A stretch of 64,000 bases of DNA from Lawsonibacter sp. (GCA_022796195.1 JAAWIE010000005.1:1-64000), one strand, 5' to 3'. Positions 1 to 64,000 are shown, counted from the first letter of the stretch. Made by a program: numbers and translations. Notes: generated by a model not told the origin, from the sequence alone.

Positions 1-25
1 GTGCTCTAATCTGATTTCAGGCATA
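1..25 (-). CDS. ABC transporter ATP-binding protein, N-terminal fragment running off the left edge (MPEIRLEH...)
   Basis: Minus-strand ATG at 25 preceded by AGGAGGATAAC; the eight visible residues resemble the start of ABC ATPases; sits directly downstream of the permease gene. Confidence 0.55.
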
Positions 26-27
26 TG

Positions 28-1857
28 TTATCCTCCTATTCCCTTGTCAAGGCTGGCGCCGGTGACCTTGTTGACCAGTGTGTTGCACACCAGAATGGTA
101 ACAATTAAAATGAGGTTGATGCCGCTGGAGAAGGCGTAAAGGCCCATTTCATCAAAGTAGTCCAGGGTGGTAGACAGGATGAAGCCTTGAACGCACAGCA
201 GCATGAACAGGGACAGCTCGCGCAGGCAGGTCATGAAGGGGAGCAGATAGCCGCTGATGATGGACGACTTCTGAATGGGGATGATAATGCGGGTCATCCG
301 CTTGATCCAGGGGATATCTTGGATGATGGCCGCCTCTTCAATCTCGCCGGAGAGCTGGAGCATGGAGTTGAGGGAACTGCGGCTGGCAAAGGGAATGTAC
401 TTGATTGTGCCGACGATGATAAGCAGAGTGTAGGTGTTGAACAGGTTGATATGCTCGTTGGAGAACAGGATAAAGAAGGCCACGCCTACCGCGATGGAGG
501 GCATTAGGTAGGGGAGAAAGGCGACGCTGTTGACGTAGTTGGCCCACTTACTTCGCCGGTTTTTCGATACGGAGTAGCCAATTAGCGTACCAATGGTGCC
601 CGCCAGCAGGGAACAGCACACACTAACCCAGATGGTACCCTTAAAGGCGCGCCAGATGGTCTCGTTGTGGAGGATGCCCTTCTGACCGTACATCCCGTTT
701 TCGGTGACATTTTCGTCGGTGACCCACCATTTGGTGGTCAGGTTGCTGGCGTCGCCAGTATACAGGAAGGAGTAGTCGCCGGGGTTGGGCAGGAAGGTCT
801 CAAAAGCGAAGGAGACGATGGGGAAAATGCTGGTGAAGAAGGTGACCACCACCAGCACCAGAGCGATGACATATTTGCCCACTCTACCCAGGTTGATTTT
901 GGAAATCTGGCCGGATTTTCCGGTGACGGTGGTGTAGCTCTTGCGGCTGGTGAGGGAGAGCTGATTCAGGAACATGATAGCCACGCCGAATACCATCATA
1001 ATGATGGCAAGAATGCTGGCCTCGCCGGTGTATTTAGAGTTCATGGACACATACTTGGTGGATAAGGTGGTCAGCCCCAGGTAGTGAGGGACCGGATAGG
1101 AGCCCATGGAACTGCCGAACACCAGCAGAATGGTGGAGAGAATGGCGGGTTTGACCATGGGCAGGGTGATTTTGGTCATGATCCGCCACTTGGGGGTGTC
1201 CAGGATGGTGGCCGCTTCCTCCAGGTTGGCGTCCATGTTCCGGAAGATGCCGCCGATGAGGATGTAGGCGAAGGGGGCGTAGTGCAGGCCCAGCACCACC
1301 AGACTGGGGAACAGTCCCTGGCACCACCAGATCGGCATGTTGATGCCCAGCGTAGCGGCTAACAGGCCGTTGGAAGTGCCGGTGACGGCGTTGGAGTTAA
1401 AGAGATTCTGCCACACTACGGCCAAGGTCCACTGGGGCATGATATAAGGGAAGATAAAGATGGAACTGAGGTAGCTGCGCCAAGCCAGATTGGTCCGGGT
1501 GATGAGGAAGGCGAACAGCCCGCCAAAGAGGATGGATACCACACAGGTGCCCGCCGCCAGCCAGACGGTATTCAGCAGTGGGGTCCATAGATTGGTCTTT
1601 GCCAGACGGCTGGTAAACAGGTCTACATAGTTTACCACTGTGTAGCCCGCAGCCTGTCCAGTGAGGTGGGCGTCAATGGTGCCGGGATGGATTTTAAAGG
1701 TGTCCTCAATGATGGCTAGGATGGGGGCCACGGTGCTGAAGGTGAGCACAATGCCCATCAGCACCAAGATGACGTTGTGGGGCTTGGAAAAGAAGGTTTT
1801 CACCTTATTGAACAGGATTGTGCTCCTGTTCGCCCGAAGGGTGGTGGATGGATTCAT
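28..1857 (-). CDS. ABC transporter permease, fused two-domain (AfuB/FbpB/PhnU-type) protein
   Basis: 609 aa, multiple TM segments, two EAA-like motifs (EEAATILDTPKWRIMTKITLPMVKPA and EEAAIIQDIPWIKRMTRIIIPIQKSS). Confidence 0.9.
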   Translation of the reverse strand: MNPSTTLRANRSTILFNKVKTFFSKPHNVILVLMGIVLTFSTVAPILAIIEDTFKIHPGTIDAHLTGQAAGYTVVNYVDLFTSRLAKTNLWTPLLNTVWLAAGTCVVSILFGGLFAFLITRTNLAWRSYLSSIFIFPYIMPQWTLAVVWQNLFNSNAVTGTSNGLLAATLGINMPIWWCQGLFPSLVVLGLHYAPFAYILIGGIFRNMDANLEEAATILDTPKWRIMTKITLPMVKPAILSTILLVFGSSMGSYPVPHYLGLTTLSTKYVSMNSKYTGEASILAIIMMVFGVAIMFLNQLSLTSRKSYTTVTGKSGQISKINLGRVGKYVIALVLVVVTFFTSIFPIVSFAFETFLPNPGDYSFLYTGDASNLTTKWWVTDENVTENGMYGQKGILHNETIWRAFKGTIWVSVCCSLLAGTIGTLIGYSVSKNRRSKWANYVNSVAFLPYLMPSIAVGVAFFILFSNEHINLFNTYTLLIIVGTIKYIPFASRSSLNSMLQLSGEIEEAAIIQDIPWIKRMTRIIIPIQKSSIISGYLLPFMTCLRELSLFMLLCVQGFILSTTLDYFDEMGLYAFSSGINLILIVTILVCNTLVNKVTGASLDKGIGG

Positions 1858-1869
1858 AAATCGCTCCTC

Positions 1870-2493
1870 TCAGTCGTCTGCGGCCACGGGAACGCCAGCC
1901 TGACGCAGGGCGGCGCGCAGTTTGGAGATATTGTTCTGGTAGTGGAAAGCCTGCATACCGCACCACCGGGCGGCCTCAATGTTGGTATTGCAGTCGTCAA
2001 TGAAAAAGCACTCTCCGGGAGTTAGGCCGAACCGGGCGAACAGCCGCCGGTAAATATCCAGGTCCGGTTTGAGAAGATGTTCTTCAAAGGAGAGCAAGGT
2101 TCCTTTTATCTGTGGGAGTACTGGGATTTTTTCCCGGAAGCGGTAAAAGCGGTGGGAGGTATTGGACAGGATGTACAGCGGCAGGCCCAGGCCGTCCAGC
2201 TCCCGCGCCAATTGGTTCACCTCCGGATTAGGGACGAGGAACTCGTCCCAATGGGCCATGGCCTGATCCGCCGCTGCCCAGAGCCGCTGGGGCAGGCGTT
2301 CTTTCATGTGAGCCAAGGCGGTTTCTTCCAGTCCGCCCCGGTCCAGAGTGAGCCAGTCGGGGCCTTCAAACATCGTGTGGTAAAGAAGGTCCGCGTCCTC
2401 CGGGCGGCTGGTAAAGGCTGCTGCCAGTTCCCGGGTGTGAAAGTCCAGCAAGATGTTTCCCATATCAAAAATTACCGCTGTAACCATTGACAT
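1870..2493 (-). CDS. HAD superfamily (HAD-IA) phosphatase, YihX-like
   Basis: FDMGN motif I, SNTS motif II, KPDLDIY and FIDDCNTNIEAA motifs; likely start at MSMVTAVIFDMGN inside the longer ORF. Confidence 0.85.
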   Translation of the reverse strand: MSMVTAVIFDMGNILLDFHTRELAAAFTSRPEDADLLYHTMFEGPDWLTLDRGGLEETALAHMKERLPQRLWAAADQAMAHWDEFLVPNPEVNQLARELDGLGLPLYILSNTSHRFYRFREKIPVLPQIKGTLLSFEEHLLKPDLDIYRRLFARFGLTPGECFFIDDCNTNIEAARWCGMQAFHYQNNISKLRAALRQAGVPVAADD

Positions 2494-2532
2494 CGGTCCT
2501 TTCCGAATAGAGTAGGGGTATGGCAAAGGCCC

Positions 2533-2551
2533 GGGGCGCGCGGCGCGCCCC
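2533..2551. terminator. GC-rich hairpin between solute-binding protein and phosphatase genes
   Basis: GGGGCGCG/CGCGCCCC palindrome in the 2494-2607 intergenic gap; may attenuate or stabilise mRNA rather than terminate. Confidence 0.4.
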
Positions 2552-2607
2552 CCGGACCTTTTTGGTTGTTTCATTTGCAAAACCGGCAGTCCGGATTTAC
2601 CGGTTGG

Positions 2608-4032
2608 TTAGGCGCTGTATTTGGTCAGCATCTCGATCCAGCTGCCGACGGTGAAGGAGACAGAGGCGCAGTATGCGGGGTCTTCCAGCACCAATTTGCC
2701 GTTGGTGGTCCACCACTCGTAGCCGCGGTCATTCTTGGCTTCAAACTGGACTGTGGTGCCATCCTCAGCCATGCCGCCCTTGGAGTGGCCGTACTGGGCT
2801 TCGGTGCCCTCTGCCACGGTGGGGTTGGAGGAGTAGCCGCCCATGTCCTTGCCCCAGGCGGAGAAACCGTCCACGGTCTCAGTCATATAGGCGATGAAGG
2901 CGCAGGCCGTCCAGGGCAGGGGGCTGTTGTCGGTGACAAACAGGTAGTGGCAGTAGCCATAGCCGCCGATACCGGTATAGCCGTCGTTATAGGCGGCGAC
3001 ATCAATGTTGTTTACGGAAACGGAACTGGATTCCTCCACAGAGCGCAGTTTGGAGTACACCAGCAGACCGAATTGGTCGGTAGCAGACTTGTCAACCAGG
3101 GTGTTGCAGATGGGGCCGTCGTCGGTCTGAGCGTTGTAGCTCTCTACCCACAGCTTGATCCAAGCCAGGGAGTAGGCGCCGTCGGCGCCCAGACCCAGGT
3201 CGGCAGCCTCAGACTCCATCGCTTTGATGGTGGGTTGGAAATACGCCTGCTCGCCGGCAGAGAGGGCGTTGAAAGCCTCTTTCAGCCAGGCGGCGTAGTC
3301 ATCCCGAGTCAGCATATACAGGAAATTTTTGCCTACGATCTCAGAGTCGATATCCATGTACAGACCATGTTCGCCCTCGGCCACGAAGTCCCAGCAGTTG
3401 TCGTAGGACTTGGAGCCGGTGTTGTTGTACATGAAGACCTTGTTCAGGGTCTGGAGAGCCAGGTAGCCCTCATAGGCATCGGCGGTGGTGCCGTTGGCCT
3501 CGGCCCACTCCTTGGGGACAAAGGTGTCCAGAATACCGGTCTGGACCATCTTGCTCTCGATTTGGTTGCCGTCCTGAATCAGGGTCATGGCAAAGGTGCC
3601 GGTGTCTTTGAGAGAGTCGGCGGTGAGCTGGTCGAAGATCTTGTTATTCTTGGGCTGCTGCCACTCGAACTCCATATTGTAGCTGGGGTCGATGGTTTTC
3701 AAATAGTCGATGAACAGGGGCAGGGCGCTCTTGCCCCGGCTGGAGTTGCCCACGCCGTAGAACATTTTGCCATTGGATTCCTCAATGGCCTTCTTGGCCA
3801 GCTCCTCCAGGCTCATGCCCTCGGCCTCTTTGATAATCTTCTGGGTGGGGGTCAAGTTCGCGTCGTCCGCCGGGTCGGGGGGGTCCTGTTTGGAGCTGGA
3901 CGCGCTGCCCTGGTTGGGCTGGGACTGTCCGCCGCTGTTGGCGGGGGGCGTGCTGTTGTTGCCGCAGGAGGCCAGAGCCAAGGTCATGGCGCCGGCCAGG
4001 AGTAGTGCGGTAAGTTTTCTCGACTTCTTCAT
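2608..4032 (-). CDS. Extracellular solute-binding lipoprotein of an ABC transporter
   Basis: Signal peptide with lipobox (MKKSRKLTALLLAGAMTLALASCGNN), low-complexity linker, SBP-like body; adjacent to the permease. Confidence 0.88.
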   Translation of the reverse strand: MKKSRKLTALLLAGAMTLALASCGNNSTPPANSGGQSQPNQGSASSSKQDPPDPADDANLTPTQKIIKEAEGMSLEELAKKAIEESNGKMFYGVGNSSRGKSALPLFIDYLKTIDPSYNMEFEWQQPKNNKIFDQLTADSLKDTGTFAMTLIQDGNQIESKMVQTGILDTFVPKEWAEANGTTADAYEGYLALQTLNKVFMYNNTGSKSYDNCWDFVAEGEHGLYMDIDSEIVGKNFLYMLTRDDYAAWLKEAFNALSAGEQAYFQPTIKAMESEAADLGLGADGAYSLAWIKLWVESYNAQTDDGPICNTLVDKSATDQFGLLVYSKLRSVEESSSVSVNNIDVAAYNDGYTGIGGYGYCHYLFVTDNSPLPWTACAFIAYMTETVDGFSAWGKDMGGYSSNPTVAEGTEAQYGHSKGGMAEDGTTVQFEAKNDRGYEWWTTNGKLVLEDPAYCASVSFTVGSWIEMLTKYSA

Positions 4033-4236
4033 TTTGCATCCTCCTTCGTCGCTTTTCATAAATTGCCCGCACGTTATTCTATGCGGGTTGTGTATTTTCA
4101 TTGTACCTTAGACGAGCCAAAATGAACAGGGGACAAATCTGCGCTTTTTTGTAAAATTTAGATAAAGCTCTGAGGAAGGAGAACTTGTATTACTGCAAAA
4201 TCACAAAGAGAGACGGAAGAGCCGGGTCCTCAGCCG

Positions 4237-5229
4237 CTATACATACCCGTACATCCCCCGGACCGAGACCTCTCCGGCGGCAATGATCTCCTGACTGTGG
4301 TCGGGCAGTTCCACCACCAGATTGAAATGCTCATCAATTTCCAGGGCAAACGCCTCACGCCGGGCAGTGGGGGTAATGAGTTGGACTGGATGGCCGGTCG
4401 TTACGCAGCCGGCCCGGTATTTGGACAGATATTCGGCCCGATTTTCTGGATATCCGGCGTACATCCGATTTAGAGCCAGAATAATTTGGACAGCCAGTTC
4501 CGCCCGGCGCACCGGACGGCCCAGCTCTTGGGCCAAAGAGATGGCCATGTCTTGGATTTCTGGAGCGAAGTCTTCCAAAGTATGGTTCACATTGACCCCG
4601 ATACCGGTGACCATATAGTCCAAGGCATTGCTCTCGCTCTCTAAACCGAGCTCGGTAAGAATACCTACTAGCTTTCGGTTTCCCAGGATGATGTCGTTGG
4701 TCCACTTGATCTGGGGGCGAATCCCGCAGCAGGCTTCAATTCCGTCGCACACTGCCACCGCTACCCAGGCAGTAAAGTCAGACACTTGTTCCGGCTCCAG
4801 GTTGGGACGGAACAGGGCGGACAGGTACAGCCCCTTGCCCCTGGGCGACTGAAAGCCCCGGCCCCGGCGGCCCCGGCCTCCGGTCTGTTCCTCCGCAGTC
4901 ACGACCAGGCCCTCGGCGGCCCCGGCTATGGCTTGGCGTTTGCATTCGGTGTTGGTGGAGTCAATTACATCCAGACATAGCAGATTGGAGCCCACCAGCG
5001 ACCCTGCCAGCGGTCCGGAAAGCTCACCTGCCCGCAGACGGTCCGGGGCATTCTCCAGACAGTAGCCCCGCTTTGTTGCGGAGGAGATGGTGTATCCCTC
5101 CTGCCGCAGGCCCTCGATTGCCTTCCACACGCCTGCCCGGCTGATTCCAAGTTCCCGGCTCATGGCTTCACCGGACAGATATTCTCCTTGACGCTCCCGC
5201 AGCAGCGACAGCACCTTTTCACGGCTCAT
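4237..5229 (-). CDS. birA: Bifunctional biotin--[acetyl-CoA-carboxylase] ligase / biotin operon repressor
   Basis: N-terminal HTH (EAMSRELGISRAGVWKAIEGLRQEGY), GRGRRGRGFQSPRGKGLYLSALFRP and KWTNDI motifs. Confidence 0.95.
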   Translation of the reverse strand: MSREKVLSLLRERQGEYLSGEAMSRELGISRAGVWKAIEGLRQEGYTISSATKRGYCLENAPDRLRAGELSGPLAGSLVGSNLLCLDVIDSTNTECKRQAIAGAAEGLVVTAEEQTGGRGRRGRGFQSPRGKGLYLSALFRPNLEPEQVSDFTAWVAVAVCDGIEACCGIRPQIKWTNDIILGNRKLVGILTELGLESESNALDYMVTGIGVNVNHTLEDFAPEIQDMAISLAQELGRPVRRAELAVQIILALNRMYAGYPENRAEYLSKYRAGCVTTGHPVQLITPTARREAFALEIDEHFNLVVELPDHSQEIIAAGEVSVRGMYGYV

Positions 5230-5409
5230 GGTATCCGCCTCCTTTTTTTCCATTATAGCCTGTATAAAGAGGTGCGTCAACGGGAATTCCTCACCGCTGC
5301 CGCCTACTGCATTTTGGTTTTCCCGCAGACATTATTTGGAACAGGCTAGTTATATTTTGATGGAAGCGAAGCGGAAATATGGAAGCCAGGCAGTTTATAC
5401 ACGAAAAAA

Positions 5410-5437
5410 TCAGGAGGGGGATTCTTCCCCCTCCTGA
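5410..5437 (-). terminator. Intrinsic terminator downstream of hpf
   Basis: Perfect hairpin TCAGGAGGGGG-N6-CCCCCTCCTGA followed on the minus strand by TTTTTT. Confidence 0.85.
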
Positions 5438-5453
5438 CTGTGGTGCATGATTG

Positions 5454-6005
5454 TTACTGCTCATCCTCGATCAGACCGTAATCGCCGTCGTTGCGGCGGT
5501 AAACGACAGCAAAAGCGCCGCCAGCCTCCTCATCCCGGAAGGCAAAGAAACCATGCTCCAGCAGGTTCATCTGCAAAATTGCCTCTTCCCGGGTCATAGG
5601 CTTGAGGGGGAAGGTCTTGCTGCGGACGATGCGGTATTCGCCCTCTTCCGGTTCATCGGGGGCGAAGGTAGACACCTCGCTCACGTCCAGCGCCCGCTCG
5701 AAAGCGCCCTGGCGCAGCCGCTTCTCCAGGCGGGTTTTGTTTTTGCGGATCTGGCGTTCCAGAGTGGTTACAGCGGCGTCGATAGAGGCTCGCATATCGG
5801 AGGTGCTTTCCGACACCCTGAATATGGTGCCGCTGGAGCGGACGGTAATTTCCACCTTGTTATTCCGCTCCTTTTCTACACTGAATGTGACAGCCGCAGT
5901 GGCGTCCTCCTTAAAGAAACGGTCCAGTTTTCCCACCTTTTTTTCCGCATACGCGTGGATCGAGTCTGGCAGGTTTACCTTTTTGTCCGTCAAGATCAAT
6001 TTCAT
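5454..6005 (-). CDS. hpf: Ribosome hibernation promoting factor, long form
   Basis: N-terminal S30AE/RaiA domain plus C-terminal dimerisation domain (YRIVRSKTFPLKPMTREEAILQMNLLEHGFFAFRDEE). Confidence 0.95.
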   Translation of the reverse strand: MKLILTDKKVNLPDSIHAYAEKKVGKLDRFFKEDATAAVTFSVEKERNNKVEITVRSSGTIFRVSESTSDMRASIDAAVTTLERQIRKNKTRLEKRLRQGAFERALDVSEVSTFAPDEPEEGEYRIVRSKTFPLKPMTREEAILQMNLLEHGFFAFRDEEAGGAFAVVYRRNDGDYGLIEDEQ

Positions 6006-6072
6006 TGAGATCGCTCCTTTCGCCCAGAGGGCTGGTATAAACCGGCGGGTGAGGTTCCCTCCGATTATCCTT

Positions 6073-6101
6073 ATTATACCACAAGGCGCAAAAAAGTCCA
6101 A
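6073..6101 (-). promoter_or_regulatory. Sigma-A-type promoter for hpf
   Basis: Minus strand TTGGAC-N17-TATAAT. Confidence 0.65.
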
Positions 6102-6120
6102 TGGTTTTTGTTAAAATTTT

Positions 6121-7269
6121 CTAAATTCTTCTCCCACCGATAAACACGGCCCGCACATTGCCGGTTACCTCCAGGGGATGGCGGTCTGTGACAACAATAT
6201 CAGCTTCCTTACCGGGGGTCAAGGACCCCAAGTCTTCGTCCAAACCGGCAATTTTTGCCGCATTGATGGTAATCGCGGACAGGGCAGTCTCTTTGTCCAA
6301 ACCTCCTTTAACCGCCAGAGCGGCGCACAGGGGCAGATATTGAATTGGCACCTCTGGATGGTCGGTGCAAATCGCAAAGGGTACCCCGCCTTTGTGCAGA
6401 AGGGAGGGAGTTTTTAAGGACATATCGGTTAATTCCGGTTTGGAACGGTCTCCCAAACAGGGGCCGGTAATCACCGGGACTCCCTCTTCCTGAAGAAAAT
6501 CCACTATCAAGTGGCTGGCGGTGCCATGGACAATGACACACTTTAAATGAAATTCACGCGCAATTCGCACTCCTGTAACAATATCGCTTGCACGGTGAGC
6601 GTGGATATGGACCGGCAGTTTCCCGCGGACTACAGGAAGGAGGGCCTCGAGCTTGGCGTCGTAGTCGGGCGGATCGGTATCCTCGTCTGCTTTGTCCAGT
6701 TTTTCCCCATATTCGAGAGCTTTACGCAGATTTTCACGAATAATCGCGGCAATTGCCATTCTGGTCACGGGGGTCTCGTCCCGGTTGTGGTAGACCTGCT
6801 TTGGGTTTTCACCCAAAGCCAGTTTCATGGAAATCGGAGCCTTGACGACCATAGCGTCTACCCAGCGTCCATCCGTTTTGATGGCGGCGAATTCCCCGGA
6901 GATGGGGTTTGCGGACCCAGGTCCGGTGAGCACGGTGGTTACCCCTGCCTCCCGGGCCTCAGAAAAACAGCGGTCCAGAGGGTTGATGGCGTCAATGGCC
7001 CGAAGATGGGGGGTGCAGGGGTCGGTTTCCTCATTTCCATCGTCGCTTTCAAAGCCCAGAGCGTCCCCAAACATGCCCAAGTGGCAGTGGGTGTCGATGA
7101 AACCGGGGGAGATGTGTCCCCCCTGAGCGTCAAAAACATCTCCCGTCCAATTTTTTGGGCAGTTCTCGATGGGCCCGACCTGGGCAATTTTACTTCCGGA
7201 TATGGCGACAAAACCGTTTTCAATGACTGGCCCATCCATTCTGTGGACCGTTCCGTTGATGATCAGCAT
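6121..7269 (-). CDS. Amidohydrolase (imidazolonepropionase-like)
   Basis: GHISPGFIDTHCHLG, HIHAHRASDI, HGTASH and TDHPEVP motifs. Confidence 0.88.
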   Translation of the reverse strand: MLIINGTVHRMDGPVIENGFVAISGSKIAQVGPIENCPKNWTGDVFDAQGGHISPGFIDTHCHLGMFGDALGFESDDGNEETDPCTPHLRAIDAINPLDRCFSEAREAGVTTVLTGPGSANPISGEFAAIKTDGRWVDAMVVKAPISMKLALGENPKQVYHNRDETPVTRMAIAAIIRENLRKALEYGEKLDKADEDTDPPDYDAKLEALLPVVRGKLPVHIHAHRASDIVTGVRIAREFHLKCVIVHGTASHLIVDFLQEEGVPVITGPCLGDRSKPELTDMSLKTPSLLHKGGVPFAICTDHPEVPIQYLPLCAALAVKGGLDKETALSAITINAAKIAGLDEDLGSLTPGKEADIVVTDRHPLEVTGNVRAVFIGGRRI

Positions 7270-7309
7270 AAAATATCCCCTTCTTGACAATATACGGCAA
7301 AACTTCTCA

Positions 7310-7338
7310 TTGACTTGACTGGTAAATTATGGTAGACT
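7310..7338 (+). promoter_or_regulatory. Putative promoter with no downstream ORF
   Basis: TTGACT-N17-TAGACT. Confidence 0.4.
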
Positions 7339-7388
7339 TGTCCCAGCTCGACCAATATGCTTTGTGCGAGTCTCTCCCCGCACATGGG

Positions 7389-7419
7389 CGCTCTTTACCC
7401 TGTAAAGAGCGTCTTTTTT
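7389..7419 (+). terminator. Intrinsic terminator of a putative small transcript
   Basis: CGCTCTTTA-N5-TAAAGAGCG followed by TCTTTTTT. Confidence 0.6.
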
Positions 7420-7478
7420 ATGCCGGCAGAACGTGTTGCGGAGTGTCTGCCAGACCCGGCAAAGCGGTTCGATACAAA

Positions 7479-7503
7479 GGGGGCCGTCTGTAGGACGGCC
7501 CCC
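7479..7503 (-). terminator. Intrinsic terminator downstream of the S1-domain gene
   Basis: GGGGGCCGTC-TGTAG-GACGGCCCCC, T-rich on the minus strand. Confidence 0.65.
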
Positions 7504-7519
7504 TCTCCGCTATACATGT

Positions 7520-7993
7520 TTACCGGCGTCCGCCGCCGCGGCGGTTTCCGCCCTTCTTTTCGATGTAACGCAGTTCTGACAGTTTGCTGTCAGAAGACTG
7601 CATAAATTGTTTAAGCCGGTCCTCGAAGTCGGTGGGCTCCTTAGGAGGCTGATGGACGAAGCCCATCGGGCGGGCCGAACCGCCGCCCGGACGCGGAGGA
7701 CGGCTGCCTCCACCGCCCGGACGCTGGCCGCCGCCTTGTCTGGGGGCGCGCTGGGGCGGGGGTTCTACCTGTTTGATGGACAGATTGATCCGGTTTGATT
7801 GGTCAATCCCGATGATCTTTACTTTAACCTCCTGCCCCTCGTGCAGATGGTCGCTCACCTCATTCACATAGGAATAGGCGATTTCCGAGATGTGAACCAG
7901 ACCGGATTTTCCTTCTGGCAGGGCTACGAAAGCCCCGAACTTTGTGATTCCTGTCACTTTGCCATCCATGATGGCTCCCACACTTAACTCCAT
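7520..7993 (-). CDS. S1 RNA-binding domain protein (YabR/GSP13-like)
   Basis: MELSVGAIMDGKVTGITKFGAFVALPEGKSGLVHISEIA is a canonical S1 domain; Gly/Arg-rich tail; next to divIC. Confidence 0.88.
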   Translation of the reverse strand: MELSVGAIMDGKVTGITKFGAFVALPEGKSGLVHISEIAYSYVNEVSDHLHEGQEVKVKIIGIDQSNRINLSIKQVEPPPQRAPRQGGGQRPGGGGSRPPRPGGGSARPMGFVHQPPKEPTDFEDRLKQFMQSSDSKLSELRYIEKKGGNRRGGGRR

Positions 7994-8088
7994 TGAAGCG
8001 CAATGTCCTCCCTTGTAAAACTTGGAACTCTACACACACAGATACCCGCTTTCAGAACCTGCATTTATAATCTTTAGGATGCAGATAC

Positions 8089-8364
8089 TCAGTTTGCCAC
8101 GTCGATAAAGAGGGTTTCCCCCTGCTCCACATAGCCGCGGTCCCGGGCCACCCGCTCCAGCATCTCAGGGTCGTCGCTGTTTGCGATGGCGTCGGCCAGT
8201 TTTCGGTTTTCCAGCTGCTGGTCGGTAACCTGTTCGGCCAGTTCGTCTCGCTGAAGCTGAATGTCCAGAATCTTCCCCCGCAGATCCAGAAGAGAGGTGG
8301 CCATATAAATCAGAAGGGCCAAAACTACGATCTTGGTCAAAAAACAGGCTCGTTTGAACTCCAT
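8089..8364 (-). CDS. divIC: Septum formation initiator (FtsB/DivIC family)
   Basis: Single TM plus coiled coil, gene order yabP-yabQ-divIC-yabR. Confidence 0.82.
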   Translation of the reverse strand: MEFKRACFLTKIVVLALLIYMATSLLDLRGKILDIQLQRDELAEQVTDQQLENRKLADAIANSDDPEMLERVARDRGYVEQGETLFIDVAN

Positions 8365-8857
8365 GACTGCCTTCTCCTTTCTCACGAAGGTCCCGACGGC
8401 GGGCGGCTGTATCAAGCTGTCCGGGTATCGTCTTCATTCTATACCATTTCGTTCCGGAAAGGAAGATGTTTTTTAGAATTTTTCTGATTTTTTTTAAAAG
8501 CCCCTTCGCAAGACCCAGGGGGAAGGTCAAAATGCCCAAAACAGCTTCCACTAAATCGGCGCCCAGATACCCCAATTTCAGCATCCAGGGGCTGACGGCC
8601 CAAAAATAGAGTGCCCCGCCGGCCAGGCAGAAGGCGGCGCCGTACAGTCGGATCTGGCCGCCCCACGCCCCCTGGGACCAGATAAACAGAGATGCGGTGG
8701 CCGTCAGCCAGAACAGCAGGTCCAGCAGCGGCCCCAGAAGCGGGACTCTGATCCGTACCCGAAGAATCCGAAACAGATCATAGGTCACCCCCATCGCGCC
8801 CCCCAGCAGCAGAGCCTGACACAGTGCCCGGCTCTGCTGGGCCAAATCTACGTTCAT
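8165..8857 (-). CDS. yabQ: Spore cortex biosynthesis protein YabQ
   Basis: Four hydrophobic segments and DLFRILR...; between yabP and divIC. The C-terminal portion overlaps divIC out of frame. Confidence 0.78.
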   Translation of the reverse strand: MNVDLAQQSRALCQALLLGGAMGVTYDLFRILRVRIRVPLLGPLLDLLFWLTATASLFIWSQGAWGGQIRLYGAAFCLAGGALYFWAVSPWMLKLGYLGADLVEAVLGILTFPLGLAKGLLKKIRKILKNIFLSGTKWYRMKTIPGQLDTAARRRDLREKGEGSHGVQTSLFFDQDRSFGPSDLYGHLSSGSAGEDSGHSASARRTGRTGYRPAAGKPKTGRRHRKQRRP

Positions 8858-9144
8858 CCGCCGAACAGGCGGGCAAGGAAGCCGCCCCGCTCCCGGTGTT
8901 CCTCCCCATAAATCAGCGCGTTTACCCGGCCCTCCACCTTCAGGTCTCCGCCGTCTAAAGACAGCTTTTCAATGTGCAGATCCTCACCCTGGATTTCCAG
9001 CCCGCCCTGGGCGGTGGTGAGGTAGATGGCGCTCTCATCAAAGCTCTCCACCTCTTCCACACCGGAGATGACCAGCTGTTCCCGTTCTTCCAGGATAACA
9101 TGGTGACTCAGAGCCGGACGGGCCCGGTTGTCCTCAAATGCCAT
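8854..9144 (-). CDS. yabP: Sporulation protein YabP
   Basis: YabP-type sequence (HHVILEEREQLVISGVEEVESFDESAIYLTTAQGGLEIQGEDLHIEKLSLDGGDLKVEGRV). Confidence 0.9.
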   Translation of the reverse strand: MAFEDNRARPALSHHVILEEREQLVISGVEEVESFDESAIYLTTAQGGLEIQGEDLHIEKLSLDGGDLKVEGRVNALIYGEEHRERGGFLARLFGG

Positions 9145-9275
9145 AGCACTTCCCCCTTTCTCTCTATCCTATGGTTTGGACCAGAGGCTTTATGATAAAA
9201 TCGTCCATTTCGCACATAGAAATCGCAGGTCCGCCGGAGTACAATAATATCATATTTTGCCTGGAGGCTCTTTTT

Positions 9276-10049
9276 ATGACAAAAGCGATCTTTTTTGACA
9301 TTGACGGTACGCTGGTCAGCTTTGACACCCACCGCGTCTCTCCCGCCGTGCTGGACGCCCTCCAGCGTCTGCGGGAAAAGGGGATTAAACTGTTTATTGC
9401 TACAGGGCGGCACCGAAGTATGTTGTCCTACATCAACGGAGTGTTTCCCTTTGACGGATATGTCACCCTCAGCGGACAGTACTGCTTCTGCGGCCAGCAG
9501 GTGGTTCGCCGCAACCCCATGGAGCGGGCAGCGGTGGAGGAGCTGGTGGAGGCGGCGCGTTCCAACGCCTTCTCCTGTATTTTTCTGGAGGGACAGGAAA
9601 TTTATGTTAATTTTGCGGATCTGCCTACGAAGAATATGATGAAGGAATTGGACCTGCCCATCCCGCCTGTCAGCGACCCAAGCCGGGCTTTGGAGGGAGA
9701 ACTGTTTCAGGCCCTGGCGTTTCTGACAAAAGACAGGGAGTCCTTGCTGCTGGACCAGGTGCCTCACTTGAAAACCACCCGTTGGCATCCCAGCTTTCTG
9801 GATGTGATTCCTGCTACTGGCGGAAAGGACCACGGCATGGACGCCATTCTGGAGCATTTCCACATTCCGCTGGAGGAATCAATGGCCTTTGGCGACGGAG
9901 AAAACGACCTTACCATGCTCCGCCATGCGGGGGTGGGGGTGGCTATGGGCTCCGCCAGCGAGGTGGTGAAGGCTGGGGCCGGATATATCACCGGTTCTGT
10001 AGAAGAGGACGGCATTGTGTCCGCGCTGAAGCACTTTGCCCTCTTGTAA
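9276..10049 (+). CDS. Cof-type HAD-IIB hydrolase
   Basis: FFDIDGTLVSFD, FIATGR and AFGDGENDLTMLRHAGVGVAMGSA motifs. Confidence 0.92.
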   Translation: MTKAIFFDIDGTLVSFDTHRVSPAVLDALQRLREKGIKLFIATGRHRSMLSYINGVFPFDGYVTLSGQYCFCGQQVVRRNPMERAAVEELVEAARSNAFSCIFLEGQEIYVNFADLPTKNMMKELDLPIPPVSDPSRALEGELFQALAFLTKDRESLLLDQVPHLKTTRWHPSFLDVIPATGGKDHGMDAILEHFHIPLEESMAFGDGENDLTMLRHAGVGVAMGSASEVVKAGAGYITGSVEEDGIVSALKHFALL

Positions 10050-10206
10050 AGCCGCTTCTCCTGTCGGCGCGGCGCACCCCGCATAACCGGCCTGCGAGGG
10101 CGTACGACCTGGTTTGCACAATATTTACAAAATGGTATAGCTTTTTCTCGGGGAATCGTGTACAATAGAGACAAGTACCAAAATCGTACATGAAGGAGGC
10201 TGTTCC

Positions 10207-11802
10207 ATGAAACTAACATTTTTCGGCGCCGCCCATGCGGTAACCGGCAGCTGCCACTGTCTGGAGGTCAACGGCAAAAAAATACTGATTGACTGCGGCT
10301 TGCAGCAGGGCAAGGATGAACACGACGGCAATACCTTGGATTTTGCACCCAACTACATCGACTATGTGTTGATTACCCATGCCCATATCGACCACTCCGG
10401 CCGCCTGCCCCTATTGGTGAAAGAGGGCTTCAACGGCCGCATCCTCACAACTGGCTTGACGGCTCAGCTGTTGTCCGTGATGCTCCGGGACTCCGCCCAC
10501 ATCCAGGAGGGTGACGCCAACTGGCACAACCAGAAAGGGAAACGCGCCGGATTGCCTCCAGTGGAGCCGCTGTACACCCTGATGGATGCGGAAGAGGCCA
10601 TCCAAATGCTGGAGACAGTGGAATATGGCTGGCTGTTTGACCTGTGTGAGGGTGTAAAGGTCCGATTTACCGATGCTGGTCATCTGCTTGGCTCCTCCTG
10701 TGTGGAAATTTGGGCCACAGAGAACGGTGTTACGAAAAAGATTGTGTTTTCGGGCGACTTGGGCAATGAGGCGCAGCCCATTATCCGGGACCCCTCCTTT
10801 GTGGACGAGGCCGACTATGTGGTTATGGAGTCTACGTATGGTGACCGGAACCATGAGCCTCCGGAAAGCTATGCCGGAGCCTTGGCAGACCTCATCGACG
10901 AGGTGTTTGCCAAAGGCGGCAACATTGTAATTCCCTCCTTTGCTGTGGGCCGTACCCAGGAGCTGCTGTACTATCTGCGTGAGATCAAACGGGACGGCTT
11001 GGTCCAGTCTCTGCCCAGCTTCAAGGTTTATGTGGATTCTCCGCTGGCCTCGGAAGCAACTAAGATATACTCTGGAAACTTGAAAGGGTATCTGGACGAT
11101 GACGCAATTGCCGTCATTCAGGGGGGAGAAAACCTGTTTACCTTCCCGGGACTTACCCTTACCCAGAGTACCGAAGAATCGCGTGCCCTCAATGATGATA
11201 AGACCCCTAAAATCATTATCTCGGCTTCTGGTATGTGCGACGCAGGCCGAATCCGCCACCACCTAAAACACAACCTGTGGCGGCCCGAGTCCGCGATTGT
11301 CTTCGTGGGCTATCAGGGGGAGGGCACGCTCGGCCGCCGCCTGTTGGAGGGGGCGAAATCGGTGAAGCTCTTTGGCGAAGAAATCGCCGTTCGGGCTAAG
11401 GTGGTCAATTTCAAGGGCCTGAGCTCCCATGCCGACCGGGACCATCTGTTGGAATGGGTGGAGCATTTCGCGCCCAGGCCGCAGCAGGTCTTTGTGGTCC
11501 ACGGAGATCAGGAGGTCACTGAGCTGTTTGCCAACGACTTGAACCAGCGGGGGATTCCTGCCCATGCGCCCCTCTATGAGGAGGTCTACGACCTGATGAC
11601 CAACTGTATGCTGGCCAAGGGCGTAGCGCTGGAGGTCAAGCGGACGACCGGCGGTGCAAGCGCACCCTCTGCCGCCTATGTCCGCCTGCAAGACGTGTCC
11701 CGGAGCCTGGCCGACCTCATCAGCCGCAGCCGGGGACGCTCGAACAAGGACCTGGCAAAGCTGGCCGACCAGATCAAACTGGTTATGGAAAAATGGGAGT
11801 GA
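10207..11802 (+). CDS. Metallo-beta-lactamase fold / beta-CASP RNA-specificity domain hydrolase
   Basis: THAHIDHSGRLP, DAGHLLGSS, VVMESTYGDR, SGMCDAGRI and SSHADRDHLL motifs. Confidence 0.93.
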   Translation: MKLTFFGAAHAVTGSCHCLEVNGKKILIDCGLQQGKDEHDGNTLDFAPNYIDYVLITHAHIDHSGRLPLLVKEGFNGRILTTGLTAQLLSVMLRDSAHIQEGDANWHNQKGKRAGLPPVEPLYTLMDAEEAIQMLETVEYGWLFDLCEGVKVRFTDAGHLLGSSCVEIWATENGVTKKIVFSGDLGNEAQPIIRDPSFVDEADYVVMESTYGDRNHEPPESYAGALADLIDEVFAKGGNIVIPSFAVGRTQELLYYLREIKRDGLVQSLPSFKVYVDSPLASEATKIYSGNLKGYLDDDAIAVIQGGENLFTFPGLTLTQSTEESRALNDDKTPKIIISASGMCDAGRIRHHLKHNLWRPESAIVFVGYQGEGTLGRRLLEGAKSVKLFGEEIAVRAKVVNFKGLSSHADRDHLLEWVEHFAPRPQQVFVVHGDQEVTELFANDLNQRGIPAHAPLYEEVYDLMTNCMLAKGVALEVKRTTGGASAPSAAYVRLQDVSRSLADLISRSRGRSNKDLAKLADQIKLVMEKWE

Positions 11803-11868
11803 GTTCTCTTATTTTCCAGCCCCTGGAAGCCAGAATTGAGCATTATTGTCAAGATCGGAGATTATTCT

Positions 11869-12753
11869 ATGGAAATCAACCGCGAGGAACTCAAACGGCA
11901 GGCCAGAGAACGCATTGCTGACACGGAACCGAAATTTTGGATGGTAGCTCTGACCTATGTTGCCATGACCACCGGGATATCCTGGCTGCTTACCCTCATC
12001 CCCGTACCCGCTGGAAGTTTTCTCCAGCCCTTCTTTCAAGTCCTGTTGACGCTGTACACCGCTGTAATCCAATTCGGTATGTGCCTGTGGGCCCTGTGGA
12101 CCTGGAGACAGCTGAACCCAGGAATAGGCTCCCTGGTTCAGGGCTTTTCGGTGGCGGGCCGGGTATTGCTGATGACGCTGGGTGTCATGATCCGGGTTGT
12201 GGGTTGGTACTTTATCATCGCATTGGCGCTGGGTACGCCGGTGCTTCTCCTGATTATAAGCGGCGGGGGAGCGGGTTTGGGCATGTTCAGTTTTCTGCTC
12301 CTTGTGGTTGGGATGGTTGCAGTTGTCATCATCCTGAAATTGCGCTATGCCCTGGCCCCCTTTCTGCTGGCTGACCGCCCCGACGATGGGCCTGTCATGC
12401 CGATTCTGCGCAGTGCTGTGCTGATGCGGGGCTGGAAAATGGAGCTGTTTAAGCTGGAACTTTCCTTTTTAGGCTGGGAAATCCTTAATGCAGCCCTGGC
12501 TCTGGCGGTAAATCTCTTTTTCTTGAGTCAGGCAGGGCTGCTGACTGAGGCCGCCCTTTTGGCCCCGGAATGGCGGGAGCAAATGATTATGGTCCTCTAC
12601 TCCGTGCCGGCGGCAATTCTTAGTTCTCTGGTAACGGTGCCGATTTACTTGTGGCTGCTGCCGTATCGCGCGGCGGCCCGGGCGGGTTTTTACGATGCCC
12701 GGCTGCTGCTCGCTGAGCGGGAAGACCGGTTTTCAAAGATGCCGCCGTTATAA
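11869..12753 (+). CDS. DUF975-like integral membrane protein
   Basis: Polytopic hydrophobic protein beginning MEINREELKRQARERI; DUF975-like layout. Confidence 0.65.
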   Translation: MEINREELKRQARERIADTEPKFWMVALTYVAMTTGISWLLTLIPVPAGSFLQPFFQVLLTLYTAVIQFGMCLWALWTWRQLNPGIGSLVQGFSVAGRVLLMTLGVMIRVVGWYFIIALALGTPVLLLIISGGGAGLGMFSFLLLVVGMVAVVIILKLRYALAPFLLADRPDDGPVMPILRSAVLMRGWKMELFKLELSFLGWEILNAALALAVNLFFLSQAGLLTEAALLAPEWREQMIMVLYSVPAAILSSLVTVPIYLWLLPYRAAARAGFYDARLLLAEREDRFSKMPPL

Positions 12754-12790
12754 GGCGAACCTAATAAAACCTGTGTTCACAATCTCAAGC

Positions 12791-12811
12791 GGCCATCATA
12801 GGTGGCCTTTT
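12791..12811 (+). terminator. Intrinsic terminator
   Basis: GGCCA-N7-TGGCC followed by TTTT. Confidence 0.5.
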
Positions 12812-12950
12812 GCCGCCCTGTGTGGTTGGAAAGTTTGAACTCTACAACGAGTTTCGGCGGTTTTTTACCGTGAATAGCGAAAAATTCCCTGCCATTCAGA
12901 ATTTTCACTTATGAATACCGCTTCTTACAGACTGTCTGTTATCTGGACAA

Positions 12951-12988
12951 AACCGGCGCCGCTGTTACAGCGGCGCCGGTTTCTTTTT
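12951..12988. terminator. Strong bidirectional intrinsic terminator between convergent genes
   Basis: AACCGGCGCCGCTG-TTA-CAGCGGCGCCGGTT with T-run on + and T-rich flank on -. Confidence 0.85.
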
Positions 12989-13028
12989 TGAGAACTGTGT
13001 CCTGGCCGGATGTGCGTTGGAGGAGGGA

Positions 13029-13619
13029 CTAAAGGACATGAAGCAGTTCTTCGACCTCGTCCCGGCTGTAACATCCGTTGAGAACAGCGAGCAAGGCGTT
13101 GGGGGACATGTGTTCCGGCAGTTCCAGGCGTTTGAGGAGCGCCTGACGCCGCTCGTTACTGCCGGCGGTTCCAGACAGCCCGCAGGCAAATAGGTCGGCT
13201 TTGGTAAGGGCAGGGCGGGCCGGCAGAGCAGATGGTTCCTCCTCAAAGGTTGCGCCTGCCCGGCGCAGGATCTGTTCCAGAACATGCGGGGGCATACCCT
13301 CCACGCCCAGTTTGCCCTCGCGACCTGGCTGGCGTTTGCGGCGCTCCTTGCCGTAGATATCCGGGATGTAGGCATGCTTTAAATATTGTGCCGGAATGAC
13401 GCCTTTGATTCGGTTTCGGATGACAAATCCAGCCCCGTCGGAGTCGGTGAGGACGACCAAGCCCCGCCGCCGTGCCGCCCTGTCCAGCAGAGCCATTTTC
13501 TCCGGGTCCTTGAAGATTTGAAAGCCGCCTGTCTCCAAAATGAGAGTGGATACCACCTGAGACAGAGTATTTTTGTCGTAACGGCCCTCAACCACGACAG
13601 CCTCTTGAATATGAAGCAT
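13029..13619 (-). CDS. Toprim-domain protein, ribonuclease M5-like (DUF4093 type)
   Basis: Toprim motifs AVVVEGRYDK and VLTDSDGAG; start at MLHIQEAVVVEG. Confidence 0.82.
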   Translation of the reverse strand: MLHIQEAVVVEGRYDKNTLSQVVSTLILETGGFQIFKDPEKMALLDRAARRRGLVVLTDSDGAGFVIRNRIKGVIPAQYLKHAYIPDIYGKERRKRQPGREGKLGVEGMPPHVLEQILRRAGATFEEEPSALPARPALTKADLFACGLSGTAGSNERRQALLKRLELPEHMSPNALLAVLNGCYSRDEVEELLHVL

Positions 13620-13753
13620 AGAGCTGAATTTCCTTTCTGCCAGACTTTTTTCGGTATTGTTGAAACAGTATAGCACAAGAACACAGTTTGGTCAATTTGG
13701 GACGGACGCCCGGGCGAACAGCTTGTATAAAATGGATATTTTCCACAAATAGC

Positions 13754-13777
13754 GGTAAAAAAAACCTCTTTTTTACC
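13754..13777. promoter_or_regulatory. Dyad upstream of the M20-pyrC-symporter-pyrKD cluster
   Basis: GGTAAAAAA-N6-TTTTTTACC, followed by TATAAT at 13804-13809. Confidence 0.4.
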
Positions 13778-13848
13778 ATCTGGTATCGGAAGGCCAAATC
13801 GTATATAATAAACAATTAAAGAAGCAATAGGGAGGGGACATTTTTGCA

Positions 13849-15063
13849 ATGAAACATTCCTTTGAGGACATCCAATACTGTGAGACGCTGTTTAACTGCT
13901 TTTACGATGTAGGCGGTTTGACCAGCGGCGGCGTGACGCGGTTGGGGTACACCGAAATCGAGGACCAGATGCACGAAATCTTTACACGGCTGGGCAAAGA
14001 ACTGGGCTGCGAGAGTGCTCATGACGAGGTGGGCAACACCTTTGTGGGCAGTGCGGCCCGAGACGGCTGTTACTTGATTGGTTCCCATCTGGACTCGGTC
14101 ATCGACGGCGGGCGTTATGACGGTGTGGCCGGTATTATTGCCGGGCTAATGGTTCTGCGCTGGGCCAGAGAAGAGGGATTGAATATTCCCATTCGAGTGG
14201 GAGCTTTCCGCTGTGAGGAGTCCAGCAATTTTGGCTGCTGTACTATTGGAAGCGGACTGGTAACCAGAGAGATTTCCAGAGAAAAAGTGGCGGGACTGGT
14301 ATCTAAGGATGGACAGACCCTGGAATCCATCTTTGCTGGCCGGGGCTACAGTCTGGACCCGCCCCGAATCTCGGGCCTGGCGGGTTACCTGGAACTACAT
14401 ATCGAACAGGGCAAGGTGCTGGAGGAGTCGGGGACCTCGGTGGGTATTGTACAGACCATCGCCGGACCCCGCCGATTCAAGCTCTACCTGCGGGGACTGG
14501 CGGAACACTCAGGCGCTACCCCCATGGCCCTGCGCAGCGACGCTATGTGCGCGGCGGCAGAATTGATTTTGGAGATTGAACGTCTGGGCAACAAAGAGGC
14601 CGCCTATCAGACGGTGGCTACCGTGGGCGTAGTGAACAACAAGCCCAATGTGATGAACGTGATCCCTGGCGAGGTAGAACTGGGTGTGGATATCCGGGGC
14701 ATTGACCGGACCAGCCTGGACCGCATTGAGCTGGAAATGAAAGATGCGGCTAAGCGCATCTGCTTCCGGCGGAATATTGAGTATCTGGAGGAGAAGCTTA
14801 GCGAGTTTCCGCCAGTGAACATGAGCGGAGACGTACAGATGGGGCTGGAGCGGGCGGCTCAGAGGCTGGGAATCAGCAGCAGGAGGATGATGAGCGGGGC
14901 AGGACATGACGCGATGGCTTTCCCGGCCCTGTGCGAAACGGGGATGGTCTTTATTCCCTGTCAGAAGGGCATCTCCCACAACCGGGCAGAGTTTGCCAGC
15001 CTGTCCAGCATCTGCGACGGGGCCCGAGTAATTTATGAGTATCTGAAAGGAGCGGCGGAATGA
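13849..15063 (+). CDS. M20-family Zn-dependent N-carbamoyl-amino-acid / ureido hydrolase (hydantoinase/carbamoylase family)
   Basis: GSHLDSV, CEESSNFG, ELHIEQGKVLE, SGAGHDAM and GISHNRAEF motifs. Confidence 0.9.
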   Translation: MKHSFEDIQYCETLFNCFYDVGGLTSGGVTRLGYTEIEDQMHEIFTRLGKELGCESAHDEVGNTFVGSAARDGCYLIGSHLDSVIDGGRYDGVAGIIAGLMVLRWAREEGLNIPIRVGAFRCEESSNFGCCTIGSGLVTREISREKVAGLVSKDGQTLESIFAGRGYSLDPPRISGLAGYLELHIEQGKVLEESGTSVGIVQTIAGPRRFKLYLRGLAEHSGATPMALRSDAMCAAAELILEIERLGNKEAAYQTVATVGVVNNKPNVMNVIPGEVELGVDIRGIDRTSLDRIELEMKDAAKRICFRRNIEYLEEKLSEFPPVNMSGDVQMGLERAAQRLGISSRRMMSGAGHDAMAFPALCETGMVFIPCQKGISHNRAEFASLSSICDGARVIYEYLKGAAE

Positions 15064-16331
15064 TCCTGATTAAAAACGGACGTGTGGTAGACCCTGCCTC
15101 CGGGACCGACGAGGCGCTGGATCTTCTTTTGGAGGACGGCAGGATCAAGGCCCTGGGCAAGTTTTCCCGGTCGGAGAGCTATGAGCAGGTGATTGACGCC
15201 GCAGGTAAGATTGTAGCCCCGGGATTGGTGGATATCCATGTTCATTTCCGAGACCCCGGCTTGACCTATAAAGAGGATATCGTTACCGGTTCCGCCGCGG
15301 CGGCGGCGGGAGGTTTTACCACTGTGATCTGTATGGCGAATACCAAGCCGGTGGTGGACTCGGTGGACACTCTGTCCGATCTGCGCCGCAGAGCGGAAGA
15401 ACTGCCGGTCCATGTGCTCAACGCGGCGGCGGTGACAAAGGGCCTCAAGGGGGAAGAGCTTACCGACATGAAAGCCCTGCGGGCGGCAGGCGCCGCCGGA
15501 TTCACCGACGACGGCATCCCCATTGCCAGCAGTGCCCTGCTGTTTGAGGCTATGAAGATGGTCCAAGAGTTGGATGTGCCCATCAGCCTCCACGAGGAGG
15601 ACCCGGCCCTGATTGCCAGCGCCGGAGTGAATCAGGGAACGGTTTCCCGCCAGCTGGGCGTGGGCGGAGCACCGGCCCTGGCTGAGGAATCCTTGATTGC
15701 CCGGGACTGTGCACTGGCTCTGCGTACCGGGGCCAAGGTGGATATTCAGCACATAAGCAGCGGCGTTTCGGTGGACATCGTCCGGTCTATGAAGCGGCTG
15801 GGCGGCCGGATTTTTGCTGAGGTGACCCCGCAGCATTTCTCCTTGACGCAGCAGGCGGTGCTGGAGCGGGGGGCGCTGGCCAAGGTCAATCCGCCTCTGC
15901 GGGAAGAGGCCGACCGCTACGCCCTGATTCAAGGGTTAAAGGACGGTACAATCGACTTTATCGCCACCGACCATGCCCCCCACAGCCGGGAGGAGAAGGC
16001 GAAGGAGCTGAACCAGGCGCCCAGCGGCATGATTGGCCTGGAGACCGCTCTGGCCCTTGGCATTACCAATCTGGTGCGTAAGGGACACCTCACTATGCTC
16101 CAACTGCTGGAGAAGATGACCGTCAATCCCGCCCGGTTTTATAATTTGGACTGCGGAACGCTGAAGGAGGGGGCGGCCGCCGATCTGGTGATTTTTGATG
16201 AGCGGGAACGGTGGACTGTGACAGAAGATGGCTTCCGTTCCAAATCGTGCAATTCCCCCTTTATTGGGATGGAGTTGTATGGAAAGGTACACTATACCAT
16301 CTGCGGCGGACGCGTGGTTTACGAGGCATAA
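15060..16331 (+). CDS. pyrC: Dihydroorotase, class I
   Basis: APGLVDIHVHFRDPGLTYKEDI, ICMANTKPVVDS and ATDHAPHSREEK motifs; ATGA overlap with the upstream gene. Confidence 0.93.
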   Translation: MILIKNGRVVDPASGTDEALDLLLEDGRIKALGKFSRSESYEQVIDAAGKIVAPGLVDIHVHFRDPGLTYKEDIVTGSAAAAAGGFTTVICMANTKPVVDSVDTLSDLRRRAEELPVHVLNAAAVTKGLKGEELTDMKALRAAGAAGFTDDGIPIASSALLFEAMKMVQELDVPISLHEEDPALIASAGVNQGTVSRQLGVGGAPALAEESLIARDCALALRTGAKVDIQHISSGVSVDIVRSMKRLGGRIFAEVTPQHFSLTQQAVLERGALAKVNPPLREEADRYALIQGLKDGTIDFIATDHAPHSREEKAKELNQAPSGMIGLETALALGITNLVRKGHLTMLQLLEKMTVNPARFYNLDCGTLKEGAAADLVIFDERERWTVTEDGFRSKSCNSPFIGMELYGKVHYTICGGRVVYEA

Positions 16332-16391
16332 GGCAAACGGCCCGGCGGGGCGGCTTGCCCTGACTGGAGAGATAGAAGGAGAACAAAATAT

Positions 16392-17732
16392 ATGAAGAAA
16401 GCAGATACCACCTCCCTGGCAAAGAAGATGGCGATTGCCCTTGTATGCGGTCTGGCGGCTGGCTTGATCATGATGCTGGTCCGGGAATCCCTCACCAGTT
16501 CCGGCGGCGGAGCAACTTGGACGATGATAAACAACATTCTGTTCCAGGATATCACACAGGCTGGGGCGGAGCGTGCGTTGGGTATTTTTTACATCATCGG
16601 GCAGCTGTTTATCAAGTCTTTGCAGTTGGTAATCGTACCTATGGTGTTTACCTCCATTACTTTGGCGATCGGGCAGATCTCCGATACCAGGACACTGGGA
16701 CGGATCTCGGTCAAGACCATAGGCATTTTCCTGCTGTGCTCCTTCTTTGCCCTGGTGCTGGCCTGTGGGGTTGGTATTTTGTGCTATGATATGGGGATGT
16801 TTAGTGCCCAGGTGGAGGGATTGACCGGCGCAGCCGGTTCCACTGGCTCCAACCCTTTAAACGTGGTGCTTAATGTGGTGCCCAACAACATTGGTGCCGC
16901 CTTCAGCAGTAATACCGCAGTGCTGGCAGTTGTTTTTCTGGCGGTGTCGCTGGGCCTGTGCATGAACGCTATGCCCGCAGAGAAGACCTCCACCTTGAAA
17001 AAGATTATCACTGAAATAAACGATGTGGTAGTGGTGTTCCTAAACTATGTGGTCACAAAATTCGGACCCTTTGCCATCTTTGTTCTCTTGACCCGCACCT
17101 TTGCCAGCTATGGAATCAACTATCTGCGCCCCGCCCTAGCCTATGTGGTGGTCACGGTGGTTCTCCTTTTGCTGTTCCTGCTGGTGGGGTATCCTCTGTT
17201 TGTAGTGGTTTTGGCCAAGCAGAATCCTATCACGTTTATTAAGAAGATTTCCAACGTGGCGATTTTCGGCTTTTCCACCTCCTCCAGCGCGGCGACCCTG
17301 CCCCTGAACCAGAAGACCTGTACAGAGGGCTTCGGCGTGGACGAGACCATCGCCTCCTTTGTCCTGCCACTGGGTATGACGATCAATATGAATGGTACCG
17401 CCATTATGCAGGTGGTTGCGACTGTGTTTATCGCCGGATGCGCAGGCTACAGCGTCACCTTTCCACAGCTGGTAGTGATCGCCCTGCTGGCTTTGATTGC
17501 CTCTGCCGGCACCCCCGCTGCTCCTGGCGCGGGCGCGGTGATTCTGTTTACCATTTTGTCCGGCGTGGGCTTTACCAACGACGCTGCTCTGCTGGCGTAT
17601 GCCTTGATTCTGGCTATCAACCGGCCAATCGAGATGCTGGTTACCTCGCTCAATGTGGTGGGTGACGCGGTGACCAGTATATGCGTGGCCAGAAGCGAAG
17701 GAAAATTGGACGAGAGCAAATATAACGCATAG
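16392..17732 (+). CDS. Dicarboxylate/amino-acid:cation symporter (DAACS, GltPh fold)
   Basis: TSSSAATLPLN, NMNGTAIMQ, ASAGTPAAPGAG and TSLNVVGD motifs. Confidence 0.92.
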   Translation: MKKADTTSLAKKMAIALVCGLAAGLIMMLVRESLTSSGGGATWTMINNILFQDITQAGAERALGIFYIIGQLFIKSLQLVIVPMVFTSITLAIGQISDTRTLGRISVKTIGIFLLCSFFALVLACGVGILCYDMGMFSAQVEGLTGAAGSTGSNPLNVVLNVVPNNIGAAFSSNTAVLAVVFLAVSLGLCMNAMPAEKTSTLKKIITEINDVVVVFLNYVVTKFGPFAIFVLLTRTFASYGINYLRPALAYVVVTVVLLLLFLLVGYPLFVVVLAKQNPITFIKKISNVAIFGFSTSSSAATLPLNQKTCTEGFGVDETIASFVLPLGMTINMNGTAIMQVVATVFIAGCAGYSVTFPQLVVIALLALIASAGTPAAPGAGAVILFTILSGVGFTNDAALLAYALILAINRPIEMLVTSLNVVGDAVTSICVARSEGKLDESKYNA

Positions 17733-17742
17733 CGACAGCCGC

Positions 17743-17772
17743 CATTCCCGCCCCTATTTAGGGGCGGGAATG
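17743..17772. repeat. Perfect 14-bp inverted repeat between symporter and pyrK
   Basis: CATTCCCGCCCCTA-TT-TAGGGGCGGGAATG without a following T-run. Confidence 0.75.
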
Positions 17773-17797
17773 CGAGATTAGAACGCAGGAGGGTATT

Positions 17798-18508
17798 ATG
17801 GCAAAAATATTGGAAAACCGCAGGGTGGCGGACGACTTCTGCTTTATGAAGGTGGAAGCGGACAACGATGCAAAGATGGGACAGTTCTACATGCTCCGGG
17901 CCTGGGACACATATCCGGTTCTCTCCCGGCCCATCAGTGTGTTTGACTCCGACGGAACAACAGTCAGCTTTTTATACAAGGTGGTGGGTCAGGGAACGGA
18001 AATATTCCAAAACCTCCAGCCTGGGGGCGAGATCAAAATAGACGGTCCCCATGGAAACGGGTTCCCAGATGTGCAAGGAAAAATTGCACTGGTAGGGGGC
18101 GGCGTGGGCATTGCCCCGCTGTACCTGACGGCAAAGGAGCTGAAAAAAGCCCACCCGGACAGCACAGTAGATGTGTTTTTGGGCTTCTCCGGTCAGCCTA
18201 TGCTGGTGGAGGAGTATGAGAAATCGGCGGACAGTGTCACAGTGAATGTGGGAGGCTTTGTCACAGATGATATCGACCCCACCCAATACGACGTTATCAT
18301 GACCTGCGGGCCGGAGGTTATGATGCGGGTGCTGTATCAGAAATGCGTAGATTCTGAGGCGAAAGCCAAGGTCTATGTGTCTATGGAAAACCGTATGGCC
18401 TGCGGCATCGGGGCCTGTCTGGTGTGTACCTGCAAGACGAAGAGCGGCAATAAGCGGGCCTGCAAGGACGGCCCCGTAATGGAAGGCTGGGAGGTGTTCG
18501 GCGAATGA
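17798..18508 (+). CDS. pyrK: Dihydroorotate dehydrogenase electron transfer subunit
   Basis: FAD/NAD-binding reductase domain and [2Fe-2S] motif [14 protein letters not shown]...RACKDGPV. Confidence 0.93.
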
Positions 18509-19410
18509 GTAAGCGGTTGGAGACGGTTTTTGCCGGTGTGACCTTTAAAAATCCGGTGGCGCTGGCCTCGGGGACCTGCGGCTTCGGTAAGGAGTTTAAC
18601 GAGTATTTCGACATTCAAAAGCTGGGCGGCTTGTGCTCCAAGGGGCTCACGCTGAACCCCTGCCCAGGCAACGACGGCATCCGGGTGTGGGAGACCCCCA
18701 GCGGCGTTATGAACAGCGTGGGGATGGAGAACCCCGGTGTGCGCCATTTTATCGAGTGCGATCTGGAGCGAATGAATTCTTTGGACCTGGTGAACATCGT
18801 CAATCTGGGTGGACACAGTGAAGAGGACTACTTAGAAGGCGTGGCCCTGCTCAATGAGCATGAGCTGGACCTATTGGAACTGAACATCTCCTGCCCTAAC
18901 ACAAAGGCAGGGTGCATGAGTTTCGGGATTCAGACCGAGACGGCCCGGGATATTGTACGGAAGGTGCGGGCGGTCTGCAAACACAAGCTGGTAGTGAAGC
19001 TCTCGCCCAACGCGGAGAATATTACCGCTCTGGCCCGGGCCTGTGAGGAGGAGGGCGCGGACGGCCTTTCTTTGACCAATACCTATCAGGCACTGGCGAT
19101 TGACTTGAAAAAACGCAGGCCGGTTTTCCAAAATGTCTATGCTGGACTGTCCGGTCCAGCTATTAAACCCATCTCTCTGCGCATGGTCCATCAGGTGGCC
19201 CACACAGTATCCATCCCGGTTATGGGGATCGGCGGTATTACCACTTGGCGGGATGCGATTGAGTTTATCATGGCAGGGGCAGCGGTGGTGCAGATCGGTG
19301 CGGCCTCCTTTATGGACCCAACTGCGGCACTGGATGTGATTGATGGTATGGAGCGGTATCTAGCGGAAAACAGAATTACAAATATATCGGAAATCCGGGG
19401 AATTATCTGA
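18505..19410 (+). CDS. pyrD: Dihydroorotate dehydrogenase B (NAD+-type), catalytic subunit
   Basis: [28 protein letters not shown] and IPVMGIGGI motifs; ATGA overlap with pyrK. Confidence 0.94.
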
Positions 19411-19443
19411 GCGGCCGCCCCGTTTATGGAAGGAGCTGACAAC

Positions 19444-20160
19444 ATGCTGAAAGGTAAGAAGGTTATCATTTTTGATATGGATGGTACTCTGATTGACTCC
19501 GTAGGCGTCTGGAATGACGTGGACCGGGCCCTGATTCAGCGCATTCGCACGGACGGCGGCACAGACACCCCTGACGTCCAGGTACAACGGGACGAGGCCC
19601 TGCGGCAGTTCAGCAAGTCCGCAAATCCCTATGTGGAGTATTGCGGCTTATTGAAGAATAAATATGGTAGTGCCCTGAGTCCAGAGGAAATCCACACCCT
19701 GCGCTATGACATTGCCCAGCATTTTTTGAAAAATGTTGTCGGCTACAAACCGGATGCGGATGTATTTCTTCGCCGCCTGAAAGAGTCGGGCTATACGCTG
19801 GTAATTGCCACCACCACCAAGCGGGGCAATATGGACATTTACCGGACGCAAAATGCACAGATGATGGCCAAAGCAAATATTGATGATCTGTTTACCCTGA
19901 TTTACACCCGAGAAGACGTCCGGGAAATCAAACCAAATCCAGAGATTTACCTCCGGGTGATGCAGGAACTGAACGCCTTACCGGAAGAGTGCCTGATTTT
20001 TGAAGACTCTTTGATCGGGATTGAAGCGGCCAAACGTGCGGGCGTTCAGTCGGTGGCGGTGTACGACCGGTATTCCGATGGGGAACGGGAGCAGATCAAT
20101 GCTCTGGCGGATTATCAGCTGGAGAGCTATACGAAATTGCTGGAACAGGAAGCGTTTTGA
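19444..20160 (+). CDS. HAD family hydrolase
   Basis: IIFDMDGTLIDS, IATTTKR and IFEDSLIGIEAAKRAG motifs. Confidence 0.9.
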   Translation: MLKGKKVIIFDMDGTLIDSVGVWNDVDRALIQRIRTDGGTDTPDVQVQRDEALRQFSKSANPYVEYCGLLKNKYGSALSPEEIHTLRYDIAQHFLKNVVGYKPDADVFLRRLKESGYTLVIATTTKRGNMDIYRTQNAQMMAKANIDDLFTLIYTREDVREIKPNPEIYLRVMQELNALPEECLIFEDSLIGIEAAKRAGVQSVAVYDRYSDGEREQINALADYQLESYTKLLEQEAF

Positions 20161-20262
20161 TGGACATAGCTCCTTGCCATATTCCAGTTTCTCTGGTAGA
20201 ATATAAGGCAGTGAAATTTACGGGCTTAGCCGGCGCTGCCGGTAAAGCGGAAGGGGTGCGGT

Positions 20263-22008
20263 ATGTTTTTTAAAAACTCATTTTTAGGCAGACTGTTCTG
20301 GGACAATGTAGAAGATGAAGAGACAGCGGAAAAAGAGGCGGAAGAAGCGGAGAAGGCGAAACGAGAAACAGGTTCCGAACAACTTCAGGAAGAGCAGGCT
20401 GCGGAGCCGGAACGTCCGCCGGGACATATGCTTCAGCTGTCCCAATCCCACTCCTTCTATAAACTGTGGGAGATTTGCAGTGCGCAGATGGCGGGAATTC
20501 CTCAGCCCGAGCTGTGCCTGGAGGGTGATTCAGACCCGCTTCTGCCCGACGAGGAAGCGAAAAGAGAACTGCTCCGCCTGCAAATGCTGGTAAACTCTAC
20601 CGCGAATGGACGCTATGAGAAGCTCCAGACGAAGAAGACAACGGAGGATGGCGAGCCTGCCCCATTTCCAGACCTAGATGCCCAAGTGGTGGTGTATGTG
20701 TCGCAAAACGCGCTGACTGCATGGCTGTTGGTCTATCCGCCTGTCAGCCAGGGCAAAGAATTAGACCGCGAAATGCTGGCGCAGGCTCTGGAAAAGGAGC
20801 ATGTGAGTCTTGGCTTGAACGGCGGGCTGATCAGCGAGCTGCCCCAGCACCCGGCGCGTTATTTCCGGCTTTGGCCCATCGCCCAAGGAATTCCTCCGGT
20901 CCATGGTGTGGATGGCCGGGTGATGGACCTGTTCCCTCGGGTGGAGGAGCGCAAGCTGGATGTGGACGAGAGCAACCGGGTGGACTACACCAACCTGAAT
21001 TTTATCCATAATGTGGAGAAAGACGGCGTGATTTGCCGGATTATCCCGCCCACCAAAGGTACGCCCGGACGGAGTGTACAGGACAAAGCGGTGGAAGCGA
21101 AAGACGGCAAGCCGGCTCCGGTTCCCAAGGGGCGCAACACAGAGCTGTCTAAGGACGAAACCGCGCTGTTGGCGTCGATTGCCGGACATGTTGAGTTCAG
21201 TGGACGCAGTTTTCAGGTCAAACCGGTGCTGGATATTCCAGGAAATGTTGATTTTTCTGTGGGAAATATTAACTTTTTTGGAGATGTTCGGATCCGTGGA
21301 GACGTTTGCGCAGGGTTCACGGTCCGCGCTACGGGCAGTATCACCGTGGACGGCGTGGTAGAAGCCTGTTCCATAGAGGCTGGTAAGGATCTGGTAGTGG
21401 CCAGAGGGGTTCAGGGCGATAATCAGGCTGTAATTCGGGCGCAGCGAAATGTGTTTGCCAAATATTTGGAAAACAGCTGCATTTATGCTAAAATGGACCT
21501 GGAGACCGAGTGTATTGTCAATTGTGAGGTCTATTGCGGCGGAAAGGTGACCGTGAAAGCGGGCCATCGGAGCATCATTGGCGGAAGTGTTCATGCAGGT
21601 ACCGAGATTCATGCCGGTATTATTGGTTCTCGGGCCGAAAACCGAACGGAGATTTTTCTGGGCGGACAGCCCTGTGAAGATTTCGATTTTGACATGCTGA
21701 CCAAAGAGATTAAGGAACTGACGGAGAAGATGGAGCGGACCGAACGTCAGCCGGACAGTCCCAACAAGGTCACCCAAATCGGTAAGCTCAGGATGCAGCT
21801 TGCGGTGAACCGGGGCAAGCTGGAGATGATCCGAAAGGAGCGTGAACAGCAGGCTCAGGAGACTCCGGATTTCAGTCAGTGCCGTATGAAGGGCAGTACC
21901 GTGTACCCTGGTACCGTGCTGTCTATCGGTGGGGTAATCCACCAGTTTACCGATTTAACCATCCCCTGCGCGGCGTCTCTGTCGGGCGGTGAGATACGGC
22001 TAATCTGA
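20263..22008 (+). CDS. FapA family protein (DUF342)
   Basis: GTPGRSVQDKAVEAKDGKP, then beta-helical repeats (GDVRIRGDVCAGFTVRATGSITVDGVVEACSIEAGKDLVVARG) and C-terminal coiled coil. Confidence 0.88.
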   Translation: MFFKNSFLGRLFWDNVEDEETAEKEAEEAEKAKRETGSEQLQEEQAAEPERPPGHMLQLSQSHSFYKLWEICSAQMAGIPQPELCLEGDSDPLLPDEEAKRELLRLQMLVNSTANGRYEKLQTKKTTEDGEPAPFPDLDAQVVVYVSQNALTAWLLVYPPVSQGKELDREMLAQALEKEHVSLGLNGGLISELPQHPARYFRLWPIAQGIPPVHGVDGRVMDLFPRVEERKLDVDESNRVDYTNLNFIHNVEKDGVICRIIPPTKGTPGRSVQDKAVEAKDGKPAPVPKGRNTELSKDETALLASIAGHVEFSGRSFQVKPVLDIPGNVDFSVGNINFFGDVRIRGDVCAGFTVRATGSITVDGVVEACSIEAGKDLVVARGVQGDNQAVIRAQRNVFAKYLENSCIYAKMDLETECIVNCEVYCGGKVTVKAGHRSIIGGSVHAGTEIHAGIIGSRAENRTEIFLGGQPCEDFDFDMLTKEIKELTEKMERTERQPDSPNKVTQIGKLRMQLAVNRGKLEMIRKEREQQAQETPDFSQCRMKGSTVYPGTVLSIGGVIHQFTDLTIPCAASLSGGEIRLI

Positions 22009-22029
22009 CGGAGTTTAAGGAGGAATTTT

Positions 22030-22518
22030 ATGGACACCGTTTTGTCCCAGCAGAATCTGGAAGAGATGCTGGACCAGGCTGTTCAGGAAGTTGCGGAGCA
22101 GACGGCTGGCGTGCGTCTCTACCGGAAGGAAAACTTTGTGGGGGAGGACCTATGTACCATACATATTACCTTTAACAGAGGGTTTCGGTCCTGCCTGTCG
22201 CTATGTGCAGACACTGCACTGGTGGCCCGCATGGCTAGGAATGCCTTTGGCGTGGATGAGCTGACTCCCCAGGATCTGGAGGATTTTGGAAAGGAGTATT
22301 GCAATATGCTGTGCGGCAAGATTGCGGCGTTTCTGTTCCGAACAACTCAAGTTGCCGCACGTTTCAGTGTACCAAGTTTTTTTCAAGGGCGCTTTGTGCC
22401 TGAGGACTTTCAAGCACAGTTCGCGTTGTCTTATTCCGACGACCAGCCCAAAAGCGCACAGCTGACCCATTATATACCTTGTCTCCGGGAATGCGCGGCT
22501 GCGCCCGGTGTAACCTGA
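22030..22518 (+). CDS. CheX-like chemotaxis phosphatase domain protein
   Basis: CheX-like fold pattern with an E-x2-N type motif (GKEYCNMLCGKIAAFL) directly before a CheY gene. Confidence 0.72.
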   Translation: MDTVLSQQNLEEMLDQAVQEVAEQTAGVRLYRKENFVGEDLCTIHITFNRGFRSCLSLCADTALVARMARNAFGVDELTPQDLEDFGKEYCNMLCGKIAAFLFRTTQVAARFSVPSFFQGRFVPEDFQAQFALSYSDDQPKSAQLTHYIPCLRECAAAPGVT

Positions 22519-22544
22519 ATTTGACAGAAATGAGGAGATTTGGA

Positions 22545-22919
22545 ATGGCTAAACGAGTAATGGTGGTAGATGATTCCCGGATGATCTGCGTGCAGATGAA
22601 GAATATGCTGTCCGGGTCGGACTATGAGGTAACGGCATACTGCCGCAGCGGGGAAGAGGCTGTAGAACAGTACGGCCAGATTGAGCCGGATGTGGTGACC
22701 ATGGACATCATCATGCCAGGTATGGATGGACTGGAGGCGGCTCAGACCATTTTGGAGGAGTACCCTGAGGCCAGGATTGTGATGGTGTCTTCTCTGGCTT
22801 ACGATACCACCTTTGAAGAGGCGAAAAATATCGGTGCGAAGGGCTTTATTGACAAGCCTTTTGTGAAGGAACAGCTGATCGAGGCTCTTCAGGGCGCCTT
22901 TGCAGAGGACGCGGAATAA
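22545..22919 (+). CDS. Single-domain response regulator (CheY-like)
   Basis: VMVVDDSRMI, VVTMDIIMPGMDGLEA, VMVSSL and FIDKPF motifs. Confidence 0.94.
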   Translation: MAKRVMVVDDSRMICVQMKNMLSGSDYEVTAYCRSGEEAVEQYGQIEPDVVTMDIIMPGMDGLEAAQTILEEYPEARIVMVSSLAYDTTFEEAKNIGAKGFIDKPFVKEQLIEALQGAFAEDAE

Positions 22920-22965
22920 AGCGGAATTTAAAAGGCTACAGATGATAGACAGATAGAGAGATGAT

Positions 22966-24768
22966 GTGAATATGAACTATGAGGAGCTGTATCTTACAGG
23001 ATTTATCCATGAGATGGCCGATGTGTCCAGCGGTCCCCATTCCAGAAAGTTTTGCTTTGTCCTTGGGGCAGGGGCGTCCAGAACTTCGGGGATTAAGTCG
23101 GGGCAGGAGCTGGTCAATATTTGGGACAAAGAACTTAAAGAGCGGAATTTAGATGAGTACCAGCGATGGAAACAGGAGTTTGGGATTACAGACGAAAATA
23201 GGTACGGTTTCTACAGTAAATATTACGAAAAACGCTTTGCCCGGGAACCGAGCGACGGATATAATTATCTGGAAAAGCTCATGGAACATGCAAGACCCAG
23301 CACAGGATACGTCATGCTCTCTTACTTGTTGACCCAGACCAGCCATAATGTGGTCATTACCACAAATTTTGACCATATGGTGGAAGATGCGGTTAACTAC
23401 TATGCTCAAAATATTCCGCTGGTGGTTGGGCATGAGGCGCTGGCCCATTATATCTCTCAGCAGGCAGCTAGGCCGACCGTGATAAAAATACACCGGGATT
23501 TGCTGTTTGATCCCAAAAACAGCACCAAGGAGGTTAGAGAACTCCACAAGAACTGGGAAAATGCCCTGGATTATGTCTTTTCCAGGTATCACCCTATTTT
23601 TATCGGATATGCGGGCAACGATGAAAGCTTGATGGGGTTTTTGACTGCAAATGGCCAGAAATTCCAAGATAAAACCTGGAAGTATCCTTACTGGATGCTA
23701 TATGGAACAGACCCGCTGGAAGGGCAGATTCTGGAATTTCTGGAAAAGGCCGGAGGGTACTTTGTCCGGCATAACGGTTTTGATGAGACGCTGTATTTAA
23801 TGGGGGACGCGCTTGGCTATAAGGTGCCCACTAAGGAGAGGTTTCTGGCCAATGCAGAGGAACGCTATCAGATGCTGACCGATTCGATTGACGCATTTAC
23901 AGCGAAAGAGAAGCAGTCTCGAGAGGAGAGCGAGCCTTTGCGTACTCCCGATACCCCGGAACCGGATGTGGAAGAGACCTCGGTCAGCATGGAAGAGACC
24001 CCGATTAGTGAGGCAATTCGCCGGGTGACCGGTCAGTCGGAACAGCAGAAGCTGTATAGTGAATCCATCTCTCTGTATGATGTGAACAAGTTTACAGAGG
24101 CGGCAGAAATTCAAAACAAGCTGGTACAGGAAAATCCGGAAAATGCCAGATATCACTACAGCTATGGCCGGACGCTGCATAAAATGAGCTGCTTTGACGC
24201 TGCCGCCGCTGAAATGCAGCGCGCAATTGAGCGGGAGCCCGGGCAGGCCCTGTACCATTGGAATCTTGGATATATCCTGAGAGATATAGAAGACCGCTTA
24301 GAGGAAGCCTTGTCCGCGATGCAAGAGGCGATTGAAATTGATCCTGAGGACGGGTTTTATCATTCACAGGCGAGTATTGTTTTGCTGCAAATGGGACGCA
24401 ATGAAGAGGCATTAAAGGAAGTTCAGACCGCGATTGCGCTGGAACCGGATCACGCATTTTATTATGACAACCTGGGTGATGTGTATGGCGAGTTAGGCCC
24501 TGAGCAGGCGTTGCTGGAGGCCAGACAAAAGGCCATAGAACTACAGCCGGATGAGGCGTGGTATTATTTCAAATATGGCAAGTGCTTGTTTGATTTGGGT
24601 CGTTATGCGCAGGCGCACGATCAAGTGCAAAAGGCAGTGGAGCTTGAGCCGGGTGATAAGTTTTACCACCGCTATTTTGGAAAAGTGCTGGAAGCGATGG
24701 GCCGGCATGAAGAGGCGGCCAGTGAGAGACGGAAAGCGAATGTGCCGCAGGCCGCTTCCCGTGGATAG
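22966..24768 (+). CDS. SIR2-like (SIR2_2-type) domain protein with C-terminal TPR repeats
   Basis: FVLGAGASRTSGIKSG, ITTNFDHMVED, IKIHRDL and PIFIGYAGND in the N-terminal half; several TPR units (e.g. ALYHWNLGYILRDIEDRLEEALSAMQEAIEIDPED) in the C-terminal half. Confidence 0.85.
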   Translation: MNMNYEELYLTGFIHEMADVSSGPHSRKFCFVLGAGASRTSGIKSGQELVNIWDKELKERNLDEYQRWKQEFGITDENRYGFYSKYYEKRFAREPSDGYNYLEKLMEHARPSTGYVMLSYLLTQTSHNVVITTNFDHMVEDAVNYYAQNIPLVVGHEALAHYISQQAARPTVIKIHRDLLFDPKNSTKEVRELHKNWENALDYVFSRYHPIFIGYAGNDESLMGFLTANGQKFQDKTWKYPYWMLYGTDPLEGQILEFLEKAGGYFVRHNGFDETLYLMGDALGYKVPTKERFLANAEERYQMLTDSIDAFTAKEKQSREESEPLRTPDTPEPDVEETSVSMEETPISEAIRRVTGQSEQQKLYSESISLYDVNKFTEAAEIQNKLVQENPENARYHYSYGRTLHKMSCFDAAAAEMQRAIEREPGQALYHWNLGYILRDIEDRLEEALSAMQEAIEIDPEDGFYHSQASIVLLQMGRNEEALKEVQTAIALEPDHAFYYDNLGDVYGELGPEQALLEARQKAIELQPDEAWYYFKYGKCLFDLGRYAQAHDQVQKAVELEPGDKFYHRYFGKVLEAMGRHEEAASERRKANVPQAASRG

Positions 24769-24880
24769 CAAAAGGGGTGCCTCGGAAAAGATTTTACAAA
24801 TTGTTTCCATCTCTCTACTTGACGGGGGAGAGAGGAAGTGGTACAAATTGAGAGTCGGACTGAGGATGTGGTCCACAGTG

Positions 24881-24917
24881 TCAGCCTGACCGCCGGTTAG
24901 ACCGGTGGTCAGGCTGA
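24881..24917. repeat. 17-bp near-perfect hairpin upstream of the LTA-synthase-like gene
   Basis: TCAGCCTGACCGCCGGT-TAG-ACCGGTGGTCAGGCTGA (one G:U-type mismatch), no T-run. Confidence 0.8.
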
Positions 24918-24943
24918 TAGCATAAACTTGGAGGTTGAGTCCA

Positions 24944-27052
24944 ATGGGTTATAATGGAAGAAGGATGGGTGGGAGCCGCAGCCGGTCCCGCCGCAGCGAG
25001 AGAACAGTAGCGGCTCAGACCCTGGCCCGAGTGATGCTGTTTCCGGTTCTGCTGTTTTATCTGGAACTGGTGCTCCACGTCTATATGAAAAATGCACTGG
25101 TTTATATCCCGGTATATCTGGTGTTTTCTCTGGCGGGAGGTCTTTTTTGTTCGGCTTTTGCACTGCCATGGCACAGGCTGGCAAACAGCATTGTCACGAA
25201 GATATTAGCGGTGGTAATTTCCCTGATTTACGTAGTGGAGCTGGTTGCCAAAACCATCCTTCAGACCTACTATGGACCTAGTTCGCTGGATACAGCGGCC
25301 AATAACCAGCTTACGGACTACTCTGACGTGATCATTTCTGCCGTCTTACGCATGATTCCCGTGATTTTGATTCTGCTGCTGCCCTCGATTCTGCTGTGCG
25401 TGTTTGGCAGACGTCTGATCGGCTTTGAGCGGTTTGATATCCGCTTTGCCATGTTGATTTTGGGAGGGTGCGCAGTATTCCATGTACTGGGTCTCGGTAT
25501 TCTCCACCTGCCTTGGAAAGGGGACCTGACCCCCGCAAAGCTGTACCGGATGGACACCAACGGCGACGATCAGGTAGAACAGCTGGGCCTGCTGACCATG
25601 CTGCGCCTGGACGCAAAACATATGGTTTTCCCGGTGAAGAATACCATGGGCAGCGACTTCAGCGGTCTAAATACTTTGACTCCGCCGGTCAGCGGTTCCT
25701 CTGGGGATGATTCTCAGGCGGATGATCCAGGACCAATCATTGATACCTCTCCTAACGTGAAGGATGTGGACTTGGCTGCTCTTGCGGAAAGTGGGAAGAA
25801 CGACGATATCAAATGGCTGGCCAACTATTTCAACAACATAACGCCTACCCGGAAGAACGAATATACCGGTATGTTTGAGGGGTACAATGTGATTCAGATT
25901 GTGATGGAAGGCTTTTCCGGCTATGCCATTGACAAGGAACTTACCCCGACGCTCTACAAACTTACCCACGAGGGCTTTGTGTTTAATAACTACTATACCG
26001 CGCTTCACTATACCAGCACTTCCAACGGCGAGTGCCAGACCTTGCTGGGGCTCTACCCCAAGAATGGCAACCCGATTACCATGAAGCGCACGGGACAGGT
26101 GCCGTTTAACGCCTATTTTACCCTTCCACAGCAGCTCAAGCGGGCGGGCTATCAGGTGCTGGGCTACCATGCAAACAGCGATATGTATGGCCGGTTGGAC
26201 TCCCACACCAATTTGGGCTATGATTGGAAACAGTTCGGCAGCGGATTTGACAAGTTGGAGCTGAGTGAAAGCGGAGAACTGCTGTGGCCTCAGCGGGACT
26301 CCCACACGATTGAAGTCAGTGTGGATGACTATGTCAACGCGACCCAGCCGTTCCATGTTTACTATCTGACCATCAGCGGCCACATGCCTTACTCAGATAA
26401 CCGAGTGGTAGCCCCCTATCGAGAGACGGTTCGGGCTTTGCCTTACAGTGAGACCACCCAAAATTATGTGGCTACCGCTATGGAGGTGGATAGGGCGTTG
26501 AAGACGCTTATTGACAAACTGGACGCGGCGGGCAAGCTGGACCGGACCCTGATCGTAGCGACGGGGGACCATATTCCTTATTTCAATGTAGATACGCTGG
26601 AGGAACTGTCCGGAAAGTCTTTTGGCAGTTCTGAGGATATGGAGAGCCTGAACGAGGCAAACATCAATTTTGATGTGTACAAAAATTCTCTGATTCTCTG
26701 GTCGGCCAGCATGAAGGAACCGGTGGTGGTGGATAAACCTTGCTGTCAAGTAGATATCCTTCCCACTGTGTCCAATCTGTTGGGACTGGAGTACGATTCC
26801 CGGATGCTGGCGGGCAGCGATATCCTTTCCAGCAGCGAGGGTTTGGTAGTCTTTACCTCACGGTGCTGGATGACGGACCTGGGTTTTTACAACCGGTATA
26901 CTGGCGAATTTACCCCGGCGGAGGGAGTCTCCATGGCGGAGGAGGAACAGGAGAGCTACGTTGCTGCCATGAAAAAGCTGGTGGGCTACAAACTGGATTC
27001 TACGCCGCTGATTGTGGAGAACGACTTCTACAATGAGGCATTTGGCGGGTAA
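24944..27052 (+). CDS. LTA synthase family / sulfatase-fold membrane protein
   Basis: N-terminal TM region; IVMEGFSGY, NNYYTALHYTSTSNGECQTLLGLYP and ATGDHIPYF motifs. Confidence 0.9.
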   Translation: MGYNGRRMGGSRSRSRRSERTVAAQTLARVMLFPVLLFYLELVLHVYMKNALVYIPVYLVFSLAGGLFCSAFALPWHRLANSIVTKILAVVISLIYVVELVAKTILQTYYGPSSLDTAANNQLTDYSDVIISAVLRMIPVILILLLPSILLCVFGRRLIGFERFDIRFAMLILGGCAVFHVLGLGILHLPWKGDLTPAKLYRMDTNGDDQVEQLGLLTMLRLDAKHMVFPVKNTMGSDFSGLNTLTPPVSGSSGDDSQADDPGPIIDTSPNVKDVDLAALAESGKNDDIKWLANYFNNITPTRKNEYTGMFEGYNVIQIVMEGFSGYAIDKELTPTLYKLTHEGFVFNNYYTALHYTSTSNGECQTLLGLYPKNGNPITMKRTGQVPFNAYFTLPQQLKRAGYQVLGYHANSDMYGRLDSHTNLGYDWKQFGSGFDKLELSESGELLWPQRDSHTIEVSVDDYVNATQPFHVYYLTISGHMPYSDNRVVAPYRETVRALPYSETTQNYVATAMEVDRALKTLIDKLDAAGKLDRTLIVATGDHIPYFNVDTLEELSGKSFGSSEDMESLNEANINFDVYKNSLILWSASMKEPVVVDKPCCQVDILPTVSNLLGLEYDSRMLAGSDILSSSEGLVVFTSRCWMTDLGFYNRYTGEFTPAEGVSMAEEEQESYVAAMKKLVGYKLDSTPLIVENDFYNEAFGG

Positions 27053-27167
27053 AATGCTTCCTCGCCATAGAAGGTATTGCTTTTTCTCCCATGGTGAAGT
27101 ATAATAGAATCAACCTTGAACGGGCAGAATGAAACAAATCTGCCTAACAATGAAAGGAGTGCTTGAT

Positions 27168-27890
27168 ATGAGTTTTGACCCTTATGAGTTCGACCGCGGT
27201 TATGCCTCCGGCCAGACAGAGACCCTAGGCCAGTACACCGCAAAGACCTTCCTATGGATGATGCTGGGCCTGCTGGTAACCTTCGGTGTGGCGGTGGGCT
27301 GTTGGGTAAGCGGTGCAACCCTCTATCTGATCTATTCTGGTATGTTCCAGATGGTTCAGATTGTCATTTTGATTGCAACGTTGGTGATGGCCTTCACTAT
27401 GTCCCGCCGCATTGAGAAGATGGCAGTGGGTACGGCAATTGCGATGTTTGTCACCTTTGCCGTTCTGTTTGGGCTAACGATGTCCACCATTTTGCTGGTC
27501 TACCGGTTGACGGCCATTGTTTTGTGCTTCCTGCTCACGGCCGTTTATTTCGGCGCTCTGGCGGCCTACGGGTTCCTCACCAAGCGGGACCTGTCCAGCA
27601 TGTGGACGATCCTGATTTCCGGCACAGTTTTCCTGATTCTATTCGGTGTGGTGTCCATGTTTATTCCCGGGTTGGAAATGTTTGAGCGGGTGGCCTGCCT
27701 GATCGGCATTGCCACGTTCCTTGGCTGGACCGCCTACGATACCCAGAAACTCCGGGTATTCTACAGCTACTACGCCTCTGCTCCCGACATGCTGGCGAAG
27801 GCATCCATTTTCTCTGCCCTCCAGCTGTATCTGGATTTTGTCAACCTGTTTTTGTATTTGCTTCGGTTTTTGGGCAACAAGCGCAGCTAA
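27168..27890 (+). CDS. Bax inhibitor-1/YccA family membrane protein
   Basis: 7 TM-like segments; GWTAYDTQKLR and ALQLYLDFVNLFLYLLRFLGNKRS. Confidence 0.93.
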   Translation: MSFDPYEFDRGYASGQTETLGQYTAKTFLWMMLGLLVTFGVAVGCWVSGATLYLIYSGMFQMVQIVILIATLVMAFTMSRRIEKMAVGTAIAMFVTFAVLFGLTMSTILLVYRLTAIVLCFLLTAVYFGALAAYGFLTKRDLSSMWTILISGTVFLILFGVVSMFIPGLEMFERVACLIGIATFLGWTAYDTQKLRVFYSYYASAPDMLAKASIFSALQLYLDFVNLFLYLLRFLGNKRS

Positions 27891-27899
27891 AAGGCATAT

Positions 27900-27933
27900 G
27901 GCGGACGCTCCAGTTGGAGCGTCCGCCGTTTTG
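27900..27933 (+). terminator. Intrinsic terminator
   Basis: GGCGGACGCTCCA-GT-TGGAGCGTCCGCC followed by GTTTTGT. Confidence 0.8.
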
Positions 27934-28013
27934 TGTTATGTCCAAAATCATCTTCCCATTCTGCCATTCCTGTGTTATAATTATTCTGTAATATTGTGGG
28001 CAGGAGGGAGTAT

Positions 28014-28535
28014 ATGCTGATCCTAGGGATTGACCCTGGAGTAGCGACCATTGGTTTTGGAGTGATTCGGGCAGAGCGGCAGAAAAATATCCTGCTGCGT
28101 TATGGTGTGATTACCACTCCACCGGGGATTCCGCTGTCCCACCGGCTGCTGCAAATTTCCAGCGATATGGAGGAGCTGATACATACCTTTCATCCCGACG
28201 AGATGGCTGTGGAGGAGCTGTTTTTTACCAAAAATATAACCACCGGTATCGCTGTGGCCCATGGCCGGGGGGTGATTCTGCTTGCGGCGGAGAGGCTGGG
28301 GGTGCCCATCTTTGAATATACCCCGATGCAGGTGAAACAGGCGGTCGCCGGCTACGGCGGGGCGGACAAGCGGCAGGTTATGCTGATGACTCAGCGGCTC
28401 CTGAATATGAAAGAGATTCCGCGGCCTGACGACGCCGCCGACGCGCTGGCGATTGCAATTTGCCACGCCCGGTCGGCCACCAGTCTTTTGAATACGGAGC
28501 GGGTCTTTAACCCGGAGAAATACGATACGAGGTAA
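28014..28535 (+). CDS. ruvC: Crossover junction endodeoxyribonuclease RuvC
   Basis: MLILGIDPGVATIGFGVI, AVEELFF and DAADALAIAICH motifs. Confidence 0.96.
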   Translation: MLILGIDPGVATIGFGVIRAERQKNILLRYGVITTPPGIPLSHRLLQISSDMEELIHTFHPDEMAVEELFFTKNITTGIAVAHGRGVILLAAERLGVPIFEYTPMQVKQAVAGYGGADKRQVMLMTQRLLNMKEIPRPDDAADALAIAICHARSATSLLNTERVFNPEKYDTR

Positions 28536-28540
28536 CGACT

Positions 28541-29149
28541 ATGTTTTACTATTTGAATGGCGCCGTGGTCCATGTGGAACCCTTTCTGGCGGTTATTGAC
28601 TGTAACGGGGTGGGCTATGCCTGCCGCACCACCAGCTATACTCTGTCCGCCCTGAAAAAGGGGGAGAAGGGTAAGCTGTTTACCCACCTGAACGTCCGGG
28701 AGGATGCGGTGGAGCTGTACGGCTTTTCCACAGCGGAGGAGCTGCGGTTGTTTCAACAGCTGATTTCGGTGTCCGGAGTGGGGCCGAAAGCGGCGCTGTC
28801 TATTCTGTCTGCCAGCACTCCGGCTAATCTGGCGCTGTCCATCATAACTGGGGACGAAAAAGCTCTGACTTGCGCCCAGGGCATTGGCAAAAAAATTGCC
28901 CAGCGGGTGATTTTGGAGCTGAAAGATAAGCTGGCGAAGGGACAGACCATCAACGCCGCCGGGGAGACCTATGGCGGCACCGGGGTGACGGTCATCCCAG
29001 AAAACAAACTGTCCGAGGCCACCGCCGCCCTGGCTGTGCTGGGCTACTCACAGGGAGAAATCAATCTGGCCCTCAAGGGGATCGACTTGGACGGTCTGGC
29101 GTTGGAACAGATTATCAAGCAGGCGCTGAAAAAGATGATGAAGGGGTGA
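28541..29149 (+). CDS. ruvA: Holliday junction branch migration protein RuvA
   Basis: LISVSGVGPKAALSILS and GIGKKIAQRVILELKDKL HhH motifs; between ruvC and ruvB. Confidence 0.96.
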   Translation: MFYYLNGAVVHVEPFLAVIDCNGVGYACRTTSYTLSALKKGEKGKLFTHLNVREDAVELYGFSTAEELRLFQQLISVSGVGPKAALSILSASTPANLALSIITGDEKALTCAQGIGKKIAQRVILELKDKLAKGQTINAAGETYGGTGVTVIPENKLSEATAALAVLGYSQGEINLALKGIDLDGLALEQIIKQALKKMMKG

Positions 29150-29154
29150 GCACA

Positions 29155-29487
29155 ATGGCGAAGTTTGAGTGTACCTTACAGGGCGACTACGACCAGGCCC
29201 TGCGCTATTTCCATGAGGGAATCCTCAACGGCAGTATGTCCGCCAGCTTTGAGGATGAGAGCTATTTTCAGAGCGCCGGGGTGCGGTGTACCATCCGGGT
29301 CTACGAGCGGTACAGCTGGAGCGGCGGAAACCGGCTGTCCATGACCCTCACACTGGTGGGGGATGGGGAAAATTTGTTCCTTTCCGGCATTACCGCGGGG
29401 GGCAGTCAGGGCGTAATCTTCAAGATCAATACTTGGGGTGAGGAAGCCTTTCTGGATACCCTCCGGGAGCTGGTCAACCGGTGGTAG
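29155..29487 (+). CDS. Small conserved protein (DUF6054-like)
   Basis: ORF with RBS between ruvA and ruvB; no recognised catalytic motif. Confidence 0.7.
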   Translation: MAKFECTLQGDYDQALRYFHEGILNGSMSASFEDESYFQSAGVRCTIRVYERYSWSGGNRLSMTLTLVGDGENLFLSGITAGGSQGVIFKINTWGEEAFLDTLRELVNRW

Positions 29488-29554
29488 AAGCATCCCCAGT
29501 CACCACCTTTGTCGGGGAAGTAAGTATAGGTGCAGACTGGGGCAAAAGCGATAG

Positions 29555-30649
29555 GTGGGAAGTGAAGTTTTGAGCATAGATTTTTCCGGCGGGGAGTTTG
29601 CCGCCGAGGAGTATGAAGCCGGGGAACTGGAACCCCTGGTGACAACCTCGCTGACAAGGGAGGATGAAGGGGAATACTCCCTGCGCCCCAAGACCTTGAA
29701 AGAGTACATCGGCCAAGAGAAGGCCAAGGGCAACCTTGAGGTATTTATCCAGGCGGCCAAGATGCGCAGCGAACCGCTGGACCACGTTTTGCTCCATGGC
29801 CCGCCTGGGCTGGGCAAGACCACGCTCAGCGGGATAATCGCCAATGAGATGGGAGTCAACGTGCGCATTACCTCCGGGCCGGCCATTGAGAAAGCGGGAG
29901 ATCTGGCGGCGCTGTTGACCAACTTAAATGAAAACGACATCCTCTTTGTGGATGAAATCCACCGCCTGAACCGGGCGGTGGAGGAGATTTTATATCCTGC
30001 GATGGAGGACTATGCGATTGATATCATCATCGGCAAGGGGCCTTCGGCCAACTCCATCCGGCTGGACCTGCCGAAATTTACGCTAATCGGGGCGACTACC
30101 CGGGCGGGCCAGCTGTCCGCGCCTCTGCGGGACCGATTCGGGGTCACCCTGCGGCTGGAACTGTACAGCGCAGAGGAATTATCTTGGATTGTTACACGCT
30201 CCGCTGGAATTTTAGATGTGCCCATTGAACCGGACGGAGCCATGGAGATTGCCCGCCGGTCCCGGGGGACACCGAGAATCGCAAACCGAATGCTCCGCCG
30301 GGTGCGGGACTTTGCCCAAGTGCGGGCGGGGGGTGTTATCACGAAAAAGGTGGCCGATGAGGCCCTTACCGCCCTGGAGATTGACTATCTCGGGCTGGAC
30401 TCCATCGACCATCGGATGCTGAGAAGCATCATCGAAAATTACCGGGGCGGGCCAGTGGGGCTGGAGACATTGGCAGCTACCATCAATGAGGAGTCCGTCA
30501 CCCTGGAGGATGTCTACGAGCCTTATTTGATGCAGCTGGGCTTTTTGACCCGCACTCCTCGGGGCCGGTGCGTTACCCCCAAAGCCTACCATCACTTGGG
30601 TTTGGCGCTCCCCGGTGGGACGGCTGGGCTGGACCAGCTGAGTTTTTAG
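29555..30649 (+). CDS. ruvB: Holliday junction branch migration DNA helicase RuvB
   Basis: [32 protein letters not shown] and IGATTRAG motifs. Confidence 0.97.
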
Positions 30650-30657
30650 GAGGATAT

Positions 30658-31038
30658 ATGGATCAAAATGCCCTGTTCTTTTTCCAGGAAAAGCCGGAGG
30701 CCCTGCCGTTATACAGGGCCTTTGAAGGGCGGCTTCTGGCTGAGCTGGAAGGCGTTAACATCAAGGTGCAGAAGACGCAGATTACCTTTTCAAACCGCCG
30801 TGTATTTGCAGCCGTCTCCTTCCTGGCGGCTCGGAAAGCTAAGGCCCGGCCTGAACCCTATATCACCATCACCCTGGGCCTGAACCGGCGGGAGAGTTCC
30901 ACGCGCATTGACCAAGCGTCTGAGCCGTATCCGGGCCGCTGGACCCACCATTTAGTGATCGGAACCGTGGAGGAAATTGACGATGAGCTGATGGCTTGGG
31001 CCCGTGAGGCATACAACTTTGCGGCAGCGAAGCGGTAG
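30658..31038 (+). CDS. DUF5655-like small protein
   Basis: Start MDQNALFFFQEKPEALPLYRAFE; KTQITFSNRRVFAAVS and HHLVIGTVEEID pattern. Confidence 0.75.
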   Translation: MDQNALFFFQEKPEALPLYRAFEGRLLAELEGVNIKVQKTQITFSNRRVFAAVSFLAARKAKARPEPYITITLGLNRRESSTRIDQASEPYPGRWTHHLVIGTVEEIDDELMAWAREAYNFAAAKR

Positions 31039-31047
31039 GCGTACATG

Positions 31048-31311
31048 TCACCCATCCACGCCCATAGACTGCAAAACCTCTTGACGAAACCCCAATCCAA
31101 AGAGATAATAGAGATCAGCGGTGCGGTACATGTAAGTGTGGAAGCTCCGTTCAAATGCGTCAAACACATCAAAGCCGATTTGTTCGGCGATTTCGTGGGC
31201 AGTTTTGTAAAATGCTTGTTTTGCGGCTATAAATTCCGGGTCGCTGGTACAGAACGATTCTAGCTCAGCGTCAATGGTATCGTTGAGAAACAGAGAAGGT
31301 AGTAAATTCAT
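31048..31311 (-). CDS. Small hypothetical protein (possibly DUF6809-like)
   Basis: 87 aa ORF preceded by AGGAG, divergent from an HTH gene. Confidence 0.6.
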   Translation of the reverse strand: MNLLPSLFLNDTIDAELESFCTSDPEFIAAKQAFYKTAHEIAEQIGFDVFDAFERSFHTYMYRTADLYYLFGLGFRQEVLQSMGVDG

Positions 31312-31344
31312 AAATGTATTCTCCTTGTTTGAGTTTGTGTAATA

Positions 31345-31373
31345 TAAGTTTAACTGAGAATATCATAAACTTA
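31345..31373. promoter_or_regulatory. Dyad in the divergent promoter region, candidate operator
   Basis: TAAGTTTA-N13-TAAACTTA perfect 8-bp arms. Confidence 0.5.
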
Positions 31374-31406
31374 AAGCGGGGAGTTGTCAAGAGGGAATGT
31401 GTATTT

Positions 31407-31628
31407 ATGGAGAAGTTTCCGCGTCGGCTAAAAGCGATTCGCATAGAAAATGGAAAAAAGCAACATGAGATAGCGGTCCACCTGGGACTCTCTGATGGAG
31501 GATATCAGTGTTATGAGCAGGGACGGGGATACCCGGATGTTCCACGCCTATATGCGCTGGCGGAATATTTCGACGTCAGCATTGATTATCTTTTGGGGCG
31601 TACAGACCGTCGGGAGCTCAACCGATAG
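31407..31628 (+). CDS. XRE-family HTH transcriptional regulator
   Basis: FPRRLKAIRIENGKKQHEIAVHLGLSDGGYQCYEQGRGYPDVPRLYALAEYFDVSIDYLLGRTD. Confidence 0.9.
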   Translation: MEKFPRRLKAIRIENGKKQHEIAVHLGLSDGGYQCYEQGRGYPDVPRLYALAEYFDVSIDYLLGRTDRRELNR

Positions 31629-31636
31629 CCCAACAT

Positions 31637-31752
31637 CCCCGCCTCAGCGGGTAAGGCTTCTTTAAAAAGGAGCTGTCAGCCGAAGGCTGGCTGAGGATTG
31701 CATTTGCGGGGAAGTTTTCTTTTGGCTCTTTTCTTTTTCAAAAGAAAAGAGC
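31637..31752 (+). ncRNA. Candidate structured leader or palindromic element upstream of glmM
   Basis: Nested pairings CCCCGC/GCGGGG, CCTCAGC/GCTGAGG enclosing two hairpins, then GCTCTTTTCTTTT-TC-AAAAGAAAAGAGC. Confidence 0.45.
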
Positions 31753-31779
31753 AAGAAAAACCAAATGAGGTGAATCAAC

Positions 31780-33132
31780 ATGGGCAAATTATTCGGAACA
31801 GACGGGATTCGAGGGGTGGTGAACGCTGGACTGGACGCGGATTTGGCCTATAAAGTGGGGCTGGCGGCGGCGACGGTGCTGGCCAAGAAGAAGGGCGGCA
31901 AGCCGCTTGTGACCATTGGAAAGGATACCCGCATATCGGGGGATCTTCTGAAAGGCTCTCTGATCTCCGGATTGTGTACCGCCGGGGCGGACGTGCTGGA
32001 CTTGGGTACTCTGCCTACCCCTGGAGTGGCCTGGGTGACGGTGGACGAAAGGGCAGATGCGGGGATCGTCATCTCGGCCAGCCACAACCCCTTCGAGCAT
32101 AATGGCATCAAAATTTTCAACGGCCAGGGCTTCAAGCTGTCCGATGAACTGGAGGAAAAAATTGAGGATATCGTCCTCTTCAGCTCCAACAACGTGCCCA
32201 TGAAGACGGGGGCGGACATCGGCAAAGTGAGCTATGCGGCCCCCAAAGCGTCTGAGGACTACATTGACCATCTGGAATCTACCATCGACTCCACGCTGGG
32301 GGGCCTGCGTATTCTGGTGGACTGCGCCAACGGTGCGGCCTCTGCCACGGCGGCGCGGCTGTTCAACCGCTTTTCCAAACTGCGGACCGACGTAATCAAC
32401 GCCGACCCAGACGGAGTGAACATCAACGAGAAATGCGGTTCCACTCATTTGGGTGCGCTCGCCGCCATGGTAAAGGCGGGCGGGTACGACATTGGAATCG
32501 CGTTTGATGGGGACGCGGACCGCTGTTTGGCGGTGGATGAACTGGGCGGCCTGATCGATGGAGACCAGATTATGGCCGCCTGCGGTCTGGACATGAAGTA
32601 TAAGGGTCTGCTGCCCCAAAGCACAGTGGTGGCGACGGTCATGTCGAATCTGGGATTTCACCGATACGCAAAGGAGAACGGCATGTCGCTGGAGTGTACC
32701 GACGTGGGGGACCGGAACGTGTTGGAGCGAATGGTGGAGAAGGGCTACCGGCTGGGGGGCGAGCAGTCGGGCCACATGATCTTTCTGGACCATGCCACCA
32801 CGGGTGACGGTCAGCTGACGGCCCTGAAAATGCTGGCCCTCCTAAAGGAGAGCGGCAAAAAGGCTTCGGAAGTGTTTGGCGGCTGTCCCCGGTATCCTCA
32901 GGTGCTGGTAAATATCCCGGTGGCGGACAACGACGCAAAAAAAGCCGCTATGGCAAGTCCTCTGCTGGCCCAGGCCATTCAGCGGGAGGAGGAGGCTCTG
33001 TCCGGGGAAGGCCGTGTGCTGGTGCGCCCATCTGGCACAGAGGCGCTGATGCGGGTGATGGTGGAGGCAAAAACCCAAAAACTGGCAGAAGAAACGGCCC
33101 AGCGTTTGGCCGGTTTGATCCCGTCTCTTTGA
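31780..33132 (+). CDS. glmM: Phosphoglucosamine mutase
   Basis: MGKLFGTDGIRG, VISASHNPFEHNGIK, AFDGDADRC and VRPSGTEALMRVMVEA motifs. Confidence 0.97.
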   Translation: MGKLFGTDGIRGVVNAGLDADLAYKVGLAAATVLAKKKGGKPLVTIGKDTRISGDLLKGSLISGLCTAGADVLDLGTLPTPGVAWVTVDERADAGIVISASHNPFEHNGIKIFNGQGFKLSDELEEKIEDIVLFSSNNVPMKTGADIGKVSYAAPKASEDYIDHLESTIDSTLGGLRILVDCANGAASATAARLFNRFSKLRTDVINADPDGVNINEKCGSTHLGALAAMVKAGGYDIGIAFDGDADRCLAVDELGGLIDGDQIMAACGLDMKYKGLLPQSTVVATVMSNLGFHRYAKENGMSLECTDVGDRNVLERMVEKGYRLGGEQSGHMIFLDHATTGDGQLTALKMLALLKESGKKASEVFGGCPRYPQVLVNIPVADNDAKKAAMASPLLAQAIQREEEALSGEGRVLVRPSGTEALMRVMVEAKTQKLAEETAQRLAGLIPSL

Positions 33133-33191
33133 GGAAATAGAGAACAGACGGGCGAACTGGAAAATATGAACAAACATTTTTGGGAAAAGCC

Positions 33192-33220
33192 TTGACAAAT
33201 CTGAACATTTTGTTTATTAT
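33192..33220 (+). promoter_or_regulatory. Sigma-A-type promoter for the sigma factor gene
   Basis: TTGACA-N17-TATTAT. Confidence 0.75.
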
Positions 33221-33242
33221 GAATAACAAGCGAGACGATAGT

Positions 33243-33848
33243 ATGGAATGTCCAATCCTTTCGGATGAAGAACTGTGCCTGAATGTGTCCCAAGGAAACT
33301 CCCAGGCGGAGACAGAACTGGTCTGCCGCTATGGCTGGCTGGTTCGGGCCTGTGCCCGCCCTCTGTTTTTGGCAGGGGGCGACAGCGAGGACCTGATTCA
33401 GGAGGGGATGCTGGGCCTGCTTGCCGCCATCCGGAGCTTTGACTCCGGGCGGGACGCCGCTTTTCGCACCTTCGCTGAAATTTGCATTCGAAGCCGCCTG
33501 CACTCCGCCGTTCGCGCGGCTCAGGGCGGCAAGCACGCACCTTTGAATCACAGTGTTTCCTACGAGCCCCCTCTTTTTGACGGAACCAACGCATATCTGT
33601 TTTCCAGCGCCGAAAGCCCGGAGGACGTGGTCATCGGCAGAGAGGAACTAAAGGAGCGCCTAGAGGTGCTCAAGGGCCGGTTATCCAAGTTTGAAGCGCA
33701 AATTTTACCCCCTTATCTGAGCGGACTGTCCTGTGGAGAGATCGCCCAGCGGGTGGGCCGCACACAGAAATCGGTGGAAAACGCCATTCAGCGTATCCGC
33801 CGGAAAACGGCCCTGCAAATTTCTTCCGGCGTATCCAGCGAAAGCTGA
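33243..33848 (+). CDS. RNA polymerase sigma-70 family factor (SigH-like)
   Basis: Region 2 (DLIQEGMLGLLAAIRSFDSGRDAAFRTFAEICIRSRLHSAVRAA) and region 4 (LSCGEIAQRVGRTQKSVENAIQRIRRK). Confidence 0.9.
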   Translation: MECPILSDEELCLNVSQGNSQAETELVCRYGWLVRACARPLFLAGGDSEDLIQEGMLGLLAAIRSFDSGRDAAFRTFAEICIRSRLHSAVRAAQGGKHAPLNHSVSYEPPLFDGTNAYLFSSAESPEDVVIGREELKERLEVLKGRLSKFEAQILPPYLSGLSCGEIAQRVGRTQKSVENAIQRIRRKTALQISSGVSSES

Positions 33849-33908
33849 TCGCAAATATCACACGCCTAGGCCAAGCGCCGGGCAAAAGTCAAAGAGAGGG
33901 AAAATCCA

Positions 33909-34190
33909 ATGTACGAAGACAAAATCCTGGTATGCAAAGAATGCGGCAACGAGTTCACCTTTACCGCTGGTGAGCAGGAGTTCTATGCGGAGCGCGGCTT
34001 CCAGAACGAGCCCCAGCGCTGCAAGCCCTGCCGCGACGCCCGCAAGAACGCCGCTCGCGGCCCCCGTGAGTACTTCACTGCTACTTGCGCCGCCTGCGGC
34101 GGTGAGGCAAAGGTTCCTTTTGAGCCCAAGTCTGACCGTCCTGTTTATTGCAGCGACTGCTTCGCCAAGATGCGCGAGCAGCAGGGCTGA
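33909..34190 (+). CDS. Zinc-ribbon domain protein
   Basis: Four CxxC motifs (CKEC, CKPC, CAAC, CSDC) in 93 aa. Confidence 0.88.
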   Translation: MYEDKILVCKECGNEFTFTAGEQEFYAERGFQNEPQRCKPCRDARKNAARGPREYFTATCAACGGEAKVPFEPKSDRPVYCSDCFAKMREQQG

Positions 34191-34264
34191 TAACAAACCA
34201 GGGAAAACTCCACCAAGGCCGGCACTTCGTAACGAAGCGCCGGCCTTCGGCTTGCATAGGTAGA

Positions 34265-34294
34265 AAAAAGGACCCGACTCTGATCGGGCCCTTT
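34265..34294 (-). terminator. Intrinsic terminator downstream of the alpha/beta hydrolase gene
   Basis: Hairpin GGGCCCGA...TCGGGTCC followed by TTTTTT on the minus strand. Confidence 0.65.
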
Positions 34295-34298
34295 TCCC

Positions 34299-35225
34299 TT
34301 ATGTCAGTTTCGATTCCAGCCAGAACAGAAGATCTTCAAAGACCTCCTGCCGGTTGATTTCGTTCAACATTTCATGCCGGCCGCCGGGGTAGAGTTTGAC
34401 TGTGACATCTTTACAGCCGGCACAGCGGAACAAACCCGCCACCTTGTGCACGCCCTTACCCATGGAACCAACTGGGTCCTGGCTGCCGGACAGAAAATAA
34501 ACAGGGGTAGTTTTGTTCATTTTTGCTAGATTTTTCTTGTTGGCAATGAACTGCAAGCCGCCCATCATGTCTCGAAACATGCCTACAGTGGGGATAAAGG
34601 TACACAGCGGGTCGGCCAAGTAGGCATCCACCGCCGCTTCGTCCCGAGAAATCCAATCGGAAGAGGTGCGGTTGGGCTTGAACGCCTTGTTGTATGCGCC
34701 CAAGGAGAGGTCGTTAAGCAGACTGCTTACGTGATCAGGACCTTTTACCCGGCACAGTGCTCCGGCCAACGCTTTGCCGGAGGCCACTGCGCAGGCCGCT
34801 TCCTGCCCCGTACCAGATAGGACGGCGGCAGATACCGTACCTGGCCAGCGGATGAGGTAGGTTCGGGTGAGGAAAGACCCCATAGAGTGGCCCAGCATCA
34901 CATAGGGCAGGCTGGGGTGACGCTCTGCCCCCAGTTCCCGCAGGCGGCGAATGTCCCGAGACACCAGACTCCAGCCGTTTTTGGGGCCAAAATAGCCGAA
35001 TTTTCCTCCAGCGGTAAGCCCATGGCCCAGATGATCCTCTCCGCACACCACGTAGCCGTGGGAGGCCAGAAAACGGGCGGCAGGATCGTACCGGCCAATA
35101 TGCTCCGCTACCCCGTGGACAATCTGGACTACGCCTCGGGGCCGGCCCTCCGGCACCCACTCCTTTGCGTGGCAGGTGTGAATGCCATCGCAGGAGGGGA
35201 AGGAGAAATCAAAGGTCTGGATCAT
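34299..35225 (-). CDS. Alpha/beta hydrolase (monoacylglycerol lipase-like)
   Basis: QIVHGVAEHIGRY, GHSMGS nucleophile elbow, C-terminal GGRHEMLNE His. Confidence 0.92.
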   Translation of the reverse strand: MIQTFDFSFPSCDGIHTCHAKEWVPEGRPRGVVQIVHGVAEHIGRYDPAARFLASHGYVVCGEDHLGHGLTAGGKFGYFGPKNGWSLVSRDIRRLRELGAERHPSLPYVMLGHSMGSFLTRTYLIRWPGTVSAAVLSGTGQEAACAVASGKALAGALCRVKGPDHVSSLLNDLSLGAYNKAFKPNRTSSDWISRDEAAVDAYLADPLCTFIPTVGMFRDMMGGLQFIANKKNLAKMNKTTPVYFLSGSQDPVGSMGKGVHKVAGLFRCAGCKDVTVKLYPGGRHEMLNEINRQEVFEDLLFWLESKLT

Positions 35226-35329
35226 AAGAGACACCCCATTTCTGCTCCAAGGGAGCATTTTTCTTTAAGTTTACTCCAGAATGGCGGTTCCGTCAAGAGA
35301 AGGGATTCCTTTTGTGGAGATACTAGCCA

Positions 35330-36151
35330 TTACATCTGCTCCAGTAGAGATCGGATACATCCGGCGTGGAACGCGCCCTCTTGGGCAAGCTCCAGGTACA
35401 ATTCCTTTAAACAGGGGTCGGCAGTGGCCTGGGCGGCTTGGTTGTTTTTCAGTTCCCACTGCTGTTCCCAGAGAAACTGCTGCCGCAGAGCCAGGGGGAG
35501 AGAGGCAGGGAGGGTGATGGGGGCGCACTGGGGTGCATACCGTTTCCCGGTGATAAGGAAGTAGGCGGTGGACAGCCGGCGGAAGGCCGTCCGATGGTCC
35601 CGAGTGAGGGCGGCCAGCGTTCTGGCACAGGCTCCGCTGGCCCGGCGGGTGATGCAGCTGCCTGCGGCAGCGCCAATTCGGGCCAGGGTCATCAGCTCTT
35701 CCAGCCGTGTACTGTCTCCCTGAGAGGCTTCGCCCAGACAGAGGATGGGCGATTCGGGGGAAGGGGAGACAGGGGGCGTCCCTGGGACGGAGGGACATTC
35801 TGGGCAGGCAGGACATTCCGGACATTCGGGCTGGGCCGGGCACTCAGGGACGGAGGGCTGATCCGGTTGGTTCGGTTGGTCTGGCTGATCCGGTGTGGTG
35901 CCGGCCGGGCATTCGGGCACTGGAGGCAGGTCCGGAGTGGTGGGGGGTGTCTCCTCTGCCGGAGGTTGAGGCAGAACCTCCTCCGGCGGGATGGAGGGCT
36001 CAGCGGGAACCGAGGTGCCGGGAGCGGTGGAGGGTGTACTGCTTTGACGGGGAGCGGCCTGACCAGGCATCACCCGGTCCCAGACCCGCTGAAAGGTGTC
36101 CGGGTCAATGTTCCGTCCGGCCAGAGCGGGACGGTTTACTTTTACTTCCAT
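35330..36151 (-). CDS. Hypothetical protein with Pro/Cys-rich repeats (PECP) and a helical, possibly ferritin-like C-terminus
   Basis: PECPAQPECPECPACPECPSVPGTPP linker between a short N-terminus and a helical C-terminal domain. Confidence 0.7.
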   Translation of the reverse strand: MEVKVNRPALAGRNIDPDTFQRVWDRVMPGQAAPRQSSTPSTAPGTSVPAEPSIPPEEVLPQPPAEETPPTTPDLPPVPECPAGTTPDQPDQPNQPDQPSVPECPAQPECPECPACPECPSVPGTPPVSPSPESPILCLGEASQGDSTRLEELMTLARIGAAAGSCITRRASGACARTLAALTRDHRTAFRRLSTAYFLITGKRYAPQCAPITLPASLPLALRQQFLWEQQWELKNNQAAQATADPCLKELYLELAQEGAFHAGCIRSLLEQM

Positions 36152-36438
36152 ATTTAAGACTCCTTTGCGAAGATGTATGCCGGGGGCTGTGTCATTCTAT
36201 GTTTAAAACCGGAGGAGTGTCCCCGATTTTCCGGTAAAGCCGGATCGCGTCAAGCCGTTTTTCCGAACGTTCTGGTTCTCCTGCAGCGGGCAGCGTACCG
36301 CCGTCTCTGTAGATCACTGCGGGACGGTGAAACAGAATTAAATGCGGCAGGACCCTGCCAAAAACCGGGTTTTGCTTGCCAGGTGGGGAAAAATGTGGTA
36401 TAATATTAAAATCAGCATGACAGCAGGGAGGTGGGCCT

Positions 36439-37233
36439 TTGGAGGCACCCATTTACCGCCTGGAAGGGGTGGTGAAGGCGAAGGAAGAGACGATGGAGGA
36501 CTTTGTAGGTCCGCTGGATCTGATTCTCCATCTGTTGAGTAAAAATAAGCTGGAGATTAAAGATATCCAGATCGCCCTGATCCTGGACCAGTACATGGAG
36601 TGGATGAATCAGCGGCGGGAAATGGACCTGGAGGTAGCCAGCGACTTCGTTACCATGGCCTCCCATCTGGTTTATATCAAGACCCGGATGCTGCTGTCAA
36701 TCCACGATGAAGAGGCTTTGAGCGAGATGGAACAGCTCATTGCCACGCTGGAGGCGCACCAGCGCAACGAGAATTATTTAAAAATTAAAGCGGTAATCCC
36801 TGCACTGGACGGCCGGCATCAGGTTGGCCGGGACTATTTGACCAAGGTACCGGAGGCAATCCAGCCCGATCGGAGCTACCGCTATGTTCATGATAAGAGC
36901 GATCTGCTCCGGGCTATGAACGCGGTGCTGGGCCGGCTGGACCACAAGCTGCCCCCCGCTATGTCCGCCTTTCAGGGCATTGTGGGCCGGGAGCCCTACC
37001 CTGTGGCCGATAAGGCGGGGGAGATCGTTCGCCGTCTGCTCCAGTTTGGTGTTACCCGCTTCCATGCCCTGTTCCAGGGCAGCGGGAGCCGGTCAGAGGT
37101 AGTTGCCACCTTCCTGGCTGTGCTGGAGCTGTGCAAAGCCCGCCGCCTCCTTCTGGCTGGAACAGAGACCGAGTGTACGGTCACCTGTACCGAGGAGGAG
37201 GGACAGATAGAGTTTACGTCGGAGAATTATTGA
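36439..37233 (+). CDS. scpA: Segregation and condensation protein A
   Basis: MEDFVGPLDLILHLLSKNKLEIKDIQIALILDQYMEWM; followed by scpB. Confidence 0.95.
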   Translation: MEAPIYRLEGVVKAKEETMEDFVGPLDLILHLLSKNKLEIKDIQIALILDQYMEWMNQRREMDLEVASDFVTMASHLVYIKTRMLLSIHDEEALSEMEQLIATLEAHQRNENYLKIKAVIPALDGRHQVGRDYLTKVPEAIQPDRSYRYVHDKSDLLRAMNAVLGRLDHKLPPAMSAFQGIVGREPYPVADKAGEIVRRLLQFGVTRFHALFQGSGSRSEVVATFLAVLELCKARRLLLAGTETECTVTCTEEEGQIEFTSENY

Positions 37234-37291
37234 CATGATAGTTGGCCAAGCATCGAAATCCGCCGGCAAGGCCGGAGAGGAGGCATCCTCA

Positions 37292-37936
37292 ATGGAGGTC
37301 AAGGAACTGGAATCCGCCCTGGAGGGGGTGTTGTTTGCAGCCGGGGAGCCGGTGCCGGTGGAGCGGTTGTGCCTGGGGCTGGAGGTGGACAGGCCAACCC
37401 TGGACGCGGTGGCACAGCGGCTGATTGATCAGTACAGCTATGACCGACGGGGCATCCGGATGGTAAAGCTGGATACCAGCTATCAGCTGTGCTCCGCGCC
37501 AGAGTTTGCCCCGTATATCCGCAAGACGCTGGAGGGCCGCAAGCCAGCGCGGCTGTCCCAGCCGGCGTTGGAGGTGCTTGCTATTATTGCCTATTATCAG
37601 CCGGTAACCCGGGCCTATGTGGACCAGGTCCGGGGGGTGGACAGCGCCTATACCATGGGGCTGCTTCAGGAACGGGAACTGATTGAAGAGGCGGGCCGTC
37701 TGGCGGTTCCTGGCCGGCCCATGCAGTTCAAAACCACAAAAACCTTTCTGCGGTCCTTCGGGCTGTCCAGTTTGGAAGAACTGCCCGAACTGCCCACTCC
37801 GACACAGGAGGGCAGTCAGATGACGCTGGAACTGGAAGCCAGTCTGGCCCGGCTCCGGGAGGCGGAAACCGAGGGAAAAAACGGCACAAAGCAGAGTCCG
37901 GATAAGCAGCCGGGGCCTCCGGCGGAGGAAGCATGA
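37292..37936 (+). CDS. scpB: Segregation and condensation protein B
   Basis: LEGVLFAAGEPV, LSQPALEVLAIIAYYQPVTRAYVDQVRGVDS, TTKTFLRSFGLSSLEELPEL. Confidence 0.96.
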   Translation: MEVKELESALEGVLFAAGEPVPVERLCLGLEVDRPTLDAVAQRLIDQYSYDRRGIRMVKLDTSYQLCSAPEFAPYIRKTLEGRKPARLSQPALEVLAIIAYYQPVTRAYVDQVRGVDSAYTMGLLQERELIEEAGRLAVPGRPMQFKTTKTFLRSFGLSSLEELPELPTPTQEGSQMTLELEASLARLREAETEGKNGTKQSPDKQPGPPAEEA

Positions 37937-38589
37937 GGCCGCTGTATGTCCTGGCCGCCGTTGTCCTGGTCCTGTTTTTGATCGGACAGATCCGGGTGGG
38001 CTGTCGGGTGGAATTTCATTCTAAGGGCTTTTTTCTTTGGGCTAGGTTGGGTATGCTACGGATTCAGATTCTGCCGGCGAAGCCGAAGAAGGAAAAGCCT
38101 CCGAAGCCAGAAAAACCGAAAAAGAAGAAAAAGGAAAAGAAGCCGAAGAAGCCTAAAAAGGAGAAACCGCCCGCCGCCCTTTCAGAGAAAATCGGCGGTG
38201 CGCTGGAATATGCCCAGGCCCTCCTGCCTGTGGTGTTGGAGGCAGCGGGGGGGCTTTGGCGGGGGTTTACCATCGACACCCTGGACCTGGAGCTGACGGC
38301 TGGGTCCCCGGACCCGGCAGACGCAGCTATGCTCTATGGCAGCGCCAATGCCGCGCTGGGGGCGCTGTGGTATCCGCTGACCCGCACCTTTCATGTGAAG
38401 GACGGTACGGCGCGGGTAAAACTGGATTTTGATGCTTCTGGCATGACAGTATATGCCCTGGCCTCCTTTTCCCTCAAGTTGGGGCAGCTGGTATGGATCG
38501 GCCTGCGGGCCGGAATAAGGGCTTTGATTCGAGCACTTGCCGCTCGGAGGCGGCTGAAATTAAAACGACAGCAGAGAAAGGCGGCATGA
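37933..38589 (+). CDS. DUF2953-like membrane-anchored protein with Lys/Pro-rich linker
   Basis: N-terminal TM, KPKKEKPPKPEKPKKKKKEKKPKKPKKEKPP segment, location after scpB and before ytfJ. Confidence 0.75.
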   Translation: MRPLYVLAAVVLVLFLIGQIRVGCRVEFHSKGFFLWARLGMLRIQILPAKPKKEKPPKPEKPKKKKKEKKPKKPKKEKPPAALSEKIGGALEYAQALLPVVLEAAGGLWRGFTIDTLDLELTAGSPDPADAAMLYGSANAALGALWYPLTRTFHVKDGTARVKLDFDASGMTVYALASFSLKLGQLVWIGLRAGIRALIRALAARRRLKLKRQQRKAA

Positions 38590-38592
38590 CCT

Positions 38593-39030
38593 ATGGAACA
38601 GGAGAAAACGAATTCCCTTGGTGAGCTGATGAGAATCACCATGGAGCATATCAAGACAATGGCGGACGCCAATACCATTATTGGCACTCCCATTCATGCG
38701 GAGGGAGTTACCCTCATTCCGGTATCCCGCATGTCCTTTGGCATGGGAGGCGGCGGAACCGAGTTTACTATCAAGCAGTATCCCAACCAAAACTTTGGCG
38801 GCGGCAGTGCCGCCAGTGCAAAGCTGGAACCGGTGGCATTTCTGGTGGTCCGGGAGGATGGCAGTGTGAAACTGCTTCCTGTAGCCCCGCCTCCCGCCAC
38901 CACGGTGGACCGGGTGATTGAGACGGTGCCCGAAGTGGTGGACAAGGTGACCGGGTTTATCGAGAAACAGCAGGAAAAGAAGCTGGAAAAACAGGAGAAA
39001 GCCGCTTCTGTAGAGGATTTTGCCGAATAA
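38593..39030 (+). CDS. ytfJ: GerW/YtfJ family sporulation protein
   Basis: TIIGTPIHAEGVTLIPVSRMSFGMGGGG, VAFLVVREDGSVKLLPV. Confidence 0.92.
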   Translation: MEQEKTNSLGELMRITMEHIKTMADANTIIGTPIHAEGVTLIPVSRMSFGMGGGGTEFTIKQYPNQNFGGGSAASAKLEPVAFLVVREDGSVKLLPVAPPPATTVDRVIETVPEVVDKVTGFIEKQQEKKLEKQEKAASVEDFAE

Positions 39031-39161
39031 AACAAAATTTCCCTGGAAATAAAGGTGAAAAGCCGCTCCATACTATTGCCAACTGTGATTGTCCGGCACC
39101 TGTGCGCCCCGCCTCTTGGGGAGGGACGCCCAGGCCGGTCTGTGAAAGAGAGGTTGGCAAA

Positions 39162-40277
39162 ATGAAGCGGTTTTTTTCGATTGCGCTGGCTGGCGTGCTG
39201 TTCTGGGGCTGGATGCCCGCCGTGCGGGGGGAAGGAAATTCGCCCCCAAGGATTTCCGCCGCCAGCGCCGTGTTGATGGATGCGGACACCGGACGGGCGC
39301 TCTATGAAAAGGACAGCCATGCCCGCCGTTTGATTGCCAGCACCACTAAGCTGATGACCGCTTTGACGGCGTTGGAGTCGGGGCATGACCTGGACGAGCA
39401 AGTTACCATAGACCGGGCGTGGACAGGAGTAGAAGGTTCTTCGATCTACTTGTGCCCTGGAGAGAAACTTACTCTGGAGGCTTTGCTCTATGGACTGCTT
39501 CTTCGCTCTGGCAACGATGCCGCTCTGGCGATTGCAGGGTACTGTGGGAAGGACGTAGAGGATTTTGTAGCCGAAATGAACCGCAAGGCGGGGGAATTGG
39601 GAATGTTGGATACCAGCTTTGCAAACCCCAACGGCTTAGATGCGGAAGGACACTATTCCAGCGCCTGGGATATGGCTCTGCTGGCCCGGGCCTGTCTGGA
39701 AAATGAGAAGCTGGCTGATATGGTATCTACAAAATCTATTACTCTGGGTACCCGAACTTTTACCAATCACAACAAGCTGCTGTGGCGGTATGAGGGCTGT
39801 ATTGGTTTGAAAACGGGCTACACCGAGAAGGCGGGCCGTACGCTGGTTAGTGCGGCCCGAAGAGATGGAATGACCTTGATCTGCGTTACCCTCAACGCGC
39901 CCAGCGATTGGGCAGACCACACCGCACTCTTTGACTGGGGCTTTGCCAATTGCGAGGCCCAGCAGCTGTCCCAAGCGGGGGAGGCCATTGGACATCTGCC
40001 TGTTTCCGGCGGGCTTGTTCCAACCTGCCCCATTGAGATGGAGGCGGACCTCACCGCCGCACTGTTCCCTGGCGAGGCGGTGCAGGTGGCCTGGGAGCTG
40101 GCAGAGCCTATGCTGGAGGCCCCGGTGCTGGCCGGGACAAAGGTGGGCGAAGCGGTGTACTATGTCGATGCAAAGGAGACCGCCCGGGTTGCTCTGCGGG
40201 CAGGGGCAGACGTTCCTTGTAATCTGGCAGGGGCCTCGGGCTGGTTGAACGGTTTGTTGGAACGGTTTACGCAATAG
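39162..40277 (+). CDS. D-alanyl-D-alanine carboxypeptidase (DacF/DacB-like)
   Basis: Signal peptide; SxxK (ASTTKLMTA), SGND, KTGYT motifs. Confidence 0.94.
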   Translation: MKRFFSIALAGVLFWGWMPAVRGEGNSPPRISAASAVLMDADTGRALYEKDSHARRLIASTTKLMTALTALESGHDLDEQVTIDRAWTGVEGSSIYLCPGEKLTLEALLYGLLLRSGNDAALAIAGYCGKDVEDFVAEMNRKAGELGMLDTSFANPNGLDAEGHYSSAWDMALLARACLENEKLADMVSTKSITLGTRTFTNHNKLLWRYEGCIGLKTGYTEKAGRTLVSAARRDGMTLICVTLNAPSDWADHTALFDWGFANCEAQQLSQAGEAIGHLPVSGGLVPTCPIEMEADLTAALFPGEAVQVAWELAEPMLEAPVLAGTKVGEAVYYVDAKETARVALRAGADVPCNLAGASGWLNGLLERFTQ

Positions 40278-40374
40278 AGCTTGACGATTTACAGGACGAA
40301 TCCCAGTTCCCGAAGTAAGGCGTTATGCCGAAAAGAAATGCCCGCCCGGTCAGGGCGCAGAGGAGGCTTCATCC

Positions 40375-41097
40375 ATGGAGGAGCGTATACAAAAGCTGAT
40401 ATCCGCCTGCGGGCTGGCCTCCCGACGGGCGGCGGAGGAGTGGATTGCCGCAGGACGGGTGACGGTGAATGGAGAAAAAGCCCATTTGGGGGACCGGGCG
40501 GACCTGGACCGGGATACGGTTATGGTGGACGGTAGTCCGCTGTGTCCAGGTGGAGAGCGGACCTGGCTCATGTTGAACAAGCCCCAGGGATATGTTACCA
40601 CCCTGTCCGATGAAAAGGGGCGTAGGACGGTGGCGGAACTGGTGTCCGGCTGTAACGTCCGGGTGTGGCCGGTGGGGCGGCTGGATATTGATTCTGAGGG
40701 CCTGCTGCTCCTGACCGATGATGGTACAGTGACCCATCAGCTGCTTCACCCGAGCCATGAGGTGGAAAAAGAGTATTTGGTTTGGGTGACAGGGAATATA
40801 CAAAAGGCTTTGCCAGTGTTGTCCGGGCCCATGGTGCTGGATGGGGAACCGCTTGCGCCTGCTCGAGTACGGCGGGGGCGGGACAGCGGCGGGGTCCATC
40901 AGCTGTCCGTCACCATCCATCAGGGAAAGAACCGGCAGGTGCGCCGGATGTGTGCCCAGGCGGGCCTGGAGGTTCTGCGGCTCAAGCGCGTTCGGGAGGG
41001 TGCGCTCGCCTTGGACCGGGCTTTGAAGCCGGGGCAGTGGCGGCCTTTGACCGATGAGGAACTGCGCCTGTTAACGCAGCCGCTCAGCAGCCGGTAG
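40375..41097 (+). CDS. rRNA pseudouridine synthase (RluB/RsuA family)
   Basis: S4 domain, VGRLDIDSEGLLLLTDDG and GKNRQVRRMC motifs. Confidence 0.94.
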   Translation: MEERIQKLISACGLASRRAAEEWIAAGRVTVNGEKAHLGDRADLDRDTVMVDGSPLCPGGERTWLMLNKPQGYVTTLSDEKGRRTVAELVSGCNVRVWPVGRLDIDSEGLLLLTDDGTVTHQLLHPSHEVEKEYLVWVTGNIQKALPVLSGPMVLDGEPLAPARVRRGRDSGGVHQLSVTIHQGKNRQVRRMCAQAGLEVLRLKRVREGALALDRALKPGQWRPLTDEELRLLTQPLSSR

Positions 41098-41103
41098 AAC
41101 CTG

Positions 41104-41138
41104 TTCCGCCCGTCCCTTTTGGGGACGGGCGGAATTTT
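41104..41138 (+). terminator. Intrinsic terminator
   Basis: TTCCGCCCGTCCC-TTTT-GGGGACGGGCGGAA TTTT. Confidence 0.75.
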
Positions 41139-41211
41139 ACAAGATATTTGCAGGGATTTGGTAAAATTCTTGCAAGAAACTCTTGCATTTTTGTCCAAAA
41201 ACGAGTATGAT
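41132..41211 (+). promoter_or_regulatory. Promoter/operator region of the RpiR-family regulator
   Basis: Dyads GAATTTTAC...GTAAAATTC and TGCAAGA-AAC-TCTTGCA; TTGCAT-N17-TATGAT. Confidence 0.5.
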
Positions 41212-41234
41212 ATCTACCTAATGAGAGATCGGAG

Positions 41235-42113
41235 ATGGAAGAGATGAACCGCGATATCCTGACGGTGATACAGGAAAATATGGATTCATTTTCGAAAGGA
41301 CAGAAAAAGATTGCCGGTTTCATTCTGGATTCCTACGACAAGGCTGCGTTTATGACGGCCAGCCGCCTGGGGAAAAAGGTTGGAGTGAGTGAGTCTACCG
41401 TGGTCCGCTTTGCCTCGGAGCTGGGGTATGACGGTTATCCGGATATGCAGCGGTCCCTCCAAAAGATGATTCGAAACCGGCTGACCACCGTACAGCGTAT
41501 TGAGGTAACCAACGACCGCTTGGGAGATCAGGACCTGCTGTCTATGGTGCTCCAATCGGACATCGATAAAATCCGGCAGACCCTGGAGGAACTGGACCGG
41601 GAGAGCTTCAACCGGACTGTGGACGCCATTGTCTCAGCCCGAAAAATTTACATCATCGGCGTGCGGTCTTCGGCGGCGCTGGCTTCCTTTCTGCACTTCT
41701 ATTTTAACCTGATTTTTGATAATGTGGTGTTGGTGTCGGCCAGCACCGCCAGCGAAGTATTTGAAGGACTGCTTCGGGTGGGGGAGGAAGATGTGGTGAT
41801 CGGCGTTAGCTTTCCCCGGTACTCCAGCCGCACTGTGCGGGCCATGAGCTTCGCCCGGGACCGCGGGGCCGTTACGGTGGCGATTACAGACAGCGAGGCG
41901 TCGCCTTTGGCTGTGATCTCAAAATATGTGCTGATGGCACGAAGCGATATGGCCTCCTTTGTGGACTCCCTGGTTGCCCCGCTCTCTCTGGTAAATGCCC
42001 TGCTGGTGGCGGTGAGCCAGCGGAAAAATGACGATCTGGCCCGTACGTTCCGCACGCTGGAGGACATCTGGGATGAGTATGGGGTCTATGAGAAGGTAGA
42101 TAATGAACTGTGA
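41235..42113 (+). CDS. MurR/RpiR family transcriptional regulator
   Basis: N-terminal HTH (LGKKVGVSESTVVRFASELGYDGYPDMQRSL) and SIS domain. Confidence 0.93.
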   Translation: MEEMNRDILTVIQENMDSFSKGQKKIAGFILDSYDKAAFMTASRLGKKVGVSESTVVRFASELGYDGYPDMQRSLQKMIRNRLTTVQRIEVTNDRLGDQDLLSMVLQSDIDKIRQTLEELDRESFNRTVDAIVSARKIYIIGVRSSAALASFLHFYFNLIFDNVVLVSASTASEVFEGLLRVGEEDVVIGVSFPRYSSRTVRAMSFARDRGAVTVAITDSEASPLAVISKYVLMARSDMASFVDSLVAPLSLVNALLVAVSQRKNDDLARTFRTLEDIWDEYGVYEKVDNEL

Positions 42114-43356
42114 CATCGCTGTAATTGGCGGCGGAGCCGCCGGAATGATGGCGGCGGTTTGTGCCGCACGGCAGGGGGCCTCCGCGATTCTGATTGAACG
42201 CAATCCTAAGGTTGGCCGCAAGCTGTATATCACCGGCAAGGGGCGGTGCAATGTGACGAACCACTGCACTCCAGCGGAGGTGTTGGCCTCCACCCCCAGG
42301 AATGGAAAATTTCTCTACAGTGCCATGGAGCGCACCCCGCCTGCTTGGGTGGAGGAATTTTTTAAGGCGCTGGGCGTACCCCTGAAGACGGAACGGGGGA
42401 ACCGGGTGTTTCCTGTCTCTGACCGGTCCGCTGATATCATCGATGCTCTGTTTTTTGAGCTGAAACGGCTGAAAGTGCCAGTGATTCAGAACCGGGCGGC
42501 GGGACTGAGGCTGGCGGAGGGGAAGGTTTGCGGTGTAACGCTGGGGCAGGGGGAGGAAATCTGCTGTAAAGCGGTAATCCTTGCCACTGGGGGAGTGTCA
42601 TACCCTGCCACCGGTTCCACCGGAGACGGCCACCGCATAGCGGAGGAACTGGGGCATACGGTGGTGCCAGTCAAGCCGTCCTTAGTGCCGCTGGAGTCCA
42701 CCGACGGATTTTGTGGGCAGATGCAGGGGTTGGCGCTGAAAAATGTAACGTTGACGGTAAAAAACCGCAAAAAAAAGACAATCTATCGAGAACAGGGCGA
42801 ATTGCTGTTCACCCATTTTGGTCTGTCTGGGCCGCTGGTACTGTCAGCCAGCGCACATATGCGGGAATTTGAAAAAGAATTGTATACTTGTGTCATCGAC
42901 TTGAAACCTGCCCTGGATGAGCCAACCTTGGACGCACGATTGGTGCGGGAACTGACCGCCGGAGCGAACCGGGATATGAATAATCTGCTGGGGACTTTGG
43001 CCCCAAGACTGTTGGTTCCCGTCTTGTTGGAGCGGGCTGGTATCCCAGGGGAAAAGAAGGCCCACGACCTCACAAAACCAGAACGCCGCCGCCTGCTGGA
43101 GCTGTTTAAGGGGTTTTCTGTGGCGGTATCGGGTCCCAGACCGGTGGAGGAGGCAATTGTTACTTCCGGTGGTGTGAAAGTGTCGGAGGTGGACCCCAAG
43201 ACCATGCAGTCTAAAAAGATTTCCGGTCTCTTTTTCGCCGGAGAACTGCTGGATGTGGACGCCTATACCGGCGGCTTTAATCTCCAGATTGCCTGGGCTA
43301 CCGGCCGTGCCGCCGGAGAGAGCGCCGTTGTATTTATAAATCCGAATGGAGCGTGA
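42103..43356 (+). CDS. NAD(P)/FAD-dependent oxidoreductase (HI0933/BaiN family)
   Basis: DIAVIGGGAAGMMAAVCAA, GKGRCNVTN, AGELLDVDAYTGGFNLQIAWATGRAAG. Confidence 0.94.
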   Translation: MNCDIAVIGGGAAGMMAAVCAARQGASAILIERNPKVGRKLYITGKGRCNVTNHCTPAEVLASTPRNGKFLYSAMERTPPAWVEEFFKALGVPLKTERGNRVFPVSDRSADIIDALFFELKRLKVPVIQNRAAGLRLAEGKVCGVTLGQGEEICCKAVILATGGVSYPATGSTGDGHRIAEELGHTVVPVKPSLVPLESTDGFCGQMQGLALKNVTLTVKNRKKKTIYREQGELLFTHFGLSGPLVLSASAHMREFEKELYTCVIDLKPALDEPTLDARLVRELTAGANRDMNNLLGTLAPRLLVPVLLERAGIPGEKKAHDLTKPERRRLLELFKGFSVAVSGPRPVEEAIVTSGGVKVSEVDPKTMQSKKISGLFFAGELLDVDAYTGGFNLQIAWATGRAAGESAVVFINPNGA

Positions 43357-43452
43357 CTCCGGTGCGAACGCCCAGCTGAAAGCCTGGAACGGAGTAGTGG
43401 ATGTCCCTGTCACAACAGGGAATTCTTGCGCCGACTATTTCGGTGTGTCCAC
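43355..43452 (+). ncRNA. Candidate structured RNA in the cmk 5' leader
   Basis: ACTCCG(..CCAG..CTGG..)CGGAGT followed by a three-way junction: GTGGA/TCCAC closing TCCCTGT/ACAGGGA and CGCCGA/TCGGTG. Confidence 0.4.
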
Positions 43453-43529
43453 GGATTACCGCTTGGGTCGAGCAGAATGAATCCTTCCCCCAGGGGGAAT
43501 CCTTATGAAGCGAGAACGGAGCGATCAAC

Positions 43530-44207
43530 ATGAGTTTTAAAAGCGTTGCCATTGACGGCCCTGCCGGGGCAGGAAAAAGCACACTGGCCCGGAAACTGGC
43601 TGAAAAACTGGGGTTTCTGTATGTAGACACGGGGGCCATCTACCGCACAGTGGCCCTGGCAGTTCTGCGGGCGGGTGTGGACCCGTCGGATGGGGGAGGG
43701 GTGGTCCCTCTGCTGAAAGACTTGGAGATCCGAATGGGCTACGGACAGGACGGCGTTCAGCGAATGTATCTGGCTGGGGAGGATGTGAGCGAGGCCATCC
43801 GGGAGCATCACATTTCGGGGGTGGCGTCTCAGGTCTCTGCCATGCCGGAGGTGCGGGCCTTTCTGCTGGGCTTCCAGCGCAGACAGGCCCAGGAGCAGGA
43901 CGTGGTGATGGACGGCCGGGACATTGGCACGGTGGTACTCCCAGAGGCAGACGTAAAAATCTTTCTCACCGCAGCTCCGGAGGCCCGGGCAAGACGCCGT
44001 CTGCTGGAGCTGAAACAGCGGGGGCAAGAGGCGGATTATGACACGGTTTTGCACGACATCCGAGAGCGGGACCATCAGGATGAGCATAGGCCCATCGCCC
44101 CGCTGAAGCGTGCGGCAGATGCCGCCCTGCTGGACACAACCCAGCTGAATTTGGAACAGAGTCTGGCAGGTCTGCTGGCTCTGGTGAAGGAGAAGATCGG
44201 CCCGTGA
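43530..44207 (+). CDS. cmk: Cytidylate kinase
   Basis: AIDGPAGAGKSTLARKLAEKLGFLYVDTGAIYR, VMDGRDIGTVVLPEA. Confidence 0.97.
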   Translation: MSFKSVAIDGPAGAGKSTLARKLAEKLGFLYVDTGAIYRTVALAVLRAGVDPSDGGGVVPLLKDLEIRMGYGQDGVQRMYLAGEDVSEAIREHHISGVASQVSAMPEVRAFLLGFQRRQAQEQDVVMDGRDIGTVVLPEADVKIFLTAAPEARARRRLLELKQRGQEADYDTVLHDIRERDHQDEHRPIAPLKRAADAALLDTTQLNLEQSLAGLLALVKEKIGP

Positions 44208-44863
44208 GCGAAGAAGCAATCGTAAAAAAAGCAGAGGCAAAAGAGACCCCGGAACAACGCAAACGGCGGATGGACTGGTTTTTTCACCTGTTGTACATAA
44301 TTGTGTGGCCCTATTTCCGGCTGATTCACCCTCTCCGGGTGGTAGGCCGGGAACATATCCCGGAGGGGCCGGCGGTGATCTGCCCCAACCACACCACGGC
44401 GGGCGACCCGTTCTATGTGGTCTTTGCCTTTGGCTACAAGCGGCCAATGCGGGCTATGGCTAAGGTGCAGATTATGCGAGTGCCGTTTATCGGCTGGATT
44501 CTGGGCAAAGCGGGGGTGTTCGGGGTGGACCGGGATACCACTGATTTGAAGGCAGTGCGCACCTCTATGAAGTTTTTGAAGGAGGGTGACAAACTCCTTA
44601 TGTTCCCCGAGGGAACCCGGGTACACGATGGAGAGGATGTTCAGGCCAAGGTGGGCGCAGCTCTCTTTGCCACCCGTGCCGGTGTACCTCTGCTGCCGGT
44701 GTACATACAGCGCAAAAAAAGACGGTTCCGGCGTAATACCGTGGTGATTGGGGAACCCTATTACCCAGAGTATCAGGGCCGAAAGCCCTCCACAGAGGAA
44801 CTACAGGAAATTGCTCAGGAACTGATGGATCGGGTGCGCGTTCTGGGGGAGGGCGTGGGATGA
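44204..44863 (+). CDS. plsC: 1-acyl-sn-glycerol-3-phosphate acyltransferase
   Basis: PNHTTAGDPF (HX4D) and FPEGTR motifs. Confidence 0.93.
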   Translation: MSEEAIVKKAEAKETPEQRKRRMDWFFHLLYIIVWPYFRLIHPLRVVGREHIPEGPAVICPNHTTAGDPFYVVFAFGYKRPMRAMAKVQIMRVPFIGWILGKAGVFGVDRDTTDLKAVRTSMKFLKEGDKLLMFPEGTRVHDGEDVQAKVGAALFATRAGVPLLPVYIQRKKRRFRRNTVVIGEPYYPEYQGRKPSTEELQEIAQELMDRVRVLGEGVG

Positions 44864-46818
44864 GACAAGTCGTGCTGGCCAAATCCGCCGGTTTCTGTTA
44901 TGGTGTGCGCCGTGCGGTGGAATTGGCGGAGGAAAAGGCTGCGCAGGGGACGCCCTGCGTAATGTTGGGCTCGATCATCCACAACCGGGATGTAGTGGAC
45001 CGTCTAGCGGCGCAGGGCCTGCGCTCTGTGGACCGGCCGGAGGATGTGCCAGATGGTGGAGCGGTGATTATCCGTTCCCATGGAGAGAGCCGGGCGGTCC
45101 ACGAGAGTTTGGCAGAACGGGGGGTGCAGGTTTTCGATGCTACCTGCCCAAACGTTACCAGAATCCACCAAATTGTGGCAGAAGCGGAGAAAAAAGGCCG
45201 GCAAAGCGTAATTGTGGGCACCCCGGACCACCCGGAGGTGTTGGCGATTGCGGGCTGGTGTAAAGTTCCAGTTGTGGTTTCCGGAGAAAAAGATTTGGAA
45301 AAATGGCTGAATGGAGAGAAAAACAGAAAGAATTTGCCGCTTAGTTTTGTATCACAAACTACTTCCACCAAGAAAATTTGGGAAGATTGCGTGAAAAAAG
45401 CAAAAAAACTATGTACAAACGCGGAATTTTTTGATACAATATGCGGAGCGACGTCCAAGCGCCAGGAAGAGGCCCGCCAGTTAGCCGCCCAATGCGGCCT
45501 GATGGTGGTGGTGGGCGGCAGGCAGAGTTCAAACACCAAGCGGCTGGCGGAAATCTGCCGGGAGAGTTGTCCTAACGTTCTGCTTATCGAGCGGGCGGAG
45601 GACATCGACCCCAGCCGGCTGACCCAGGCGGATATGGTCGGCATCACTGCGGGTGCGTCAACGCCCGAGTGGATAATAAAGGAGGTCTATGACAAAATGA
45701 GCGAAGAAATTATGGAGATCGAAAAATCCTTTGCGGAGATGCTGGAGGAGTCGATCAAAACTTTAAATAATGGAGATAAGGTTACGGGCACCGTTGTGGC
45801 CATCACGCCCACCGAAGTCCAGGTGGAGCTGGGCATCAAGTACCCGGGCTACATTTCCCTCACTGAGCTGACCGACGACCCCACCGTGAAGCCTGAGGAC
45901 ATTGTGAAGGTTGGCGACGAGATCGAATCCCAGGTGATTCAGGTCAGCGACCGGGACTGCATGGTCAAGCTGTCTAAGCGCCGCTTGGACATCAACAAGG
46001 GTTGGGAAGAGGTGGAAGCGGCCCGGGAGAGCGAGGCCGTTGTGGAAGGCTTCGTCACCGAGGACAACAAGGGTGGCGTAGTGGTTTCCGTCAAGGGCGT
46101 TCGGGTGTTTGTGCCCGCCTCCCAGACCGGCCTGCCCCGGGAGACTCCTATGAGCGAGCTGCTCAAGAAGAAAGTACGCCTGGTTGTCACTGAGGTCAAC
46201 CGTGCCCGCCGCCGCGTGGTGGGTTCCATCAGCCGGGTTACCCGTGCCGAGCGGGCCGCCGCCGCTGAGAAGGTTTGGGCTGAGATCGAGGACGGCAAGC
46301 GTTACACTGGCACCGTGAAGTCGCTGACTTCCTACGGCGCGTTTGTGGACATCGGCGGTGTGGACGGCATGGTCCACATCTCTGAGCTGTCCTGGAGCCG
46401 CATTAAGCACCCCTCCGAGGTGGTTAAGGTCGGTGACAGTGTGGAGGTGTACGTCATCTCTGCCGACAAGGATAAGAAGAAAATCTCTCTGGGTATGAAG
46501 GACCACAGCCAGGACCCCTGGACCGTGTTTACGACGACCTATCAGGTGGGCGATACCGCCAATGTGCGCGTTGTCAAGCTGATGACGTTCGGTGCCTTTG
46601 CTGAGGTAGTCCCCGGTGTGGACGGCCTGATCCACATTTCCCAGCTGGCAGATCATCGTGTGGAGAAGCCCGGCGATGTGGTGTCTGAGGGCGACAAGGT
46701 GGATGTGAAGATCACCGATGTGGACATGGAGAACAAGAAGATTTCCCTGTCTATCCGCGCTCTGCTGGAGCCCTCCTACGAGGAGGAGGCCGAGGAGCCG
46801 GTTGAGGAAGAAGCGTAA
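44860..46818 (+). CDS. ispH: Bifunctional HMB-PP reductase (IspH) / ribosomal protein S1 fusion
   Basis: N-terminal IspH (AKSAGFCYGVRRAV, TCPNVTRIH, GITAGASTP) then four S1 repeats. Confidence 0.95.
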   Translation: MRQVVLAKSAGFCYGVRRAVELAEEKAAQGTPCVMLGSIIHNRDVVDRLAAQGLRSVDRPEDVPDGGAVIIRSHGESRAVHESLAERGVQVFDATCPNVTRIHQIVAEAEKKGRQSVIVGTPDHPEVLAIAGWCKVPVVVSGEKDLEKWLNGEKNRKNLPLSFVSQTTSTKKIWEDCVKKAKKLCTNAEFFDTICGATSKRQEEARQLAAQCGLMVVVGGRQSSNTKRLAEICRESCPNVLLIERAEDIDPSRLTQADMVGITAGASTPEWIIKEVYDKMSEEIMEIEKSFAEMLEESIKTLNNGDKVTGTVVAITPTEVQVELGIKYPGYISLTELTDDPTVKPEDIVKVGDEIESQVIQVSDRDCMVKLSKRRLDINKGWEEVEAARESEAVVEGFVTEDNKGGVVVSVKGVRVFVPASQTGLPRETPMSELLKKKVRLVVTEVNRARRRVVGSISRVTRAERAAAAEKVWAEIEDGKRYTGTVKSLTSYGAFVDIGGVDGMVHISELSWSRIKHPSEVVKVGDSVEVYVISADKDKKKISLGMKDHSQDPWTVFTTTYQVGDTANVRVVKLMTFGAFAEVVPGVDGLIHISQLADHRVEKPGDVVSEGDKVDVKITDVDMENKKISLSIRALLEPSYEEEAEEPVEEEA

Positions 46819-46831
46819 TTTCGCCAAAATT

Positions 46832-46866
46832 GGACCCATCCGCACTGCGGATGGGTCCGTTTTTTT
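46832..46866 (+). terminator. Strong intrinsic terminator
   Basis: GGACCCATCCGC-ACT-GCGGATGGGTCC GTTTTTTT. Confidence 0.92.
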
Positions 46867-46928
46867 ACCGGACAGACTGAAATTTTGAGGAAATTGGAAG
46901 AAAATTTTTGAAAACCTCAGTTTTTCTC

Positions 46929-46957
46929 TTGCAAAAATAGGATAAAATTGTTATAAT
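46929..46957 (+). promoter_or_regulatory. Sigma-A-type promoter upstream of carD
   Basis: TTGCAA-N17-TATAAT. Confidence 0.65.
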
Positions 46958-47024
46958 AAAATCAGTTTACATCAAATAGGATTGGAAAAGGCCGAACGTC
47001 GGATGAGAGAAAGTGAGGTAACAG

Positions 47025-47501
47025 GTGTTCCAGATCGGGGATAAGGTGGTCCACCCTATGTATGGGGCGGGCACGGTGGACAGTATGGTCCAACAGACGG
47101 TGGATGGTGAGGCACGGGATTATTATATCCTGAAACTGCCAAACCGTTCCATGGTGGTGATGATCCCTACCGATAATTGTGAGGATATCGGTGTGCGTCC
47201 GGTGGTAGACCAGGAGCAGGCTAACCGGGTTCTTGCCGCAATTCCCGATATTCAAGTGGAGATGACCGCCAACTGGAACCACCGTTACAGAGAAAATATG
47301 GAGCGGATGAAAAGCGGCGACCTTTTGGAGGTGGCCCGGGTCATAAAGGGTCTTACCATTCGGGACCAGAAAAGAGGACTGTCCACCGGAGAGCGAAAAA
47401 TGCTCCACTCGGCCAAGCAGATCCTCATCTCTGAAATCGTGCTGTCCAAAAGCGTCAGTTATGAGTCGGTAGAGGAAGAGCTGAACACCGCGCTGGCATG
47501 A
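47025..47501 (+). CDS. CarD/CdnL family transcriptional regulator
   Basis: FQIGDKVVHPMYGAGTVDSM; GTG start. Confidence 0.92.
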   Translation: MFQIGDKVVHPMYGAGTVDSMVQQTVDGEARDYYILKLPNRSMVVMIPTDNCEDIGVRPVVDQEQANRVLAAIPDIQVEMTANWNHRYRENMERMKSGDLLEVARVIKGLTIRDQKRGLSTGERKMLHSAKQILISEIVLSKSVSYESVEEELNTALA

Positions 47502-47653
47502 ACATGGCGAAAGATTAGGGCGGCTTTTTTATTCCGAATGGGAATGAAAAGGCCGCCATATTTTATATGCTATGGAAGGTGCCAGAATGAAAAAGGAGTC
47601 AGAATTCCGGCAGAGCTGGCGCAGAAAAATTGACGGAGTAAGGAGCGAGGATT

Positions 47654-48364
47654 ATGGCAGGATTGTTGTCTCTGTTTCACAAGAAGCCTGCGCCGCCAAC
47701 TTGTTCGGTGGTCATTGTGGCTGCTGGATCGGCCCGGCGCATGGAGGGGATCGACAAGGTGCTGGCTCCCCTGGGGGAACTGCCTGTAATAGTTCACACC
47801 CTGTATGCCTTTCAGGACGCCCCAGCGGTGGATGAGATTGTAGTGGTCACCCGAGGGGACTTGCTGGTGGAAGTGGGCCGGCTGTGCAAAGAATTTGCGT
47901 TCGATAAGGTAACAAAGGTGGTGATTGGGGGAAAAGAGCGGATTTACTCCGTTCAGGCCGGACTGAATGAAGTGCGAACAGAGGCGGCCCTTATTGCCAT
48001 TCATGACGGTGCGCGGCCTCTGGTGACCCAGGAGATGATTCAGGAGACCGTGAATGCTGCGGCGTTGATGTCTGCCGCCGCTCCTGCTGTCCCGCTGACA
48101 GACACCATTAAGCGGGCGGAGGGAGGACGAACGGCTGAGACATTAGACCGCACCCAACTGTGGGCAGTTCAGACCCCTCAAATTTTTGAGGCTGGATTGA
48201 TTCGGACCGCCGTGAAAAAGGCGATTGATGATGGGGAGCTTCTGACAGACGACTGCGGCGCGGTGGAGCGGCTGGGGATGCCAGTAACCCTTACTCAGGG
48301 CAGTCGGGCGAATATTAAGATTACCACTCCCCTAGACTTGACCTTTGGGGAGGCAATTCTGTAA
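47654..48364 (+). CDS. ispD: 2-C-methyl-D-erythritol 4-phosphate cytidylyltransferase
   Basis: [37 protein letters not shown]. Confidence 0.94.
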
Positions 48365-48384
48365 GCCAAAGGGGAGGATGTGCT

Positions 48385-48867
48385 GTGAGTATGATTCGTA
48401 CTGGACATGGTTATGATGTCCACCGGCTAGCCGCAGGCCGGAAACTGATCCTAGGAGGGGTGCATATCCCCTGGGAACTGGGACTGCTGGGGCATTCCGA
48501 CGCGGATGTGCTGACCCATGCCATTATGGACGCTCTGCTTGGGGCGGCGGGCTTGGGGGATATCGGGAAGTATTTTCCCGATACGGACCCCGCTTATGCC
48601 GGAGCGGACAGTATGAAGCTGCTGGGTCACGTAGCTGGACTGCTGGAAGACTGCGGGTTTGCGGTGGGCAATGTCGATGCTACAATTTTGGCTCAGCGAC
48701 CTAAACTGGCTCCGCATATCCTGGCGATGCGAGAGAATCTGGCTCGAGTCATTGGGATTGACCCCTCTCAGGTCAGTGTCAAAGCCACTACGGAGGAGGG
48801 GCTTGGTTTTACTGGTTCTGGCGAGGGGATGGCCGCCCACGCGGTTTGTCTGTTGGTGAGTAAATAA
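48385..48867 (+). CDS. ispF: 2-C-methyl-D-erythritol 2,4-cyclodiphosphate synthase
   Basis: [40 protein letters not shown]. Confidence 0.96.
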
Positions 48868-48993
48868 AGCAGAAAAGTCCAGCGTGTCTGCACGCACAAT
48901 GAGGAAGTACAGAACAATATGGACAGTACAGGAAACACTGCGAGAGAACAGGGAACTGGTTAAGAAGCAGGTCCCTGTTTGGGATTATTAAGA

Positions 48994-49027
48994 AGAAGTA
49001 CCAGCCGTGCGGCCGGTACTTCTTTTG
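48994..49027. terminator. Bidirectional intrinsic terminator between ispF and lysS
   Basis: AAGAAGTACCaGCCG-N2-CGGCcGGTACTTCTTTT. Confidence 0.8.
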
Positions 49028-49054
49028 CAGTTATAAAACATTATATGCCGAAAT

Positions 49055-50560
49055 TCAATCCAGCGGCTTCATGGTCGGGAAAAGGATCACTTCTCGGATT
49101 GAGTCGGAGCCGGTGAGCAGCATGACACAGCGGTCGATGCCGATGCCTAATCCGCCTGTGGGGGGCATACCGTACTCCAGCGCAGTGAGGAAGTCCTCGT
49201 CCATCATACCGGCTTCGTCGTCTCCCTTGTCCCGCAATTCCACCTGTTTTTGGAACCGCTGGCGCTGATCGATGGGGTCATTGAGTTCAGAGAAAGCATT
49301 GCCCATCTCGCTGTGGCAGATGAACAGCTCAAACCGCTCAGTGAGCCGGGGGTCCTTGGGGGAGCGTTTAGCCAGAGGGGATACGTCCACTGGATGCATA
49401 GTGATAAAGGTGGGCTGGATCAGTTTTTCTTCCACCCGCTGGTCGAAGCACTCATACAGGGCGTTGCCCCAGGTTTTGTCTGCCGTCTCGGGCAGTTCCA
49501 CACCAATGGATTTTGCGGCGGCAACCGCTTCTTCGTCGGAGGAAATGGCCATGAAGTCGAGACCGCAATACTGCTTTACCGCCTCGTGCATCGGCATCCT
49601 GGGCCACCCGGGGGTCAAATCGATGTCCTCTCCCTGCCACTGGAGCTGGTAGGTTCCAAGAATTTTCTGGGCTGCGGAGGACAGCAGGTCCTCAAAAAGG
49701 TCCATCATGTCGTTGAAGTCGGCATAAGCCTGATAAAGTTCGATAGTGGTGAACTCAGGGTTGTGCTTGGGATCCATTCCCTCGTTGCGGAAAATGCGGC
49801 CGATCTCATAGACCCGGTCCATGCCGCCGACAATCAGCCGCTTGAGGGGCAGTTCGGTGGCGATACGCATGTACATGTCGATATCCAGTGTGTTGTGGTG
49901 GGTGACGAAGGGCCGGGCGGTAGCCCCGCCAGAAATGGTGTTGAGCACCGGAGTTTCTACTTCCATAAAGCCGCGTGCATCCATAAAGTCCCGGACATGC
50001 TTGATAAAGCGAGAACGGAGGACAAAGTTGCGCTTGACCTCCGGGTTGACAATCAGGTCCACATACCGCTGGCGGTAACGCAGCTCAGTGCTGGTCAGAC
50101 CGTGGAACTTTTCGGGCAGGGGGAGAAGGGACTTGGACAGCAGGGTGACCCGGACCACCCGCACGGACATCTCGCCCCGCTGTGTACGAAAGACCACTCC
50201 ATGGACCCCGACAATATCGCCAATGTCGTACTTTTTGAAGCGGTTGTATTCGGTTTCATCCATCTCGTCCTTGCGGGCATAGAGCTGGATGCGTCCGCTT
50301 TTGTCCTGTAAATCGCAAAAGGACACTTTGCCCATTCCACGCTTGGACATGAGACGGCCTGCGACGGTCACATCTTTCCCCTCCAGGGCGTCGAAATTCT
50401 CTTTGATGTTGGCGGAATCGTGATCCGCCACAAAGCGTGTAATGGTAAATGGGTCGTTCCCGCTTTCCTGAAGCTCCTTCAGCTTGTCCCTGCGAATTTG
50501 GAGCAGCTGGGACAGGTTCTCCTGTTCCGTTGCTCCAGTCTGATGATTCTTATCGGCCAT
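49055..50560 (-). CDS. lysS: Lysyl-tRNA synthetase, class II
   Basis: YRQRYVDLI, FRNEGMDPKHNPEFT, GLGIGIDRCVMLLTGSDSIREVILFPTMK. Confidence 0.97.
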   Translation of the reverse strand: MADKNHQTGATEQENLSQLLQIRRDKLKELQESGNDPFTITRFVADHDSANIKENFDALEGKDVTVAGRLMSKRGMGKVSFCDLQDKSGRIQLYARKDEMDETEYNRFKKYDIGDIVGVHGVVFRTQRGEMSVRVVRVTLLSKSLLPLPEKFHGLTSTELRYRQRYVDLIVNPEVKRNFVLRSRFIKHVRDFMDARGFMEVETPVLNTISGGATARPFVTHHNTLDIDMYMRIATELPLKRLIVGGMDRVYEIGRIFRNEGMDPKHNPEFTTIELYQAYADFNDMMDLFEDLLSSAAQKILGTYQLQWQGEDIDLTPGWPRMPMHEAVKQYCGLDFMAISSDEEAVAAAKSIGVELPETADKTWGNALYECFDQRVEEKLIQPTFITMHPVDVSPLAKRSPKDPRLTERFELFICHSEMGNAFSELNDPIDQRQRFQKQVELRDKGDDEAGMMDEDFLTALEYGMPPTGGLGIGIDRCVMLLTGSDSIREVILFPTMKPLD

Positions 50561-50623
50561 GTGGACCACTCCTATTTTTTCTTATCGTTTTGCTGGACCG
50601 CAGAAGCTGCGGCCCCTGTGAGG

Positions 50624-51097
50624 TTACCGCTCAACCTTTAAAATTTTGTACTCCACCGGACCGGCAGGGGCGTCTACGGTAACATCGTCTCCGGCATTTT
50701 TGCCCAGCAGCGCCCGGCCGAAGGGGGAGTCCTCCGAGATCGCGCCGTTCATGGGGTCGGCCTCTTGAGAGCCGACAATCTTATAAGTCTCTTCCTCATT
50801 AAACTCCTTGTCCAGCACCGTGACAGTAGAACCAAGGCGGACGTCTTCGCCGTCTCCGTCGTCGCCCTCAATCACTACATAGTTGGACAAAATTTCTTCC
50901 AGTTCTGCCAGCCGGGAGTGGAGCTTACCCTGTTCGTTTTTTGCCTCGTCATACTCGCTGTTCTCAGACAGATCGCCAAAAGAGCGGGCCTCTTTCAGCA
51001 GCTCGGCTACTTCCGCCTCGCGGACGGTTTTCAGATAGTTCAGCTCATCCTGCAATTCCTTAAGCCGCTCTGGGCTCAGCTTGTATTCTTTTGCCAT
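50624..51097 (-). CDS. greA: Transcription elongation factor GreA
   Basis: ARSFGDLSENSEYDEAKNEQ and DSPFGRALLGKNAGD motifs. Confidence 0.97.
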   Translation of the reverse strand: MAKEYKLSPERLKELQDELNYLKTVREAEVAELLKEARSFGDLSENSEYDEAKNEQGKLHSRLAELEEILSNYVVIEGDDGDGEDVRLGSTVTVLDKEFNEEETYKIVGSQEADPMNGAISEDSPFGRALLGKNAGDDVTVDAPAGPVEYKILKVER

Positions 51098-51200
51098 GAA
51101 AATCGCACACCTTTCTATCGTTCTACAGACCGTGTCACAGACCGGCCTGTTGGGTATAATCCCGCATTCTGTGACATTATATGTGTTTCCAGGCTATATG

Positions 51201-51878
51201 TCAAGTGATTTTTATGTCCTCCGGACCCAGCTGCCCCCCCTCCCACAGTGCGGCCAGCAGGGGAAGATTTTCCTGGTCTTCCTCGGCCAGTTCCGGCGCG
51301 GCAAGGGTCAGTCCCGCCAGCTGGGGCTGGGTGCCGTACAAGTCCAAGGTGGTCTCTTCCCGTTGGGGGCAGTCTTGAAACCGCAGGGCAATTTGTCCCT
51401 CTTCCTGGGGCGGCATAACTGGTATCCCAAACTCCCGCCGAAGCCACAGGGCCAGTTCCTCGCCGCCTCTGGGGGCGTCTACGACCAGCCGGCGCACTCG
51501 GGGACAGAGCTGAGCGGCTGTTCGAGCTAAGTCATGGTCCACCCGAACCCCCCGCAGGGCTACTGTGGCGCGGTCTGGAGCCAATCCGCCGCGCTCTAGC
51601 GCCTCCAATGCCAGGGAGGCCGATTGTGCCCGGACAAAACACTCTGGCTCCACGGGCCGCAGGCCAAAGCGTTCTAGCAGAGGCCAGCGGGAAAAATTCC
51701 GGGGGACCAATACCCGCAGGGCGCCGCCCCGGCGAAGTTCCCGTCCCGCACGGCGCAGGCGGCGTTCTCCCCAGAAGCCCTCCAAGCCGGCCTCCGCCCG
51801 CAGGACGGCCAGCCCATACAGCCGGCTTTCTGCCGCTGTTCCCCATCCTTTGGGTGTGAAAACAAGTTGTCCAATCAA
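51201..51878 (-). CDS. Conserved hypothetical protein
   Basis: Long ORF with codon bias matching neighbours, between greA and spoIIR; no recognised motif. Confidence 0.65.
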   Translation of the reverse strand: MIGQLVFTPKGWGTAAESRLYGLAVLRAEAGLEGFWGERRLRRAGRELRRGGALRVLVPRNFSRWPLLERFGLRPVEPECFVRAQSASLALEALERGGLAPDRATVALRGVRVDHDLARTAAQLCPRVRRLVVDAPRGGEELALWLRREFGIPVMPPQEEGQIALRFQDCPQREETTLDLYGTQPQLAGLTLAAPELAEEDQENLPLLAALWEGGQLGPEDIKIT

Positions 51879-51940
51879 AAAAATCCCCCCTCTCCACAGC
51901 CTATGCGGGAGAGAGGAGAATATGTTAACTTTAGCGGATG

Positions 51941-52558
51941 TTATTCAAACAAACCCTGTAATTCGCCCAAAAGTTCCATCGCTTTGAACTTGAGGACGTA
52001 GCCTTCGCCGTCACCGGTGACCAAAGCGCCCTGGTTTTCGGTGAAGTAACCGGCCTCTAGAGCCTGGTCCACTGTCTCACTGGCCGCGCCCAGGCACAGG
52101 GGTGGAAAAGCCACGCACCACCAATTTTGTCCCTGACCCTCGCCGATGGTGACCCGAAGGGCGGTATAGGTTCCGGCGGGGAGGGCAAAGCCCTCGTACT
52201 CCTTGGTAGGGAACCAGCAGTCGGTGAGCTGAGCGGTGACGGGATAGTCAAAGCCCTGCTCCGTCACTACTGCCTGACCGGCGGCGGCAAGGTCGGGTAA
52301 ATGTCCCTCCAGCGTCGCGCGGGCCTGTTCCAGTGTGGCTCCCTGGGGATATAATATCTCTGCCTGTTCCAGCACCCGGTCCCGCACCGCCAGTTTAAGT
52401 GATTGGTCTGCACTGCTGTCCGAATTCGCAATGACATGAAAGCGGATGACACGATCCGCTAAATCCTTCTGCTCCTGACCCAGCCAGCTGCCGGTTACGA
52501 CGGCGACTAGAATTCCAAACATCAGCGCCAGTTCCCAGCGTTTTAATTTCCGATCCAT
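51941..52558 (-). CDS. spoIIR: Stage II sporulation protein R
   Basis: N-terminal TM, IRFHVIANSDSSADQSLKLAVRDRVLE, WWCVAFPPLCL. Confidence 0.94.
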   Translation of the reverse strand: MDRKLKRWELALMFGILVAVVTGSWLGQEQKDLADRVIRFHVIANSDSSADQSLKLAVRDRVLEQAEILYPQGATLEQARATLEGHLPDLAAAGQAVVTEQGFDYPVTAQLTDCWFPTKEYEGFALPAGTYTALRVTIGEGQGQNWWCVAFPPLCLGAASETVDQALEAGYFTENQGALVTGDGEGYVLKFKAMELLGELQGLFE

Positions 52559-52576
52559 AAAGTCCTCCTGGGGACG

Positions 52577-52624
52577 AAAAAAGCCGTCCGCACTGTAAAT
52601 TTCTTACAGTATAGACGGCTTTCT
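52577..52624 (-). terminator. Terminator-like hairpin between ispE and spoIIR
   Basis: AAAAAAGCCGTC...ACTGTAA-N5-TTACAGT...GACGGCTTT. Confidence 0.6.
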
Positions 52625-52630
52625 GCAAGT

Positions 52631-53482
52631 TTAAACGGTCTGCGTCAAAAAAACTTCGCCGCCCAACCCGTTTAAACGTTCTTGGGCCTCCAGAGCGCAG
52701 TTTTTATCCTCAAAAAGTCCAAACGCGGTAGGGCCGGTGCCGCTCATGCTGGCGCCCAACGCCCCGCACTGAATCAGAATATTTTTAATGTCGTTCACCC
52801 GGGAACGCCGGTGGAGGGGGAGCGCGTCCTCAAAGACATTATACATCCGCCGGGCTACCCCGGCCAGGTCTCCGGCCTCCAGAGCGGCAATTACTCCCTT
52901 AGTGTCGGGACGGCAGCGCAGGCGCACGCGGTCGATCTTAGCGAACAGAGCGGGGGTGGAGATGGAGAATTCCGGTTTGCACAGTACCACCCAGCACTGG
53001 GGCAGAGGGGGAAGGGGAGTGAGGATTTCACCCCGCCCCTCGGCCAGGGCAGTTCCTCCCAGTACGCAGTAGGGCACGTCGGAACCGACCCGCTCTCCAA
53101 CCCGGGCCAGCTCCATGGGGGACAGGGGAGTATCCTCCATAGCGTTCAGCGCACGGAGGATAGCTGCGGCATCGCTGCTGCCGCCAGCCATGCCGGCGCA
53201 GACGGGGATACGTTTGTCAATGGTAATGTCCAGCCCCTGGGGCGGTTCCTTTCGGGTTTCCCACCAGACGAGAGCGGCTTGAGCCGCCAGATTTTTTTCG
53301 TTGTTGGGGAGGAAATGGAGGTTTGTATACACACATATCCCTTTGCCCTCCTTTGCTTTCAAGGTGAGGCGGTCGGACAGGTCGATGGTCTGCATCACCA
53401 TGCGCAGGTCGTGGTAGCCGTCAGGCCGGCTTCCCAGCACGTCCAGGGTCAAATTCAGCTTTGCGCGGGCCGGAACCTCCAT
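52631..53482 (-). CDS. ispE: 4-diphosphocytidyl-2-C-methyl-D-erythritol kinase
   Basis: ARAKLNLTLDVLGSRPDGYHDL, PVCAGMAGGSSDAAAILRALN. Confidence 0.95.
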   Translation of the reverse strand: MEVPARAKLNLTLDVLGSRPDGYHDLRMVMQTIDLSDRLTLKAKEGKGICVYTNLHFLPNNEKNLAAQAALVWWETRKEPPQGLDITIDKRIPVCAGMAGGSSDAAAILRALNAMEDTPLSPMELARVGERVGSDVPYCVLGGTALAEGRGEILTPLPPLPQCWVVLCKPEFSISTPALFAKIDRVRLRCRPDTKGVIAALEAGDLAGVARRMYNVFEDALPLHRRSRVNDIKNILIQCGALGASMSGTGPTAFGLFEDKNCALEAQERLNGLGGEVFLTQTV

Positions 53483-53494
53483 GGCCTTTCCTCC

Positions 53495-54766
53495 CTATTT
53501 TCTAATTTTACGGGCCTCTAAATAGAACCGCTTGTCCTGGGCCTCTCCCAGAGAGAAGGTTTTTCTAGGCAAGACCCCGTCGTGAATCACCGTGGGGAAG
53601 AGGGCGCTTTTCTCCATCGGCGGAAGGAGAAAAGCAATGGCATCTTCCCGCTCCTCGGCCAGCTTCTGGGCCTCTTCGGCCCCGTGGATATAGTCCACCC
53701 TGGCTCTGGGACGGGCGGCTATGTAGTCGTCCAGAAATTCCTGGAGGGTTCCCACGGGCAGCCGGGCCTGGGGCTGTTCCACGGTGACCTCTCCACGGCT
53801 CCAACGGTTGATGACGAAGGGGAAAACCTGTCCCTCGCCCCGGCCCTGAATGGCGGAAGGGTAGTAAGCCAGAAAAGCGTCCAGCAGTTCCTCCGGCCGC
53901 GCGCCGAAGACGACTCGGTGGATGGGCTGGAAATCAATTCCTTCGTCGTGAAGGTTCACCAGCTCACACAGGGCATATCGGGAAGGGAGCTCCGGCCACT
54001 GGGCTGGGGCGGTGAGACCCTTGCGGCGCTCGTAACACTCCTTGGCGGTGGCTAGGGAGTGGTTGCCGTCGCCGACGGCAAAAAGCAAGCCATCCAGATC
54101 CTGTTCCACCCGGTTTTGGCGGGTGTTCAGCGCCTGGAGTACCCAGTGGGTCAGTTCTCCAGACAGCCGCCAACCCCTGATGTGACCTCCATTCTCCATC
54201 AGCTCAAAGTCATAGAGCGGCTCCATCTCCCCGGTTTTGACGGACAGAGGTTCTATAATCATATGGTGGGGGTCGTCCACAAGCAGCATGGTGTGGGGCA
54301 GTTCGATAGGGGCGTTTTTCCGCACTGCTACCCGAGGCGGGATGCGAGACATGACCGTGCCCTCAGTGCTCCGGATGGCAGAGGTGGAACCCGGTTCATA
54401 GTCATATTGCTCCAAGTCCACCATGCCGATCAGCCCACGGCGGGTTTTGCCGCTGTGCAAGGTACGCTCCACATAGATCAGGCTGTTGGGATACTCCTGG
54501 AACCGGCCCTCCCGCAGATAACGGCTCATGGTGTTGTTGATTTCCATGATGTCCGTTTCTACGCTGGGGCCCTCCAGACAGCTTTCGGGCAGAATCAGCC
54601 GCAGGGAGGAGGGGTCACGGCCCACCCGGTTTTCTACTCTCTGCCAGTATTCGGGCCGGGAGGTGTATTGGTCGCAGGCCACCACCGACCACAGGGACAG
54701 GTCGCAGTCCCGGGGCAGGAGGATATCCGCCGGCTTGAAGGGCAGGTTTTCAAATAAATCGTTCAT
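53495..54766 (-). CDS. DUF1015 family protein
   Basis: LLPRDCDLSLWSVVACDQYTSRPEYWQRVE, FAVGDGNHSLATAKECYE. Confidence 0.88.
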   Translation of the reverse strand: MNDLFENLPFKPADILLPRDCDLSLWSVVACDQYTSRPEYWQRVENRVGRDPSSLRLILPESCLEGPSVETDIMEINNTMSRYLREGRFQEYPNSLIYVERTLHSGKTRRGLIGMVDLEQYDYEPGSTSAIRSTEGTVMSRIPPRVAVRKNAPIELPHTMLLVDDPHHMIIEPLSVKTGEMEPLYDFELMENGGHIRGWRLSGELTHWVLQALNTRQNRVEQDLDGLLFAVGDGNHSLATAKECYERRKGLTAPAQWPELPSRYALCELVNLHDEGIDFQPIHRVVFGARPEELLDAFLAYYPSAIQGRGEGQVFPFVINRWSRGEVTVEQPQARLPVGTLQEFLDDYIAARPRARVDYIHGAEEAQKLAEEREDAIAFLLPPMEKSALFPTVIHDGVLPRKTFSLGEAQDKRFYLEARKIRK

Positions 54767-54795
54767 ATTCCGTCACTCGTTTTCATCTTGATGAT

Positions 54796-55395
54796 TCACA
54801 GCGCCCCTTCAATGGCGGCAAGCAGTTCGTCAAATTCCTCAAAGGCGAGCAGTTCCGGGTGGGCGGCCTTGATGGCTTCGGTGGACTTGAACAGGAACCC
54901 CGCCTTGCTGGCCTGAATCATGCCCAGGTCATTAAAGCTGTCCCCGGCGGCGATGGTGTCGTAGCCGATGGATTGCAGGGCCTTTACGGTGGTCAGTTTG
55001 GACTGCTGGCACCGCATTTTGTAACCGGTAATCTCTCCGTTTTTGGCCACCTCCAGCGTGTTGCAGAACAGAGAGGGCCAGCCCAGTTTTTCCATCAAGG
55101 GTTTGGCAAATTGTTCAAAGGTGTCGCTGAGGATAATGACCTGGGTTTCGGAACGCAGTTTGTCCAAAAATGCCTTTGCGCCGGGCAGAGGATCGATTTT
55201 GGTAATCACGGCCTGAATTTCCTTTAACCCCAGTCCGTGTTCCTTCAAAATTCCCAGCCGCCAGGTCATCAGCTTGTCATAGTCCGGTTCATCCCGGGTC
55301 GTGCGGCACAGTTCTGGAATTCCGCTGGCCTCGGAAAAGGCAATCCAGATTTCCGGGACCAGTACGCCCTCCATATCTAAACAAACAATGTTCAT
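54796..55395 (-). CDS. thrH: Phosphoserine phosphatase / homoserine phosphotransferase (ThrH-like HAD)
   Basis: CLDMEGVLVPEIWIAFSE, ILSDTFEQFAKPLMEKLGWP, AAGDSFNDLGMI. Confidence 0.9.
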   Translation of the reverse strand: MNIVCLDMEGVLVPEIWIAFSEASGIPELCRTTRDEPDYDKLMTWRLGILKEHGLGLKEIQAVITKIDPLPGAKAFLDKLRSETQVIILSDTFEQFAKPLMEKLGWPSLFCNTLEVAKNGEITGYKMRCQQSKLTTVKALQSIGYDTIAAGDSFNDLGMIQASKAGFLFKSTEAIKAAHPELLAFEEFDELLAAIEGAL

Positions 55396-55461
55396 TGTAT
55401 CATCCTTTCCATGTGCGCTCTTGTCCGGCGCTGCGCCAAAGGAGGTTTTGCCGGCAGGTGG

Positions 55462-56649
55462 TCATGTCTCCTTGCTCTGCTTTCTCCGCAGGTTGGTGAG
55501 GAAGTTGTCCAACCGGGCCACAGCCTCAGCGATATCCTTCATAGAAGCGGCGTAACAAGCCCGGACGAAGCCCTCGCCGCCAGGACCGAAGGCCGAACCG
55601 GGGATGACGGCCACCTTTTCTTCCAGCAGGAAGCGTTCGCAGAATTCCTCGCTGGTCAGACCGGTGGAGCGGATATCAGGGAAGACATAAAATGCGCCCT
55701 TAGGTTCGAAGCAGGACAGGCCAATCCGGTTAAGGCTCTCCACCAGATAGCGGCGGCGGCTGTCGTACTCTTCCCGCATATGTTCAATGTCCGGGTCGCC
55801 GTTGCGCATGGCCTCCACAGCGGCGTACTGGCTGGTGGTGGGGGCGGACATAATGCCAAACTGATGCAGTTTGGTCATAGCGGCGACAATGGGTTTCGGG
55901 GCACAGACATAGCCCATGCGCCAGCCGGTCATAGCGTGGCTTTTGGAGAAGCCATTGACTACGATGGTGCGCTCATACATACCGGTGATGTTGGCCAGCG
56001 AGACGTGGCGGCGGCCGTAGGTCAGCTCCGCGTAAATCTCATCGGATACCACCATAATTTCGGTATCCTTCAGAACCTCGGCGATAGCCTCCAGGTCCTT
56101 CCGGTCCATGGTTCCCCCGGTGGGATTGGAGGGGAAGGGGAGAACCAGTACCTTCGTTTTTGGGGTGATGGCCGCTTTCAGGTCCTCTGGGGTGAGACGG
56201 AATTGGTTTTCCGCCTTTAGGGTTAAATATTTGGTTACTCCACCGGCCATTTCAGCCAAGGGTCCATAGCACACAAAGGAGGGGACTGGAACAATTACCT
56301 CATCCCCCGGGTTGATCAGCACACGCAGAGCCAGGTCAATAGCCTCGCTGCCGCCCACGGTGACCAGAATTTGGCTGGCGTAGTCGTAATGCAGGTCAAA
56401 GCGGCGTTCTAAGTAGGCGGAAATCTCCCGGCGGAGCTGAAGCATACCGGCATTCGAGGTATACTTGGTGTGCCCCCGCTCCAGAGAGTAGATGCCTGCG
56501 TCCCGGATATGCCATGGTGTGACAAAGTCCGGTTCGCCGATACCCAGGGAGATGGCGTCGGTCATCTCCTCCAGGATATCGAAAAATTTCCGGATTCCGG
56601 AGGGCTTGATATTCTGTATCTTCTGGTTCAGAATGTTGTCGTAATTCAT
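55462..56649 (-). CDS. Aminotransferase class I/II (PLP-dependent)
   Basis: PFPSNPTGG, SDEIYAELTYG, VNGFSKSHAMTGWRMGY. Confidence 0.94.
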   Translation of the reverse strand: MNYDNILNQKIQNIKPSGIRKFFDILEEMTDAISLGIGEPDFVTPWHIRDAGIYSLERGHTKYTSNAGMLQLRREISAYLERRFDLHYDYASQILVTVGGSEAIDLALRVLINPGDEVIVPVPSFVCYGPLAEMAGGVTKYLTLKAENQFRLTPEDLKAAITPKTKVLVLPFPSNPTGGTMDRKDLEAIAEVLKDTEIMVVSDEIYAELTYGRRHVSLANITGMYERTIVVNGFSKSHAMTGWRMGYVCAPKPIVAAMTKLHQFGIMSAPTTSQYAAVEAMRNGDPDIEHMREEYDSRRRYLVESLNRIGLSCFEPKGAFYVFPDIRSTGLTSEEFCERFLLEEKVAVIPGSAFGPGGEGFVRACYAASMKDIAEAVARLDNFLTNLRRKQSKET

Positions 56650-57125
56650 GTAAAGATATACTCCCTTTCCTCCGGGTCCTGGGGGCGGAACACCAGATGC
56701 TTCTCTTTGTACTTTTTTAGGATAAAGTGGGTTGCCGTGCCGGTAACGCCCTGAATGGGGGCCAGCCGCTCGCTGACAAACCGGGCTACCTCCCGCAGGG
56801 TGCGGCCGGAGATGATCACGGTCAGGTCAAAGGAACCGCTCATCAGATACATACTCTCCACCTCGTCGTATTGGTAGATACGCTCCGCGATGCGGTCGAA
56901 ACCGGCCTGAGACTGGGGGGTAACGTTGACCTCAATCAGTGCGGTTACCGTCTCCTTTCGGATGCGGTCCCAGTCGATGATTGCTTGATAGCCCAGAATG
57001 GTGCGGTCGTTTTCATATTTTTTGATTGCCGTGGTGGCCTCTTCCTCGCTCAGTCCCGCGGCGGCGGCCAGCGCCTCACCCGGTATGGTACAGTCCTGCT
57101 CCAGCAGTTCCAGCAGTTTTTCCAT
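56646..57125 (-). CDS. Lrp/AsnC family transcriptional regulator
   Basis: wHTH plus ligand-binding domain (VTALIEVNVTPQSQAGFDRIAERIYQYDEVESMYLMSGSFDLTVIISGRTL). Confidence 0.9.
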   Translation of the reverse strand: MEKLLELLEQDCTIPGEALAAAAGLSEEEATTAIKKYENDRTILGYQAIIDWDRIRKETVTALIEVNVTPQSQAGFDRIAERIYQYDEVESMYLMSGSFDLTVIISGRTLREVARFVSERLAPIQGVTGTATHFILKKYKEKHLVFRPQDPEEREYIFT

Positions 57126-57204
57126 GGTGTTCCTCCTGACGTTCGGTCGATATTTGGATAGGTTACATTATACACGCAGCTGCAGGGAAAAACAATCCCA
57201 AATG

Positions 57205-57252
57205 CAAAAAAGCCTCCCCATAACCGATGATTCGTCTGGTATGGGGAGGCTT
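57205..57252 (-). terminator. Intrinsic terminator downstream of the aldo/keto reductase
   Basis: AAGCCTCCCCATA...TATGGGGAGGCTT with TTTTTT on the minus strand. Confidence 0.85.
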
Positions 57253-57270
57253 GATGCCAGGCCAAGGTGT

Positions 57271-58278
57271 TTAAAAGTGTGTCCAATACTCCTTATAGTT
57301 GTCCTGAAGCAGCCGGGGGGTATCCAGGCCATAGGGGCACTTGGCGGCACACTGGCCGCAATGGAGGCAGTTTTCAATCTTCTTGACTTCGTTCTGCCAA
57401 TATTCATTCAGCCAGTCAGCGGCAGGGGCCCGGCGGGCCATCAGGTTGATTCGGGCGCATTGGTTTATCTGAATCCCCACCGGACAGGGCATACAATAGC
57501 CGCAAGAGCGGCAGAAATCGCCAGTCAGCTCAGCCCGGTCCTTGTCAATAATCGCCTGGAGCTCTGCGGTCATGGCGGGAGCCTCAGGGATGCAGGCCAA
57601 GAACTGATCCAGTTCCCACTCGTGCTGAACACCCCAAATGGGGACGACGTCCTCTTGTGCCGCCATCCAAACGGCGGCGGCGGTGCCGTTCCCCAGCAGG
57701 CCGCCTGCCATGCCCTTCATAGCTACAAAGCCCATGCCGTTCTTCCGGCAGCCCTCCACCAATTCCTGATCCTGGGGGCCAGAGAGGTAGCTGTAGGGGA
57801 ATTGCAGCAAAGCGTACAGACCAGACGCAATGGCCTCCTTCGCCACGGGCAGGCGGTGGTTGGTGATAGCAATGTGCCGGATTTTGCCCTGAGCTTTCGC
57901 CTCCAGAGCCGCGTCGTAAAGGCCGTCCTCTCCGCCTGGCTTTGGACAGAACGCTGGGTTATGGAACTGGTATACGTCGATGTAATCGGTGCCCAGCAGC
58001 CGCAGGCTGGTCTCCAGATGCTCGTTCAGTTCTGCCCCGGTTTTTGCGTGGGTCTTGGTGGCGATAATGACCCGATCCCGCATCCCCTGAAAGGCATACC
58101 CCATTTTTTCTTCGCTGTCGGAGTAGGCCCGGGCTGTATCAAAGTAGGTCATGCCTCCATCTACCGCCTTGCGCAGCAGGCGAGCGGCCTCCTCTTTGGA
58201 AATCCGCTGAATAGGCAGACAGCCAAAACCGTTCTTTTCAATCTCAATGCTGGTGGAACCGAGTTGGATTTTTGACAT
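57271..58278 (-). CDS. Aldo/keto reductase with C-terminal 4Fe-4S ferredoxin domain
   Basis: TYFDTARAYSDSEEKMG, CRSCGYCMPCPVGIQI and CLHCGQCAAKCPYGLD. Confidence 0.93.
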   Translation of the reverse strand: MSKIQLGSTSIEIEKNGFGCLPIQRISKEEAARLLRKAVDGGMTYFDTARAYSDSEEKMGYAFQGMRDRVIIATKTHAKTGAELNEHLETSLRLLGTDYIDVYQFHNPAFCPKPGGEDGLYDAALEAKAQGKIRHIAITNHRLPVAKEAIASGLYALLQFPYSYLSGPQDQELVEGCRKNGMGFVAMKGMAGGLLGNGTAAAVWMAAQEDVVPIWGVQHEWELDQFLACIPEAPAMTAELQAIIDKDRAELTGDFCRSCGYCMPCPVGIQINQCARINLMARRAPAADWLNEYWQNEVKKIENCLHCGQCAAKCPYGLDTPRLLQDNYKEYWTHF

Positions 58279-58416
58279 GGGAGTCTCTCCTTTCGTAAGC
58301 CTTCCCTCAGGAAGGGGGGAAGGCACTGTTTGTGAGCAAATGACGGATGAGGGCGGCGCGAGGGGAATTCAGCGCCTCATGCGTGTCCCCTCGTCCGCCT
58401 CTTTTGGAGAAGGTGT

Positions 58417-61062
58417 TTACATCCCCTTCAGCTGAGATTCCAGTTTGGATACCAGTTCGGTGAGTTGGGCGGCCCGGGCCTTTTCCGCCTCCACAACCTG
58501 GGCAGGGGCTTTGTTGACGAAACCGGGGTTGTTCAGCTTGGTGTTCAGCTTCTCCAGCTCAGCAGACTGTTTTTTCAGCTCCTTTTCTACCCGGGCTTTC
58601 TCCTTTTCCAGATCAACCAGTTCACCCAGGGGGATGAACAGCTGAGCCGCATGGGTCACCACAGCTACGTTTCCAGCGGCGTCGGGGGCGGCGTCCACCG
58701 GGACAATCTCCACATCGCTGGCGTAGGCCAGCTTCTTCAGGAAGGGAACACCCAGCGTGAAAATCTCCCGCTCTCCGGTGGCCGCAGTGAGGTGCGCTTT
58801 TTTGGAGGGAGGCACGTTCATCTCGCTGCGCCGGGCACGGATGGCTCGGATGGCGTCCATAATCAACTCCATAGCTTTTTCTTCTGCGGGGAAGTCCATT
58901 TCGCCGCTCGCCACCGGCCAGCTCTGGAGCATGAGGAAACTGCCGTCCTCCACATCCCCGCTGTGTGGCAGGGCCTGCCAGATTTCTTCTGTAATAAAGG
59001 GCATGAAGGGGTGGAGCAGCTTGAGCATCTGGGTCAGCACATAACACAGCACCTGCTGGGCCCGGACCTTGCTGTCCTCATCTTCGCCCTGGAGACGGGT
59101 CTTGGTCAGTTCGATATACCAGTCGCAGTAGTCGTCCCAGATGAAGTCGTAAATCTTCTGAGCCGCTACGCCCAGCTCATATCGGTCCATGTTTTCAGTG
59201 ATCTCCGAAATGGCCCGGTTCAGCTTGGACAAGATCCACTTGTCTTCCAGTTCCAGCTTCCCTGGCAGGGTACATTGGTCAATGGTCAGGTTCATCATCA
59301 GGAACCGGCTGGCGTTCCAGATCTTGTTGGCGAAGTTGCGCATAGCCTCGCACCGCTCGGTGTAGAAGCGCATATCGTTGCCGGGGCTGTTACCCGTGAC
59401 CAGATTGAACCGCAGGGCATCCGCGCCGTACTTGTCGGCGATTTCCAGGGGGTCGATGCCATTGCCCAAAGACTTGGACATCTTCCGGCCCTTGTCATCC
59501 CGGACAAGGCCATGGATGAAGACCGTGTGGAAAGGAGGTTTGCCTGTGTGTTCGCAGGCGGAGAAAATCATGCGGGCCACCCAGAAGAAGATGATGTCGT
59601 AGCCCGTGACCAGCACGTCGGTGGGGTAGTAGTACTGGAAGTCCTCGGTGTTGTCCGGCCAGCCCAGAGTGGAGAAGGGCCAAAGGGCGGAGGAAAACCA
59701 GGTATCCAGCACGTCATCCTCCTGCCGGATCTTCTTGGAATGACAGTGGCAGCATTCTGTGGGGTCGCTTTCAGAGACGGTAATTTTGCCGCAGTCCTCG
59801 CAGGTCCAGGCGGGAATCCGGTGCCCCCACCATAGCTGCCGGGAGATGCACCAGTCCCGGACGTTTTCCATCCAGTTGGTATAGGTTTTGGAGAAGCGGT
59901 CGGGGACGAACTTGGTCTCTCCCTCGTTGACCACCCGCAGAGCCTCTTTGGCCAGGGGCTCCATTTTGACAAACCACTGGGCGGAAATCAGCGGTTCCAC
60001 ATCGCTGTGGCAGCGGGAACAGGTGCCAACATTGTGCTGGTGGGCCTCCACCTTTACCAGATAGCCCTGCTCCTCCAGGTCGGCCACAATGGCTTTCCGG
60101 GCCTCGTACCGGTCCATGCCCGAGTAGCGGCCATAGCCCTCTACTACTACGCCGTGGTCGTCCAGCACCCGGATGGTTTCCAGATTCTGACGCAGGCCCA
60201 CCTCAAAGTCGTTGGGGTCGTGGGCCGGAGTCATCTTCACGCAGCCGGTGCCGAACTCCATGTCCACATATTCGTCCGCTACAATGGGCATTTCCCGGCC
60301 CACCAGGGGCAGAATGCACTTTTTACCCACAATATCAGCATACCGCCCATCGGCGGGGTTGACGGCCACACCGGTGTCGCCCAGCATAGTCTCGGGTCGG
60401 GTGGTGGCTACAATCACGTACCGGTCTGGCTCCCCCTGGATGGGGTAGCGGATGTGCCACAGGTTTCCGGGCTTGTCCTGATATTCTACCTCTACATCGG
60501 ACAGAGCCGTGACACAGTGGGGACACCAGTTGATAATCCGGGAACCCTTATAAATCAGGTCCTTCTCATAGAGGGAGACAAACACATGCCGCACCGCACG
60601 GCTCAGGCCCTCGTCCATGGTGAAGCGGGAACGCTCCCAGTCGCAGGAGACGCCCATTTTTTTCTGCTGTTCCACAATGCGGGCCCCGTATTTGTTTTTC
60701 CAGTCCCATACCCGTTCCAAAAATTTCTCCCGGCCCAGGTCGTAGCGGCTCAGCCCCTCGTTTTCCCGGAGGTTTTCCTCTACCTTGGCTTGGGTAGCAA
60801 TGCCCGCATGGTCACAGCCAGGGACCCACAGTGCCGCACAGCCCTGCATTCGCTTGAAGCGGATCAGGATATCTTGAAGGGTGCAGTCCATGGCGTGGCC
60901 CATGTGGAGCTGTCCCGTCACATTGGGAGGCGGCATCACAATGGTAAAGGGTTTCTTCTTCGGGTCCCGGCGGCCCCGGAAGCAGCCGTTTTCTTCCCAT
61001 TTTTGATAAATACGGCCCTCTGCCTCCTGGGGTTCATAAATTTTTGGCAGTTCTTTTTTCAT
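58417..61062 (-). CDS. valS: Valyl-tRNA synthetase
   Basis: [47 protein letters not shown]-terminal coiled coil. Confidence 0.97.
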
Positions 61063-61091
61063 GATTATCCTCCTTGCATGTTCCGTCTGGT

Positions 61092-62072
61092 TCAGGACGC
61101 GGCTCCGGCATCTGACAAAACGGCGCTCCATTGCTCCGGTGTCACATAGTCGGAATAGTAGCCGTCAGCCCCCCAGCTGGTCGATATCATGTCCAGCAGA
61201 CGGTTTACAGTGTGTAAATATATCTTGCAGCCATATTGGCGCAAAATTTCACTATTTTCCTGGCTGATTCTGGAGAAATCCATGGTCACAACCGGGATAT
61301 CCCGTTCCTGACAGAAGGAGCCGATTTCATGGTAGTCAGGATTTGCGATTTGATACAAGGTAAAAATCCAGTTGACTGCGGGAACTTCCTCCTTGACCCA
61401 GCCATACATCTCCTGGTGATAGATCTGAATGATGATCCGGTCCCATAGAGAGGGGTCGCCGGTCTCCTCAACGGCCTGAGCCAAAACCTGCATCTGTGCC
61501 CGTACATCCGCCTCTCCGGTGTCCTTGCTGTCGGTTACCAGATAGCAGTCGGGGTATACCCGCATCAGGGTCAGCAGACGTTGAATGTCCAGCGGAGTAT
61601 AGTGGAAACAGATGGGTGTGTTGACAAAGGTGTCCCAATCCATCACGCCGACGTATTTTTGCTCCAGATTGTAATAGGAAATCTGATCCCAGTCATGGCG
61701 GGCCACCAGTTTTCCGTCCGAGGTCAGCTGAAGGTCCACCTCAAATACCCGCTGGCCCTCCAGATAACTTTGGAGAAATGCTTCTAGACTGTTGGTCTCT
61801 CGTCTTCCATCTACCGTACCCAGCGCGTGGGCCACGATGGGAATTTCAGTCCAATGCTTATGGGAGTCTGTCCGGGGAGCCAAGGCGGTCATAGCGGAGG
61901 CGACTGCCCCTGCCGCCTGGTCCGCCGCTAGACTCTGGAACGGTTCGCCGCCGCTGTGGTCCAAGGCATCCGGCAGTTTCAGCAGAACTGCGGTGATGAT
62001 CAGAATACAAGCCGAGACACACACCAGCCATTTCCACGGTATTCGGTTGTGCGCTTGTCTGGCCCCTCTCAT
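61092..62072 (-). CDS. Membrane-anchored glycerophosphodiester phosphodiesterase-like protein
   Basis: N-terminal [28 protein letters not shown]...[20 protein letters not shown] resembles the GDPD HR/EVD signature. Confidence 0.72.
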
Positions 62073-62105
62073 GCTCGATCTCCTCCTAGTGCAGGTGGAC
62101 GCTTC

Positions 62106-62345
62106 AAAAAAACGCCCTGAGCCAATCCGGCTCAGGGCGAATCAAGTCCGCGGTACCACCTGAGTTTCCCCAATTTGGGGACACTTTATTCCTTCTGTAA
62201 CGGGAAGTCCCGCCGCCCCTTACTCTATAATTCGGGGGCAGGGCGCAAAAGCCACCTTCGCCGGCTGGGACTGAGGGCTTGCACCGTCCGCCCTCTCTCT
62301 GCATGTCCAAAACCGGGTACTCCTCTTCTGCATTGCCTTTTCGCG
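62106..62345 (-). promoter_or_regulatory. T-box leader
   Basis: Minus strand AGGTGGTACCGCGG at 62161-62148; terminator CGCCCTGAGCC-N5-GGCTCAGGGCG plus 7 U; competing CTCAGG/CCTGAG antiterminator; upstream GAAGAGGAGTA and AGAGAGGGC elements. Confidence 0.93.
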
Positions 62346-62349
62346 TCTC

Positions 62350-62378
62350 ATTATACGCAAGTTCCTTTGGTTTGTCAA
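62350..62378 (-). promoter_or_regulatory. Perfect-consensus sigma-A promoter of the T-box transcript
   Basis: TTGACA-N17-TATAAT on the minus strand. Confidence 0.9.
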
Positions 62379-62413
62379 CTCCTTGTTTGTAACCGCATTG
62401 TAACTTGACTGTT

Positions 62414-62460
62414 ATCCACTTCAAGTGTAGTATGATGTTGTTACTACAATTGAAGTGGAT
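62414..62460 (+). promoter_or_regulatory. Nested palindromic operator for a BlaI-family repressor
   Basis: ATCCACTTCAA-G-TGTAGTA-N9-TACTACA-A-TTGAAGTGGAT (18 of 19 arm positions pair), overlapping TTGACT-N17-TAGTAT. Confidence 0.75.
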
Positions 62461-62468
62461 GTGAGTTT

Positions 62469-62840
62469 ATGAAACGCCTGCCCGATACTGAGCTGGAAGT
62501 TATGAAAGCCTTGTGGTCCACTGGACCAGACACCCCTCGGAGCGTTCTGGAAGATAAGCTGACCCCGTTTGGCTGGGCCTCCAACACCGTTAATACCTAC
62601 CTCGCCCGTCTGGCGGACAAGGGCTTTGTGTCTGTCCGCCGGGAGGGCAAAAGCAACCTCTACACCCCTTTGATCAGCCAGGATGAGTATCAGGCTTTTG
62701 ACAGCCGCGCCGTGCTGGACCGGCTGTACGGCTCTCCACGGAACTTTGTGGCTGCGCTGGCCCGCAAGGGCCTGCGGCGCAGTGAGCTGGAGGAGCTTCA
62801 ATCACTTATGGACCAGCTGAACGGAGGGCAGGAGCAATGA
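62469..62840 (+). CDS. BlaI/MecI/CopY family transcriptional repressor
   Basis: LPDTELEVMKALWSTG...NTVNTYLARLADKGFVSVRREGKSNLYTPLIS. Confidence 0.93.
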   Translation: MKRLPDTELEVMKALWSTGPDTPRSVLEDKLTPFGWASNTVNTYLARLADKGFVSVRREGKSNLYTPLISQDEYQAFDSRAVLDRLYGSPRNFVAALARKGLRRSELEELQSLMDQLNGGQEQ

Positions 62841-63745
62841 ATCAAATCCTGTTCACCCTGGGGGCGATGTCGCTGGGCGGCTCCGCCGCCGCTGTGCTGC
62901 TGGCCTGGGCGGGCGGTTCCACTCGGGGGCGGTACGGCGCCAGATGGCGGTGTCTGGCCTGGATGGTACTGTGTCTGCGGCTGGCTGTTCCACTGCCCCT
63001 ATTTCCGTACGTCCAGGCCCGGGCCCCAATTCAGGTTGACATCCCAGCGCAGCCTGTGCCAGAGCGGGTTAACCCCAATACATCCGCACCCTCCGGCGCT
63101 TCTCAGGACCTCCCTGTCCAGCCGGGGGACATCCAGACCGATTCGCCGGAGAATTTGCCGGACCATCGCGTCTCCGTGAACCCGATGCGCAAGTGGGAAC
63201 CGGCTCAAGCTGCGATGGTCATTTGGCTGATGGGCGCGGCGGCTGTGTTGCTTTGGAATTTGTCCAGCCATCTGCGTTTCTTACATTGGCTCCGGCGGTG
63301 GTCTTCACCGGTGGAAAGCGGGGAAGCTATTGCCGCCTTCCATCTGCTGGGTGACCAGCTGGGCCTGGACCGGCGGCCTCGGCTGCTGGTGTGCCAGGGA
63401 CTCAGGGTACCCATGCTGGCGGGAGTATTCCGACCGGTGATCCTTCTGCCCCCAGACTGCATGTCCGGGGAGGAACTGGGCTTTTCCCTTCTCCATGAGC
63501 TCACTCACTACCGCCGCAAGGACATCTGGCGTAAACTGCTGGCCCTGTGGGTCAATGCCCTGCACTGGTTCAACCCTTTGATGTGGTACATGGTCCGGAT
63601 GGTGGAGCGGGATACCGAACTGGCCTGCGATGAAGATGTTTTGCGCTGTCTTTCCCAGCCAGATTACTCCGCCTATGGTCAAACCATCCTTTCTGCCGTG
63701 GCCCGTCTGCAACGCGTTCAACGAGGAGGAAATTGCCATGAATAA
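62837..63745 (+). CDS. M56 (BlaR1-type) metallopeptidase, N-terminal part
   Basis: HELTHYRRKDIWRK zinc motif and LACDEDVL; multiple TMs; ATGA overlap with blaI-like gene. Confidence 0.9.
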   Translation: MNQILFTLGAMSLGGSAAAVLLAWAGGSTRGRYGARWRCLAWMVLCLRLAVPLPLFPYVQARAPIQVDIPAQPVPERVNPNTSAPSGASQDLPVQPGDIQTDSPENLPDHRVSVNPMRKWEPAQAAMVIWLMGAAAVLLWNLSSHLRFLHWLRRWSSPVESGEAIAAFHLLGDQLGLDRRPRLLVCQGLRVPMLAGVFRPVILLPPDCMSGEELGFSLLHELTHYRRKDIWRKLLALWVNALHWFNPLMWYMVRMVERDTELACDEDVLRCLSQPDYSAYGQTILSAVARLQRVQRGGNCHE

Positions 63746-64000
63746 CAAAATACCCCGCACGCCTTTCTCAACTGCCCTGTCCGGGGCGGCGAAGGAAACG
63801 GAAATCCGCCTGAAAAATATCTTCTCCGGCCCCAAAAAACGGCCCCCGATTCTCTTTCTTGTTCTCATGTTCTCTGTGTGCATCTTCTGCGGAAATTTGG
63901 TGTCCTGCCAGGTCAGTACCGCAGAGGAACCCGACCGTTCCGCCCCCGGCCGGCTCAGCGAAGAATCCTCCAGCCTGCTGGAGGCTCTGTTCCGCAGCGC
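63738..64000 (+). CDS. Downstream ORF running off the window; begins with sequence resembling the post-peptidase region of M56 proteins
   Basis: ATG preceded by AGGAGGA; MNNKIPRTPFSTALSGAAKETEIRLKNIFSGPKKRPPILFLVLMFSVCIFCG (TM). Confidence 0.7.
   Translation, partial: MNNKIPRTPFSTALSGAAKETEIRLKNIFSGPKKRPPILFLVLMFSVCIFCGNLVSCQVSTAEEPDRSAPGRLSEESSSLLEALFRS

Follow-up and report, generated by a model that had tools for sequence, protein, structure and literature searches.

Does a cluster of dihydroorotase and dihydroorotate dehydrogenase (DHODH) genes in Lawsonibacter sp., headed by the gene of an amidohydrolase, make pyrimidines, degrade orotate, or do both? Annotation as pyrC or pyrD does not by itself give the direction of flux. 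Orotate fermentation by Clostridium oroticum was described biochemically in the 1950s, and the textbook pathway leads from orotate through dihydroorotate and N-carbamoyl-aspartate to aspartate; to our knowledge, no gene has so far been assigned to its ureidosuccinase step (EC 3.5.1.7). We analyzed a stretch of 64,000 nucleotides (termed the window) that carries the cluster, its source assembly, which is a MAG of 2.68 Mb (91% complete, 7.9% contamination), and the genomes of related and distant bacteria.

Gene content of the locus

As originally predicted, the block comprises five open reading frames on the plus strand, with ATGA overlaps between the first two genes (15060-15063) and between the last two (18505-18508). 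The first gene (13849-15063) encodes an M20-family carbamoyl-amino-acid amidohydrolase, a candidate N-carbamoyl-L-aspartate amidohydrolase (ureidosuccinase). The second (15060-16331) encodes PyrC, which scores 637 bits against the NF006839 equivalog (cut-off 576) and retains all six metal or catalytic residues when aligned to Aquifex dihydroorotase (3d6n), features that mark it by sequence as a type I dihydroorotase. Then follow a DAACS/SDF symporter of the DctA/GltP family (16392-17732; PF00375, 309 bits), which is the proposed orotate importer, PyrK (17798-18508; NF000798, 306 bits, cut-off 219), and PyrD (18505-19410; NF005574, 379 bits, cut-off 269). The active-site SCPN of PyrD aligns with that of Lactococcus DHODB (1ep1), and the FAD and 2Fe-2S cysteine motifs of PyrK align with 5ksw_B. 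With the catalytic cysteine and both cofactor motifs in place, the pair is assigned as a class 1B DHODH, in which PyrD would be the catalytic subunit and PyrK the NAD-linked FAD/2Fe-2S electron-transfer subunit.

A HAD-IA hydrolase gene (19426-20160, plus strand; HAD_2, PF13419) begins 15 nt 3' of pyrD and is probably the sixth gene of the unit. Homologs with 76% and 80% identity lie directly 3' of pyrD at two other loci (L022 and L028), and the gene co-occurs with the operon in three genomes. On the 5' side, the upstream region (13677-13848, plus strand), read directly from the sequence as promoter and RBS, separates the M20 gene from a divergent neighbour with a weak RNase M5 match, and an RBS-like GGGAGGGG precedes the M20 ATG. 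Unlike in most other carriers, no PucR gene adjoins the window operon, and no Rfam feature was found within the block.

The lack of pyrB, pyrE and pyrF noted originally was borne out, as tblastn of the window with PyrB, PyrE and PyrF gave no match; pyrB and pyrE likewise had none on the contig from which the window derives. The longest ORF among the window ORFs listed, 904 aa, is too short for an intact CarB. Elsewhere in the window, a T-box leader (RF00230, 128 bits; 62130-62342, minus strand) lies upstream of an aminoacyl-tRNA synthetase-like ORF (58417-61131), and a single protein (22966-24768) combines an N-terminal SIR2-like domain with C-terminal TPR repeats, an architecture that occurs in some anti-phage proteins.

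Candidate substrate of the M20 enzyme

The M20 protein belongs to the hydantase/carbamoylase subfamily TIGR01879 (336 bits, cut-off 204), and its score reached the cut-off of no named substrate-level equivalog in NCBIfam. Across 34 M20 orthologs, H80, D91, E123, E124, H184 and H377, presumably metal or catalytic residues, are invariant, as are N270 and R283, which we assign from family knowledge to the carboxylate site. R209 and an RCEESS motif are likewise invariant, the motif having partly served to find the loci in the first place; R209 could bind the β-carboxylate of carbamoyl-aspartate. On its family and these residues, the protein is a candidate for the hydrolysis of N-carbamoyl-L-aspartate.

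Conservation of the operon

At a threshold of E ≤ 1e-60, the M20 gene was found in none of 200 genomes sampled from the same family, three genus-mates among them, and within this family the operon is rare and patchy. Across the class, 5 other genomes of 391 searched have the gene, and the three with at least 48% identity carry M20-PyrC-PyrK-PyrD in every neighbourhood. A GTDB-wide scan with a four-sequence M20 alignment retrieved 35 named loci; it rests on short conserved peptides and samples the family, rather than exhausting it. Operon carriers belong to the Bacillota, Synergistota and Spirochaetota. PyrC lies directly 3' of M20 in 32 of the 35 loci, overlapping it in many, and the order M20-PyrC-...-PyrK-PyrD recurs in 22, figures that count loci and not independent events. 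Because so many M20-derived loci repeat it, the M20-PyrC-(transporter)-PyrK-PyrD order is far beyond chance and represents a real conserved operon; conservation of the gene order was one of the checks proposed with the original prediction.

The transporter class varies among loci (DAACS, SSS, MFS or ABC). Between PyrC and PyrK, a DAACS gene is found in 7 loci (one being a truncated contig) and an SSS gene in 5; other loci have as their carrier a divergent DAACS (Faecalicatena orotica, Mediterraneibacter), a downstream SSS, an MFS protein or an ABC system. A PucR-family regulator lies upstream of the block in many loci, and some carriers have hydantoinase- or allantoinase-like genes adjoining M20. 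Aspartase follows PyrD in six loci (L023, L024, L030, L034, L051 and L055), accompanied by malic enzyme in five of them, and fumarase-like genes occur at L018/L055, which are one genome fetched twice. The appended aspartase and malic enzyme would form the expected outlet for aspartate, which supports a catabolic function.

F. orotica, which we take to be the current name of C. oroticum, holds an orthologous block (locus L042), with identities of 63% for M20, 63% for PyrC, 64% for PyrK and 68% for PyrD, and a divergent DAACS gene (67%). An aspartase is present in its genome, and a separate contig carries pyrC-pyrF-pyrK-pyrD-pyrE.

Several loci show further features. PyrDK is missing from ten M20-PyrC loci, of which at least two are cut off by the end of the contig. 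Such pairs are seen at L032, L033, L035, L036-L038, L040 and L041, with a class-III aminotransferase and a hydantoinase-like gene also at L032 and an iron-hydrogenase-domain protein at L036; they possibly represent another way of feeding the same hydrolysis. Beside the operon in F. orotica (L042:5395-6909) and at one other locus (L031:7077-8591), a PucR-type helix-turn-helix region, scoring below the Pfam cut-off, is fused to a C-terminal HAD domain, making these proteins unusual possible regulators. We considered whether the window HAD hydrolase corresponds to the HAD domain of the F. orotica fusion and rejected this, the similarity being at superfamily level. Genes that resemble, by eye, proline reductase components lie 5' of the operon at L055/L018, which may point to an amino-acid-fermentation island.

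Origin of the operon genes

In the PyrD tree, F. orotica, Synergistaceae, Spirochaetaceae and the window fall together in a supported clade of operon PyrDs (99/95), and the biosynthetic PyrDs of genus-mates lie outside it. Since three loci (L049, L052 and L055) have a different PyrD type at the same operon position, PyrDK was recruited at least twice. The PyrC tree is split similarly, with some non-operon PyrCs (Lachnospiraceae, Anaerosphaera) inside the operon-type clade. The window genes cluster with those of Pseudoflavonifractor, Lawsonibacter and an uncultured Firmicutes. The genomic site of the operon in our genome differs from that in Pseudoflavonifractor sp. 60, as could be expected after horizontal transfer or relocation. 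Bin contamination is an unlikely source of the operon, because the left flank of the window matches genus-mates (73-80%) and related genomes (89-90%) and the GC content is uniform.

Pyrimidine genes elsewhere in the genome

The window PyrD is the sole DHODH, of any class, in its own assembly, although at 91% completeness and 7.9% contamination the lack of a second pyrD is not absolute. In two genus-mates (G129 and G039) and in strain 1xD42-67, a pyrC-pyrF-...-pyrK-pyrD locus is followed by a small ORF and then by a phosphoglycerate-mutase/acetyltransferase-like gene. On contig C25 of our assembly, as in Pseudoflavonifractor sp. 60, the flanking genes are kept without pyrK, pyrD or the small ORF between them; judged by this comparison, the ancestral biosynthetic pyrK-pyrD pair has been deleted from the pyrC-pyrF locus. 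Strain 1xD42-67 carries M20-PyrC without the operon PyrDK and retains the biosynthetic pyrK-pyrD.

The pyrF-linked dihydroorotase on C25 (PyrC2; L008:10131-11405) carries D153G, H180C and D305N (Aquifex dihydroorotase numbering, counted on the 3d6n alignment), and has thereby lost three of the six residues, at positions that we presume to be metal ligands. Its orthologs in Pseudoflavonifractor sp. 60, strain 1xD42-67 and both genus-mates are intact at these residues, and PyrC2 looks catalytically dead. With a dN/dS of ~0.14, indicative of purifying selection, relaxed selection is not evident; therefore, the active site may have been lost only lately, or PyrC2 may persist as a structural pseudo-dihydroorotase.

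Of the remaining genes, pyrE lies on contig C45 and pyrF on C25. No pyrB match over cut-off was found in the assembly, where at 91% completeness absence is not absolute, and a search through its CorC neighbour gave just a partial paralog. Should pyrB prove to be really lacking, the organism would have to import orotate and convert it through PyrE and PyrF. As no aspartase over cut-off was found in this genome either, aspartate would be used directly or transaminated.

The search for a second pyrC/pyrD/pyrK set, proposed with the original prediction, thus yielded PyrC2 and no second DHODH. The finding that had been named as evidence against catabolism, namely that the operon holds the only pyrC and pyrDK genes of a pyrimidine prototroph, is partly the case in this genome, and a dual catabolic and anabolic role is therefore the better reading here. 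The prediction of an orotate-catabolic operon stands, with the conserved order and the F. orotica block behind it, whereas enzymes running simply opposite to biosynthesis are unsupported in this organism, given the sole DHODH, the deleted pyrK-pyrD and the substituted PyrC2.

Other carriers provide parallels. Mediterraneibacter massiliensis and one MAG (G592, in which pyrF adjoins pyrE) have pyrB and pyrE, and their PyrC and PyrD are of the operon type only; a single operon-type PyrC and PyrD are also found in a further genome (G593). The PyrC search used here would miss dihydroorotases of other types. By gene content, two kinds of carrier can be told apart. Those of the first kind have a biosynthetic set in addition to a copy dedicated to catabolism; those of the second kind have one set, which in a prototroph must work both ways. 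A second PyrD, located in a pyrF/pyrK/pyrD locus, is encoded by F. orotica, An14, C. clostridioforme and R. sufflavum.

Proposed pathway and alternative readings

We propose that the DAACS symporter imports orotate, that PyrDK would reduce it to dihydroorotate with NADH, that PyrC would hydrolyse dihydroorotate to N-carbamoyl-L-aspartate, and that the M20 enzyme would hydrolyse the latter irreversibly to L-aspartate, CO2 and NH3. The class 1B DHODH and dihydroorotase reactions are reversible, while hydrolysis of the carbamoyl group is irreversible; the M20 step would therefore pull the reversible steps in the catabolic direction and set the direction of the pathway. In this organism, with the native pyrK-pyrD pair lost and the pyrF-linked PyrC seemingly inactive, we infer that UMP synthesis also draws on the operon PyrDK for its DHODH step and probably on the operon PyrC for its dihydroorotase step. 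Comparative evidence strongly supports orotate catabolism by the conserved operon, and we put the probability of the whole reading, an orotate-utilisation operon whose PyrDK and probably PyrC also serve UMP synthesis here, at about three in four. A more specific scenario, in which an acquired catabolic operon took over pyrimidine synthesis and left one amphibolic PyrC/PyrDK set with M20 as its switch, is tentative, and we would give it somewhat less than even odds. If true, this would be an unusual pathway takeover, with a catabolic set standing in for the native enzymes of pyrimidine synthesis.

A purely catabolic operon, with PyrDK and PyrC working in reverse only, would place the biosynthetic set in the unassembled part of the genome. 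The MAG is 91% complete, and the four carriers with a second PyrD have just such an arrangement; however, our pyrC-pyrF locus runs uninterrupted, minus pyrK-pyrD, into the conserved genes that follow, Pseudoflavonifractor sp. 60 shares this loss, and the assembly offers no other DHODH of any class, so we regard this reading as unlikely. A sole DHODH would also suit a displaced biosynthetic cluster that makes orotate for UMP, with M20 scavenging N-carbamoyl amino acids or ureides, as would the single operon-type PyrC and PyrD of M. massiliensis and the two similar genomes. We consider such a displacement less probable still: M20 and PyrC keep side by side in nearly all loci, we saw none of pyrB, pyrE and pyrF in the cluster, four genomes hold it besides a second biosynthetic PyrD, and aspartase or malic enzyme is appended in several loci.

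Breakdown of ureides or hydantoins, with M20 as an allantoate amidohydrolase or general L-carbamoylase and PyrC as a hydantoinase, would accord with the best NCBIfam label for M20, allantoate amidohydrolase (subfamily), a match below its cut-off, and with the allantoinase-like gene that adjoins M20 in F. orotica and scores at its own cut-off. We rejected it on profile cut-offs and the presence of PyrDK, and rate it as highly improbable: M20 is far under the AllC cut-off (TIGR03176; 229 bits, cut-off 598), PyrC scores above the cut-off of the dihydroorotase equivalog, allantoin breakdown has no use for PyrDK, and no allantoinase adjoins the window block.

The operon supplies candidate genes for the classical C. 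oroticum pathway, including the ureidosuccinase step, and makes orotate breakdown predictable in gut bacteria, where milk and host metabolism could provide orotate as a substrate. Our search of the open-access literature turned up no account of the operon, and the word "ureidosuccinase" had no match in the part searched; within that literature, the pathway is known, and the operon itself, the assignment of the M20 gene and the exchange of native biosynthetic genes for operon ones seem to be new.

Comparison with known systems

The predicted steps are the same as those of C. oroticum orotate fermentation, and the F. orotica genome holds the orthologous block. As expected for catabolism of this type, a class 1B DHODH, a dihydroorotase and a candidate carbamoyl-aspartate hydrolase are encoded together. 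A separate biosynthetic DHODH is present in F. orotica. In contrast to F. orotica, the window has its DAACS gene inside the operon and no adjacent PucR gene, and its assembly yielded neither an aspartase nor a second PyrD.

The window PyrDK has both subunits and the active-site and cofactor motifs in common with Lactococcus DHODB (1ep1) and with the C. oroticum class 1B DHODH (Argyrou et al. 2000, as cited in PMC9326563), and differs from them in its proposed reductive as well as oxidative operation. For transport, PMC13328217 (citing Baker et al. 1996) describes the import of orotate by E. coli DctA, a DAACS carrier; this precedent and the family of the window symporter are the grounds on which we propose it as an orotate importer. 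In the DctA salvage of E. coli and Salmonella (Baker et al. 1996), a carrier of the same family delivers orotate to UMP via PyrE and PyrF, whereas the window operon is proposed to degrade it. Finally, the M20 protein shares its family, metal ligands and carboxylate-binding Asn and Arg with the L-carbamoylases and allantoate amidohydrolases (3n5f, 1z2l), a comparison set that also included ErtE, an N-carbamyl-L-glutamate amidohydrolase, and it represents a distinct subfamily with RCEESS where the characterised members have an EEG motif.
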